This document shows, piece after piece, positions 1-64,000 of a DNA stretch of 64,000 nucleotides. The translations under genes were made by a program, and so were the position numbers. Within the stretch, counting starts at the first letter, position 1. The number at the start of each line of letters is the position of its first letter. This DNA comes from a bacterium (GTDB taxonomy: Bacteria > Patescibacteriota > Gracilibacteria > BD1-5 > UBA6164), in the NCBI GenBank assembly GCA_024635475.1, contig JAGXIW010000005.1, forward strand, positions 62,001 through 126,000, read 5' to 3'. The notes beneath the pieces were generated by a model, which was given only the letters and a program-made list of their open reading frames with translations, did no database searches and was not told the origin of the DNA.

Positions 1-1515
1 ATCAACTTTTTCATCCGTTATAGGATTTTTATTGAACCAATAATAGGTATATATTATTATAGATCAAAATATAATAAAAGATATTACATATCAAAGTATG
101 TTTAATATAATTCATCATAGTAATAATGATATAGATGCTATAAGATTCCGTATTACTCTAAAAGGAGCGGCAGAAGCATTTGCATCTATTTCCTTTAATT
201 TATTATATTCTGCAAAGGATTTATTATATGATGTTAAAAATTGTCCTTGTGATATAACCATACAAGCTGCAAATCATATACTGTTTATTAGTGCTAAAAA
301 CACGATTAGATACAAATTATTACTTTTTGCAAATATTCACATTAAAATAAGAGATACTCAAGATAAAATAAGTCATAAATTTGCTATAGTTTTAAATCAA
401 TATTTATCAGCTTTTTTACCAAAAAAATCTTGTAGTCAAAATGCTGGAATTGCGACAATTGCAAGTAGTATATATCATGATCATTCAGAAAAAGAATCAA
501 GAAATTTGATTAGAAATGTAATAGCAAATGTGTCCCAAAATCAAAAGATAATAAGTAATAGTATAGATTGATACATTATAATTGATTTTTTTACATATTT
601 TAAAACATTATAAGTTGAGATAAAATGTTTTTTTGTCTCATTTATAAGTAAGTTTAGAGTTAATCAAGTTTGAATTGTTAATGGTTTTAAAAATAAATAT
701 TTTGATGTGTTAATTATATTTTTTAGTTCTATCTTATTAACTGATTTTATTAAATCATTTTTTATATTATTTCAAATATTTTTTATATTGTCTTTGTCAA
801 GCAATACTTTGAATTTATAAATATCTTTTAAAGTTAGAGTTTTTGTATTATTATCAAAAAAACTCAAAGTAAAATATATTACCAAGATTATTACAAATAT
901 GGTTAGAAATATTATAAAGTTTGGTGATAAAGTAAGAATGAATCATGTAATAATCAATCATAAAAGAGATCAAATTCAAGTTGCTAGATTTTTATTTGCT
1001 ATCATTGATGTATATTGGCTAGGGTTTGCATTATTTAATATATAAGATACTAAAGTTACTTCTTGTAATTCTTTTGTCAATCCATAACAAAAAGATGCGA
1101 TAAGTAATAGTATCAAATTATATCATTTTCACATAAAAAATTCTAATGCATAACTGATGGGTCATAGATTATCAGGTGGTAGTGTTTTTAAAAAATCACT
1201 GATTTGGAGAGTGAAATTTATAAATATAAGCATAGCAATAATTTCGGCAATATATGATATAATAAACAAAGTTTTTGGTTTAAAATATTTTTGAATAATT
1301 CAGATTGATATGTCTAGTAAAAAAGAAAATAGATTTCATATTCATAAAAAAAATCAAACCCAAATAATTGATTTTAATTGAAAGGTAAAAAAGAAAAAAA
1401 CACTAAAATGAAAAATCATCCATATTAGGTTGGAAACAATTATGTTTATAAAAAAGTTTCTTTTTCTTATGGAATCAAGTTCTTTGTCTACAGATATTAT
1501 TGCAAGTTCAGGCAT
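1..1515 (-). CDS. MFS-like multi-pass membrane transporter (3' end runs off window), code 25
   Basis: Minus-strand reading with TGA=Gly from ATG at 1515: MPELAIISVDKELDSIRKRNFFINIIVSNLIWMIFHFSVFFFF...; hydrophobic helices; paralog of the next gene. Confidence 0.7.
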
Positions 1516-1545
1516 AATAAATAAGTATTATAAGTTTATAGTGCA

Positions 1546-3078
1546 TTATTCTAAATCAGCCTTTAAGACTTTTCTATTTTTTAGAGTCCAAAAAGCAAGG
1601 TATGTAATAAATCATCAAAATATTATAAAAAATCAAAAATATTTCAAACTAGCTAATATTAATCATCAAAGGAATAATCAAAATACATTTGCTAGGTTTT
1701 GAATTAATTTTGATGGGGCAGCAGAAGCATTGGCATCTATTTCTTTTAGATTGTTATAGTTTGCGAAAGCTTTATTATAGGATTCTAAAAATAGAGCTTG
1801 AGATAGACTCATACAGGCAGCATATCATATACTATTTATTACGGCCAATGACATTAATAATAAGATGTTATCACTGTTAGCAAAAATTCACATAAATAAT
1901 AAGGATAATCATGAAATTATAAGTCAACTATTTAACATAATATAGATTCAATGTTTTTCCGCTTGTTTACTAAAGTAATTTTGTAATCAAAAAGCTGGAA
2001 TAGCTATAATTCAAAGTAAAACATATCCCCATCAACTCCATAAACTATCTAGAAATGATATTAAGAAAGTTGCGGCAAATGTATCCCAAAATCAAAAAGT
2101 CGCTCCTATGGCTAAGCTCCAATAAACAACTAAAGAATTATTTTTATTTAAAAGAACTTTATATGTAGTTATAAATTCTTTTTTTGTCTGTTCAATGAGT
2201 AAGTTGAAGCTCAGTCAAGATTGTTTAGATACGGGTTTTAAAAATAGATATTTAGAAGAAGATATTATATTTTTTAACTCAACTCTATTAACTGATGTGA
2301 CAATTTTATTTTTTATGTTGTTACCTAAATTTTTTCACAATTCTGTTATATTGTTTTTACTGGTAAATACTTTAAATTTATAAATATCTTGCAAAGTTAA
2401 AGTTTTTTCAGAATTATCAAAAAAAGTTTTTGTGAAATAAATGATTAATAAAATCATAAAAATAATTACAAATATAATTAATTTTGGGTATAACATAAGA
2501 ATAAATCAAGACAAAATTAATCAAAATAATGATCAAATTCAACTTCAAAGATTTTTCTTTGCAAATATTGAATTATATTGGTTATGATTAGCATTGTTTA
2601 ATACATATGAAATTATTGTTACATCTTGTAATTCTTTTGTTAATCAATAACAAAATGAGGCAAGTAAAAGTAGAATTAAATTTAATCATTCTCATAAGAA
2701 AAAGTGCAAACTATTTCAAATAAATCACATATCAGAAGATGGAATTTTTTCTGCAAGACCTGATACTTGGAATATAAAATAAGCAAAAATAAGTATAGCT
2801 GTGATTTCAGATATATAAGAGAATATAAACAACGTTTTAGCTTTGAAGTATTTCTGTATGATTCAAATAGATATATCGAGTAAAAAAGCGAATAAATTTC
2901 AAATTCACAAAAATATTCAAACTAATGCAATAGATTTTAATTGAAAAGTAAAGAAAAATATCACACTAAAATGAAAAGTCATCCACATAAAATTTGAAAT
3001 CACTATTGTTAAAAATAGGTTTTTTTCTTTCATTGGTTCAAGTCCTTTTTCTACTGATATTATAGCTAATTCTGACAT
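1546..3078 (-). CDS. MFS-like multi-pass membrane transporter, tandem paralog
   Basis: 511 codons with TGA=Gly: MSELAIISVEKGLEPMKEKNLFLTIVISNFMWMTFHFSVIFFFTFQLKSI...KADLE*; aligns along its length with the preceding gene. Confidence 0.75.
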
Positions 3079-3314
3079 ATAATAATTAACAATTAACAAT
3101 TAATGATTAATAATTAAGATTTTTGTCTTAACATACACTTTTATTGTATCATTTTTTTTGTTTAAAATCAAAAATATGTAAGGTAAATGAATATAGAATA
3201 TAGAATATACAAGAAAAAATAAAGAAAAATAAATCTTTTTGACAAGATTAATTAGAAAACTATAATTTGAAGAAATAAAGAAAAAAAATTTTCATATTTA
3301 TTAATTAATTTAGA

Positions 3315-4637
3315 ATGTCTTTTTGTTTTAGTTCTATCAATCTATGATGTAGTAAAAATCTGGTTGATTTAGAATACATTGTATGAGAAATTATGTCTTC
3401 TAGTAAAGAAAACATAAAGTATTTTGATGATCCAGAAGAAGATGATGTACAATATGTTATAATCAATACTTGTTGATTTCTATCGAGCTCTAGAGATGAA
3501 GCAGAAAAAACTATAAAGTATTATGATGATTTGTGAAAAAAGATTATTTTAACTGGTTGTTATGTGCCTGTAAGAGATGATGATTTTTTGAAAACTCTAA
3601 ATAATCTTTACAGAGTTTTTCCGATAGAGCAAAGTGAAACTGTCTCAAAAAAAATCTTTGATTTTAAAGAAAAAAAATTACAAAACTATATAGAAAATCT
3701 AGAAAGATTAAATGATACAAAAAAAGCATTTATTTGGTCATGAAAAAATACTAGATTTCCTTTCAACTCGCCTTATGGTTACGAATTTGTGAAAATATCA
3801 GAATGATGTGATAATAGATGTAGTTTTTGTATAATACCAAAAATCAGATGAAATCAGACTTCAAGACCAATTGACGATATAATAATTGAAATAAAAAATC
3901 TTGTTAATTTATGAGTCAAAGAAATAGAAATAATTTCACAAGACACAACTAGATACGGAACTGATTTGTATGGGGAAGCAAGACTTTTTGAATTATTGGA
4001 AGAAATAGAAAAAATAGATTTAGATTTTAGGTATAGACTTTTTTACCTTTATCCAGATATACTTACCTTAAATCATCTAAAAAAACTTAAAAACTTTAAA
4101 AAATTTATTCCTTATTTTGATTTACCAGTTCAGCATATAAATACAAAAATTCTTAAGAGGATGTGAAGATTTTATGATGATAAACATATTTTTGCATTAT
4201 TTGATTTTATAAAATATGAATTCAAAGATGCATTTTTACATACAAATTTTATAATTTGATTTCCGTGAGAGTGAGAATTAGAATTTCAAGATTTGCTAGA
4301 TTTTGCAAAAAAATATGAGTTTGATAGTGTCTCAATGTTTGGTTACCATGATGAAGTTTTAGCTTCAAGCAGTAAACTTGATAAAAAAGTAAATGATAAA
4401 ATTATACAAAAAAGAGTAGATATTATGTGAAAAGTATTGAATAAAATATATACAAAGAAAGAAAAACAAAGAAAATGAAAAGAATTTATAGGTTTTATAC
4501 ATAATTATGATGATAAAAAAGTATATGTAAGATGCGAATATAAAGCTCCAGAATTAGATGAATTGGATAAAATTCCAATTCAAAATATAATTTCAGGAAA
4601 TATAAAAATCGGTGAAAAAGTAAAATATCATATATAG
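3315..4637 (+). CDS. rimO: Ribosomal protein S12 methylthiotransferase RimO (MiaB/RimO radical SAM family)
   Basis: [27 protein letters not shown]...[32 protein letters not shown] and CxxxCxxC motifs with TGA=Gly; 441 codons. Confidence 0.9.
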
Positions 4638-4722
4638 AAGTTAAATATCACATTTTATTTTTTGCTTTTTAAATACTAATTTATATAATTTAAGCACTTT
4701 TTTATAGTTTAAATATCAATGA

Positions 4723-5982
4723 ATGAAAAGATCAATTATTTTTTTTAGAAATAATTATAGTTTTAAAAGTGCATTTACACTAGTAGAATTGATTGTAGTA
4801 ATGACAATATTAACAATATTATGAACAATTTGATTTGTATCATATAATAGTTATTTAGTATGAACAAGAGATACAAATAGAACAAGTCAACTTATAACTA
4901 TACACGATTGATTAGAGGTATATAGTACAAAAACTAATTTACCACTACCTGAAAATAATGTAGAAGTAAAGGCAAGTTGAAGTGTAATATGATATCAATG
5001 ATATGTGTGAAAAGATATTTTAACATTGATTGAGTACAGTAAATGATGAATAGATCCAAAAGATAACACATATTTTAGTTATTATTTAACAGTAGACAAA
5101 AAAAACTTTCAACTAATGGCTCTTTTAGAAGATAGTGGAAATAAACAAGTAGTGTGAAATATAACAAATCAAGCAAAAGCTATAGATTATACAAAAAGAT
5201 ATCCAGCATTTTATTGAAAGAAACTTGGTATACTTACTGAAAGTATAACAAATTTACCTATACAAGAAGTATCAAGTATAGTGGCGAGTTGATACTTAGA
5301 TATAGTTTTAACAACAAATTCATATATAGCTAATTATACTGACACAGATAATGTAAGTTGAACTGGATTGACTTTGGCAAAATCAAATCCAAATGCTAGT
5401 TGTAAAAGAATTGTAGAAACATGATGAAATAGATGAAATTGAGTATATACAATTAACCCTACATGAACAAGTTTCGATGCATATTGTGATATGACTGAAG
5501 ATGGTGGTTGATGGACTTTGGTAATGAAATGAAAAAGTTGAAATATTGCATCATGATGGGATACTTCAACTTGAGATTTAAATTTAACAAATTCTTTACA
5601 AGACAATGATACTTTTAAATTTGCTGATTCAAAAATTAATTCTATTGTTACATCTGCTTATAGAATTATAAAAAATAATGAAACAACAGCTCCTATATAT
5701 AATAAGTTTTTTATTAATTGAACTTGTGTTTATGCACATACAACACAAAATGTAGTTTGAAATTGTATGAATTCTTATACAAATAAAGAATTATCTCAGT
5801 GATTGTTTACATGAGCAAATCCTACTACAAGTACTAAAGGTATATCTGTATATATATCATGAACAAATTGACATATTGTAACAAATAATTGAGGGGTAGA
5901 CTGATGGTTATTACCGACAGTAGATTGAGTTGGTGTTTTAAATTGAACTAATTGATGAACTTTCTCAATGTGGGTAAAATAA
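4723..5982 (+). CDS. Type IV pilin-like protein with C-terminal fibrinogen-like domain
   Basis: N-terminal FKSAFTLVELIVVMTILTILGTIGFVSYN prepilin motif; later GVYTINPTGTSFDAYCDMTEDGGGWTLVMKG, a fibrinogen-C-like signature; 420 codons. Confidence 0.85.
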
Positions 5983-5998
5983 AAGTTATAAAGAAAAA

Positions 5999-6040
5999 CA
6001 ATAAAAAAAGTAGAAAATTCCAATTTCTACTTTTTTTTGT
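5999..6040 (+). terminator. Hairpin terminator
   Basis: aaaaaaagtagaaaattccaatttctactttttttt directly after the pilin stop, between convergent genes. Confidence 0.7.
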
Positions 6041-6046
6041 TATTTT

Positions 6047-6487
6047 TTACTTCCACATTTTCCATTTTTTTTCTATTTTTCAAACGGATTCATTATAAAC
6101 TCAGAGATTCCAGTTTAAGTAATTGCTTCAAGAATCTGTTATTTTTGCATAAAGGTAATAATTTAGATTATTAAGAATTACTGGTGTAAATGTATAATTG
6201 GTGTTGTAAGTTCAAGTTAAGCATTTTCCTGTTAAACTATTTTCAAAATATAGACTTCAAGTTTGAGAATTGAAATTTGAAGTTTCCAGAATATTAAATC
6301 ATATATTTTCTAAACAAGTTATAGAATTTGTTATGAGGATATTTGCATCAAGAAAATTATTTGAATTATTTATGATTTTATTATTTTCAGCTATAAGTTT
6401 ATAAATTCAAAAAACTGATAAACTAAGTATGATAGATGAAACTACAACTTCAATTATAGAAAAAGCTTTGTTTGATTTATATCTCAT
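6047..6487 (-). CDS. Type IV pilin-like / pseudopilin small protein
   Basis: MRYKSNKAFSIIEVVVSSIILSLSVFGIYKLIAENN...KIEKKWKMWK*; 147 codons with TGA=Gly. Confidence 0.7.
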
Positions 6488-6506
6488 TGAATTTAATTTT
6501 AATTTC

Positions 6507-8165
6507 CTAATACATTCCCATTCAAGGCATTCACATACCTCACATTCAAGCTCAAGTACTACAATTTCAACTACATCCATCATCTTTTTTAGGAGTTTCA
6601 GTTACTGCAGCCTCAGTTGTAAGGAACATTCAAGCTAAACTTATTGCTTCCTCTAGAGCAACTCTTTCAACTTTTTTAGGATCTATAATTCAAAAAGCTA
6701 CCATATCTACAAATGTATCATTTGCAGCATTATAACCATAATTTATAGATTTTTCTTCAACTATTTTATTGATTATTACACTTCATTCTTTACCTGCATT
6801 TTCAACTATTTGTCTAATTGGGTAAGATAGTGCTTGTCTAACTATAGAAACTCAGATATTTTGATCTTCATTTCATAAATCAAAATCTTCTAGTACTTGA
6901 GAAGCTTTTAATAGAGCAACTCATCCTCAAGCAACAACTCATTCTTCAACTGCTGCTCTTGTAGCATTTAGAGCATCTTCTATTCTCAATTTTTTTTCTT
7001 TCATTTCTACCTCAGAAGCAGCACCTACTTTGATAACAGCAACTCCTCATGAAAGCTTAGCTAGTCTTTCCATCATTTTTTCTTTATCATAATCACTAGT
7101 TGAGATTTCTATTTGTTGTTTTATCATTGCAACTCTTTCTTGTATTTCTTTTGTGTCTCATTCTCAACCAACTATTATAGTTTTATCTTTTGAAGCTATT
7201 ACATTATTTGCATGTCATAAATCATCTAAAGTAGCATTTTCTAATTTCATTCCAAGTTCTGAAGTTATAACTCTTGCTCAAGTCAAAACTGCTATATCTT
7301 GAAACATTTCTTTTTTTCTATCACCAAATCAAGGAGCTTTGATTGCAAGTATATTTAAAATTCATTTTAATTTATTTAGTATAATTGTAGTTAAGGCTTC
7401 TCCGTCCATATCATCAGCAATGATAACTAGATCTTTTCTACCTGACCCAACTAATTGTTCTAAAATAGGTAATAGATCTTTTGTATTTGAGATTTTACTA
7501 TCTGTTATAAGGATTGGAGCATCTTTCATAGAAGCTTCCATTTTTTCAGCATTTGTAATCATATAAGGACTTACATAACCTTGATCAAATTGCATACCTT
7601 CCATTACTTCTACATCAAGTCCAAATGTTTGACCCTCTTCAACAGTTATTACTCAGTTATTTCATACTTTATCCATAGCTAGAGCTATGATATTACCGAT
7701 TTCTTCGTCTTGTGCAGAAATAGTTGCAACTTGTGCAATTTCTTCTTTTGTGTTAATCATTTTAGCATTTTTTATCAATTCTTCATTGATTTTTTCTCAT
7801 GCTTTTTTCATACCATTTTTAAGTTCAACAGAATTAACTCAGTTTTTTATATATCTAAGTCATTCTTTTGCAAGAGCATAAGTAAGCAGGGTAGCAGTAG
7901 TTGTACCATCTCAAGCTAGTTTATTTGTCTTTTCTGCAGCTTCTTTTACAAGCTCTGCTCATAAGTTTTCAAATTTATCTTCTAAATCTATTTCTTTTGC
8001 AATTGTAACCCCATCATTTGTGATTTGAGGAGAACCGTATCATTTATCAAGGATTACATTTCTTCATTTTGGTCACATAGTTACAGTTACAACTTTTGCA
8101 ACTTTTTCAATTCATGCAAAGATTTTTTGTCTTGCATCATCACTAAATTTTATTTGTTTTGCCAT
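6507..8165 (-). CDS. groL: Chaperonin GroEL
   Basis: [59 protein letters not shown]...[11 protein letters not shown]...; Gly/Met tail GAGMGGMGMPGMGMY; 553 codons. Confidence 0.98.
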
Positions 8166-8189
8166 AATTTTATTTGATTAAGAAATATT

Positions 8190-8371
8190 GTCATTCTGAA
8201 CTTGTTTCAGAATCATAAAAATATTTTTCCATTATAAAACAATTTAGTTTTACTTTTGAATCCAAAAGTAAGCAAAAGATTTAGGGGGTTTCGAATTTCA
8301 GAATTTATGTTTTGTGGTTTCTGTGAGTAATCACTAGAATCTCACCCCCTAAGACCCCATATTTCTAAATG
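8190..8371 (-). repeat. Dispersed repeat A, inverted copy, between groS and groL
   Basis: Near reverse complement of 26288-26470 (aaacatttagaaatatggggtcttaggggg...cccccta aatcttttgcttacttttggattcaaaagtaa...gattctgaaacaagttca..atgac). Confidence 0.85.
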
Positions 8372-8385
8372 TTTTTTAGTTTTTT

Positions 8386-8661
8386 TTACTCAACTATAGC
8401 TAGTATATAATCAATTCAGATTATTTTGTATTCTTGTCAGTCTAGTTTGATATTATCTCAGACATATTGTCAGCAAAGCACTTTGTTTCATATTTTTATG
8501 CTATCCATTGGAGAATCTTTTTTTCCAGGTCCTATAGCAACTACTTCATACATATAAGGTTTTTCTTTGTTTGCAGTTTCCGGTATATAGATACCACTTT
8601 TTGTTATATTTTCTTTTTCTGTGGCTTTAAGTACCACTCTATCGCTTAAAGGTTTTAACAT
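8386..8661 (-). CDS. groS: Co-chaperonin GroES
   Basis: [48 protein letters not shown]...[36 protein letters not shown]; 92 codons. Confidence 0.95.
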
Positions 8662-8784
8662 AATTTAGTTTAAATTAAAAAATAAATTATCACCCATATT
8701 ATGGGGGTGATAATTTTAAAGTCAAATTTTTTTTGAGAAGAAAGTTGATAAAAAATAATTAATAAGTTTTGTAGTAAATTGTTA

Positions 8785-9504
8785 CTATTTTCTAGGAGTT
8801 TTAACTATTTTTGACTCTTCAGGATTTTCAGATATTATTTCATATTTGTAGTTTTTATCTTGAGATAATACTCAATCAATATTGTCTAATACTTCAAAAC
8901 TATCTTGATCAGCTCAATCAATAACCATATCGAATATGTAAACATGATTTTTATCTTTTCAGTAAAAATCATCTATATTTGTAAATGTATTTGAGTCTGC
9001 TCATTTTAATTGAATTCCTGACCAAAAAACATAATTTTTATCTTTTGAATATCTATCATCTAATATTTGAAAACTTGAAGGATCAGCATCTTTTAAGGTA
9101 ACTAAATCATACATACGCATTTTATCAATTATTACATATACTTTATTTTTATCTTTAGCATAATCTCTGTTGTATCAATGATTTATGATTTCAAATGTTA
9201 ATATATCTGCATTTTCAATTTCTATTTTATTATTCAACTGATCAATCCAATATACATTATTTTTTTCTATAATATAAGCTTGAGTCTTATTAGATCAGTT
9301 TGAAGTTTGTTCAGGTATTCAAGAATTTTCTTTAGTAACTCATGTTTGAGTTATTCAGTTCTGATTAATTAAATCTTGAGAAGTTCAACTTTGAATAATT
9401 TCTTTCTGAAGATTTTCAGTATTTTCCAAAGAAATTTCTTTTTTAAAACATCAAGTAAATAATATACTTGATGAAACTAAGCTAATAATTAATAATTTTT
9501 TCAT
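8785..9504 (-). CDS. DKNYY-type repeat lipoprotein
   Basis: MKKLLIISLVSSSILFTGCFKKE (lipobox) then repeats such as YAKDKNKVYVI, YSKDKNYVFWSG, KDKNHVYIFD; 240 codons. Confidence 0.75.
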
Positions 9505-9648
9505 AAATCAAATTAAAAAATAAATTATCACCCATATTATGAGGGTGATAATTTTAAAGTCAAATTATTTTTGAGATTTTTTGAAAGTATTAGATACTAA
9601 GTGAATTTGAAAATATTTCTATAACTTTTCCATCAAATATAACACTAT

Positions 9649-10335
9649 TTAATATTTTTGTATAGTTCTTATACTTAAATAATTATTCTTATCATCAATA
9701 TTATCTTGAACATATTTTTTAAATCATATTTTTAATGCTCTTTCTCTATTAAATGCAGTAGATGACCAATAAAAATCCGCATTTAACCCTAAGAAATCCG
9801 TTAAAGATTTTCTATTTTCATTTCAAGAAGAATTTATAAAATTACTTATTACTCTAAAATCTTTTATTTCTGGAATACTATCCATCATATTTTCTTTTTT
9901 TAAATCATCCCATTTTTCTAAATCATACCAATTTTTCTTTTCTGGTAAATCATCTAAATCCAATATAAAATTTAGAGTTTTAAAATCAATTCATTCATCT
10001 TTAATTTCTATCTTATCTTTCCATTCAATCCACCATTGAGGATTATTTTGTATCACTTGTATAAGATTATTATATCTAGTTTCAAGTTTAGGATTATTTT
10101 TCCAAGATTTTGGCATAGTTGGAACAATGTCTGAAATTGTTGCTTGTCATGTTATGATATTTTTAATTAGTTTTGCTTTTGATCTTATTAAATCTTGTTG
10201 TCTTATTATACCTAGGGCATGTTCTATGGCTATATCAGCTTTATCAATTTGATTTGAAGCATTAACAAAAGCATTGTGTAATAAATTAGCTTCTATACGA
10301 CAATCATCATCTTTTGGTTTTGGAGTATTTGACAT
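9649..10335 (-). CDS. Hypothetical protein
   Basis: 229-codon frame with TGA=Gly beginning MSNTPKPKDDDCRIEANLLHNAFVNASNQIDKAD. Confidence 0.6.
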
Positions 10336-10462
10336 AAATTAAAATAAAAAATAAAAAAATATGGATTTCCCATAAATTATATTCTATATTATAATCTAAT
10401 TTAGGAACTTTGCAAATTTTTTTTAGATTCTACTTTTTGTTACTTAGATCATATATTTCAAT

Positions 10463-11176
10463 TTATATACTTTGATTTTTTTCTAAATAAAGTGTAATTT
10501 TTTTATGAAGTGATTGCACTACTGGCTGGCTTAATTGGTGTGCTTGTTCATATCTTTCATTCAAACTATCCCATTCATTATTTTCGTCTGCACGATCAAG
10601 ATGACCCCATATTTCATCAATCGGGATGCCAACTCCTTGCAATGTACCAGTCAGTGGATTCACTTGATTAATATCAACTTCATTGATTCCATCATCGGGA
10701 TTTTTAAAATCAGGACTATAAATCTCCAAAACAGTTCCATAAATTATGGGGGTAGTACCAGATTTTTTAGCATAAAATTCTGTCAATCTTGCTTTCGCTT
10801 TTTTTGTCTTGACTTTAAAATCATCGCTCATTTTGGTATGTATCGGCATAATAAATACATCAATAACATTTTTCTTGATTGTGTAGCCATGTTTTCGAAA
10901 AGTCTGGCCAATTAATCAGCCTTGCCTGATTTCATCATCGATACCGGCAATTTCTATATTTCTCTTATCATAAGTTAAAAAAGTAAGAGCATAAGTTCTT
11001 AAAATATTTTTGTCATCCACGAGTCTTGCTTCTCTGACTCTTTCAGCTCCTTTTTTCATTTCATGAACATTGTCATGCCTTAAAACCTCCGCATGAATCG
11101 GACCATATTTTTGTTCAAGAATATCTGTATGAAGTTTGTTATTGACTGGAAAATGTTCTTGTTTGAATACTTCCAT
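10463..11176 (-). CDS. Hypothetical protein in putative acquired island; single in-frame TGA
   Basis: ORFs 10916-11176 and 10463-10849 share one frame joined by one TGA (10916-10918): ...IDDEIRQG[G]LIGQTFRKHGYTIKKNVIDVFIMPIHTKMSDD...; 238 codons. Confidence 0.75.
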
Positions 11177-11235
11177 AAAAAATAATATTAATACAATTTT
11201 GTTGGATATCGAGTGTTATGTGCTGAATTAATATT

Positions 11236-11586
11236 TTATTTATTAAGTCTAATAAAGAAAAATTCGTTTTCCTCTTTTCCAGTAGCTTCAATTTTATGTT
11301 CTATCCCATCAGGAATATAGATGAGGTCATCAGGAGAATATTCGAATTTCTCGCCACCCTTAAATTCAATAAATCCTTTACCTTTCAAAACAACAAAAAA
11401 TTCATCAATGTCTTCATGAGAATGCCAATCAAATGTTGCCCCTACCTTGAGATAACCTTTTGTCATAGCTTGAAATTGTTCTGACACAGCATCAATCTTT
11501 GATAAAATGAGTTGCCTTTTCCCGCTTCCTCCATGAGCCTCTTCAACAGGAATTATTTTTAAATTTTTCTTGAAAGGTTTTCTCAT
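11236..11586 (-). CDS. Cupin domain protein
   Basis: YLKVGATFDWHSHEDIDEFFVVLKGKGFIEFKGGEKFEYSPDDLIYIPDGIEHKIEATG; no TGA codons. Confidence 0.85.
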   Translation of the reverse strand: MRKPFKKNLKIIPVEEAHGGSGKRQLILSKIDAVSEQFQAMTKGYLKVGATFDWHSHEDIDEFFVVLKGKGFIEFKGGEKFEYSPDDLIYIPDGIEHKIEATGKEENEFFFIRLNK

Positions 11587-11689
11587 ATGAATTCTTTTAA
11601 TAAAATATTAAGTTAGATGTTTTTCGTGGCTTTAGCGAAGAAGAATAAGGGAGAGCGAGGATAAGAGCGAAGTGATTTTGTCTCAAAAT

Positions 11690-11757
11690 GTCGCGATTAA
11701 GAGAAGTTCGCGAAGCGAATCTGGACGGAGCCTGCAAGGCGGAGTCTCTTAATCGCT
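11690..11757. repeat. Inverted repeat in GC-richer intergenic segment
   Basis: gcgattaagaga ... tctcttaatcgc arms around a GC-rich loop containing ttcgcgaagcgaa. Confidence 0.75.
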
Positions 11758-11812
11758 GTTATACATTTTTTCTGCAAGAAAAAAAGCCGAGGGCTCAGTT
11801 GAATATTTGCAC

Positions 11813-12184
11813 TTATTCAAAGAACAATTTTACGGAAGGATGTAATTCAAAATCTTTCATTTCTTCTTTTGATATCCATTTGAAATCAGAATGATCAGGA
11901 CTTAAAATTAATTCGCCAGACAGTATTTTTGGAGTAAAATAATGAAACAACAAATCATATTTTTCATCGTGATATTCTTCAGTTCTGATTTCATTTCCAG
12001 GCTCTATATCAAATAAGGTTTCTTCTTTTGTTTCTCTAATAACTGCTTGAGTTGGAGTTTCACCAGGATCATGTTTGCCACCAGCAAAATCCCACATATC
12101 AGGATAACTATTGGAATGTGAAGCTCTCTTTAAAAGAAGAAATTTTTCTTTTTTTTGAATTACAGACTTCGATATTTCAATCAT
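11813..12184 (-). CDS. NUDIX hydrolase (ORF may extend to 12256)
   Basis: MIEISKSVIQKKEKFLLLKRASHSNSYPDMWDFAGGKHDPGETPTQAVIRETKEETLFDI: NUDIX box; no TGA. Confidence 0.85.
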   Translation of the reverse strand: MIEISKSVIQKKEKFLLLKRASHSNSYPDMWDFAGGKHDPGETPTQAVIRETKEETLFDIEPGNEIRTEEYHDEKYDLLFHYFTPKILSGELILSPDHSDFKWISKEEMKDFELHPSVKLFFE

Positions 12185-12442
12185 AGTATAAGTAAAATTG
12201 TTACAATATAAAAGTTTTGTGCAAATATTCAATTGTGTATAAAATTTATGCATCATTTGAAGTTTTCATCCCGACTTAGCAGGATAAACTTTTGATTTCA
12301 GACAATGCTTTGTTTAATTATCTCCGCCTAAACTTTCATCAAACTAAGGGATGAAAATTTGGGTCGAGAAAATTTTTCACTCCTTGTTAATTCTAATAAA
12401 TGAAAAATTTTGGAGACAGATATGCATTATTATCTGATGTTA

Positions 12443-12910
12443 TCAATTTTTTCCGGGTAATACCTCAAATCCTTTCTTAATGGCACAACCCTCTTCATCA
12501 TCTACTTCAAAAAAATTCAAAATTTCTGCCTGGGTTATCCAGCGATATTCCGAATGGTCTTCAGTGTTAAGTTCTATGTTTTGGTTTGGATTGGCCAATG
12601 TCACAAAATAATCAACTTCGATTGAATGAACAGTATAGTTATCTCGAGTATATGTAAAAACATAGAACGGTTCGCCGACGATAACCTCGAATCCAAATTC
12701 TTCCATGATTTCGCGCTTCAAACCTTCTATCATCGTCTCGCCAAATTCAATATGACCGCCTGGTAACTCATATTTCCCAGGCAGAAATTTCTTGGTGTCT
12801 GCTCTGCGTGCAATAAATAATTTACCGTCTTTGTGAATAAAAGCACAGGCAGTAATTTTTTGAATTTTTTTGTCGTTGTTCATGGGTATAAAAAATTGAT
12901 AATTTCGCAC
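12443..12910 (-). CDS. NUDIX hydrolase
   Basis: KFLPGKYELPGGHIEFGETMIEGLKREIMEEFGFEV: NUDIX box; no TGA; start may be at internal Met of MNNDKKIQK. Confidence 0.88.
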   Translation of the reverse strand: MRNYQFFIPMNNDKKIQKITACAFIHKDGKLFIARRADTKKFLPGKYELPGGHIEFGETMIEGLKREIMEEFGFEVIVGEPFYVFTYTRDNYTVHSIEVDYFVTLANPNQNIELNTEDHSEYRWITQAEILNFFEVDDEEGCAIKKGFEVLPGKN

Positions 12911-12977
12911 AACTATTCTCTATACGAACTTAAATTTGTTCTCATTCTAATTTGATACAAAATTCGAACTAATAACT

Positions 12978-13376
12978 CTACTCACTCGTCACTCCATCAA
13001 ACTCCTCTTCATTTTCTTCAGCTTCTTTTTTTGTTACTCTTATTATTCCATCTTTATGATGAGCCGGAGAATAAATTGTATACATTTTTAGACTTTCAGT
13101 AGGGGATTTATTTATGATATTATGACTTGCTCAAGCTGGTACTATGATAGAACTACCATCACTAACATCATATTCACTGTCATCAATTATGCATTTTCCA
13201 CGACCTTGTTCAAAACGGAAAAATTGATCATTTTCAGAATGGATTTCCATACCGATTTCTTCAAGAGGTTTTAAACTCATAAGAACTAATTGGCTATGTT
13301 TTGAAGTGTATAGTACTTTACGAAAATTATTATTTTCTAAAGTCTTTTTTTCTATATTTGTGTTAAATCATTTCAT
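12978..13376 (-). CDS. Cupin domain protein (native TGA-Gly usage)
   Basis: MKGFNTNIEKKTLENNNFRKVLYTSKHSQLVLMSLKPLEEIGMEIHSENDQFFRFEQGRGKCIIDDSEYDVSDGSSIIVPAGASHNIIN; 133 codons. Confidence 0.85.
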
Positions 13377-13453
13377 AATTTAATAAATTAGAAAATAAGC
13401 TTTTTGTAATTGTATTATATTAAAATATAAACAATATTCAAATTTTAAAAAAC

Positions 13454-13484
13454 AAAAAAGTTAGCAAATTTTGCTAACTTTTTA
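13454..13484 (-). terminator. Hairpin terminator
   Basis: aaagttagcaaattttgctaacttttt. Confidence 0.65.
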
Positions 13485-13495
13485 TGTATTTTTTA

Positions 13496-13645
13496 TTATA
13501 GTGGTTTATTTCATTTTATTATCCTTACGAGAACTATTATAATAGCAATTACAAGTAAAATGTGAATTAAACCTCACATTGTATAGGAACCAACTAACCC
13601 TAGTAACCATAAAATTATTAAAACAACAACTATTGTATTTAACAT
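13496..13645 (-). CDS. Small lmo0937-family-like membrane protein
   Basis: MLNTIVVVLIILWLLGLVGSYTMGGLIHILLVIAIIIVLVRIIKGNKPL*; 50 codons with TGA=Gly. Confidence 0.75.
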
Positions 13646-13662
13646 AAATATATTATTAGAAA

Positions 13663-13980
13663 TTAAGATTTATTGTTTTCTTCTTCCATTTCATTCCACT
13701 TATTGTTCAAAGCTGAAATAAGTGAATCTTTTGCTTCTTTTGTAATTTCTTTTGTTTTACTATAGTCTTCAACAACAGTATTAACTATTTTATCATAATC
13801 TTCTTTTGTAATATCTTCAAGTTTATTAAGACTTTTTTTTAGATTTTTAACAATTAATTTGAAATCTTCTTTTAAATCTTCAGAGATTTCTTTTCAGTCC
13901 TTATTCATAGTAACACCTATAATTGTTGCAACTGCTAATATTCCACCTAAAATAATTCCTTTTCTAAATTTATTTTCCAT
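13663..13980 (-). CDS. YtxH-like small membrane-anchored protein
   Basis: MENKFRKGIILGGILAVATIIGVTMNKDWKEISEDLKEDFKLIVKNLKKSLNKLEDITKEDY...; 106 codons. Confidence 0.6.
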
Positions 13981-14080
13981 AAAATTATATAGTTAAGAAA
14001 TAAGAATATAAGTATATACTTTAATCTAATAAAAGCAATATACTTATTTATTTAATAAATGACATATTTATTTCATGATA

Positions 14081-15007
14081 TTATTTTCAAATTAGTAAAT
14101 ATAACAAAGCCATTCTTATAGGTACTCAATTTTCTGCTTGTCTAAAAAAAGCTGTGTTTGGTAGATTTGTAACTTCTTCTTTTACCTCATTTACTCTAGG
14201 AAGAGGATGCATAATAGTGATATCTTTATTATCTCACAGAGTTTCTAAATCAAGTATATAATTGTCTTTGATTCTACCATACTCTGATAGATCAGTAAAT
14301 CTTTCTTTTTGGATTCTTGTTACATAAAGTACATCAGCTCAGCAAATTCATTTTTTATAATTTGATATTTCTTTGTATTTGATATTTTTTGATTTTAAAA
14401 AATCAGTTACTTTTTCTGGCATCATAAGCTCCAAAGGAGAGATAAAAGTAAATTCTATATCATCAAATAATCAAAGCAAGAATACTAAAGAATGTGTTGT
14501 TCTACCATATTTTAAATCTCATACTATCGTTATTTTTAAGTTATCTAATCTACCTTTTTCTTTTAAAATTGTATACATATCTAAAAGTGCTTGAGTAGGA
14601 TGTTGGTGAGGTCAATCTCATGCATTGATTACAGGTTTTGTCGTTGCATTAGCAGTTTTTTCTACACTGTATGCTTCTGGGTGTCTCATAACAATTATAT
14701 CAGCATATATTGAGATTATTTTAGCATTGTCTTCAATAGTTTCTCATTTTGATAAACTACTATTTCATTTTTCTGAGACTGTAATAACTCATCCTCATAG
14801 TTTCAACATTGCAGTTTCAAAGCTTAATCTAGTTCTAGTTGATGGTTCATAGAACATAGAAGCCATTATATATCATTCTAGAGGTTTTCATTTTTTTGCT
14901 CAAGATAGGTATTTTTCCATTTCTCAAGCTGTATCAAAGATATTTTCTAAATCTACTCTAGAAAATTGTTTTGTAGAAAGTATATCTTTGTGAGGAAAAG
15001 TATACAT
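14081..15007 (-). CDS. pyrB: Aspartate carbamoyltransferase catalytic subunit
   Basis: [27 protein letters not shown]...[25 protein letters not shown]...[17 protein letters not shown]...[10 protein letters not shown]; 309 codons. Confidence 0.95.
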
Positions 15008-15031
15008 AAATATAAAATTAAAAAATAAAAA

Positions 15032-15970
15032 CTATAATTCTTTAAGTTTTCAAATAATCTCATCATAAGACTTTTTTTGTTTTTGTTCCGTATAATCTAT
15101 AAACTCTTTTTTAATTCTAGAAAAAGAATCTATTCATTCTTTTACAAATACTGTTCAAATCTGAACTAGGCTTGCTCATGCAAGTAAAAATTCAAATACA
15201 TCTATTCAAGTAGAGATCCCACCAACTCAAATTATAGTTACTTTATCTCACAGATTTTTATAAAAAGCTCTTACATTTGCTAAAGCTACAGGTTTTATAT
15301 AATCTCATCAAAGTCATCAAAATCATCATTTTGGTTTTATTAGAGGTTCTTCTTTTTCTGGATCTATTATCAGAGTATTTCAAACAGAATTTATACAAGT
15401 TATAAATTTTACTTGAGGATGTTTTTTTATTACTTCTGACATAGAATCTGTATGGCTTGGGTCAAAATAAGGTGGTAATTTAATTCAAAGGGGTTTATCT
15501 CATAATGATTCTACCATAGAAATAATCTTGTCCGCAGTTTCAAAATCATAAGCAATTTGAGGTTTTCAAACTACATTTGGACAACTCAGGTTTACTTCAA
15601 TCATATCAACTGAAGAAGTTTCTTGAAATGCTTTTGTTATAATTCTAAAATCTTCAGGAGTAAATCATACAACAGAAGCTATAATTGGTTTATTGTATTT
15701 TTGTTTTAATATATGAGAAAATTCTATATATTTTTTATATCATAAATTTGGAAGTCACATAGAATTGATACTTCAAAGCGGTACATCTCTATATCTCGGC
15801 TCTGGGTTACCATCTCTTGATTCTAAACTACAAGATTTCATCATAATTGCACTAGAACTAGATTCTCAAAGAGTTTCAAGTTCTTCTAAAGAAGTACAAG
15901 CAGGTCATGATGCATTAAATATAGGATTATCAAAAGTTATATTTCAAATTGTTATTTGTAAGTTTTTCAT
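15032..15970 (-). CDS. pyrD: Dihydroorotate dehydrogenase
   Basis: MKNLQITIGNITFDNPIFNASGPACTSLEEL...MIEVNLSCPNVVGKPQIAYD...[30 protein letters not shown]; 313 codons. Confidence 0.92.
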
Positions 15971-16009
15971 AAAAATTAGGTTAAAATTTAAATAAGTATT
16001 ATTTTTAGT

Positions 16010-17008
16010 CTATATCACACTCCAAGAAACTGTTTTTCAAGCCATAAAAGGTACTACTTCTCCATAATTTTTAGGTACTATATAATCTTTTTTTTCTAAT
16101 GTAACGATTTTTTCAATTGGTTTTATTCAATATATTTTTTGAGCATTATCTGAGACAAAAGCTTGTAAATTACCCAATTTATTGTGTTTTTCAAAAAGTT
16201 CTACCAAACATTGCAGAGCAATTGGCGAGGTAAAAATTCAGGCTGAACAAAATTCTGCTTCTTTTTTTTCTTTTGGGTGAGGAGCAGAATCTGATCCAAA
16301 CATAACTTTTTTATGTGCATTTAGTGCAAGATTCAACAAAGCTTCTCTATCTTCTGGTCTTTTTGCAATAGGTTTACAAAATAAGTGTGGTTGCAATAAT
16401 CATCAAGCTACATCATCAAGTGTTATTAAAAGATGATGAAGTGTTATAGTTGCATATAAATTTTCATATTGATCTAATAGATTTGCTAAGTCCTTGCTTG
16501 TTATATGCTCCATAATTATTTTCAATTTTGGATAAGTTTTAGCAAGCATTTCATAAATTGCTATAAAGTTTTTTTCTCTATCCATTACAAAGTCATTTGT
16601 TTCTCAGTGAATACAAAGAGGAATTTCAAGTTTTTCCATTGCTTCAAATATATGTCAGATTTTTTCTAAATCTATAGATTTTATTCATCAATTTGAATTT
16701 GTAGTAACTCAATCAGGATACATTTTTATTGCCAATATCTCATTTTTTAACTCTTTCAGGATTTCATAATTTAATCCCTCATAAAAAAATACAGTCATAT
16801 AAGGAGTAAAATCCTCTCATTTTGTTGAATCTAAAATCCTTTTTTTATAAGAAATTACATCTTGTTTTGTTTTTATTGGTGTAACTAGATTTGGCATAAT
16901 TAGACCTCAAGAAAAATATTTAGTACTAAAAGGAGCTACTAAATTTAACATATCTTCATCTCTTAAATGAAGATGCATATCAAGAGGAGAGTTTATAGTT
17001 ATTTTCAT
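16010..17008 (-). CDS. pyrC: Dihydroorotase (PyrC type)
   Basis: [28 protein letters not shown]...MPNLVTPI...MYPDGVTTNS...MEHITSKD...[14 protein letters not shown]; 333 codons. Confidence 0.94.
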
Positions 17009-17037
17009 AAGAAGTAAGTAAAAGTATAGAGGTGTAT

Positions 17038-17076
17038 CTATTCCTCTCCTTTGTAGGGGGAGGTTAGGTGGGGGTA
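17038..17076. repeat. Dispersed GC-rich palindromic repeat B (intergenic copy, partial)
   Basis: cctctcctttgtagggggaggttaggtgggggt; resembles the element inside the coding sequence at 40943-41023. Confidence 0.7.
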
Positions 17077-17742
17077 TTACTTTTTATATTCTTTTAATGG
17101 AATATTTTTTAAATGTTCGGGTATGTCATCTGAATTATAGACGGGGGCATGTAATACACTCATTGCATATATTTCTCATTTTGGTTCATCTAAAAATGTG
17201 TGTCATCTATGTACTCAGTAAATTATAGAATATCATTTTATATCTAATGAATCTTTAATATCATTTACTGCTTTATTAAGCTGTTTTAAAGAAGTTGCAT
17301 TATTGCATACATCCTCTATAAAAAGTAAGTGTTTTCATTTACATTTTTTGGCTTGATCATCAAATATACCAAGTACTCAGTTTCTTTTTTCTGCATAAAC
17401 ATATTCCATACCATATTTTTCATATCATAAAGTTTGTATAACTTTTGGTAATGATAATGAGCCATAAGCCACTCATACTATTATTATATCTTGAATCTTA
17501 TCTTTAAAAAATTCTTCAATAGCTTTATGGTAATAAGGTGTCAAAGCGATTTCTTGTTTAGTATTTAATAATCTGAAATTTATAAAATATTCTCATCTTT
17601 TATGCTTTCAATCTGGAGCTAGTCATTTATACTCAAAATGTCATTTTTCAATGACATTAAATGATTTTAATAAACTTATATATTCGTTTTCTCCCGAGAA
17701 GACTTTTAGATTTTTACCTTTCAAATTTACAGAATTATTCAT
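17077..17742 (-). CDS. pyrE: Orotate phosphoribosyltransferase
   Basis: PRTase-like HLLFIEDVCNNATSLKQLNKAVNDI plus YGMEYVYAEKRNGV in a pyr cluster; 222 codons. Confidence 0.75.
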
Positions 17743-17743
17743 A

Positions 17744-18033
17744 TTAATTGTATTTATTTATAATATTTAAAGCTTTATTGATAGTTCAAATTATGTCTGG
17801 TGAGTTTAATATAGGTCTTCAGATTACTATATAATCAGATCAATTTTCCATAAAAAAGCCTTGGAATTTTGAAAAATTGAATAAAGTCAATTAAATCAAA
17901 CCAAGGCTAGTAAATCATTTACTTTAAATATTATGTCAGTTTTTTTATTTTTATAATATTTTTCTATTTCTTGTATTTTATCTTCTACTTCTTTTACAGA
18001 GAGATTATCAAAAGCAATTACAAGTTTTGTCAT
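17744..18033 (-). pseudogene. pyrF: Internally deleted, frameshifted orotidine-5'-phosphate decarboxylase remnant
   Basis: N-terminal MTKLVIAFDNLSVKEVEDKIQEIEKYYKNKKTDIIFKVNDLLALVGFNGLYSIFQNSKAFLWKIDLII*; in another frame the typical OMPDC C-terminus ENGSDYIVIGRPILNSPDIIGTINKALNIINKYN*; the middle is missing. Confidence 0.8.
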
Positions 18034-18166
18034 AAAAATAAATAATTAATTTTAAATTCTTTACAGTTTATTAAAAATAATTAAAATATCAAAAGATTTT
18101 TATTTGATTTGATTTTATTTTTTTTATTAATAATATAAATACACTTATTTTTTAAAAATATTAATT

Positions 18167-20293
18167 ATGAAAAGAATAATTATATTTATCTTTATGTTTT
18201 TTATCTTAGGATTTAGCTTTTTGCAAATAAATCAAGCAACTGCTTATATACCTGCTACAACAATGATTCTAACTAATAAAACAATTACTTTTAGTACATC
18301 AGGAAGTGTAAGTCCTACTAGTATGCAAGTAAGTAAAACTATTTCAGATTTACCAATACCTGTATTTGCAGGACATAGATTTTTATGATGGTATACAGCA
18401 ATAACATGATGAACTCAAGTAGTACAAAATACTACTATTACTCAAAATATGACATTATATGCTAGATGGCAGGTTCAACCAACAGTTATAATTTCATTTA
18501 ATGCAAATTGATGAACTTTCTCTTGAGGATTGACTAGTAATTCAAGAACTATACCTTATGGTACTCCTATAGCGGTTCGGTCAATAATTCCTGTAAGATC
18601 TTGATATGATTTCTGATGATGGTATACTTGAATAAATTCAGGAACTCAAGCAACTTGATATACTAATTTTATTATAAATACTTCTTTATATGCTCGTTGG
18701 ATTCAAAAGCCTCAAAATGTATCAGTAACTTTTCATGCAAATTGAGGTACATTTTGAAGTGGAGGATTAACTAGCACTTGAAGAACTATACCTTATAATA
18801 CTACTTTACCTGCTTGATTAATACAACCTATAAAATCTTGATATGTATTTGTATGATGGTATACTGCAATTGAATGATGATATATAACAAATTGAACTAC
18901 TAACTTTACTACAAATACTTTTTTATATGCTCGTTGGAGATCTAATACAGTAGTAGTTACTTTCAATACAAATTGAGGTACATTTTGAACTTGAGGAGCA
19001 ACTAGTACATGAAGAACTATAACTTTTAATAGTGCAGTAAGTAGTTGGCCAACAGCACCTATAAGATCTTGATATAGATTTGATTGATGGTACACTTGAT
19101 TAAATTGAGGTACTCTAGCAACTTGATATTCTAATTTTGCTATAAATACTACTTTATATGCTCATTGGTCTACACTACCTCAAAATGTTACTATCATTTT
19201 AAATGCAAATGGTTGAAGTTGATCAACAACTGTAACTTTACCATATAATACTATTTTACCTATTCGGCAATATACACCAATAAGACCAGAATATACATTT
19301 ATTTGATGGTATACTCAAATTGCATGATGAGTTTGAGTAACTTGAGAAACTAAACATACTCAAAATGCTACCTTATATGCTCGTTGGGTGGCTAATACAA
19401 CTCAAACACAAAATGTAACTATTACTTTTAATGCTAATTGATGAACATGACATTCTCCAGCAACTAAAACGGTAACTTCAAATACAGCAATAGGTACATT
19501 ACCAAGCAATCCAACAAAAGCATGATTTACTTTTAATGGTTGGTTTACTGCTATAACTTGATGAACTCGTGTAATAGCTTCTACCGTTATGACAAGTAAT
19601 AAAACATATTATGCTCAATGGACTGCTAATTCTACAACTTATACAGTAACTTTTAATGCTAATTGATGAACTTGACATTCTCCAGCAACTAAAAATGTGA
19701 CTTCAAATACAGCAATAGGTACGTTACCAAGCAATCCAACAAAAGCATGATTTACTTTTAATGGTTGGTTTACTGCTATAACTTGATGAACTCAAGTAAT
19801 AGCTTCTACCGTTATTACAAGTAATAAAACATATTATGCTAAATGGACTGCTAACTCTGTAACTTATACAGTAACTTTTAATGCTAATTGATGAACATGA
19901 CATTCTCCAGCAACTAAAAATGTGACTTCAAATACAGTAATAGGTACATTACCAAGCAATCCAACAAAAGCATGATTTACTTTTAATGGTTGGTTTACTG
20001 CTATAAATTGATGAACTCAAGTATCAACTTCTACCGTTATTGTAAGTAATAAAACATATTATGCTCAATGGACAACAAGTAATTCATATTATAATACTAT
20101 AAAAGATTTATATTATGACAAAATAAATGGATTAACAACAAGTAAATTAACAACTGTTATAACTAAAATTCAAGAATTAAAACCAACTTTTGAAACATGA
20201 AGTAGATACTATTTAATTTTAGATGCTTTAGAACAAGTTATTAATGATGTTATCAATTCAAGAGGTTTCGATATTAATTCTTTATTTGAATAA
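18167..20293 (+). CDS. Secreted surface protein with InlB-B/Flg_new (Listeria-Bacteroides) repeats
   Basis: Signal peptide MKRIIIFIFMFFILGFSFLQINQATA; repeated VTFNANGGT...GYTFNGWFT...TLYARW units; very rich in tandem TGA-TGA (GG); 709 codons. Confidence 0.9.
19424..20098 (+). repeat. Three near-identical 225-bp tandem repeats inside the surface protein
   Basis: acttttaatgctaattgatgaac recurs at about 19424, 19649 and 19874 (period 225 bp = 75 codons) with near-identical following sequence. Confidence 0.9.
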
Positions 20294-20336
20294 TAAAAAT
20301 AGGGAACTATTATTAATTCAAAAATAAAGTAAATTA

Positions 20337-20378
20337 TAAAAAAAGTAGAATAGTTTTTAAAACTATTCTACTTTTTTA
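20337..20378 (+). terminator. Hairpin terminator
   Basis: aaaaaaagtagaatagtttttaaaactattctactttttt. Confidence 0.75.
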
Positions 20379-20417
20379 TGCAATTTATATTTAATATTTT
20401 TAAATAATATTATTAAC

Positions 20418-20861
20418 CTAAACAATTTTATCAGTAATTTTTTCAAATTCACAAATTTCACCTTCTTTGAAAAATCTTTTTAATTCAACTTTTGCAGTTT
20501 CTTCACTGTCACTAGCATGGATTATGTTAGCATCAATTGTAAGAGCATAATCTCATCTAATAGTTCCAGGTAATGCTTCAGAAGGATTAGTTGCACCAGT
20601 TAGAGTTCTAATAGTTTTAACTGCATCATTACCATTCACAGCCAATGCTACAACTGGAGCAGATTGCATATATGCTTTAAGCATAGGGAAAAATGGTTTA
20701 CTCATCAAAAAGTCATAATGTTCGTTGATAATTGCATCATTTAATTGCATCATTTTTAAACCAATGATTTTTAATCATTTTCTTTCAATTCTAGCTACGA
20801 TTTCTCCGATTAATCCTCTTTGAATTGTATCTGGTTTTAATAGTATTAGAGTAGTTTGCAT
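20418..20861 (-). CDS. ndk: Nucleoside diphosphate kinase
   Basis: [40 protein letters not shown]...[43 protein letters not shown]; 148 codons. Confidence 0.95.
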
Positions 20862-20936
20862 AAATTTTAATTACTAAATAATAAAAGTGTGAGCATTATA
20901 TAAAAAAAATTAAAATATCAAAAAAATATTAATATT

Positions 20937-21404
20937 TTATGTGTATTTCTGTATTATATACATTGGAAATAATATAATTATACTAATTAAAATTAATATT
21001 AGTACAATATATATAAAGATTTTTTTGTTTTTTCATCAATCAAATATTACTTCTCTTTTTCAAAAATCATTATCTAAATCATTTCATTTACTATTTAGTT
21101 CTAATATATTGTTATTAAAGGAGAAAAATGAAGTTGATTTTCATAAATCTTGAAATCTTTTAGCTTTTAAACATTCTGCTGGATAACAAGCTAAAATAGT
21201 TAAAATTGTTGATAATATTATATAAATAAACAGTGAATTAATATTTGATGTTTCAGAAGTTTTTATAATATCAATAATTTGTAATATAAAATAAAAATCA
21301 GTTATCATTAAAATAATTAATAATATTAATATTCCTGTAAAAAAATCAAATCTTCATATTCTTCAGTTTCTTGAGAAAAATAAAAATAACAGTTTTTTAA
21401 TCAT
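20937..21404 (-). CDS. DUF805-like membrane protein
   Basis: MIKKLLFLFFSRNGRIGRFDFFTGILILLIILMITDF...PAECLKAKRFQDLGKS...; 156 codons. Confidence 0.65.
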
Positions 21405-21724
21405 ATTTAATTAATAAGATAATAATATTTATAATATTACAAAACAAAAATAAAAATGCAAAAAATAATGAAAAAAATTATTTTAAAAAATAGAATTATT
21501 CCTTAAAATGAAAAGATACATAGAACACAATTACATTTACTTTTTGCATAAAAAGTAACAAAAATGCTTAAGGCGGCAAATCTTCGCAGAGGTGCTAGTA
21601 TGTTTTACCTTTCGTTTTACGGCGAAGTTACCCCTTAAGAATCCCGGGTGATACACATCGTGAAATGTATTTTAAAAGCTTAAAAACTTTTTGTTTACAG
21701 ATTTTTTTTTATTTTTTTAATTAT

Positions 21725-21851
21725 TAAACATTTAGAAATATGGGGTCTTAGGGGGTGAGATTCTAGTGAGAAGTAACAGAAAGCACCAAACACAAATTCT
21801 GAAATTCGAAACCCCCTAAATCTTTTGTTTACTTTTGGATTCAAAAGTAAG
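21725..21851 (+). repeat. Dispersed repeat A copy
   Basis: aaacatttagaaatatggggtcttagggggtgagattctagtgagaag...aaattctgaaattcgaaaccccctaaatcttttgtttacttttggattcaaaagtaa; matches 26288-26412. Confidence 0.9.
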
Positions 21852-21981
21852 GAGTAATTGAATTGTGAATTAAAATTTAATTATATTATATTTAAGTTAT
21901 CATACTATACTGCTAGAGTATAGAAGTATGAAGCAATCTAGATGATATACATCATGAAATGAATAATTTAATTTATGAGAC

Positions 21982-22233
21982 TTATTTACCTAAAAGTTGT
22001 GCAGTTTTACTTTTTACTTTTTCAGCAAGCTTTTTCCATTCATTACGAGATCAAGGATGTTTTTTTCATCCTAAGACACTAAGCTCAGCTATAGTTTCTG
22101 GACTTAAAAATCCGAATGCTTCTTCCAATTGTTGAAGACTTAATCCAGTATTTTGTGGTAAAAACTTTATTTTTTGAGTTCTTTTAAGAGCTTCTATATC
22201 ATCTTCATCAGGTGTTAATTGAATGTTTACCAT
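21982..22233 (-). CDS. Small hypothetical protein
   Basis: MVNIQLTPDEDDIEALKRTQKIKFLPQNTGLSLQQLEEAFGFLSPETIAELSVLGGKKHPGSRNEWKKLAEKVKSKTAQLLGK*; 84 codons. Confidence 0.65.
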
Positions 22234-22291
22234 TTATTTGTATTAAAATTTAAACAAGACTATTATACAAGTATATTTCAAAAGTCAATAA

Positions 22292-22897
22292 TTAAATCTC
22301 ATTAAAATACTCTCAAAACTCTTCTCAAGTATAAAAACTAGTTTTAACTTTTGAAAAATTTCGTATAAACTTATCTATATCAATTCAAGCTTTGTATATG
22401 AGATATGTTAAAAAAGCTTCTTCTGATTTTATTTCATGCCATACTGAAGGCAAAAAAGTAGCTTGTTTATTATCAAGTTCTATCATTAATCAAGGTTTAT
22501 TTTCTTTTAAAAATTGTAATAATTCCTTTAAGCTCAAAAACTTTTTCTCTTGTATTTTTGATAAAATTGTAATTTCTATAAATAAATCATTATTTTGTAA
22601 TTCATCTTTTGTTAATAGTGAAAATCTAGGATCATTAAATGCTGAATTTTTTGCATTTGATGCTATAGAATCATATAAACTTCATACTGGAAATATATTT
22701 CATATACATCATCTCAAATCTTCTCAAAATGATTTTAAAGTAACAAAACAGGCTTTTTTTTCTAATAATTCTTTATTTTCTATATGATATTTTTTTAATA
22801 ATTTTTCTCAAAAATGTTCAAAAATTGATCTTTCTCAAAACTGTTCAAGAATTGATTTTTTAGCTACTTTTAGAGCTTCTTTTTGATAATTTTTCAT
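22292..22897 (-). CDS. AMMECR1 domain protein (AmmeMemoRadiSam protein A)
   Basis: ACFVTLKSFGEDLRGCIGNIFPVGSLYDSIASNAKNSAFNDPRFSLLTKDEL...EITILSKIQEKK; 202 codons. Confidence 0.88.
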
Positions 22898-22901
22898 ATA
22901 A

Positions 22902-23696
22902 TTATTTATAATATACTAAACTAGAGTAACCAACAACTCTATCTTTATTTCAAGTTATATCTCAAGAATTTAAATATTTTAGAAGTTTTACATTCCAATC
23001 ATTTAAAATAGCTATTTGATTTAGACAAAGCCAAGGATATAAGCCACAAGTATTAGTATTTTTGATAATATCTTTTAAATCTTTTGATAAAAATGAGTTT
23101 ATGGATTTTTTATCTAGATTAATAGCTGTAAAATAATCTTGATAATGGCTTAAATCAGCACTAATTATAAGAAATATATTTTTTTCTTTTAGTAAATCAT
23201 TCAATATATTTCAAATTTCCATAGGGTTGATTTGTCAAAATATCAATGGTAATATCTTGATATCTTGTTTTCAAATAATATACTTTAATAAAGGTAATTG
23301 CACTTCCAAAGAATGTTCTTTGTCTTGTGATTCAAAATTTGTTTTGAAAAATTCAGGATAATTTGTTAATAAATTTTTTCATAAGGTTTTATCAACTTCT
23401 AGATTTCAGAAAGGTGTTTCAAGTTCATCATAAAGTCACACACTAACTCATAAAAAATCTACATAGTGAGTAGGGCAGAGTAAAACTATTGTTTTAGGAA
23501 TATTTTCTAAATTCTTTTGTAATAGTTTGTAGCTATAACTTGCTACTTGTCAGCTATAAATATATCAAGCATGAGGACATACTAAAGCCTTTGGGTTTGT
23601 TATACCAAAATCTTGATTTATATTGTTAAAAAAATCATCAATCATTTCTTTTAAAATAATTTTATCTCAAGGGTAAAATATATTAGAAACAGTCAT
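22902..23696 (-). CDS. MEMO-family protein (AmmeMemoRadiSam protein B)
   Basis: CPHAGYIYSGQVASYSYKLLQKN...IVLLCPTHYVDFLGVSVG...EHSLEVQLPLLKYI...ISADLSHYQDY; 265 codons. Confidence 0.88.
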
Positions 23697-23742
23697 TTTT
23701 CTTGATAACATATTCTTAAAATTAAAAATATAAGACATAATT

Positions 23743-24774
23743 TTACCAAACTCAAGGGATTTTTTCAGAGCATTTATGACAAATTCAAGGTTTTTCCCAA
23801 TATATTTCTATTTTTTGTCAGATATGTCAGGATCTTTTTATTAATAATTCACCACATTTTGGACAATATGTACTTTCTGTTCCACTATCTCATATATTTC
23901 AAGTATAAATATATTTTAATCAGACTTTTTTTCATATCTCATATGCTTTTTTTAAAACTTCAAATGAAGTTGCTGGAGTATCAAGCATCTTGTAACTAGG
24001 ATAAAAAGCACTTATGTGCCATGGAATATCTACAGAAATACTTTTTATGAAATTAGCAATTTTTAACAAATCTTCTTCTTTATCATTTTCTCATTGTACT
24101 ATCAGAGTAGTTATTTCTAACCAGATATTTGTATACTTTGCTATAAATTCAATATTATCTAAAATAGGTTTTAGCCTGGCTCAGCAAATATTCTTATAAA
24201 ATTCTTCAGTAAATCATTTTAAATCTATATTTATTGCATCAATTAAGTCAGAAGCTTTTTCCCAAAATTCTTTACTTTGATATCAATTAGATACAAATAC
24301 ATTTTTGATATTATTTTTTCTTGCTAAAACCATTGTATCATAAGCATATTCAAAAAATATAGTAGGTTCATTATAGGTGTAGGCTATTATATTTATATTA
24401 TGTTTTTTACAGTAATCAATAATAGCTTCTGGTGGTAAATATTCTCATTTTTTCTCTATATCTTGGGTATTTGAAAATCTAGTTTGTGATATATCCCAAT
24501 TTTGACAAAATTTACAAAATAAGTTGCATCAAAAAGTTCAAAAAGAAAAAACCTTGCTTCACGGATGAAAGTGAAATAGAGGTTTTTTTTCTATTGGATC
24601 TATATTTATAGCAGTGGCTTGTGAATAAACAAGTAGATATAGTTTTCAATCTATATTTTGCCTTATTCAACATTTTCAAGTTTCTGAATTTTTGATAGTA
24701 CAATAATGACTACAACATGTACACTGAACTAATTCTCATTTTATAGGTTTATATAGTATACATTCTTTTCTCAT
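23743..24774 (-). CDS. AmmeMemoRadiSam system radical SAM enzyme
   Basis: [23 protein letters not shown] (CxxxCxxC), YTYNEPTIFFEYAYD, DLKGFTEEFYK; 344 codons. Confidence 0.9.
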
Positions 24775-24929
24775 AAGGTAAATATTAAAATGTAAAATTT
24801 AATACTTAAATAAAAAGACAAAGAAACAATTCTAGTAAAGAACCTAATAATTAATGAAATTATACACAAAAGCAAGTAAAAACAAAATTTTATATAGTTA
24901 TATCTAATTTATTTGCATTTTTATTATTT

Positions 24930-25310
24930 TTATTTATTTTTACATTTTTTACTTTTACAATTACATTTAATAGTTTCATCAGTGCAAAAGAATGATAAAT
25001 AGTAACTTGTTATTTCTTTTCCCTTTTTTATATCTTTTATAGCAATATCTGACGATTCATCAACAACTTTTGTATTTGGCTCGCATGAATGGTTTACAAA
25101 TTTTGCAGGTGATTGTTGCAGAATATATTTATCTTTAAAAGCAGTAAGGTATCTTTTTTCCTCTTCAGGAAGATTCTTCACATCTTCATCAGTTAGAATA
25201 GTATCTGTATTCCATTTAATAACAACTTCACCTTTTTTGAATTCACGATTAGCAAAAACTCCCATACCATCAATTTTTGAATTTTTTACTATAACATTAT
25301 TAGATTTCAT
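24930..25310 (-). CDS. SET domain protein
   Basis: NSKIDGMGVFANREFKKGEVV...KFVNHSCEPNTKVVDESSDIAIKDIKKGKEITSYYLSFFC: SET motifs; no TGA codons. Confidence 0.85.
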   Translation of the reverse strand: MKSNNVIVKNSKIDGMGVFANREFKKGEVVIKWNTDTILTDEDVKNLPEEEKRYLTAFKDKYILQQSPAKFVNHSCEPNTKVVDESSDIAIKDIKKGKEITSYYLSFFCTDETIKCNCKSKKCKNK

Positions 25311-25375
25311 ATATTTAATTAAGTGTTAGAAAAATAATTTTATATAAATATATTTTATCTGAACTGTTTTTATTA

Positions 25376-25888
25376 TTACCCCAATCATTGCCATATTTTT
25401 TTTCTTAGATACCAAGTATCATTATCATCTATAAGTTCTTGAGGTATATCTTCTGTAAATTCTTCATATCCATTTCTGCTATAAAATCATTTATTTCTTT
25501 CCATACTTATATCTACTCCAAACATTAGATATTTCCATTTTTTTTCGTATGAATAATTTTCTATAAATTTTAGCATTTTACTACCAAGTCATTTGTTACG
25601 AAAACTCTTATCGATAAAAAATCTCCTGAGAAAACCTACTTTTTCTCCTTGAAATAAAATTTCATGAACAGCAATAGTTGCTATGATTTTATTATCTTTT
25701 CTTAAACACCAAAAATTACCATTATGACTTTTATAAAAATTTTCAGGGTTTTGTAAATCTTTTCTTTTTAAAAAAGCTACTTCTTTTGTTCTTACATCAA
25801 AAAATTCTTTCCAAGTATAAATAAAAAAATCTTGAATTTCATTTGTATCTGAAGATGTTACAGGAATAAGTTGATCTAAATTATTCAT
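25376..25888 (-). CDS. GNAT family N-acetyltransferase
   Basis: ATIAVHEILFQGEKVGFLRRFFIDKSFRNKGLGSKMLKFIENYS; 171 codons. Confidence 0.8.
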
Positions 25889-26187
25889 AATATTATGTAT
25901 TAGTTTAAAAATAAATAATTATTTTTTTATTATAATTATTCTTCATATAAATCAAACTTACTTCCAAAATTAAAAATCATTTTGAAAAATCAAATTATTC
26001 TTTAAAATGGAAAGATAAGTTCTATATACTTTTGATTCCAAAAGTAACAAAAGAATTTAAGGGATTTCATCCCCTTAAAAATCCCTGAATCGTTTCCCGG
26101 ATTAAGTTCATATCACAGAGCAAATCTAATATGAAAGAATAGTTTTATCTTTCAATTGACCACTTAGTGAAAAAAAGAGAGTATACT

Positions 26188-26275
26188 GTCATTCTGAATG
26201 AAATGAAGAATCTCTTAAACTTAGTTTATTATATAAGCATTACTAAAGGGATCCTTCGTAAAAACTCAGGATGAC
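26188..26275. repeat. Repeat C: palindromic GTCAT...ATGAC element, 88 bp
   Basis: gtcattctgaatgaaatgaagaatct ... gggatccttcgtaaaaactcaggatgac. Confidence 0.75.
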
Positions 26276-26287
26276 GAAATTTCTAAA

Positions 26288-26470
26288 AACATTTAGAAAT
26301 ATGGGGTCTTAGGGGGGAGATTCTAGTGAGGAGAAACAGAAAGCACAAAACACAAATTCTGAATTTCGAAACCCCCTAAATCTTTTGCTTACTTTTGGAT
26401 TCAAAAGTAAAACTAAATTGATTTTTAATGGAAAATGTTTCTATGATTCTGAAACAAGTTCAATATGACA
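26288..26470 (+). repeat. Dispersed repeat A copy
   Basis: aaacatttagaaatatggggtcttaggggggagattctagtgag...cgaaaccccctaaatcttttgcttacttttggattcaaaagtaaaactaaatt...gattctgaaacaagttcaatatgac. Confidence 0.9.
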
Positions 26471-26535
26471 ATGAAGATACACTGGATTGCTTCGTTCCTC
26501 GCAATGACAAAATTACCAATTAATATTCATAAAAA

Positions 26536-28866
26536 ATGTTCAACCTAAAATCCAAATACTCTCCAACCTGAGATCAACCAAAAGCTATCGCAGAAATCCT
26601 TGGTTACTTAGAGAAATGACACAAATACCAAACTCTTTGGTGAGTTACTTGAAGTGGTAAGACTTTTACTATGGCTAATATTATACAAAAAATACAAAAA
26701 CCAACTTTGATAATTGCTCACAACAAGACTCTTGCAGCACAATTAGCCCAAGAATTTAAAGAATATTTTCCAGATAATGCAGTGCATTATTTTGTGTCTT
26801 ATTATGATTATTATCAACCGGAAGCTTATGTGAAAAAAACTGATACTTATATAGAAAAAGAAGCGACAATCAATGCAGAAATAGATAGACTTCGTCATGC
26901 TGCAACTCAGAGCTTGATTACTCGTAAAGATGTGATTATAGTGGCTTCTGTAAGTTGTATTTATGGTATTGGGGATATAGATGCTTATATAGATTTTGCA
27001 TTTGATATAAAAGTAGGCAATTTTTATAAGATAGAAGATTTACTAAAAAAACTTGTTTCTATGCAGTTTAGAAGAGCAAGTAGTGATTTTAAACCTGGGA
27101 CTTTTCAGATTCTAGGTGATGTACTTGAGATATTTCCATCAAGTGAAGAAACTATCTATACAATCGAATTTTGGGGAGAAGAAGTAAGTAATATTACAAG
27201 AAGAAATTATCTGACGGGAGAAGTCTATGAAGTACTTAGTGAAGTTACGATATTTCCAGCAAAACATACAGTTACTACAAAAGATAGAATTGCAGAGATA
27301 ATTCCAGCAATTCAAAAAGAACTTGATGAGAGATTAAAATATTACAAAGAAGAGCTTTGAGATGTTCTGAAATACGAAAGACTAAAAACAAAGGTAGAAT
27401 ATGATATTGAGATGATGCAAGAAGTTGGGTATGTGAATGGAATAGAGAATTATTCTAGATATTTAGATGGTAGACAAGCTTGATTTCCACCAGCAACTTT
27501 GATAGATTATTTCAAGGATGATTATCTGTGTTTTATAGATGAATCTCATATGACAGTTCCTCAAATAGGAGGTATGTATGCTTGAGATAAATCAAGAAAA
27601 GATAATCTAGTAAATAACTGATTTAGGCTTCCTTCAGCTCTTGATAATAGGCCTCTTAAGTTTGGAGAATTTGAAGCAAAAATGAGACAAGTTGTATTTG
27701 TTTCTGCTACTCCTTCAGTGTTTGAGATAGAGCATAGTATGGAGAATTGATGACAAATACCAAGTTTTGAATATTTCAAAAAATTTGATCCACTAATTGA
27801 TTGAGATTGGATAACTAGCGAAAAAAATAGGGTTGTACCTCAAGTAATTAGACCTACTTGACTACTTGATCCAGAAATAGAGATAAAACCTATGGAATTT
27901 ATGATAGATGATATTATAAAAACTCTGGATTATGTGATAGAAAAAAATGAAAGAATGTTAATTACAACTATCACAAAGAGATCAAGTGAAGAACTAGCTG
28001 ATTATTTACTTGAAAATGGTTATAAAGTGAGATATTTGCATAGTGAAATAGAAACTTTAGAAAGACTTGAAATACTGAAAATGCTTAGACAATGAGAGAT
28101 AGATGTCATAGTTTGAGTAAATCTTCTTAGAGAATGACTTGATTTACCAGAAGTATCAAGAATTGCAATTATTGATGCTGATAAACAATGATTTTTGAGA
28201 AGTGAGTCAGCTTTGGTTCAAATTATTTGAAGAGCTGCAAGAAATAGCACTGGTAAAGTAGTTATGTATACTGAAAGAGTGAAAGAGAAAAAAGAAAAAT
28301 GAGAAGTTGTCATTCCTGCACCTTCTTCTGTCATCCTCGGTCAAGACCCGGGGATCTCTAGCAAGGTAAAACTAACAAATGAAATTAATGACCCTAATGT
28401 TTCAAAAAGTACTAATCCAAAAGATGATACTATAAGTTTTGGTGAGTTGATAGATTCCGGATCAGGTCCGGAATGACAACCACTGACAACTGATAATTGA
28501 CAGATACCTTTTGCCCTTTGAACTCTTACTAGACTTGATAATGGAAAATTGATAAACCAAGATTCACTTATTGTTTCTGAAAGTATGAGAAAAGCCATTG
28601 ATTTAACTTATTATAGAAGAAAAGTTCAAAATGATTATAACTTGAAAAATGGAATAACTCCTACAACGATTTTTAGTACTATAAAAGATATGTGATTAAA
28701 AACTAAAAAAGTTGATTATTCGATTTTGGATAAACAAACTTTAGAAAAACAGTTAAAGAGACTTGAACTTGAGATGGATATAGCTTCAGCAAACCTAGAT
28801 TTTGAAAAAGCAGCAGAATTAAGAGATACAATTATAGAAATTAGAAGAGGGAAGAGGAAAAAATAA
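26536..28866 (+). CDS. uvrB: Excinuclease ABC subunit B with an unusual ~100-aa internal insertion
   Basis: [50 protein letters not shown]...[11 protein letters not shown]...[12 protein letters not shown]...[31 protein letters not shown]; 777 codons. Confidence 0.95.
28330..28477. repeat. Repeat C inserted in-frame within uvrB
   Basis: gtcatcctcggtcaagacccggggatct ... agattccggatcaggtccggaatgac; same end structure as 28875-28961. Confidence 0.8.
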
Positions 28867-28874
28867 AAAACACA

Positions 28875-28961
28875 GTCATCCTGAATTTATTTCAGGATCT
28901 ATTATGCAGTGATATGAGGTATAATAATGTATTAAAGATTCCGGACTAAATCCGGAATGAC
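28875..28961. repeat. Repeat C, intergenic copy
   Basis: gtcatcctgaatttatttcaggatct ... agattccggactaaatccggaatgac. Confidence 0.85.
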
Positions 28962-28999
28962 AGAAAATTACAATTACTTAATTCTTAATTATATTTCTT

Positions 29000-29569
29000 A
29001 TGTTTAGCTGAATAGTTGAAAAAAAATCAAAAATAAAATCTATAAATGCTTGAGAATTTGTAGTAGAAAATATATTTACTGATTTGACTATCGGTCAGAG
29101 TATAGCTCATGATTGAGCTTGTATGACTGTAACTGAGATTTTAGATGACTCTTATAAATTTTTTGCTATGGAAGAAACTCTAAAAAAGACAGATTTTTGA
29201 AGTAAAAAAGTGTGAGATAATTTCAATATAGAAAGATGTGTAAGATATGGAGATAGGATAGATTGACACTTTGTTACAGGACATATTGATGATGTATGAG
29301 TTGTTAAAAAAATAGAAAAAAAAGATGATAATTCACAAGTATTTACTATATCTTTTGACGAAAAGTTTAAAGATTTACTTGTAGAAAAATGAAGCATCTC
29401 TGTAAATTGAGTTAGTCTGACACTGGTTGAAGTAGGAAATGATTATTTTACTATTTCTTTGATTCCCCATACCTTAGAAATAACTAATTTGTGAGAGTTA
29501 TCAGTATGAGATAAAGTAAATCTAGAATTTGATATACTTGGTAAATATATAATAAAAAGTAAAACATAA
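29000..29569 (+). CDS. ribE: Riboflavin synthase alpha subunit
   Basis: MFSGIVEKKSKIKSINAGEFVVENIFTDLTIGQSIAHDGACMTVTEI...HFVTGHIDDVGVV...VNGVSLTLVEVGNDYFTISLIPHTLEITNL; 190 codons. Confidence 0.92.
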
Positions 29570-29578
29570 CATATTTTC

Positions 29579-29622
29579 AAAAAGCAATTGCAATAATTAA
29601 AAGATAAATTGCAATTGCTTTT
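29579..29622 (+). terminator. Hairpin terminator
   Basis: aaaagcaattgcaataattaaaagataaattgcaattgctttttt. Confidence 0.75.
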
Positions 29623-29715
29623 TTAATTAGATTTCGTCTTTTAATTTAAAAATAAAATTGACATTAATCAATTATTTTTTATAGTTTCATAACTATAAAT
29701 TATAAAATTATTCTT

Positions 29716-30612
29716 ATGGATGATACAAAATATCTATTTTTAGCTTTAGATAATGAGTCTTCAAAATTATGAAAAAACACATATGAAATGGCATTGGGGC
29801 TTAGAAAAATGTATAAAAAAGATAGCGAATTTAAAAAATCTTTGGATGAATTCTTGTTAGAGTTTAATCAAAATAATGAAGAAAAAATCACAATTAAAGA
29901 TTTATTAGATATAAATTTTGATAGAAAGGTACCTTTTGAAAAGGTAAAATTGATAAAACAATTTTTAGAAGAAAATTTAAACAAGTTTAATATTGGGATT
30001 TCATTTAAATCAGGAGCTTTTATATGAATAGAGGGGTGTATCAATGATGTGAAAAACTCGGTAATGAATTTTACTTGACTAGTAAATAATGCTGAATCTT
30101 TTTTAAATTTTGTTAAGGTTATAAGAGATTTTTTGATGGAATTGAAAGGTAAAGTTGATTCAATTTTAAATGATAAAAAATTTAGAGAAGTATTAGATTT
30201 TTTATTTTCTAATTTATGTCAAAAGTGACAGAAAGAGGTGTTACAAAAAGTTTGTGAAAATATTAAGTGAAAAGAAGAATATAAAGAATTAGTATACAGA
30301 AAAAAATGATGAGAAAAAAGTGATACTTCTATACTGATAAATTTTATAATTTGAGATAATAATGAATTAAAAATAAAACTTACTCAACATTTGTCTTTGA
30401 TTCATTCATGAAAAAATAAAACTCAAAAACTTAAAAAAGAATTTTTAGATTTATTTATAAATCATTTAATAAAAGATAAAGCTTTACTTGATTGAATTAT
30501 TGATAATGGTACTTGGGATTTATCTCTAGATATACAAGATGAATTTGAATGAAAAAGGTGAAAAGTTAGAGAAAAAAAGTTAAAGGAGAAAAAGTTAAAA
30601 AAGAGAAGATAG
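29716..30612 (+). CDS. Hypothetical protein
   Basis: 299-codon frame with TGA=Gly starting MDDTKYLFLALDNESSKLGKNTYEMALGLRKMYKKDSEFKKSLDEFL. Confidence 0.65.
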
Positions 30613-30650
30613 TAGAAAATGAGAAAGAAAATGGTTTATCAGTAAAAAAA

Positions 30651-32642
30651 ATGATAATAAACAAAATTCATAGTTTAACTATAAACCAGCAAATATGGTT
30701 TTTTAGTAATTTTTGTAATCAATTAAGAAAAACCTATTGATATGCCTGAATAATAGAAAAAAAGAATGAAAGTTATTTAATGCTTTATAGGTTTTTATGA
30801 AAGAACCATTGATATCAATCATTTTTGAATTTATTAAAACATAAAAAAACAAAAATTTGAAAATCTATAATAAATAGGTTTGTTATAAAAGTATTTAAAG
30901 ATGAAAAATTGTTTGATATGACTAGTACTTTATTAGATTTAGATAAAGAATTATTTATTTCTGCTAGTATGGAACCAGATACAAATAAAAATGATTTTTC
31001 AAAAATTGAAGAGAAAGAAAGAATAAATTCTAGAATTGAAAGTGGTTTCTTATGATTATCAGCCGAAGGTCAAAGAAACTTTTTATTAAAAATATATAAA
31101 AAAATTACAAATGAAGATATTGTAATTACATCATCAAAAGAAATGACCAATATTAAAGAAGTAATAAATAATTTTATAAAAAGTAAATCAGAATATATCT
31201 TTAGTTTATTTTTCTTTAAGGATAATAAAATCAAGTCTAAAAAATATATAGAAAAACTTGTTTTATGATTATGTAAATCTATAGAATGTAAAAATTATTG
31301 TGTACAATTTTTCTGACTTGAAGAAGAAATAAGAAATATAGAAGAAGAAAATACAGATACAAAAGTTAGTCCTGTAGCAAATTTTGAAGCATTAGATTGG
31401 ATTCAAAAGGATACTTGACCAAAAGATATTTGAGCAATTTTGACACTTGTAAGTGATAAAGATGATATTCTTGATTGAGATGAAATACCTGATTGAGATG
31501 AACCTTGAATAATTTTAGATTGAGCAAAATCAGAGAAATTATCACTTGTAAAGCAAACTTTAAATAGTGAAGAAAATATATGATTAAGAAATTATTTGAA
31601 TTGACTAAATGCTATAGAACAGAGAGAATTTCTAATTAAATTATTTAATGAAGCTAAAAAAATAGATAATTTGCAAGTTATAATGTGAAAATGAAAGACT
31701 CTTTCATTGCAGTTAACTAAATTATTTAAGAATGGTTTAGATTTATCTGAAAAAAATAGGAAAAGATTAAATATGAATTTATATTTTTTATTAGATAACT
31801 GAAATAATTCAAAATTACAAGAAGAAACAATTGATTTTATAATCAGATTTTTACTAAAAAATGAAGTATTATTTGATACAATATGAATAGTAGTTGAAAC
31901 AAGAAAAAACAATAAAACGGAAATAGTAGAATTAGAAGTATTAAGTAATGAATCAGTTATAGAATGACAAATGAATAAATGAGAAATAGTTGATACAAAT
32001 ATACAAGAAAGAGAAGATAATAGTTGAAATAAAATATTACCAGAAATTCCTAAAATAAACAAAGAAACAAGTATAGAAAGTCAAGAATGACAAGTTTGCT
32101 CAGAAAAATGAAAAATAATTGAACCACCAAAACAAAAAGTAGATTTAGATGTATCAATTAAGTGAGAGCAAACTGAAATAAAACCAATTGAGCTTGATGT
32201 TGATAAAGGATGATTTTTAAAAGAAAGGCCTCCTGCTTTTGATAAAATGGGGGAAACAATAAAACCAATTCCATGACAAAGAAGAGAAGTTCTTTCCACA
32301 TATTCCTCTATGGCTTCAAAAATTAAACCAAGTACATCTTTAAAGCTATCTGATTTTTTAGTTGTAATTAATGCGAAAATACAAGAAAAATTAAGAGAAA
32401 ATCATCCAAAAATAAAAAGTGAAAATTATAAGGATTATGAGATTTTAGACTGACATTTTATTACAGTTCTTAGTTGAACAGACTGATGTATTATCCAAAA
32501 TATGTTTAGTAATTTACAAGAATGAATAAAGAAGTGTGATAGATGGCAAAATATAACAGAAATTATTAGTTTAGTGGATCTTGATAATGAGTTAAGTAGA
32601 TATATAATGGAAAATAGAATTAATAAAACTGAAAGTAAGTAA
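30651..32642 (+). CDS. Large hypothetical protein
   Basis: 664-codon frame with TGA=Gly: MIINKIHSLTINQQIWFFSNFCNQLRKTYGYAGIIEKKNE...; internal acidic stretch DKDDILDGDEIPDGDEPGIILDG. Confidence 0.65.
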
Positions 32643-32736
32643 AATCGTAAAAAAAATTATAATAAATTATAATCTTTTTTTCTAAAAGTTGTATAATATA
32701 TAACAATAACCATATTTAATTTTTAAATTATTTTTT

Positions 32737-33423
32737 ATGCCTGATGATCTAAATTGTTCTAAAATAGAGATACAAAAGCCAATTTTACCTATAAGTTTAT
32801 GAAAAAATGAAGAAACACCTATAAAAGTTTGAGCTATTATTGAATGAAAAAGTGTAAATAAGTTTGGTTTATTTTATTTAAAAGATTTAACTGAAGTATG
32901 AGGACTTCATAAAAATTTACTTAATAAATCATTATGAACTTATAATTGAGTAGATATGTCTTTTCAAAGTACAAAATGTGATAAATGATGAATTATTGCA
33001 GAGCATTGACATAATAATCCTGAAAAAAATGATGTAACAGATGAATTAATAATTATGATGGATGAGTGATGAGTTTATTGAGATATAGGAACTTTTATAA
33101 CTGAAGAATGAATTATGAGAATTCCTGCAGGCGATGAGCATTGATGAAAATCAAACTGAAACTGGATTAGTCTAAAACCAAGAGGATATACTTTTATTTG
33201 AATTGATAATGATGATTGATGATTTTTTTATTGAAATTGACAAAAAGAGATTAAAATAATGAAATTATCATGAGATAAAGTTTTTTTAACTAGTGAATTG
33301 TGATATAAAGCTGATGTTTTGTTTTTAGAATTTTGAGAATGATTGGTTAATATAAGAAAAGATATAAATGGTAGAATAATGTCATCTAATTGGGATTTTG
33401 TAATAATTTGAGAAGTGGAATAA
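32737..33423 (+). CDS. Gly-rich hypothetical protein
   Basis: 229-codon frame starting MPDDLNCSKIEIQKPILPISLGKNEETPIKVGAIIEGKSVNKFG. Confidence 0.65.
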
Positions 33424-33532
33424 TTTTTGTAAAAATAAACATATAAATTACGGCCTTTATTTTGATTTAATAACTTTTTATGATAAAATAGGTGTAGATA
33501 TATTTCTACATCTATTTTATTATTTTAAAAAT

Positions 33533-34270
33533 ATGCTTACCAATATACTTGAAGATTATTGATTTTCGCATAAAGAAGCCAAAATATACCTTACTTGTTT
33601 GGAATTAGGTAATTCTATAGTAAGTGCTATTGCAAGACATTCTGGAGAAAATAGAATCACAACATATTCAATATTAAAAGATCTAAAAAAAAGATGAATA
33701 GCAAATGAAATCACAAAAAATAGTGTGAAGTATTTTAGTGTTGTTTCTCCTGAAAAGTTACTTGAAATCGAAAAAAATAAAATAAATAAATTAAAAAATA
33801 TAATGCCTGAATTACTCGCTATTTCTAATAGTTTTTGAAATAAACCAAAAGTTTATTTTTATGAATGATTTGAAAGGGTAAAAAATTTATTTAAAGAAAT
33901 AGTTGATTATTGAGATTATTTAACCGAACCATTTTTGACTTTTGTTTGAACAACAGATATGGATCCAAGGTTTGATGAATATTTTTCCAATGAATTTTTT
34001 GAATATAGGAAAACTCAAAAAAATCCTACAAAAGCAATAATAGCAGATAATAAATCTAAATATACAAATTATCATCTTGATATGCATAACACTTTGATAA
34101 TTGAAGATCCTATATTTGAGATGTGAAATGAAATAGTTATTTATTGAAATAAAATAGCAGTTTTAAGTTACAAAAAAGATGAGATTTATGGTTTGATAAT
34201 AGAAAGTGAGGTACTTAGTAAATGACTCAAGAGTATGTTTAACTTAATTTGGAAAGCTTATAAAAAATAA
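33533..34270 (+). CDS. TrmB-family transcriptional regulator
   Basis: MLTNILEDYGFSHKEAKIYLTCLELGNSIVSAIARHSGENRITTYSILKDLKKRGIANEI...; TrmB-type wHTH; 246 codons. Confidence 0.8.
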
Positions 34271-34297
34271 AAAAAATATAAAAATAAAAACAAAAAT

Positions 34298-36373
34298 ATG
34301 TCAGTTAATAGCAAAATATCAGACTCATTTTTAAAAATTTGAAAATCAGTTTTAAATCTAGCAGAAGTAATTAAAAAAACTCCTGGTATTTTGACATATT
34401 TTATTAATTGAGAAAAAAAGGATTTAAAAGATATTTCAAAATTAAATAATAAAAACTTTAAATTTTATGTTTGAGAAACTAAAAAATATGAAAAAGATCA
34501 ATTTTATTCAGAAAATTTTTATATTTGAGCAATTGCTAATTTAATTGATTTGCTTGAAAATGGTTGAAGTCTGGATATAGAAGTCTGAGCAGATGTAAGT
34601 AAGATTATGAATGAAAACTGAGAGGTTTCTAATAGTATGACAACACAAGAACAAATTGAATTTATAAGAGAAATAATAAGAAAAAATTTTAAAAAATTTG
34701 AAAACAAAATAAACATTATTAATACTTCGAAAAGACACCCTGAACTTTTTCAAGAATTGGAGCAAAATTGACTTGATTGATTAAATAGTGATAAGAATGA
34801 ATTAGAATTATGAGAAAAATTTAAATCTTTAGATATAGCTAAATTACTTTATGGAGCTTGTAAAGAGAATGAAATTTTCTTTAATAAAATAAAATGAACA
34901 AGACCAGAAAAAATCAAAGAAAATGATTTAGAAAAACCAAAATATTATTCAATTATTGAAATAGCTTTTCGTTTTACGGATTATATTAATTGAATAAATA
35001 TCCATGGCTGAGAAAGGAGACAAGAAAGGTATGATGTAATAATTAGATGAATAATAAATTGAGATTATAATCATATACCTACAATCAAAAAAATATATAA
35101 TTTTCTACAAACTAGACAAAATTTATGAACTTTTGGTTCTCTTCATTTTAATAAAAAAATTTTTGAAAAAGAATTGGAAGAAACAAAAAAGATAAAAAAA
35201 TGAAAAATTATAAATTTAATTTGAATGGTATCATTATCCGTCTGGTTTATACTAACTTGAGTTTCTGACTGTAAACAAAAAAAAGTATATTGTATTAGTG
35301 AGAGGCAAAAATCTTTAATATTAGATATTTTGCATTGAGTTTCTCTAACTCAATATATATGATGAGTATGAAATCAAGAATATACAACAGAAGACCAAAA
35401 AAATGAAAGAATTAATTATTTATGAGAGAAATTGGTTGGTTTATTTATTAGAAGATATTGAGAATGAGATTTTGAGGTAGAAAAATTACAATTATTTTTT
35501 ATTTTGAAAATCATTGAGTTAAAAGAATATAGTTTTAATGAAATGAATTATTGAGATAAATTGTATTTGAGATTAATAGATGAAATTTTGGATGATTCAA
35601 TAAACAAAACTAAGTTAGTATCATATTGATTTAATGTTGATAATAATTATTGAAAATATATTGAATATAAAGAAGATTTTTCAAATACATATAAATCAGA
35701 TATTGAATTAGAATTAGATGAATCAGATGTAAAAAAAATCTGAGAATATATGAGTAAAGATTGAACTCCCTCAGATATTGCTTTATATAAAAAAGATTGA
35801 AAAAAATATATAGTTGCAAGAAATTATTCGTATGGTAAATATAGTTTTGAAAAAGCAAAGGTAGTTTCTTTAGATTTTTTATGAACACCTTTTAATTATT
35901 TCAGTACTTTATTAATGAAAACATGAAGCTCTATTTGAGATGATTTTTATCACTTGGATGAGCAAATTATCAAATTCTTAGTTGATAAAGTTATTAGTTG
36001 AGAAACAAATGTAAAAGATATAAAAAATTGGAATTTAATAGATAAAATAGATTTTTTATATAAAAATTTTCCTGATAAATTTAGTTTTGATTTAAAAGAA
36101 GTATTGAATAATACAATAAATATGCCACAAGTGCTTGTAGATGAAATTGTAAAAAATAAAATGAGTTTATTTTTTACAAAAGTTTGAATATATACATTGG
36201 ATGAAAAGGATAAATTAGAATATAGTGTTTATGTTTATGAATATAAACAAAAAAGATATTTTATTTTAGATATGTGATGAGATAATTTTTGAGAATCATT
36301 AAAAATATATTTGAATGAAAGTAGATTTAGTGATTGAAAAGAATTTGCCAAAAAATTATTAAAACTGTTGTAG
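34298..36373 (+). CDS. Large hypothetical protein with predicted TM segment
   Basis: 692-codon frame with TGA=Gly: MSVNSKISDSFLKIGKSVLNLAEVIKKTPGILTYFING...; IINLIGMVSLSVWFILTGVSDC hydrophobic segment. Confidence 0.65.
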
Positions 36374-36461
36374 AAAAATTACAACAGGTATTTATATATA
36401 CTCTTGATTTATTCTAAAAAATATGTTTAATACATACTAATAACAGTTAAACATATTTTTT

Positions 36462-38108
36462 ATGCCTCAATCAAATATTTGTACTTCGTGTAATAAAGAA
36501 TTTGATTTTTCTCAAACAGAAAAAGATTTTTTTATTAAATTCAAAGTTCCAGAAACATGAGAATGTTATATGTGTCAACTAAAACAGATGATGGCTTTTT
36601 GGCCTTCTATTTGAAAATGGAATGCTAGAAAATGTGATTTTTCTTGAGAAAATATTGTTACAAATTATGGGGCTAATTCTCGTTTTCCAGTTTATAAAAA
36701 AGAATATTTTAACTCAGATAAGTGGGAAGTACCATTTTTGGATTTAGATATGAATAAATCTTTTTTTGCTCAAGTAAAAGAACTTCAAGAAAAAACACCA
36801 AGACCACATCAACTTTGAGATAATCTAGAAAATTGTTTATTTTGTGATGATGCACGGAGCAGTAAAAATTGTTATTTATCAACAAGTTTTTTAAATTGTG
36901 AAGATTTATATTATTCTTATAGATGTGTTGAATGTAAATCCTCTACTGATTTATTTTTTTGTTGAAATTCTTCATTTTGTACAGATTTAATTTATTCAAC
37001 TAATTGCTATAAAGTTAGTTATTCTGTTTTTGTAAATGATAGTTCTGACAGTTTATTTTTGTATGATTGTCAAAATACAAAAAACTGTTTTATGTCATGG
37101 AATCTCAGAAATGCTGAATATTGTATCAGAAATATACAGTACTCAAAAGAAGATTATTATAAAGAAGTAGAAAAATATGATTTTTGATCAAGGAAACAAA
37201 TTGAAATATTACAAAAAGAATTTGAAGAAAACATTAAAAACGAAGTTTATCATCCAGAAAATAGAAATGTAGCATGTGAAGATGTTACTTGAAACCTTTT
37301 AACAAATTCAAAAAATATTAAAAAATCATTTTTTATTCAAGAATCAGAAGATTCTATTAATTTATTTAGATGATTATGATTAAAAAATTCAATGAACTTG
37401 TTATCAATTCTTGAAAGTGATAGTTGTTATTTAACAAACCTATCAGCATATTTACATAATGTTAAATTTTCATCTTTTTCAACTAGGTGTAATAACTCAG
37501 AATATTTGGATAATTGTATAGATTTAGAATATTGTTTTTTATGTGTATGATTAAAAAATAAGAAATATTGTATTTTAAATAAAGAATATTCACAAAAAGA
37601 ATACGAAGAATTACTTCCAAAAGTAAAATTAAAAATGTGGCAAATATGAGAGTATTGAAAATTTTTTCCTTATTCTATGATGTATACAGATTATAATTCA
37701 ACTATTGCAAGAATATATTTTCCTGATACAAAAGAAAACATAGAAAATTTATGAGGTTATTATGAAAATAATGATAATTCTAAAAATACATTTATTGAAG
37801 ATAGTTTACCAGATAATATAAGAGATTTTAAGGATTGATTAAATTGAATAGAAACGATTTGTACCAAAACATGAAAAAATTTTAATTATATTTCTCAGGT
37901 AATAGAACTACACAAAAAAATAAATTTACCACTCTTTTCTATTTTTCATATAAATAGGATTACTAAAGGTTTTAAATATCTACAATTTAAGGAATATAAT
38001 TCTAAATGTTACATCTCATGAAAACAAATAAAACATTATTATAATCCAGAATTTGGTTATAAGAAAATAATTTCAAATGAAGAATATCAAGAAATAGTTA
38101 ATTCTTAA
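36462..38108 (+). CDS. Cys-rich protein family, paralog 1
   Basis: MPQSNICTSCNKEFDFSQTEKDFFIKFKVP...many DC..C/NC motifs...VGLKNKKYCILNKEYSQKEYEELLPKV; 549 codons. Confidence 0.8.
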
Positions 38109-38119
38109 TATAAAGCAGT

Positions 38120-39619
38120 ATGCAAGATTTAAAGTTTCGGGAAGATAAAATCAAAGAAAAAAGAAAACACACTCCATGGAAAAAATTTATAAAAGAAATA
38201 GCAAGCTATTATTGAATTGTTTTACATAAAAACGATTGATTTATTTCAAAGTACCCAAAAAGTGAAAGAATTTGAAAAATAGTAAAAACTATAGAGTATG
38301 AAGATATTAGAGAAAATTTCACTAAATATTGAGTAGATTATGATTTTTCAAAAAATATATTTGAAAATATAAGACTTTTGAAGCAAAAAACAGAATTTCC
38401 AAATCTATCAACTTACGGATGAGCTGAAAATTGTGATTTTGCTGATACGACTCATAATACAAAAAATGCATATTTAAGTTTTGGTGCTACATGGGATAAT
38501 GAAAATATATTGTATAGTTCTTGTATAAAATGAAAATGTGTAAATGTTTTTAATAGTGTAATGGCTTGGGATTGTTCAGAAAATATATATTTTTGTAATT
38601 GAATTATTAAATGATACAAGATTTTTTACTCAAAATTTATAATGAATTCAAATAATATATGGTTTTCAAGAAATTTAAATTGATGTAGTGAATGTATATT
38701 TTGTGATTCTCTAGACAATAAAAAATACTGTATAAAAAATAAACAGTTAGATGAAAAGACTTACTTTGAAGAAAAAGAAAAAATACTTAAAAACAAAAAA
38801 TCATTTTTAGATATTTATAATAAAATCCCTACAGATTGAAAAAACTTTTGAAGTACTGATGTTGAATGAAATTTTATAGTTAATTCTCAAAATGTTTCTA
38901 ACTGACATTTTGCTTATCAAGTAAAAAATTGAAACAATTTAGTAATAGTTTGAAGTACTAGTAAATGATGCGAAAATATGTTTGATATATTTACTTGAGG
39001 TTCAGGTTATTCTTCTGATATGTATTGATGTTGTTCGGTTTGAACTACACAAAATATTTATATCTGAGAATCTATAGGAATGTCATCAAATATATATTAT
39101 AGTTTCAATATTCAAGATTGTTCGTTTTGTCTTTGATGTATATGATTAAAAAATAAATCGTTTTGTATTTTGAATAAGCAGTATAGCAAAGAGGAATGGT
39201 ATGAATTAGCTGACAAGATATTCTTTCAAATGGAAAGAGATTGAATTTTGTGAGAATTTTTCCCTTGAAGTTTAAATCCTCTTTATTTCAATGATACAAT
39301 GGCTTATTTGATTGATGATAGCTTTACAAAAGAAGAAGTAGAAAAAGATGGTTATATGTGGAGAGAAGAAAATATAAAGGTAGATATCTTAGATTGAGTA
39401 GATTTTATATCTGTGGAAAAATTAGATAAATATCAATGATATGATGAAAACTGAAATTGGCAAATAGATAAAGAAGTATTAAAAAAAGTTATAAAAGATG
39501 AAAACTGAAATATATATAAAATAGTACCAATAGAATATGACTTTCTGATAAAACACTCTTTACCATTACCAGAAATACATTGGTTAGATAGAATCAAATT
39601 AGGGTTTAAATTTAAATAA
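38120..39619 (+). CDS. Cys-rich protein family, paralog 2 (lacks N-terminal CxxC ribbon)
   Basis: MQDLKFREDKIKEKRKHTPWKKFIKEIASYYG...IGLKNKSFCILNKQYSKEEWYELADKI...; 500 codons. Confidence 0.78.
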
Positions 39620-39630
39620 TAAATAAAATT

Positions 39631-41385
39631 ATGCAAGAAAAAATAATTGAGACAAAAACTTGTAAACACTGTAATTCAAATTTTTTAATTACAGATTCAG
39701 ATTTAGAGTTTTATGATAAGGTTAGTCCAAAATTTAATTGAGAAAAATATCAAATTCCAACTCCAACTCTTTGTCCAGATTGTAGATCACAAAGGAGATT
39801 ATCATTTAGAAATGAAAGAAATCTATACAAAAGAAAGTGTGATGCAAGTGGTAAAGATATAATTTCAATATATTCTCCGGATAAACTTTATAAAGTATAT
39901 GAACAAAATGAATGGTGGAAGGATGAATCAATACCTTTTAAGTATGGAAAAGAATTTGATTTTACAAGAAGTTTTTTTGAACAGTTTGAGGAGTTAATGA
40001 GTGAAGTACCAAGATTATCACTACATATCATTTGAAATGAAAATTGTAGTTTTGTAAACCAATGCTGATATTCTAAATGATGTTATTTATCATACAATAC
40101 TGATTATTCAGAGGATTGTTATTATTGTAGCAATGTTATAAGATCTAAAAATTGTGTTGATTTACTTAATGCAGATAATTGTGAGTTATGTTATAGTTCT
40201 TTGGATATTAATTGATGTTATAAATGTTTTAATGTACAAGATTGTAAAAATTGTAATAATGTAAGTTTCTCTTTTTGACTTGAAAATTGTAATGATTGTT
40301 TTTGATGTGCGAATTTGAAAAATAAAAAATATAATATTTTTAATGAACAATATTCAAAAGAAGATTATGAAAATGAAGTAAAAAAATATTTTAATTGAAG
40401 TTTAAATAATTCTCTTGAAATTTCAGATAAATTCAAAAAACATAATTTAAAATTTCCAAGAAAATTAAATATCACCAACTGTGAAAATGTTATTTGAGAT
40501 AATTTATTAAATAGTAAAAATCTAAAATATTGTTTTGATTGTTTTTCTGATGAGAATTTAGCATTTTGTAATATTGTTAGCAATTGAAAAAATATATATG
40601 ATTTTGATGTAGGATGATATGATTGCGAACTAAATTTAGAAGTAGTTTCTTCTTGAGATAAAAATATCAATTGTATATTTTGTTCCAATATTTGGTGAAG
40701 TTGTTCAAATTTACAATATTGCGATGTTATAATATGATCAAATAATCTTTTTGGTTGTACAGGTCTTCGTAATGCTAAATATTGCATATTTAATAAACAA
40801 TATACTCGAGAACAGTACGAAGAACTAGTACCAAAAATTATAAAACATATGAAAACTACTGGAGAATGGGGAGAGTTTTTCCCAAGTTCTATTTCACCTT
40901 TTGGATACAACGAAACTGTAGCAAATGAGTATTTTTCAGTAAGCCCTCCCCTAGCCCCTCCCTATAAAAGAGGGGGATTAGAAAAAGTCCCTCCCCTTAC
41001 TAGGGAGAGGTTAGGAGGGGGCTTTAATTGGTCAACTTATGAACCACCATTTCCAAAAGTAGAAAAAATAATTCCTGCAAATATGCTTCCTGATAATATA
41101 GCCCAAATTCCAGATGATATACTAAATCGGGCGGTTGAGTGTGAAGTTACAAAAAAACCATTTAAAATAATTAAACAAGAACTTGATTTTTATAGGAAAT
41201 ACAATTTAGGGGTTCCAAGAAGACATCCAGACCTTAGGCATTTAGATAGAATGGCTTTAAGAAATCCAAGAAAATTATTTTCAAGAAATTGTGATAAATG
41301 TTGAAAAAATATAAGCACAACTTATTCTTCAGATAGATCTGAAATAGTTTATTGTGAAGAATGTTATAATAAAGATATTTATTAA
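39631..41385 (+). CDS. Cys-rich protein family, paralog 3, with an in-frame repeat insertion
   Basis: KTCKHCNSNFLITDSDLEFYDKVSPKFNGEKYQIPTPTLCPDCRSQRRLSFRNERNLYKRKCD...HPDLRHLDRMALRNPRKLFSRNCDKCGKNISTTY...IVYCEECYNK; 585 codons. Confidence 0.85.
40943..41023. repeat. GC-rich palindromic repeat B inside coding sequence
   Basis: ccctcccctagcccctccctataaaagaggggg...ccctccccttactagggagaggttaggaggggg, translated in frame as SPPLAPPYKRGGLEKVPPLTRERLGGGF. Confidence 0.85.
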
Positions 41386-41395
41386 TATTTATAGT

Positions 41396-43093
41396 ATGCA
41401 AGAAAAAGTTATTCAAACAAAAATCTGTAAAAAATGTAATATTAGTTTTAATATTACAGATAAAGATTTAGAGTTTTATGATAAAATTTCACCAAAATTT
41501 AATTGAGAAAAATATCAAATTCCAACACCTACTTTGTGTCCAGATTGTAGACAACAAAGAAGATTTTGTTGGAGGAATGAAAAGAGTTTATATAGAAGAA
41601 AGTGTGATTTAACTTGAAAAGATATTTTATCTATTTTTTCTCCTGATAAAAAATATGTAATTTATAATAGTGATGATTGGTGGAGTGATAAATGGGATTC
41701 ACTTGATTATTGAACAGATTATAATTTTGATAAAACCTTTTTTGAACAATTTGATAATCTTCAAAGAAAAGTACCACTTTTAAACTTGACTGCTGCTTTT
41801 GATTCTGAAAATTCAGATTATGCAACATTTGCATGAAAAATGAAAGATTGTTATATGATTTCAGGTGCTTGGATATGCGAAAAAACAATGTATTCTTCTA
41901 GAATAATTTATACAAATAATGTTCTTGATTCTTTAGATTGAACTAATTTGGAGCAATCTTACCAGACTATAAACTGTGAAGGATGTTATTCTTGTATTTA
42001 TTGTATGAATTCAAATAATTGTAAAACTTCATACTTTTTATATGATTGTGAAAACTGTTCTGATTGTTTTATGTGTTACAATCTTGTTTGAAAAAAATAT
42101 TATATTGATAATAAAGCATATACAAAGGAAGATTATTTTAAAAAAATAGAAGAATTAAAACAAAAATATTTTACGATTTGATTGAGTGTATTAGATGAAA
42201 TGAAAAAAAAGGCTATAAATAAAAATCTTATGATTATTGGTTCTGAGGATTGTATTTGAGATAATTTAAAAAATTGTAAGAATTGTAATTATTCATTCCA
42301 TTTGGAAAATTCCCAAAATTGTAAATATGCAGAAAATTGATGAATGGGGTGTTCCAATGTCTATGATGGGATGTGAATATGAGAAAACTTGGATTTATGA
42401 TATGAAATACTTGATACTTGATTAAATGCAATTTGAACTTATTTTTGAATTACATGTTATACTTGCAACAATACTTTTTACAACATAAATTGTCATAATT
42501 GTTCAAATATATTTTGATGTATTTGAGTTAGAAATAAACAGTATTGCATATTAAATAAACAATATTCAAAAGAAGAATATAATCTACTAGTTCCAAAAAT
42601 TATAAAAAATATGAGAAAAAATGATGAATGGTGAGAATTTTTCCCATCTAATATTTCACCATTTTGATATAATGAGACAATTAATACCGAATATTTTCCA
42701 CTTAAAAAAGAAGAAGCTTTAAAATTAGGTTTTAATTGGTCAGATTATGAAGCCTCTTTTCCAAAAGTAGAAAAAATAATACCTGCCTCAAAATTACCTA
42801 AAAATATTGTGGATATTCCTGATGATATATTGAATCGGGCAATTGAGTGTGATGTTACGAAAAAACCATTTAGAATAGTTAAACAAGAATTAGATTTTTA
42901 TAGAAAACATAATTTACCAATACCAAAAATACATCCAGATAGGAGGCATCTAGATAGAGTAGCTCTTAGAAATCCAAGAAGAATATATGATAAAAATTGT
43001 GATAAATGTTGAAAAGATATAAAAACAACTTATCCTTTAGATAGCAAAGAAATAATTTATTGTGAAGAGTGTTATAACAAAACTGTATATTAA
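41396..43093 (+). CDS. Cys-rich protein family, paralog 4
   Basis: KICKKCNISFNITDKDLEFYDKISPKFNGEKYQIPTPTLCPDCRQQRRFCWRNEKSLYRRKCDLTGKDILSIFSPDKKYVIYNSDDWWSDKWD...; 566 codons. Confidence 0.85.
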
Positions 43094-43166
43094 GATACTG
43101 TATACTTCGTAATCTTGATGAAGAAGTATAATAAATAGATATATTAATTAAAAAATAATTAACCAG

Positions 43167-44324
43167 ATGATGCTACAAGATTTTAAAAAAAATTCACAAA
43201 AATTTGAAACACCTTTATATATTTATGATGCTGATAAAATTAAAGAAAATTTTTTTGCTATATCAGAGTTAATAACTTCCACAAAAAATCGTATATATTT
43301 TGCAGTTATGTGTAATAGTGAGACAGAAATTTTAAAAATAATAAAAAGTTTAGGTTTAGGAGTTCAAGTAAATTCAGAATATGAATTAGATTTGGTTAAC
43401 GAGGCAGGTTTCAATTCTTCAGATATTTCTTTTACAACAACATGAATTAGTAAAGAATTAATGAAGAGATTAATAACTGAAAATATCGAAGTTAATCTAG
43501 ATTCTGTTGAAGAAGTTGAAAAATATTGTTTATTAATAACAAATAAAAAATTTGGAATTAGAATAAAAATTTCTGAAAAAATAAAAATAAATTCTAATGG
43601 GGCAACAAATCTTTTTTCTGATTCTAATGTGTGAATTGAAGAAAAAGATTTAAAAAAAGTAATAGAAATTGCAAAAAAAACGGGTAATAAAATTAATGGA
43701 GTTCATTGATATTTTGCATCCAATGTTCTTGATACAGAACTTTTTATTGAGTTTTGAGATTTTTTGACTAATATAGCTTTAGGATTTTCTGATTTAGAAT
43801 ATATTAATTTTAGCAGTGGGTTTTGAATTAAATATTCAGAGGAAGATAAAGATTTTGATTTTGAAAAGGTTTTAAAATATTATTCATATTTAACTAATAA
43901 ATTGTCTGAAATTTTTAAAAAAGAAATTATTTTAAAAATTGAACCTTGAAGATCTTTATTAGCTGATGCTGGGACTTTATTAGTTAAGGTTACAAATATA
44001 AAAAGTTTAAATTCTAAAAAATCAGAAATTTCAGTAAATGCTGGTTTTTGAGAACTTGCAAGACCAAAAATATATAAATCATTTCATGAAATTAAAAATT
44101 TAGAAGAAACATGAAAACCTAAAAAAATTTATGATATAAGATGAAATACAGCTTTGCAAGATGATTTTTTGTGAAGAGATGTAGAACTAGAAGTAACTGA
44201 TGAAGGTGATTATCTTTTAATAGAAAAAGTCTGAGCATATGGATTTGTAATGGCTTCCGGATTTCCAGGAAAAAAATTACCTATGCAAATATTGGTGAAT
44301 GGTAATGAAATCAAAATATTATAA
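43167..44324 (+). CDS. Group IV PLP-barrel decarboxylase homolog (LysA/NspC-like) lacking the PLP lysine
   Basis: TPLYIYDADKIKENFFAI...NRIYFAVMCNSETEILKIIKSLGLGVQVNSEYEL...EPGRSLLADAGTLLVKV...GAYGFVMASGFPGKK; 386 codons. Confidence 0.88.
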
Positions 44325-44366
44325 AAAATTGAAAAATATTAATTTTTTTTAATTTGAATTTGTATT

Positions 44367-46058
44367 ATGCAAGAAAAGATCATAGAAATAAAATCATGTA
44401 AACAATGTAATATTAGTTTTTTTATTACAGATAAAGATATTGAATTTTATGACAAAATTAGTCCTAAATTTAATTGAGAAAAATATCAAATTCCAACACC
44501 TACTCTTTGTCCTGAATGTCGTCAAATTAGAAGATTTGCTATTAGAAATGAAAGAAAACTTTATAAAAGGAAATGTGATGTGACTTGAAAAGATATTATT
44601 TCAATTTATAGCCCAGATAAGCCATATAAAGTGTATGAACAAAGTGAATGGTGGTCTGATAAATGGGATCCTCTTGATTATTGAAGAGATTTTGATTTTT
44701 CAAGAAATTTTTTCAATCAATTTGAAGAATTATTAAGAGATGTACCTAAATTATCAATGACATCAATTGAAAATTTAAATTCAGATTATTTGAATATATC
44801 AGCTAATTGTAAGAATTGTTATTTATCTTTTGCAATAAAAGATTGTGAAAATACTTTATATTCATATTGGATAACAAATAGTACAAATTGTTTGGATTGT
44901 AACGGGGTGGAAAATAGTACAAATTGTTATGAACTTGTTGATTGTTCCAATTGTTATGATGTAACATATTCTCAAAAATGTATTGATTGTTCTGAATCAA
45001 CTTATTTGTATGATTGTACTTGATGTGATAAATGTTTTTTATGTGCATGAATTAGAAGTAAAAAATATTGTATATTAAATATTCAATTTAAAAAAGAAGA
45101 TTATTATAATGAAGTGGCAAAATTGAATATTGATGAAACTTATTTTGATTTATTTTTAGATAAATATAATAATTTATTAAAAAAAACTCCAAGAAAAAAT
45201 TTGGATATTATAAATAGTGAAGATTCAATTTGAGATAATATAAAATATAGTACAAATTGTGAAAATAGTTTTCATATTGTAAACTGAAATAATATAAAAT
45301 ATTCAACTTTTTGTAAAGTTGGTGCAGAAGATTGTTTAGATAATGATTATTTTGGTGTGAATACAAAATTTTCATATGAAAGTGTATCAGCTTGAATAGA
45401 GTCGAAAAAATGTTTATTTGATAATATTGTTTGGACTTGCAATGAAATTTATTATTCTGATAATTGTTTTTCAACTTCAAATATTTTTTGATCAGCTTGA
45501 CTTAATCATAAAAAATATTGCATATTAAATAAACAATATGAGAAAAGTGAGTATGAAAAACTAGTGCCCAAAATAATAGAACATATGCAAAAAACTTGAG
45601 AATGGTGAGAATTCTTTCCAGCAAAAATTTCACAATTTTGATATAATGAAACAGTTGCACAAGAATATTTTCCATTATCAAAAGAAGAAGCTTTAAAAAA
45701 ATGATTTAAGTGGAGTGACTATGATCAATTATTTCCAAAAGTAGAAAAAATAATAACTGCTAATAAACTACCTAAAAATATTGTGGATATTCCAAATGAT
45801 ATCCTAAATTGGGCAATAGAATGCGAAATTACAAAAAAGCCTTTTAAAATAACATCTCAAGAACTCGATTTTTATAGAAAACACAATTTACCAATCCCAA
45901 AAAAACATCCTGACCTTAGACATTTAGATAGAATGAAACTAAGAAACCCTAGAAAATTATATGATAGAAAGTGTGATAAATGTGGTGTTGACATAAAAAC
46001 TACTTATAATCCTCTAAGACCTGAAATAGTTTATTGTGAAGAGTGTTACAATAAATAG
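44367..46058 (+). CDS. Cys-rich protein family, paralog 5
   Basis: KSCKQCNISFFITDKDIEFYDKISPKFNGEKYQIPTPTLCPECRQIRRFAIRNERKLYKRKCDVTGKDIISIYSPDKPYKVYEQSEWWSDKWDPLDYGRDF...CDKCGVDIKTTYNPLRPEIVYCEECYNK; 564 codons. Confidence 0.85.
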
Positions 46059-46146
46059 ATATATTAATTTTTCTTGCTTATTTTACAGATATAATTATTA
46101 TTTATTATATCTGATTTAATATATTTACTTTTTAATTTTATGAAAT

Positions 46147-46608
46147 ATGTCAAATTATGAACAATGAGTATGAGATATTTGAAAAATCCCAAAAGATATA
46201 AAAATAGCTTTTGTAGTTGCGGAATTTAACAAAGAGTATACAAGTGCACTTGAAGCTATAAATATATGAGTTCTAAAACAACATTGATTTAATAAAATAG
46301 AAAGTTTTTATGTACCTTGAGCTTTTGAAATACCTGCTATGACTAAGAGATTGCTTGAAACAGAAGAGTGGGATTTAATTATAACTTTATGAGTAGTAAT
46401 AAAATGAGAGACTCCCCATTTTGATTATGTTTGTAGTGAATCATCAAGGTGATTAATGAATTTGACTTTACAATATGATACTCCAATAATTTTTTGAATA
46501 TTGACTTGTAATACTGAAAAACAGGTAAAAGATAGAATAAAATGAGCTTATGCTTTATCAGGACTTAATTTACTTAGTGAATTAATATTAAAATGACTTT
46601 TATATTAA
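46147..46608 (+). CDS. ribH: 6,7-dimethyl-8-ribityllumazine synthase
   Basis: IAFVVAEFNKEYTSALEAINIGVLKQHGF...FYVPGAFEIPAMTKRLLE...LITLGVVIKGETPHFDYVCSESSRGLMNLTLQYDTPIIFGILTCNTEKQ; 154 codons. Confidence 0.95.
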
Positions 46609-47330
46609 AATGAATAGTAGTTCATGGCAAGGAATTATGAAGAAAAATATGATTTAAAACAGCAAATATTATTTGTAATTCAAATAATATAGATGATTGA
46701 GTATATAAAATCAATATAATAATTAATAAGATAAAATTCTCTTGAGTTTGAACATATTTAAAAGAAAAATGAATTTTTGAATCTCATATATTTAACTTTA
46801 ATAAAAATATATATGATACAGAAATAGAAATTTATTTGTTAAAAAAAATAAGAAATAATAAGAAATTTGATTCATTAGATGATTTAAAATCACAGATTGA
46901 AGCAGATATCATTTGGGCTAAAAAAAATATAATAAAAGTGATGACTTTTGGTACTTTTGATATATTTCATCTTGGACATAGATATTTTTTAAGAGAAGCT
47001 AGCTTTTATGGAAATTGTCTTATAACTATTGTTGCTAGAGATAAAAATGTATTAAAATTTAAATGATTCAAACCAAAAAATAATGAAAAAAAAAGAGTAG
47101 AAAAACTAAAAAAAATGAAAGTTGCAGATATTGTTGAATTATGAGATAGTGATAATCCGTTATTTTGGGTTTTTATTCATAATCCTCAAATTATATGTCT
47201 TTGATACGATCAAGAGTGATTTTATAAAGAGTTAAAAGATAATAACAAAATTAATAATATAGAAATTAATAGACTTAATTCATATAAACCTGAGATTTAC
47301 AAATCTTCATTATTAAAATATATGATATAA
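46593..47330 (+). CDS. Riboflavin kinase domain fused N-terminal to a nucleotidyltransferase (putative FAD synthase)
   Basis: GIVVHGKELGRKIGFKTANIIC..NNIDDGVYKINI...EIYLLKKIRNNKKFDSLDDLKSQIEADI then MTFGTFDIFHLGHRYFLREASFYGNCLITIVARDKNVLKFKG; overlaps the ribH end; 246 codons. Confidence 0.82.
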
Positions 47331-47612
47331 ATTATTTATTTTGATTATTTTCTTTCTTCTTTTTTAGATAATTAAGTCAATAATGTAAAAATAGTCCTAA
47401 TCAAAAAAGAAAAATCAAAAAAATATAATATCAAATCATTGGCTTTAAATCTTGCATATATAAATCTTAAAAATATAATTTATAAAGTTTAATCTTTTTT
47501 TTATAAAATACAAAAATAATAATTTTTATGCTTTTGTAAACATAAAAACTTGCTTTTTATAAACTTTCATTAAACTAAAGCCATATATTTTATTAATTAA
47601 TAATCCTAAATT

Positions 47613-48182
47613 ATGATAATAGCAATGAAAGTGACAGCAGGAAGAGTTATAAAAATAGGTAATGAACTTCTATTAGTTTTGAAAAAAGAAATCCATAGAT
47701 GAGGTAGATGATCTACAAATATAAAAGTTAGAATGAAAAATGTACTTGTTTGAAACACTACAGATAGAGTTTTTGATAGTGAAGAAAAATTAGATGATGT
47801 AATTTTAGATAGATCTAAATTTGAATTTTTATATCAATCATGAGATACATTTTATTTTATGGATCAGGAAAATTATGAACAAATTGAATTAACTTCTGAT
47901 GATGTAGGTGATGCTGTTAATTTTATGACTCCATGATTGATCGTAGATATACAAAGATATGAATGAAAATTGATTTGAGTAATACTTCCTACAAATATAA
48001 AACTTCTAATAACTGAATCTGAACCATGAGTAAAAGGGAATACAGCTGATTGAAAAGTAATTAAAGAAGCAACTTTAGAGACAGGGTATAATATAAAAGT
48101 ACCAGGGTTTGTAGAAGCCTGAGAATATGTAATAATCAATACTGAAACTTGAGAATATAGTGAAAGAGCAAAAAAAGATTAA
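47613..48182 (+). CDS. efp: Elongation factor P
   Basis: [58 protein letters not shown]...[14 protein letters not shown]-type EF-P motifs; 190 codons. Confidence 0.92.
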
Positions 48183-48193
48183 AATATGTCTTT

Positions 48194-48219
48194 GTCATTC
48201 CTGACCTATCAGGAATCTA
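48194..48219. repeat. Repeat C half element, between efp and earP stops
   Basis: gtcattcctgacctatcaggaatct palindrome. Confidence 0.65.
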
Positions 48220-48228
48220 TTAAATAAA

Positions 48229-49266
48229 TTAAAAAATCTTTTTAAGGTTTTTATATAAATCACAATTATTATTTATATAAATTCACAAATCTTGAAACAA
48301 ATCGGTATTGTTTTCAAAATTATCCAAGAAGTCTACAAAGGCTTCTTTTTTTTGCTTTAAATTAAAATTTTTAAGTGTTTTAGCATATTCTATTTCTTGT
48401 ATTTTATTTTCTTCCAAAAATTCTAAAAAATCATATATTTTTTCATTGTGAGCTTTATTATTTTCTTTATAAATATCCCAAAGAGTTGGTTTTCATAATG
48501 AAAGCGAAGTGCATAAACTATTTTCTCATCTAGTTATATTTATATCACAAACCGAAAGAAAATCATTATAATCTAATAATTCCAAAAAAGGCATAAAAAT
48601 GATATTTTTCTCTTCCTGAAGACTGTATTCTATATTCTGAATTCCATTTCAAGTATCAAAAATAAAAAATACCTCATTTTTTCTTTCTTGTATTGCTTCA
48701 ATTAACTCATCTAAAGTATTTTTATAAACAAAAACTGAAATCCATTTTTTGTTTAATAAATTTTTAGATATTTCCAAATTATATTTTTCGTTAATATAAT
48801 TTAAAAATTCTTCTTTAGTTTTTAATCTTTTATCTTTTTTATTTTGAATTATTATTCATCCAGTTTTTTTTCTTAAACTAGGGATAAAGTGAATAAATTT
48901 ATTTCAATCTATTTCATAAGTTGTATTATGTAAATTTTCTACTTTTTTATGCAATAAAAAGTATCAAAACTGAATTATAGTTTTTCATTTTTCTCATTTT
49001 TTTAGATAATCATCAGGTAGTTTATAATCAAAAAATGTAAATATTGTTTTTGATGGAATTTGATTATTTAAATCTGATAAATTATGAAATTGGATATTAG
49101 TTTTATTATTTCCTACCATCTTATTAAATAATTTTTCATCATCACTAAAAAATCTAATAATGAGTTTAGGATTTTTTGAAATCATAAGTAGTGCCAAATT
49201 CAAGGCAAATCATATATCTCAATAATTATCTATAATTGGTACATAAAAGTCTATAGATTCATTCAT
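48229..49266 (-). CDS. earP: EF-P arginine rhamnosyltransferase-like protein EarP
   Basis: MNESIDFYVPIIDNYGDIGFALNLALLMI...FDYKLPDDYLKKG...FIPSLRKKTGGIIIQ...CDINITRGENSLCTSLSLGKPTLWDIYKENNKAHNEKI; 346 codons. Confidence 0.82.
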
Positions 49267-50207
49267 ATAAAACCTAGATAAATAAGATATAAAACAATAA
49301 AAATTATTCAATGTCATCTATTTAGCTTTCATTTATTACTAGAAAAATATAGAAAAAACATAAGTAGAGTTGTTACTGCTAATTCTATAATTATATAGAT
49401 TATATCTGTATTAGCTATTGAAATTGGAGTTATTAATCAAGCTATAGATAATCAAATAACTATATTTATTATATTTGATCAAACTATATTTCAAATAACT
49501 ATATCACTATCTTTTTTTAAACTAGCTACAACAGATGCAGCTAATTCAGGTAAACTTGTTCATAAAGCAACAATTGTAAGTCAAATAATCGTTTCTGATA
49601 TACCAAATGAACTAGCTATTGATTTAGATGCTCTTACTATTACTTCTGCTCATAGAGCAAGTCCTATTGATCATCAAATAATATATAATATAGATTTCCA
49701 AGTTGGTAATCTTTGTGAGTGTTCCTCTTGTTCTTCTTCTAAATTTCTCATAATTCAAAATGTATAAGACATAAAAATTATAAAAAACAATATTAATACT
49801 AAAGAATCTCAAAAAGTTATAATATTTTTAGTTGTTTTTGATAAGATTATATCATTGGCTAGAAAAAACAATGCACCTGATGTAAGTAAAGTAAAAGGAA
49901 CTTCTTTAAAAACCGTTGAATTTTGTGCTTTTAAAGGATAAATTATTGCTGATATTCATAAAATCAAAAGTATGTTTGCTATATTTGATCAAACTATATT
50001 TCACAAAGCAAGTCATGTTTCTCATTTTATAGCCGATACAGTATTTATAAATATTTCTGGGGCAGATGTTCAAATTGCAACTATAGTTAATCAAATTACC
50101 AAATTAGAAATTCAAAACTTTTTTGCAAAATTAGTTGATCAATTTACAAGATAAGAAGCACATTTTATAAGTATAAAAAATCCAACAATAAGTAGTATGT
50201 AGTCCAT
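49251..50207 (-). CDS. CaxA/YrbG-like sodium/calcium exchanger
   Basis: [51 protein letters not shown]...[38 protein letters not shown]; twin alpha repeats; 319 codons. Confidence 0.92.
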
Positions 50208-50348
50208 ATTTCTGAAAGATTAAAATATAATAAATTATTTTAATAATATAATAATTTTAGAATTATCCAAATTTTATTTGATAATTTAATTGAATTTTTC
50301 TCTTTTTTTATTAATATGTTTATGTAAAACATTTAAATTATTTTTATT

Positions 50349-51899
50349 ATGTACATTTTTATGCGAGTCTTATTTGCCATATTTTTTTCATTGATAACTT
50401 TTTTATCATGTTTTTGAGATGAATTGAAATCAATTGGTCCTGAATTGAATGAAGTGGATATAAAATGTACAGAAAATAAATATGATCTAGTATGAGATTT
50501 TGATACAAAAATAAATAGTAATTTAATTTATAGTATAAAAAATCATCTTACTTGAGTAGAAAAAAGTAATAAAAATATTTCTTTTTTAGTTACTAAAGAT
50601 TGACAAAAAATTATTGAAAAAAATACAGAAAAATTTAATATGATTTTCTCTGAGGTATGAATTTTTCTAATTAAGGCTAATATTATTGAAAAAGATTCAC
50701 AATGTGTTTATGAATTAGAAAAAAAAGTTAATGTCTATGCTAAAATAGTTTCGTATATTTCAGATAAAAATGATTTTAATTTATCATTTGATGAAAATTT
50801 CAAAAAAAATCGTATATTTTTTAATAAAACAATTTTAGAAAATAAAAATACAAGTTCTATACAAGATCAATTTTTATCTCAGATTACTGATAAATTACAT
50901 ATTTTTCAAGATTCAGATATAATAATTATTAATTCAAATAATTATTTAGAAATTCTTCAGTGATTTGAAAAATTATCAAAAATTTATAATATAAATTTTC
51001 CCAATAAAAAGATATTTATAGTTACAAATTCTAGTTTTATACTTTCAAAAAAATTACTAAGCAATTTTATAAATAGTTTAGAAGTAAATATATATACTTT
51101 TTCCCCATCAAATTTATTAAATTTTCTAAATTATATTTCTTGAGGGAATCCATCAACAGAAATCATAAAAGATAAATATTATTGAATCAATCAGATATCA
51201 TTTGATGATTCATCTAGTAATCTATTTTTTCTTACAAATTTTACGAATAAGCTTATTTTATCTTGATTTCCTATTAGTATTTTAGGAATAATATTTTCTT
51301 TATGAATTGCTGTTACTCTTATAAATTTTACAAGGCAATTTATTTGAATATCTATTTTTAATTTATATTATCCTATATTTTTCGCATTAAGTATATATCT
51401 TTTTAGTTTTCAAACAACACTAATCCTTTTCTTTGCTTCCATATTTTCTATGTATTTTATGAAATTTATATACAAAAGAGTACATTTTTTATTAAATACT
51501 AAACTTTCTTTATATTTTATACTTTATATTATAATTGCTATAATATTTATTTGAATATTAAACTTGCTTAATTTTGTAGATTTTTACGATTTAAAATCAA
51601 ATTTAGTTATTTTCCCATTTATTATAATTCCAATGATTGCTTATAAATTATTTGCCGATGAAAGAAAAGTTTTTAGCTTTGGTTTCTTATTTTACTTATT
51701 AGAATTTATATTTGTATCATTTATTGCTTATTTTACAATTAGGTCTAGCTTTATTCAAAATATGTTTTTAGCCTATACAGAATTACTTATTATTGTATTT
51801 TTTATAAACTTTTTAATTTGAAAATTCACTTGATTACAAATTTTAGAATATATTCGTTTTATTCCTTTAATAAAAAAACATTTTCAAGAAGAAGAGTAA
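50349..51899 (+). CDS. Membrane protein resembling the 7TM (inactive transglutaminase-7TM) family
   Basis: Extracytoplasmic N-terminal half then ~7 hydrophobic helices ending FLIGKFTGLQILEYIRFIPLIKKHFQEEE*; directly precedes an alpha-L-glutamate-ligase-like gene; 517 codons. Confidence 0.65.
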
Positions 51900-51978
51900 A
51901 CTACAAAATATAGAATTGTAAAAAAAATAATTTTACAATTTTCTAAGCATTGACTACTAATCCCTAATTTCTATACCT

Positions 51979-54306
51979 ATGTTTGATTTTTGAATACTTT
52001 CGATGAATGAAAGAAATCTAAATTATATAAAAAAACTCAACCCAAAATCTTCTATAAATTTGGCTGATAATAAAGTAGAAACAAAGATTTTTTTAGAAGA
52101 AAGATGAATTTTGGTACCTAAAACATTAGAAACTATATCAAATAAAAAACAATTAACTTCTTTTAATTTTTCTTTAATTAAAGAAAAATTTTTTGTTATA
52201 AAACCTGTTTTTTGAAGTAAATGAGAAGGGATACTGATAGTTGAAAAATTAAAAAATTGAAATTATAAAATATGAGATGATATAGTTTCAGAAGTATTTT
52301 TAGTTGATCATATGCATGATATATTGAATTGAGATTTCTCTCTAAATTATTGATTTGATAAAGTTTTAATAGAAGAAAAATTAATTCCATGAAATTGATT
52401 TGAAAGATTTTGTAAGTACTGATTAGCTGATATAAGATTGATAGTTTATAACCTTGTACCCGTGGCAGCAATGGTTAGAATGCCAACAAAAGTATCAGGT
52501 TGAAAAGCAAATCTAGCTCAATGATGATTTTGACTTGGTATAGAAGTATGATCAGGAATAATTAATACCATATATATAAATTGAAAGGTACATAAAAACA
52601 ATTTTCCAGAAAAATATAGCTTTTTAAAATGATTTGAAATTCCATTTTGGGATGAGATACTTTATGCTTCATCAAAGACTCAATTTTTTGTAAATCTTTG
52701 ATATATTGCTCTTGATTGGGTTATAACAGAATCTTGACCAAAAATCCTTGAGATAAATGCTAGAGCAGGTCTTGAAATACAAAATGTATGTTTGCTACCT
52801 TTAAAAAACAGACTTGATAAAATAAAAGATTTAAAAATATCTGAGCCAGAAAAATGAGTAGAATTATCAAAATCTTTGTTCTCACATAAAGTTACAAATA
52901 GATTTAATTCATCAAAAATTCTTTATTTATCACAACAAGCAAAACTTATTTTTAATGAAAGTGAAGAAAATGTAATAGTTAAGGTTGATTTAAATAAATC
53001 AAAAAATTTCATTTCTAATTATTTATTTGATTTAGTTATGAAAAACAATTTTGTAATTAAAATCTGAGAAAATATAAAATTTAAAAATTTAAAATTTATA
53101 GTTGATGAATCTTTGGATAATGATACTTTAGTTTTATGAACAAATATAGTAAAAGACTTTTATATAAAACCTGAAACAAATATAATTAATAAAGAATTAT
53201 TTATTCCAAAAAAAATAAATAAAAATGAGATTTCTTTACTTAAAATTATTGATGAAAAAATTGTAAAATTGGATAAAAAAGTAAGTATAACTAATTCTAT
53301 CAAACCTATAAATTTCTTAGAACAATTAGATAAATTTATAGAAATGAAATGAAAATATAATCCAAACTTTGAATATAACTTTATAAGTGATAATAAAATA
53401 GAAACAATAGAATTAGAAATAATATCTTTAAAAGAAACTTATTTTAAAAAAGATTTAGAATTGAAATCAGTATTTGCAAATATATTTTTGGAAAAAATTG
53501 ATGAAATTTCAAATAAATTAAATTTGATTAAAGCATATAAATCACAAAAATTTGAGGATATAGAAAAGTATAATATAAAGCTTTATTGAAAGTTAGAAGA
53601 AAAATTTGTAGAAAAATCTGAAAATAAATTGGGATTATTAATAACTGAAGATATATTATGAAAACAATTAGATCAAAATTATGTAGTTGAATACATAAAA
53701 AATTATTTAGAACAAAATTGATTAATAGAATGAGTAAAAGTAGTTTTATCTACTTCAAATATGTCTAGAATTTCTGTAAATAGAAAAAAATGAAAAGTTG
53801 AAGTCAGAGTATCTATAGATTGAATTTTTAGGAAAAAAGAACTAGATTGAATAATCGCTCACGAAATATGAGTTCATCTTGTAAGATATATTAATTGAAA
53901 AAAATCATGATGGAACATATTTGAATCAGGAACTGCAAATTATTTATCAACAGAAGAATGATTAGCAGTTTATAATAGTTTAAAATATTTTCCAGAAAAT
54001 TATAAAAAAAATTCTATGTACCAAAATTATTATATGATAAATTTGTCAAAAAAACTTGATTTTCAAGAATTAGCAGAGATTTGATTTCGTTTAAAATGAA
54101 ATGATTATGTTAAAGTATTTAAAACTGTTACTAGGTTTAAAAAATGAATAATTGATACAAGTATAAAAAATCCCTGAGCATTTTTTTCTAAAGATAAAGT
54201 TTATTTAGATTGATATGTAAAAGTTAAAGAATGGGTTGAAAAGTGATGAGATATTGATAAGTTAATGATAGGGAAGATTAAAATAGAAGATTTAAATTTT
54301 ATTTAG
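51979..54306 (+). CDS. Fusion of alpha-L-glutamate ligase-like ATP-grasp and DUF1704 (QEGLA-motif) metallopeptidase-like domain
   Basis: ILSMNERNLNYIKKLNPKSSINLADNKVETKIFLEERGILVPKT...FVIKPVFGSKGEGILIV...LAQGGFGLGIEVG; C-terminal half LDGIIAHEIGVHLVRYINGKK..STEEGLAVYNSL; 776 codons. Confidence 0.85.
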
Positions 54307-54327
54307 TATTTTTTAATTATAATTACC

Positions 54328-55308
54328 ATGTGAAAATTTATGACTTATTTTTCTATTACTTCCCAAATAATTATTGACGAAGCTAAAAAAATGGGATTTG
54401 AAACTGAAATATTACAAGTAAATAAAAATTTTTATGTGATTAGATGAAACGGTAAAGAAATATATTTTAAAAGTAATGATTTTTGATGAAACACAGCTTT
54501 GTGATATAAAATAGCTGATGATAAAGAATTAACAAGTATTATTTTAGATAAAAATTGATTTAAAATTCCTAGAAGTATTTATATAAATAAAAAAGATTTA
54601 AAATACTTTAATATAGAAAAAACAAATTTGAAGTTTCCATTGGTTACAAAACCAATAGATGAGTGACATGGTAATTGAGTAACCATATGAATAGAGTCAA
54701 AGGAAGAATTAAATTGTGGTATAAAAGAAGCTTTAAAATACGGAAATAATTTAATTATTCAAGAATTTATAGAATGAGATGAACATAGAATATTAGTTAT
54801 TTGAGATAAAGTTATTTTATGAATAAAAAGAATACCTGCACATATTATTTGAGACTGAATTAATACTATTAAAGAATTAATTGAACTAGAAAATAAGAAT
54901 CCTCTTAGATGAAAATGATATGAGTCATCTTTAACTTATATTGATATAGATTCTAAATTAATTAATTATATTTGAAAAACTTGATTAAAATTAGATACTA
55001 TTTCTAATAAATGAGAATATGTAAAACTAAGATGAGTTTCAAACTTATGAGTTTGATGAACATTAATAAATGTAACAAATAAAATGTCAGAAGAATTAAA
55101 AAAAGAATGTGTTTATGCAGTTAAAGAATTATGATTAAAGGTAGCTTGAATAGATATAATTACTGAGGATTTGACAACTTCTTTACATAATTCATGATGA
55201 GCTATAATAGAAGTAAATGCTACTCCTTGATTTTGATGAGATTTTGAACTAACTTGAGTTAATACTTGAAAGGAATTGTTGAAGTATGTTTTTGATATAA
55301 AAGATTAA
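54328..55308 (+). CDS. ATP-grasp ligase (RimK/cyanophycin-synthetase-like)
   Basis: FPLVTKPIDEGHGNGVTIGIESKEELNCGIKEALKYGNNLIIQEFIEGDEHRILVIGDKVILGIKRIPAHIIGDGINTIKELI...IEVNATPGFGGDFELTG; 327 codons. Confidence 0.85.
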
Positions 55309-56183
55309 TTTACAATTTCTGTACAAAAATGGGTAGTTATATAAAATTCAAAAGAATTAATTCCTGATTTTTTTATAGCTATTCACATTCAGATTTTACT
55401 AAATTCTTTTTTTATGATACTTTCATAATGAACTTGATTAGCTTTACCCCTTTCGGCCATATACATATCAAATACTTCTTTAATTCACTTTGTTAACTTA
55501 TCTGTACAATCATTTGAATCGTTACATTTATAATATCATCTTCCTGTATTTTCGCTGTGAGTTATCCTATTTATATTTTCACAAGTTACTTGTCTATCTG
55601 AAAACCATGAATTAATCTTATTATAATTATAATATGAATCTCCAGAATCTCTTTTATGAGACATAATTCACCTTGCAAGGGAAGTATCTGACCACTCTTC
55701 AGCAGTATCATTTAATTTATTTTCATAAGAATATGCTTCACTTCATTTATTTTTTCTTATCTCATTATAAAATCAAATCCAAGAAGATCTAACTTTGCTT
55801 ATATCAATCTTGAAATCAGAAAAATTAGTTTTACTTGCATAATTTGATTTGGTTTCACTTCCTTTTGTTACTTCTTTTATATTATTTTCTTGTTTGTATT
55901 TATCATTTGTATAATTTACTATAGTTGTTTTTATTCAATTTAATATTTGGTAAATTTTGGAGTTTTTTTCAGTTTTTTTAATTGTTTTATTAATAGTAAA
56001 TACATATTTTGTTGTTACTACATCTCATTTTTTATCTATAAGTTTATTAATCTTATTAGAAATTTCATTTATTAAAAGTTTATCTTTCATAGTCAATTTA
56101 TATATTTCTGTTTCAGCAAAAGAAAACTGAATAGAAAATATAAATAGAAGAATAATAATAAATATTTTTTTAAGAAAAGTCAT
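55305..56183 (-). CDS. Secreted CAP/SCP-like domain protein
   Basis: Signal peptide MTFLKKIFIIILLFIFSIQFSFAE; YENKLNDTAEEWSDTSLARGIMSHKRDSGDSYYNYNKINSWFSDRQVTCENINR...VHYESIIKKEFSKIGMGIAIKK; 293 codons. Confidence 0.7.
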
Positions 56184-56255
56184 AATTTAAAAATTACTTA
56201 TAATTAATTCATTATAAGTAATTGATTTTTATTTCAAAAAGATTTTTTAAAACTA

Positions 56256-56286
56256 AAAAAGAAGGATTTAAAATCCTTCTTTTTTA
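56256..56286 (-). terminator. Hairpin terminator
   Basis: aaaaaagaaggatttaaaatccttctttttt. Confidence 0.75.
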
Positions 56287-56289
56287 TAA

Positions 56290-56748
56290 TTATTTACCTC
56301 TTGAAGAATAACTACTTCATCATCTTGAACTAGGTTTTCTTGTAGATCATCTTTGTCATCTTCTTTCGTCTCTTTTTGGAGGGTATGAACCACTTTTATA
56401 TTCAGAGTCATGATTTTCAGTTTTTTTATAAGAACTATCACTTCTAGGAAAGCTAGGCTTACTATAACCAAAATCTCTTGAACCAAAACTTTTTTTCTCA
56501 TAAGAATTACTTTTAAAATCATCTGATTTTCTATAAGTACTATCTTTTTTTGGAAAGCCTGTTCTACTTAAACCAGAATCTCTAGGAGTATAACTTTTCT
56601 TTTCTTCTATATTTCAGATTTTTTTCTCTAGGGAAATAATTGTTTTTTCCAAAGAAGTAATTGTATTTTCCAAAGAATTAACAGTTTTAGTTAATGAATT
56701 AATAGCTTTTTCTAAAGAGCTATTTTTTTCTTCTAAATATTCTTGCAT
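56290..56748 (-). CDS. Coiled-coil plus RGG-like tail protein, related to the helicase C-terminal tail
   Basis: MQEYLEEKNSSLEKAINSLTKTVNSLENTITSLEKTIISLEKKI...EKKSFGSRDFGYSK...PPKRDERRGQRGSTRKPSSRGGSSYSSRGK*; 153 codons. Confidence 0.7.
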
Positions 56749-56775
56749 AAAAATTAAATTAAATATTAAAAATAA

Positions 56776-58194
56776 TTATCTTCATCTAAAACTACTACTA
56801 CTTCAATTATCTCTTCTTGTAGTGCTTCTTTGTCATCTTTGTTCATCTCTTTTAGCAAAATATCAAGTACTTCTATGTTCTGAAGATTTATTGTCATCAG
56901 TATTTCTATAAGAAGAACTATCTCTTGAACCAAAACTTTTTCTTTCTCCAGATCCACTTCTACTTCATCCAAATCATCCTCTTGATCATCCTCTACTACC
57001 TCCACCAAAACCACCTCTTCATCTATTTCATCCAAAACCACCTCTTCATGAAGTACTTCTTTCTTCTACTTTTCTTTCTATTTCTTCTCATTCATTATTT
57101 ACTTGTTTTATTTTGATTTTGTTAGTTCTTTCAATATTTTTTAGAGAATATTGTTCGCTTCAAGAAACAAACATTATTGCTTTACCTTCAGCACCAGCTC
57201 TACCAGTTCTACCAATTCTATGAATGTAACTTTCAGGATCTGTAGGTACATCAAAGTTTACAACTAGATCTATATTTTTCATATTTAATCATCTAGCAGC
57301 TACATCAGTAACTACAAATATATTTGAATATCCATCTTGGAAATCTTTTAAAGCTTTAAATCTCTCTCTTTGTCTCATATCTCAATTTAAATATGATGCT
57401 TTAAATCAATCATCATTTAATTTGTTAGATAACATTTCAGTATCTCTTTTTGTTTGTACAAAAACTATAGTTTTTTCAGATTTATGAGTTTTTATAAACC
57501 TGTTTAAAAGATCATATTTGTGTATATGAGGAGTTTCTACAAATGAGTGATCAATTTTTTCAGTAGTTATAGCATCTGTTGATTTGATAAATGTATAATT
57601 TATTCAAAGATATTTTTCTATAATTGCCTTTATTTCATTTGTAATTGTAGCTGAAAAAGAAAAAACTTGTTTAAGATTTGTTAATCAATCCCAAATAAAT
57701 TCTATATCATCCACAAAACCCATATCAAGCATTCTATCTACTTCATCAAGTACAAAGAAGTTTATATGTTCTAGTTTCAATACTTTTCTTTCAATTAAAT
57801 CAATTACTCTTCAAGGAGTTCAAATTACTATATCCTGTCATTTTCTGATTAAGTCTATTTGTTTGTAAATAGGACTTCATCCGTAAACAGCTAGAGATGA
57901 TACTCTATGATATTTACTTAGTTTAAATATTTCTTCTTTAATTTGAGTTACAAGTTCTCTAGTTGGAGCTATTATAAGAGCTTGAGTTCATCTCTTATTT
58001 GGATCCATATTTTGTAATAAAGACAATGCAAATGCAGCAGTTTTACCTGTACCAGTTTGTGATTGTCCAATTACATTTTTTCCAGCGAAAGCTTCTTTTA
58101 TTACATCAGTTTGTACTTGAGTTGGAGTTACATATCCCATCTCAGTAATTGCCTTAAGTATATTGTCGTTAAGTCATAGTTCATTAAAATTCAT
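56776..58194 (-). CDS. DEAD-box RNA helicase with RGG-rich C-terminus
   Basis: [40 protein letters not shown]...APTRELVTQ...[13 protein letters not shown]...SATITNE...[10 protein letters not shown]...[42 protein letters not shown]; 473 codons. Confidence 0.95.
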
Positions 58195-58649
58195 ATTTTG
58201 TTTGGTTAAAAATAATTACATGTGAAAAAAAATCGCATATAAAAAAGTGAATGATAAAATAAATTATTAGATATTTTTCTAATACTATTTTTCATAAATA
58301 TTAAATTTGAGTATAATGCAATACTCTTTGTATTTGAATTATAAAAGTTTTTATTTATTTACATAAAATAAACCTTAGATAAAAAGGATGCTCTAAATCA
58401 TTCTTTTTATGTTTTAAGGAATATCTTTATTATTATGTCATACTCGTTTATTTATCACGAAGTATTCAGTTTGCAAAATTTACTGAAAAAGGTGATAAGC
58501 AAAGGTAGAGGAAGAAAATTTCATTTTTTATATCTTTTTATAGATTTGTTGAAATTTTAGATTTTCCTTAAAAAAAGTTGTTTTAAAAACTTTTCAAATT
58601 CGATGTTATTATATAGATTAATTTTAAATTGCAAATTTAAATAAAAAAA

Positions 58650-58677
58650 TTGACAGAAGATAAAATAAAAATATAAT
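58650..58677 (+). promoter_or_regulatory. Sigma70-like promoter of the NAD operon
   Basis: TTGACA-N16-TATAAT, about 190 bp upstream of pncA. Confidence 0.7.
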
Positions 58678-58680
58678 ATG

Positions 58681-58697
58681 AGTGTAATATTTACACT
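58681..58697. promoter_or_regulatory. Candidate operator palindrome
   Basis: AGTGTAA-TAT-TTACACT perfect inverted repeat immediately after the -10 box. Confidence 0.65.
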
Positions 58698-58833
58698 ATA
58701 AAATAATTTATTAGAAAAGTGAATTAAACATACCATTTTAGATTTAAAAATTGGTTCTTGGTTTTAAACACAATATTACTATAATAAATTATTTATTTAT
58801 AAAAAAAATGTAAAATTTTTTTAAATAAGAATA

Positions 58834-58850
58834 AGTGTAATATATACATT
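58834..58850. promoter_or_regulatory. Second candidate operator (imperfect)
   Basis: agtgtaatatatacatt just upstream of pncA. Confidence 0.5.
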
Positions 58851-58869
58851 AGTTTATTTCTTAACTTTT

Positions 58870-59619
58870 ATGATTATGAAGAAAGAAGCAGTTATAGTTG
58901 TAGATTATCAAAATGATTTTGCTAATCCTGAAACAGGTACTTTGTATGTAAATAGATGAGAGAAGATTGCAACAGTGATAAATGAAGTTGTTAGGGAAGT
59001 TAAAAATAAAGGTTGACTTATAATAACATCAAGAGAATTACATCCTGTCTGACATATATCTTTTGCATCAAATTTTGTAGGAAAAGAATCTATTATAGAA
59101 GCATTTAAAAGAGGTAAGAATCCTACAGCTAAAAATTTTATTACTAAAGCTGAAGTACAAGGTTGGACACAAGAAAAAAATCAAATAGGGGATAATGCTA
59201 TGTTTAATTTACAGGAATTAAAAGCATATTTAGATGTAGTTTGAGATCAAGCACTTTGGCCAAAACATTGTGTCGATGGAACTATTTGAGCAGAATTTTA
59301 TAAAGGTTTTGATGCTACTATGGTCGATATAGAGATTAAAAAATGATTTCAAGCTTATACTCATCCGTATTCTGCATTTGGTGGTAAAACTATGGATGAA
59401 AAAGAAAATATGATAAATGTATTGAAATGATTTTGAATTAATTTAGTTAAAGTAGTTTGACTTGCGACTGATTACTGTGATATAGCTACTGTACTAGATG
59501 CTAGAAAAGAGGGAATAGAAACAGAATTTATCCAAAAAGCAGCAGCATGAGTAGATCCAGCATGAACTATAGATGCATTAAAAGTTATGAGAGAAGCCTG
59601 AGCAAAAATTATTGACTAA
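58870..59619 (+). CDS. pncA: Nicotinamidase
   Basis: AVIVVDYQNDFANPETGTLYV...SRELHPVGHISFASNF...LWPKHCVDGTIGAEF...VVGLATDYCDIATVLDARKEG; 250 codons. Confidence 0.92.
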
Positions 59620-59666
59620 AAGTAAGTGTATATATTACAATTAATTATTTATTAATTTAAATTATT

Positions 59667-61121
59667 ATGAAAACAGCAAATATACTAGATTATAAACAAT
59701 TTCCTGATATTAGTTTTGAAGATTTTCAAGCTATACCTTATATAGAAGATAGGAAGGAGATAGCTAAAAGAAATAAGATTCTTAGAACTGATGCATATAA
59801 CAGAACTATGGATTATATAAAGTGAGATAGATGAGATAAAAATGAGACTTTTTATTTAGCTTTAAGGAAAGCTCAAAATAAAAAATTCAATGTAATATAT
59901 GGAGTTAAAAATATAGTAGATGAAGTTTTAAGGATACCAGTAACTCAAAAAGAATTAGATTTTGCTGATGATTATTATAAGTATCAAGCACAAAAATGAT
60001 GAAATGATAAATTTAATAAAAAAAGATGGCAAAAAGTTATAGATGAACATGAATGAATGTTGCCTATAAAAGTCTATTGAGTTCCTGATGGTACTATATT
60101 GAAACCTGGTGAGCCTGCTTTGAGAGTTGAGTGAGAAGCTGAGTTAGCAGCTATATTTGAACCTATATTTATGAGATTATTTTATCAATCTGTAGTAGCT
60201 ACTAATGCAAGAATTATAGAAGAAATTTTAGATGAATGAAGGATTGTAGAGTTTGGTTATAGATCATCAATAAACGATGATATGCATATAAGTGCAATGG
60301 AAAGTTTGATAGTTTGAGCTTGAATTAATAAAACTAGTAGTGATGTGACAGCTGCAACTTTAGATATATTTGCTGATTGAACTACAGCTCATAGGTTCTT
60401 TACTGCTTATCCTACAGAAGATGAAGCTATGCAAGAAGCAGTAGAAAAAAACGAAAAAATTTCATTACTTGTTGATAGTGTAGAAGCTTATGCATGAATA
60501 GATAAGATTATAGATTTAAAGATAAAGTATCCCAAAAAAATAATAGCCCCGAGATTGGATAGTGGAGATTTAGCAAATCAAGCAGTTTATGCTTTGAAAA
60601 AAATGAAAGAAAATAATATGTTGAATTCTATGAAAGATAAGATCGTTGTAGCTGATATAAGTACTATAGACGATATAATAGAAATAGAATTAGCAGTTAC
60701 AAATGCATGATTTAATCCAAAAGATTACATAGTTTATTGACTTTGAGGATTATTAATCGCAAGAGAAAAAACAAGAGATATAGTTTCTGCATGATATAAA
60801 TTATCAAATACTGAAGAATGATGAACTATGAAATTTTCAAACGATAAATGAAAAGAATCTATTCCAGGTGTACCAAATATAGAGATAAGAAATTGAAAAA
60901 GATATATAGTGCAAGAAGATGAAAAACAAGATTGAGTTAGGTTACTTATTCCTTTATATGATAAATGAGAATTCTTTTATGATAGACCAAAAATAGATGA
61001 TATGCAACTTGCAAGGAAAAGGATGCTAGATACTGCAGAATTTGCAGATTATGAAAGTAAATTTAGCGATGAGACAATGAAAATAATTGAAGAAGTAAAA
61101 AAAAGAGTTTGAAAGAAGTAA
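59667..61121 (+). CDS. pncB: Nicotinate phosphoribosyltransferase family enzyme
   Basis: RTDAYNRTMDYIK...GTILKPGEPALRVEGEAELAAIFEP...VEFGYRSSINDDMHISAMESLIVGAGINKTSSDVTAATL...APRLDSGDLANQAVYAL; 485 codons. Confidence 0.85.
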
Positions 61122-61146
61122 AAAAATATTTTTTAATTTTTATAAT

Positions 61147-62037
61147 ATGAATAAAACACATTTACATCAAAAAGCAGTTGCTTTAAAAAAACAATGAGAA
61201 GAAAAACAAGCATTTTGTGAAACAAATGCTCAAGTTGTAAGAATAATGATGCAAAACAGAAACTTAAATTATGAAGAAATTACAGAAAAGCTTGTAGTTA
61301 AACTAAAAGATTATTTAAAAGAATCTAAACAAAAATGATTTGTAATTTGAGTTTCTGGGTGAATAGATAGTGCTACAGTTTCAACACTTTGTGCAAAGAC
61401 TTGAGAAAAAACTATTGTTATGGATATGCCAATACATCAAAATCAAGAAGAAGTAACAAGAGCAAATGAACATATGAATTGGTTACAAAAAAAATTCCCA
61501 AATGTTGAAAGATTTACTATTGATTTAACAGATACATTTGAAACTTTTAAAAAATCTTTACCTGAAATTGATGACGAAATAGTTAGATATATGGCATATG
61601 TAAATGCTAGATCTCGTTTGAGAGCAGTAACTTTATATGCAATAGCAAATGAAAAACAATATGTGGTTGCATGAACTTGAAATAAAGTAGAAGATTATGG
61701 TATATGATTTTTTACAAAGTACTGAGATTGAGCAGTCGATATAAGTCCTATTTGAAAATTATATAAATCAGAAGTATATGATTTGGCAAGACATCTAGAA
61801 GTAAACACTGATATATTAAATGCTAGACCTACTGATTGATTACATCCAGATTGAGCTACTGATGAAGATCAAATTTGATGTAGTTATGATGAGTTAGAAT
61901 GGGCAATGATAGAGTATGATAACTGAAAAAGAGAAAATGATTTTGATTGAAGAAAAAAAGAAATAATGAAAATTTATACACAAAGACATACTGTAAATGC
62001 CCATAAAATGCAAATGCCACCAGTTTTTGGAATATAG
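61147..62037 (+). CDS. nadE: NAD synthetase (ammonia type)
   Basis: FVIGVSGGIDSATVSTLCAKTGEKTIVMDMPIHQ...NARSRLRAVTLYAIANEKQYVVAGTGNKVEDYGIGFFTKYGDGAVDISPIGKLYKSEVYDLARHL; 297 codons. Confidence 0.95.
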
Positions 62038-62098
62038 AACTATTTAGCTTTTTTTCTGAAAATATGATAATATTAATTTATATCTTAATAAATATCAT

Positions 62099-62890
62099 AT
62101 GGAAAATATAAAATTAAATTGAAGTCTTGTTTGTTATGATAATTTTGACATAGAAAATAAACTAAAATTAAAAAACTTTTTAGAAAGTGATGAATTAAAA
62201 ACTATAATTAAATCATTTTCTGATAAAACTATTGTAGTTTTGTGATGAGACTGAACAATGCTTAGAGCAATAAAAGAATATAATGATAAAAATTTACCAT
62301 TTTTGTGAATAAATTTCTGACATAAATGATTTTTACTTAACTCTAGAGAAAGTATAACACCAGAATTTAATTATGTAGAAAGAAAATATCCATTACTTGA
62401 GGTTGAAGTCTGAGTAAATTGACATAAAAGAACTGAGATTGCAATGAATGAGATAGATATAAGAGCTGGAGCTTGAAAAATGATATGATTAAATATAAGT
62501 TTATCAAAAAGGCAAAAGATAAATATAGAATGAGATTGAATAATAGTAACAACACCAGCATGATCAACTTGATATAATAGATCACTTCAATGACCGATAA
62601 TTCCTCATACTTTAAATGCATTTGCTATAACTCCAAAAGCTCCATGGAAGCCAAGATGACAAAGTCCAATTCTTATAAATGATAATGAAATTGTGTGAAT
62701 ACAAAATACTTGAAGAAAACATCCTGTAGAAATTTATTGTGATTGAAGACCATTTTTGACAGTTGAAGAAAATAATGATTTAGATATAACTATCAAGAAA
62801 GCCAAAAATATGGTTAAAGTTATAATTGCAAAAAATTATATTGATACTTGGGATAATAAAGTATTACAGGAACAATGATTTGAGGTATAA
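62099..62890 (+). CDS. nadK: NAD kinase
   Basis: TIVVLGGDGTMLRAIKEYNDKNLPFLGINFGHKGFLLN...IIVTTPAGSTGYNRSLQGPIIPHTLNAFAITPKAP; 264 codons. Confidence 0.93.
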
Positions 62891-62930
62891 AGCATATATT
62901 TTCAAACATTTTACATACTAAATTTAAACT

Positions 62931-63524
62931 ATGGAAAAAGAAATAGCTATCTATTGATGAGCTTTCAATCCTCCGACTTTAGCTCATCAAACTGTAATAC
63001 AAAAAGTATTAACTACAACTGATGTACAAAAGATAATTTTGACTCCTGATTGAGATAGATTAGATAAAAATTTCTGAATTACTCATCTAGATAGAAAAAA
63101 ATTAATAAATATTTTTTATCAAAAATTATTGAAGATGTGATTAAATATTGAGTATTGTGATTATTTTTTGGAATGAAAAAATAAATCAAATACTACAACA
63201 ATGTGAGTTAATAAATATTTTACTGATAAATTTTGATTTAGTCCATGGCACATATTTTGAATTGATGTTGCAAAAGATATGCCAAAATGGAGCTGAAATA
63301 AAGAAAGATTTATTGAACAAGATCTTAAAAAGATTTTTATCCCAAGAGCTTGATATGAATTTCAAAAAGAAGAATTGAATAATTATGTCATATTAGAGTT
63401 AGATTTTATGACAAATATATCAAGTACAATGGCAAGAGAAATGATTAAAAATAAACAGAAAACAAATGGTATATTATTTTCAGAAATTAGAAAATATATA
63501 GATGAGAATAATTTATATGTTTAA
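62931..63524 (+). CDS. nadD: Nicotinate-nucleotide adenylyltransferase
   Basis: IAIYGGAFNPPTLAHQTVIQKVL...NISSTMAREMIKNKQ; 198 codons. Confidence 0.88.
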
Positions 63525-63553
63525 ATATTAATTTTACATTTTAATAATAAATT

Positions 63554-64000
63554 ATGAAAGTATTAGGGGAAAGAACAATTTATGAATGAAAATTTCTTGA
63601 TTTTAAAGAAGTTGATATAATTAAACCAAATTGACAACCTTGAGTTTGGGAAAAAGTATCAAGAAAATGACCAGGAGCTGTTGGAGCTTTGGTTGAACAT
63701 ACTGAAAATAATACTTATATTTTAGTTGAGCAGTTTAGACCTGTTGTAAATAAAAGAGTGATAGAACTTGTGGCATGAGTCATAGATAAAAAAGATAAAA
63801 CAAATGAAGAAATAATTGCTGAAGAGATAAAAGAAGAAACATGATATATAGCAAAATATATAGAATTTGTTATGAGTTGACCAAAATCTCCATGATTAAC
63901 AGATGAAATGGGGTATGATTATTATGCACAAGTATCTTGAATTAGATGAATACAACAATTATGAGATAGTGAAGATATAGAAGTACTTGAGATTGATAAA
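63554..64000 (+). CDS. NUDIX hydrolase, ADP-ribose pyrophosphatase-like (runs off window)
   Basis: GAVGALVEHTENNTYILVEQFRPVVNKRVIELVAGVIDKKDKTNEEIIAEEIKEETGYIAKYIEFVMSGPKSPGLTDE: NUDIX box. Confidence 0.88.

Follow-up and report, generated by a model that had tools for sequence, protein, structure and literature searches.

About 31 copies of one protein family are carried by the genome analysed here (1.35 Mb, of which they make up 3.8%), and these copies join ends that are largely constant within the genome to beta-solenoid middles that are specific to each type. That they form a repertoire of non-redundant types is well supported. As an explanation, it comes close to an even prospect that these are non-redundant dedicated binding proteins which work with one soluble ATPase of the VirD4/VirB4/HerA type, as adaptors or, less likely, as cargo.

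Gene array in the window

The window is the whole stretch of DNA that was analysed, 64,000 nucleotides in length. The source genome reads TGA as glycine, as is evident from an HSP70 frame that runs through 21 TGA codons, and the frames of the family are broken under table 11 for this reason. The five family open reading frames were read with code 25 (TGA = Gly). All five lie on the + strand and encode 499–584 aa, in agreement with the preliminary description of five genes of some 500–585 aa on one strand, although its term "giant" does not suit proteins of this size. Gene 1 (36462..38108; 548 aa) is a divergent long type that retains its N-terminal CxxC..CxxC site and has lost its C-terminal zinc site, and gene 2 (38120..39619; 499 aa) is a short type without zinc modules, of which eight further copies are found in another array of the genome (C4). 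Gene 3 (39631..41385; 584 aa), gene 4 (41396..43093; 565 aa, starting at the first ATG of the 41354 open reading frame), and gene 5 (44367..46058; 563 aa) belong to the long type, in which two solenoids are placed between two zinc modules. Gene 3 also contains a small in-frame insert (approximately 40941–41023) with arms that appear imperfectly inverted by eye; a repeat search returned no inverted repeat.

The five genes are homologous, with 54–57% identity to gene 5 for genes 3 and 4 and 31% for genes 1 and 2, and their described paralogy is thus confirmed. The tandem arrangement holds insofar as the five follow one another in series, but genes 4 and 5 are separated by a LysA-like PLP decarboxylase gene (43167–44324). 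Likewise, the claim of flanking zinc modules applies to genes 3–5, which carry the named motifs, but not to gene 2 and only at the N-terminus to gene 1. Upstream of the array is a TrmB-family HTH regulator (33533..34270, + strand), the gene family of which is found again next to the arrays of other genomes. Between this regulator and gene 1 lies a gene for a 691 aa protein of no known family with one hydrophobic segment (34298..36373, + strand). A homologue with 34% identity is found at the corresponding position in another genome from this genus, and membership of this protein in the system is uncertain.

Predicted architecture and cysteine pattern

Structure prediction, which had been proposed as a check, gave a confident AlphaFold2 model of gene 5 (pLDDT 93.2, pTM 0.91), and the solenoid fold that had been suspected from the periodic cysteines is borne out by two beta-solenoids with strands spaced about every 12 residues. 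The model begins with an N-terminal zinc module (residues 6–105; 44382..44681), followed by solenoid 1 (residues 130–235; 44754..45071), which is built of 12-residue coils with Cys at every third residue. A helical hairpin then leads to solenoid 2 (residues 281–378; 45207..45500) and a C-terminal zinc module (residues 470–563; 45774..46055), all on the + strand. Both domain types are internal duplicates, as solenoid 2 is homologous to solenoid 1 and the C-terminal module to the N-terminal one. The first CxxC..CxxC site is intact and the second lost in the N-terminal module, while the first is lost and the second intact in the C-terminal module.

The periodic Cys pattern proved to exceed chance. 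In solenoid 1 of four genes, every Cys falls in a single residue phase modulo 3 (52/52; 15/15, 11/11, 14/14, and 12/12; p<=5e-5, with 20,000 shuffles per gene), and in gene 2 this is true of 7/9 (p=0.018). Cys autocorrelation is restricted to multiples of 3, with peaks at 3 and 12. The every-third positions are occupied by C (44%) and S (20%), then by L/V/I/A/T/G, with less than 1% charged residues and no His, and this composition is the packing signature of a narrow 12-residue coil. A metal ladder or store, in which cysteine rods would bind Zn, Cu, or Fe lengthwise, might have been expected from the mean Cys content of 6.5% and from the near-invariant run C217/C220/C223/C226 that closes solenoid 1. 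However, Cys at most core positions exchanges with Ser, Leu, Val, and Ala and never with His, which together with the coil packing argues against a ladder; in metallothionein-like stores, by comparison, Cys is kept as a ligand and replaced by other ligands only. Some 30 different conserved surfaces would also be needless for a store. As such, the metal-laddered alternative of the preliminary description is very improbable.

Repertoire and conservation

Of the approximately 31 copies, 25 are clustered on a contig other than that of the window. Paralogs of the source genome are 54–67% identical in their ends, 29–33% in their solenoids, and 17.5% in the strand face. The order is reversed in orthologues from different genomes, where solenoids are often 80–95% and ends 60–80% identical and the face also exceeds the ends, in a comparison of pairs that were picked by high solenoid identity. 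Nearest neighbours, which were not so picked, give the same contrast: the closest relative lies in the same genome for 44/128 N-terminal and 51/129 C-terminal modules, but for only 8/132 and 11/132 solenoids, with about 5 expected by chance. Zinc ends thus cluster by genome and solenoids do not. Within one genome, none of 839 solenoid pairs exceeds 61% identity; the short types, in which zinc ends are absent, have less divergent solenoids (51–54%). This pattern of ends and solenoids, with clustering by genome confined to the ends, indicates a non-redundant set of what would be dedicated binders under purifying selection, and a separate, unchanging target is probable for each copy. The copy number, the internal duplications, the constant ends with type-specific middles, and the linkage to TrmB regulators and an ATPase are all features that are invisible from one window.

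A linked ATPase

The family genes are linked with TrmB-type regulators and with a VirD4/VirB4-like ATPase that is encoded outside the window. This ATPase is present in 26/30 genomes of the class that carry the family and in 0/30 that do not; these are raw counts that ignore phylogeny, although the presence of the protein family is patchy within families f1, f3, f5, and f6. It adjoins solenoid genes in 23/26 genomes, and such adjacency also occurs in two distant Patescibacteria. A complete orthologue is missing from three or four family-positive genomes. Each genome has a single ATPase locus, and its other arrays, including that of the window, lie elsewhere. The motor domain and fold are common to VirD4/TrwB coupling proteins, VirB4/TrwK, and HerA, whereas the linked ATPase has an N-terminal region of its own, is soluble and lacks a membrane segment, and is encoded inside solenoid-gene arrays. 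In PADLOC, it partially matches mad8 and the HerA models of defence systems. VirD4 homologues are numerous in Patescibacteria, are seldom encoded near virB4, and have an open role (PMC12102498); the link described here supplies a genomic context for one set of them.

Discussion

If the proposed explanation is correct, the family proteins would be binders, probably cytoplasmic, with one dedicated target each. The two beta-solenoids of the long type would present a target-specific surface, the face of which we infer to bind the target, while the constant zinc modules may dock to a common machinery, presumably the ATPase. The operon-like arrays would be controlled by TrmB-type regulators, and their products would serve the dedicated soluble ATPase by recognising targets or, less likely, by being carried. 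More broadly, and more tentatively, it is possible that Gracilibacteria-class Patescibacteria possess an undescribed modular recognition system. A genome would encode up to about 30 non-redundant double-beta-solenoid proteins, every one of them directed at a different conserved target, and their genome-homogenised zinc ends would couple them to a dedicated VirD4/VirB4-like motor that collects or hands over particular molecules in support of an epibiotic life.

Several other functions were considered. Xanthomonas T4SS effectors have one recruitment domain in common, and a family in which one pair of ends is combined with many different middles resembles them. The family proteins could be effectors exported by a T4SS route into a host or prey cell, with constant ends that the coupling ATPase reads as a recruitment signal and solenoids that bind host targets, and both the dedicated ATPase next to the arrays and the patchy distribution would suit this. 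We regard it as unlikely, because that ATPase has no membrane segment, a single fold without enzymatic variety fills all middles, conservation of these middles extends to genera whose hosts may differ, and no immunity genes recur in the neighbourhood. A role as sensors inside the cell, in a conflict or anti-phage system where each solenoid type recognises one conserved foreign molecule and signals to the HerA/VirD4-like ATPase, would account for the non-redundant types, the patchy presence, the relation of the ATPase to HerA defence models and mad8, and the defence-like genes near the C4 array. This is rather unlikely in turn, as the family itself has no PADLOC match, the arrays have no recurrent neighbour that is a nuclease or another type of killing module, and up to 31 copies under TrmB-type control would be unusual for a defence locus.

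The Arg/Lys-rich, treble-clef-like zinc modules at both ends could instead bind DNA or RNA in regulators that are modulated by the solenoids. Specificity nevertheless resides in the solenoids, which carry a net acidic charge in 4/5 genes of the window, gene 2 being the neutral exception, and short types lack zinc modules entirely, which makes a nucleic-acid-binding regulator quite improbable. Antigenic variation, in which the arrays would be a source of changing surface proteins, recalls the large tandem arrays and a face that is very variable between copies of one genome. It is strongly disfavoured and hardly credible, as no part is better conserved between species than the face, no recent duplicates occur in any one genome, and gene 5 has no evident export signal or membrane segment. 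With dedicated binders as the preferred reading, the pattern of ends and middles turns a "hypothetical protein" into the question of what each solenoid targets.

Likeness to known proteins

About 4% of a 1.35 Mb genome is devoted to one family whose body has no match in Pfam, NCBIfam, or the PDB, in keeping with its description as an uncharacterised CPR family of no known function. A Foldseek-type search of the PDB and BFVD found no convincing structural counterpart, with top hits at global TM-scores of ~0.1 and rmsd >15 A that were mostly left-handed-helix enzymes. A published description was not found in the open-licence literature, which is weak evidence of absence. The ends weakly match the treble-clef modules zf_Tbcl (PF13451) and zf_Tbcl_2 (PF23477)/TIGR04272 at the expected places, below the curated cut-offs (at best 23.6 bits versus a gathering cut-off of 24, 23.0 versus 27, and 20.3 versus 36, respectively) and with the CxxC..CxxC pattern present; they differ from these modules in that each end has lost one of two sites.

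Beetle hyperactive antifreeze proteins (TmAFP) have a TCTxSxxCxxAx repeat, a 12-residue coil, and a Thr ice-binding ladder. The likeness is a fold analogy only and consists of the coil length, every third residue pointing inward, a Cys/Ser/Ala core, and one short strand per coil, whereas the present family is bacterial, places two solenoids between zinc modules, and lacks the Thr ladder. No antifreeze protein was among the PDB sequence hits or among the Foldseek matches listed. Pentapeptide-repeat proteins of the Qnr/MfpA type are likewise bacterial beta-solenoids with an acidic surface, but their period is 5/20 rather than 3/12, and the family has no Pfam match to them.

A viral origin was rejected, as IMG/VR yielded one contig-edge fragment and a phage collection nothing for gene 5. 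The solenoid is remotely matched by phrog_15341, which comprises hypothetical proteins of Campylobacter phages (E 8e-19 with a two-solenoid relative; 28–29% identity by tblastn); these have no known function and, unlike the family, are small single proteins that have no zinc ends or arrays. The small relative with a single solenoid is rare: of 192 genomes sampled, 2 had a full-length match to it.

Predicted structure

The five paralogs on the + strand of the window (36462-46058, read with code 25) represent a real and previously undescribed family, as the preliminary description proposed, and their body has no match in Pfam, NCBIfam or PDB. The solenoid fold guessed there is borne out by an AlphaFold2 model of gene 5 (116 homologues as input; pLDDT 93.2, pTM 0.91), in which a zinc module, a solenoid, a helical hairpin, a second solenoid, a helix and another zinc module follow one another, with one solenoid strand per about 12 residues. 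Foldseek searches of PDB and BFVD returned no convincing relative of the model. The N module is homologous to the C module (hhalign, E 3e-27) and solenoid 1 to solenoid 2 (E 2.6e-35), with no hhalign match between zinc modules and solenoids. Both ends are likely, from their CxxC pairs, to bind zinc, and they give sub-threshold matches to two treble-clef families. Of the two CxxC..CxxC sites, the first is intact in the N module and the second is mostly lost; in the C module it is the second that is intact and the first that is mostly lost.

In four window genes, all solenoid 1 cysteines fall in a single phase modulo 3, and Cys autocorrelation peaks at multiples of 3 only. This phase is occupied by C (44%), S (20%), L (8%) and otherwise V/I/A/T/G, with 0.9% charged residues and no His. 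Beetle antifreeze proteins such as TmAFP have a 12-residue helix with a core packed in the same way. Given this composition and likeness, the cysteines are best read as core packing, and the metal ladder suggested earlier is not supported. A 301 aa protein from a different part of the phylum (locus L047, 1024-1929) has two solenoid repeats without zinc modules and possibly resembles an ancestral form. A small, remotely solenoid-like hypothetical protein also lies among the replication genes of Campylobacter phage CP21 (CP21_192; L195, 3935-4360) and its relatives.

Divergence of solenoids and ends

Among the 21 long-type copies of the source genome, mean identity is 56% in the N and 67% in the C module, 33% and 29% in the solenoids, falling to 17.5% at coil positions 4, 5, 7 and 8, which make up the strand face. 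The order is reversed between genomes: in an orthologue comparison whose pairs were chosen by high solenoid identity (at least 80%), solenoids were more conserved than ends in 22/22 pairs and strand faces averaged 88-96%. Ten orthologues paired as reciprocal best matches between two other genomes, G135 and G252, likewise have solenoids (61-90%) ahead of ends (52-75%) in every case. No within-genome pair among 839 exceeds 61% solenoid identity. The nearest-neighbour contrast is free of the above selection: N modules have their closest relative within their own genome in 44/128 cases and C modules in 51/129, but the solenoids in only 8/132 and 11/132 (about 5 expected by chance); mean solenoid-1 identity is 34.3 within genomes and 34.4 between. 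From these contrasts, the ends are homogenised inside each genome and the solenoids are old types that different genomes have in common, with no type present twice in the same genome. This pattern fits a dedicated binder set under purifying selection rather than an arms race. Short types behave differently: since their solenoids are 51-54% identical among copies of the source genome, these proteins may themselves be a more uniform partner.

Copy number and distribution

The system is larger than the window, being multi-gene, patchy across the class and equipped with its own motor. About 31 family genes (51 kb, 3.8% of the assembly) are present in the source genome: 25 cluster at C4:48671-99624, one is on C7 and the window accounts for the other five. 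Nine, of about 470-515 aa and mixed among the long types, are of the short type, which has no zinc modules. One C4 copy (L022, G000:C4:73399-75096) is split by an in-frame TAA and is likely a pseudogene. Among 287 sampled Patescibacteria, the family was found in 18/26 class genomes, this one included, and in seven genomes from other parts of the phylum; a class sample gave 30/60 positive genomes. Copy number varies inside one genus; genome G319 has 10 matches and the array of G252 spans 32 kb. A contig scan located the family in MAGs that carry the labels Gracilibacteria, Peregrinibacteria, Peribacteria and Abawacabacteria, where as many as seven copies share about 13 kb. A full-length gene also occurs on a contig labelled Micrarchaeota archaeon (L118), which is probably patescibacterial and mis-binned.

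Linked genes and proposed function

Two gene families recur next to arrays, a ~750 aa ATPase and TrmB-type regulators. Near-full-length ATPase orthologues occur in 26/60 class genomes, all 26 of them family-positive (Fisher p 8e-13, uncorrected for phylogeny), and matches in the 30 family-negative genomes were all weaker, for the most part partial, and to related ATPases. In 23/26 genomes the ATPase gene has a family gene no more than 1.5 kb away; in two distant Patescibacteria, a homologous ATPase is directly followed by a small single-solenoid protein. The ATPase has TrwB/TraG motor domains and no membrane segment, and its model (pLDDT 86) resembles TrwK/VirB4, TrwB/VirD4, HerA and the Legionella coupling complex most closely. 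Of the 5,713 VirD4 homologues that a 2025 survey counted across 2,918 genomes of Patescibacteria, only 148 are close to virB4; the survey left exaptation of the coupling protein for other functions as a possibility (PMC12102498). In the source genome, the ATPase gene lies outside the window at C4:50563-52815. Next to it (L021, G000:C4:53652-56235) is a protein that matches PDC-S05, a candidate defence family, followed by two genes recognised by eye, one for an XRE-type HTH protein and one PemK/MazF-like.

The 74 loci L055-L128 contain 32 TrmB-type genes, spread over 24 loci, where source-genome density would give about 2. Of 45 TrmB-type genes, 27 are divergent from a family gene and within 400 bp of it. 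Across seven family-positive genomes, 13/26 adjoin arrays (binomial p 7e-11, assuming that arrays make up 5% of the genome); the five family-negative genomes checked carry 1-4 TrmB-type genes.

Protein anatomy, the make-up of the repertoire and gene linkage are what the data show. We infer that each solenoid pair would hold one specific target, and that the constant zinc ends would dock with shared machinery and present the target to it, this machinery most plausibly being the dedicated ATPase; TrmB regulators would set the timing of array production. A repertoire of dedicated binders, the core of this proposal, is quite probable, while the complete mechanism has slightly less than an even chance of being correct. 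Its main rivals are that the proteins are effectors exported from the cell or sensors acting within it. Roles as nucleic-acid regulators, in metal storage or in antigenic variation are less likely.

Gene layout in the window

TGA encodes glycine in this genome, and one HSP70 frame alone contains 21 TGA codons. Family genes 1-4 are spaced by 10-11 bp, and a LysA-like PLP decarboxylase scoring below the lysA cut-off (43167-44324) separates genes 4 and 5. A TrmB-family regulator (33533-34270) and a 691 aa protein not assigned to a family lie upstream. Downstream, at 46147-47330, ribH is followed by a RibF-like gene whose domain order is reversed from the usual one, with riboflavin kinase ahead of nucleotidyltransferase. 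Gene 3 contains a GC-rich in-frame insert (40941-41023) that encodes SPPLAPPYKRGGLEKVPPLTRERLGGG; it has imperfect inverted arms and the appearance of a small repeat element that a loop can accommodate.
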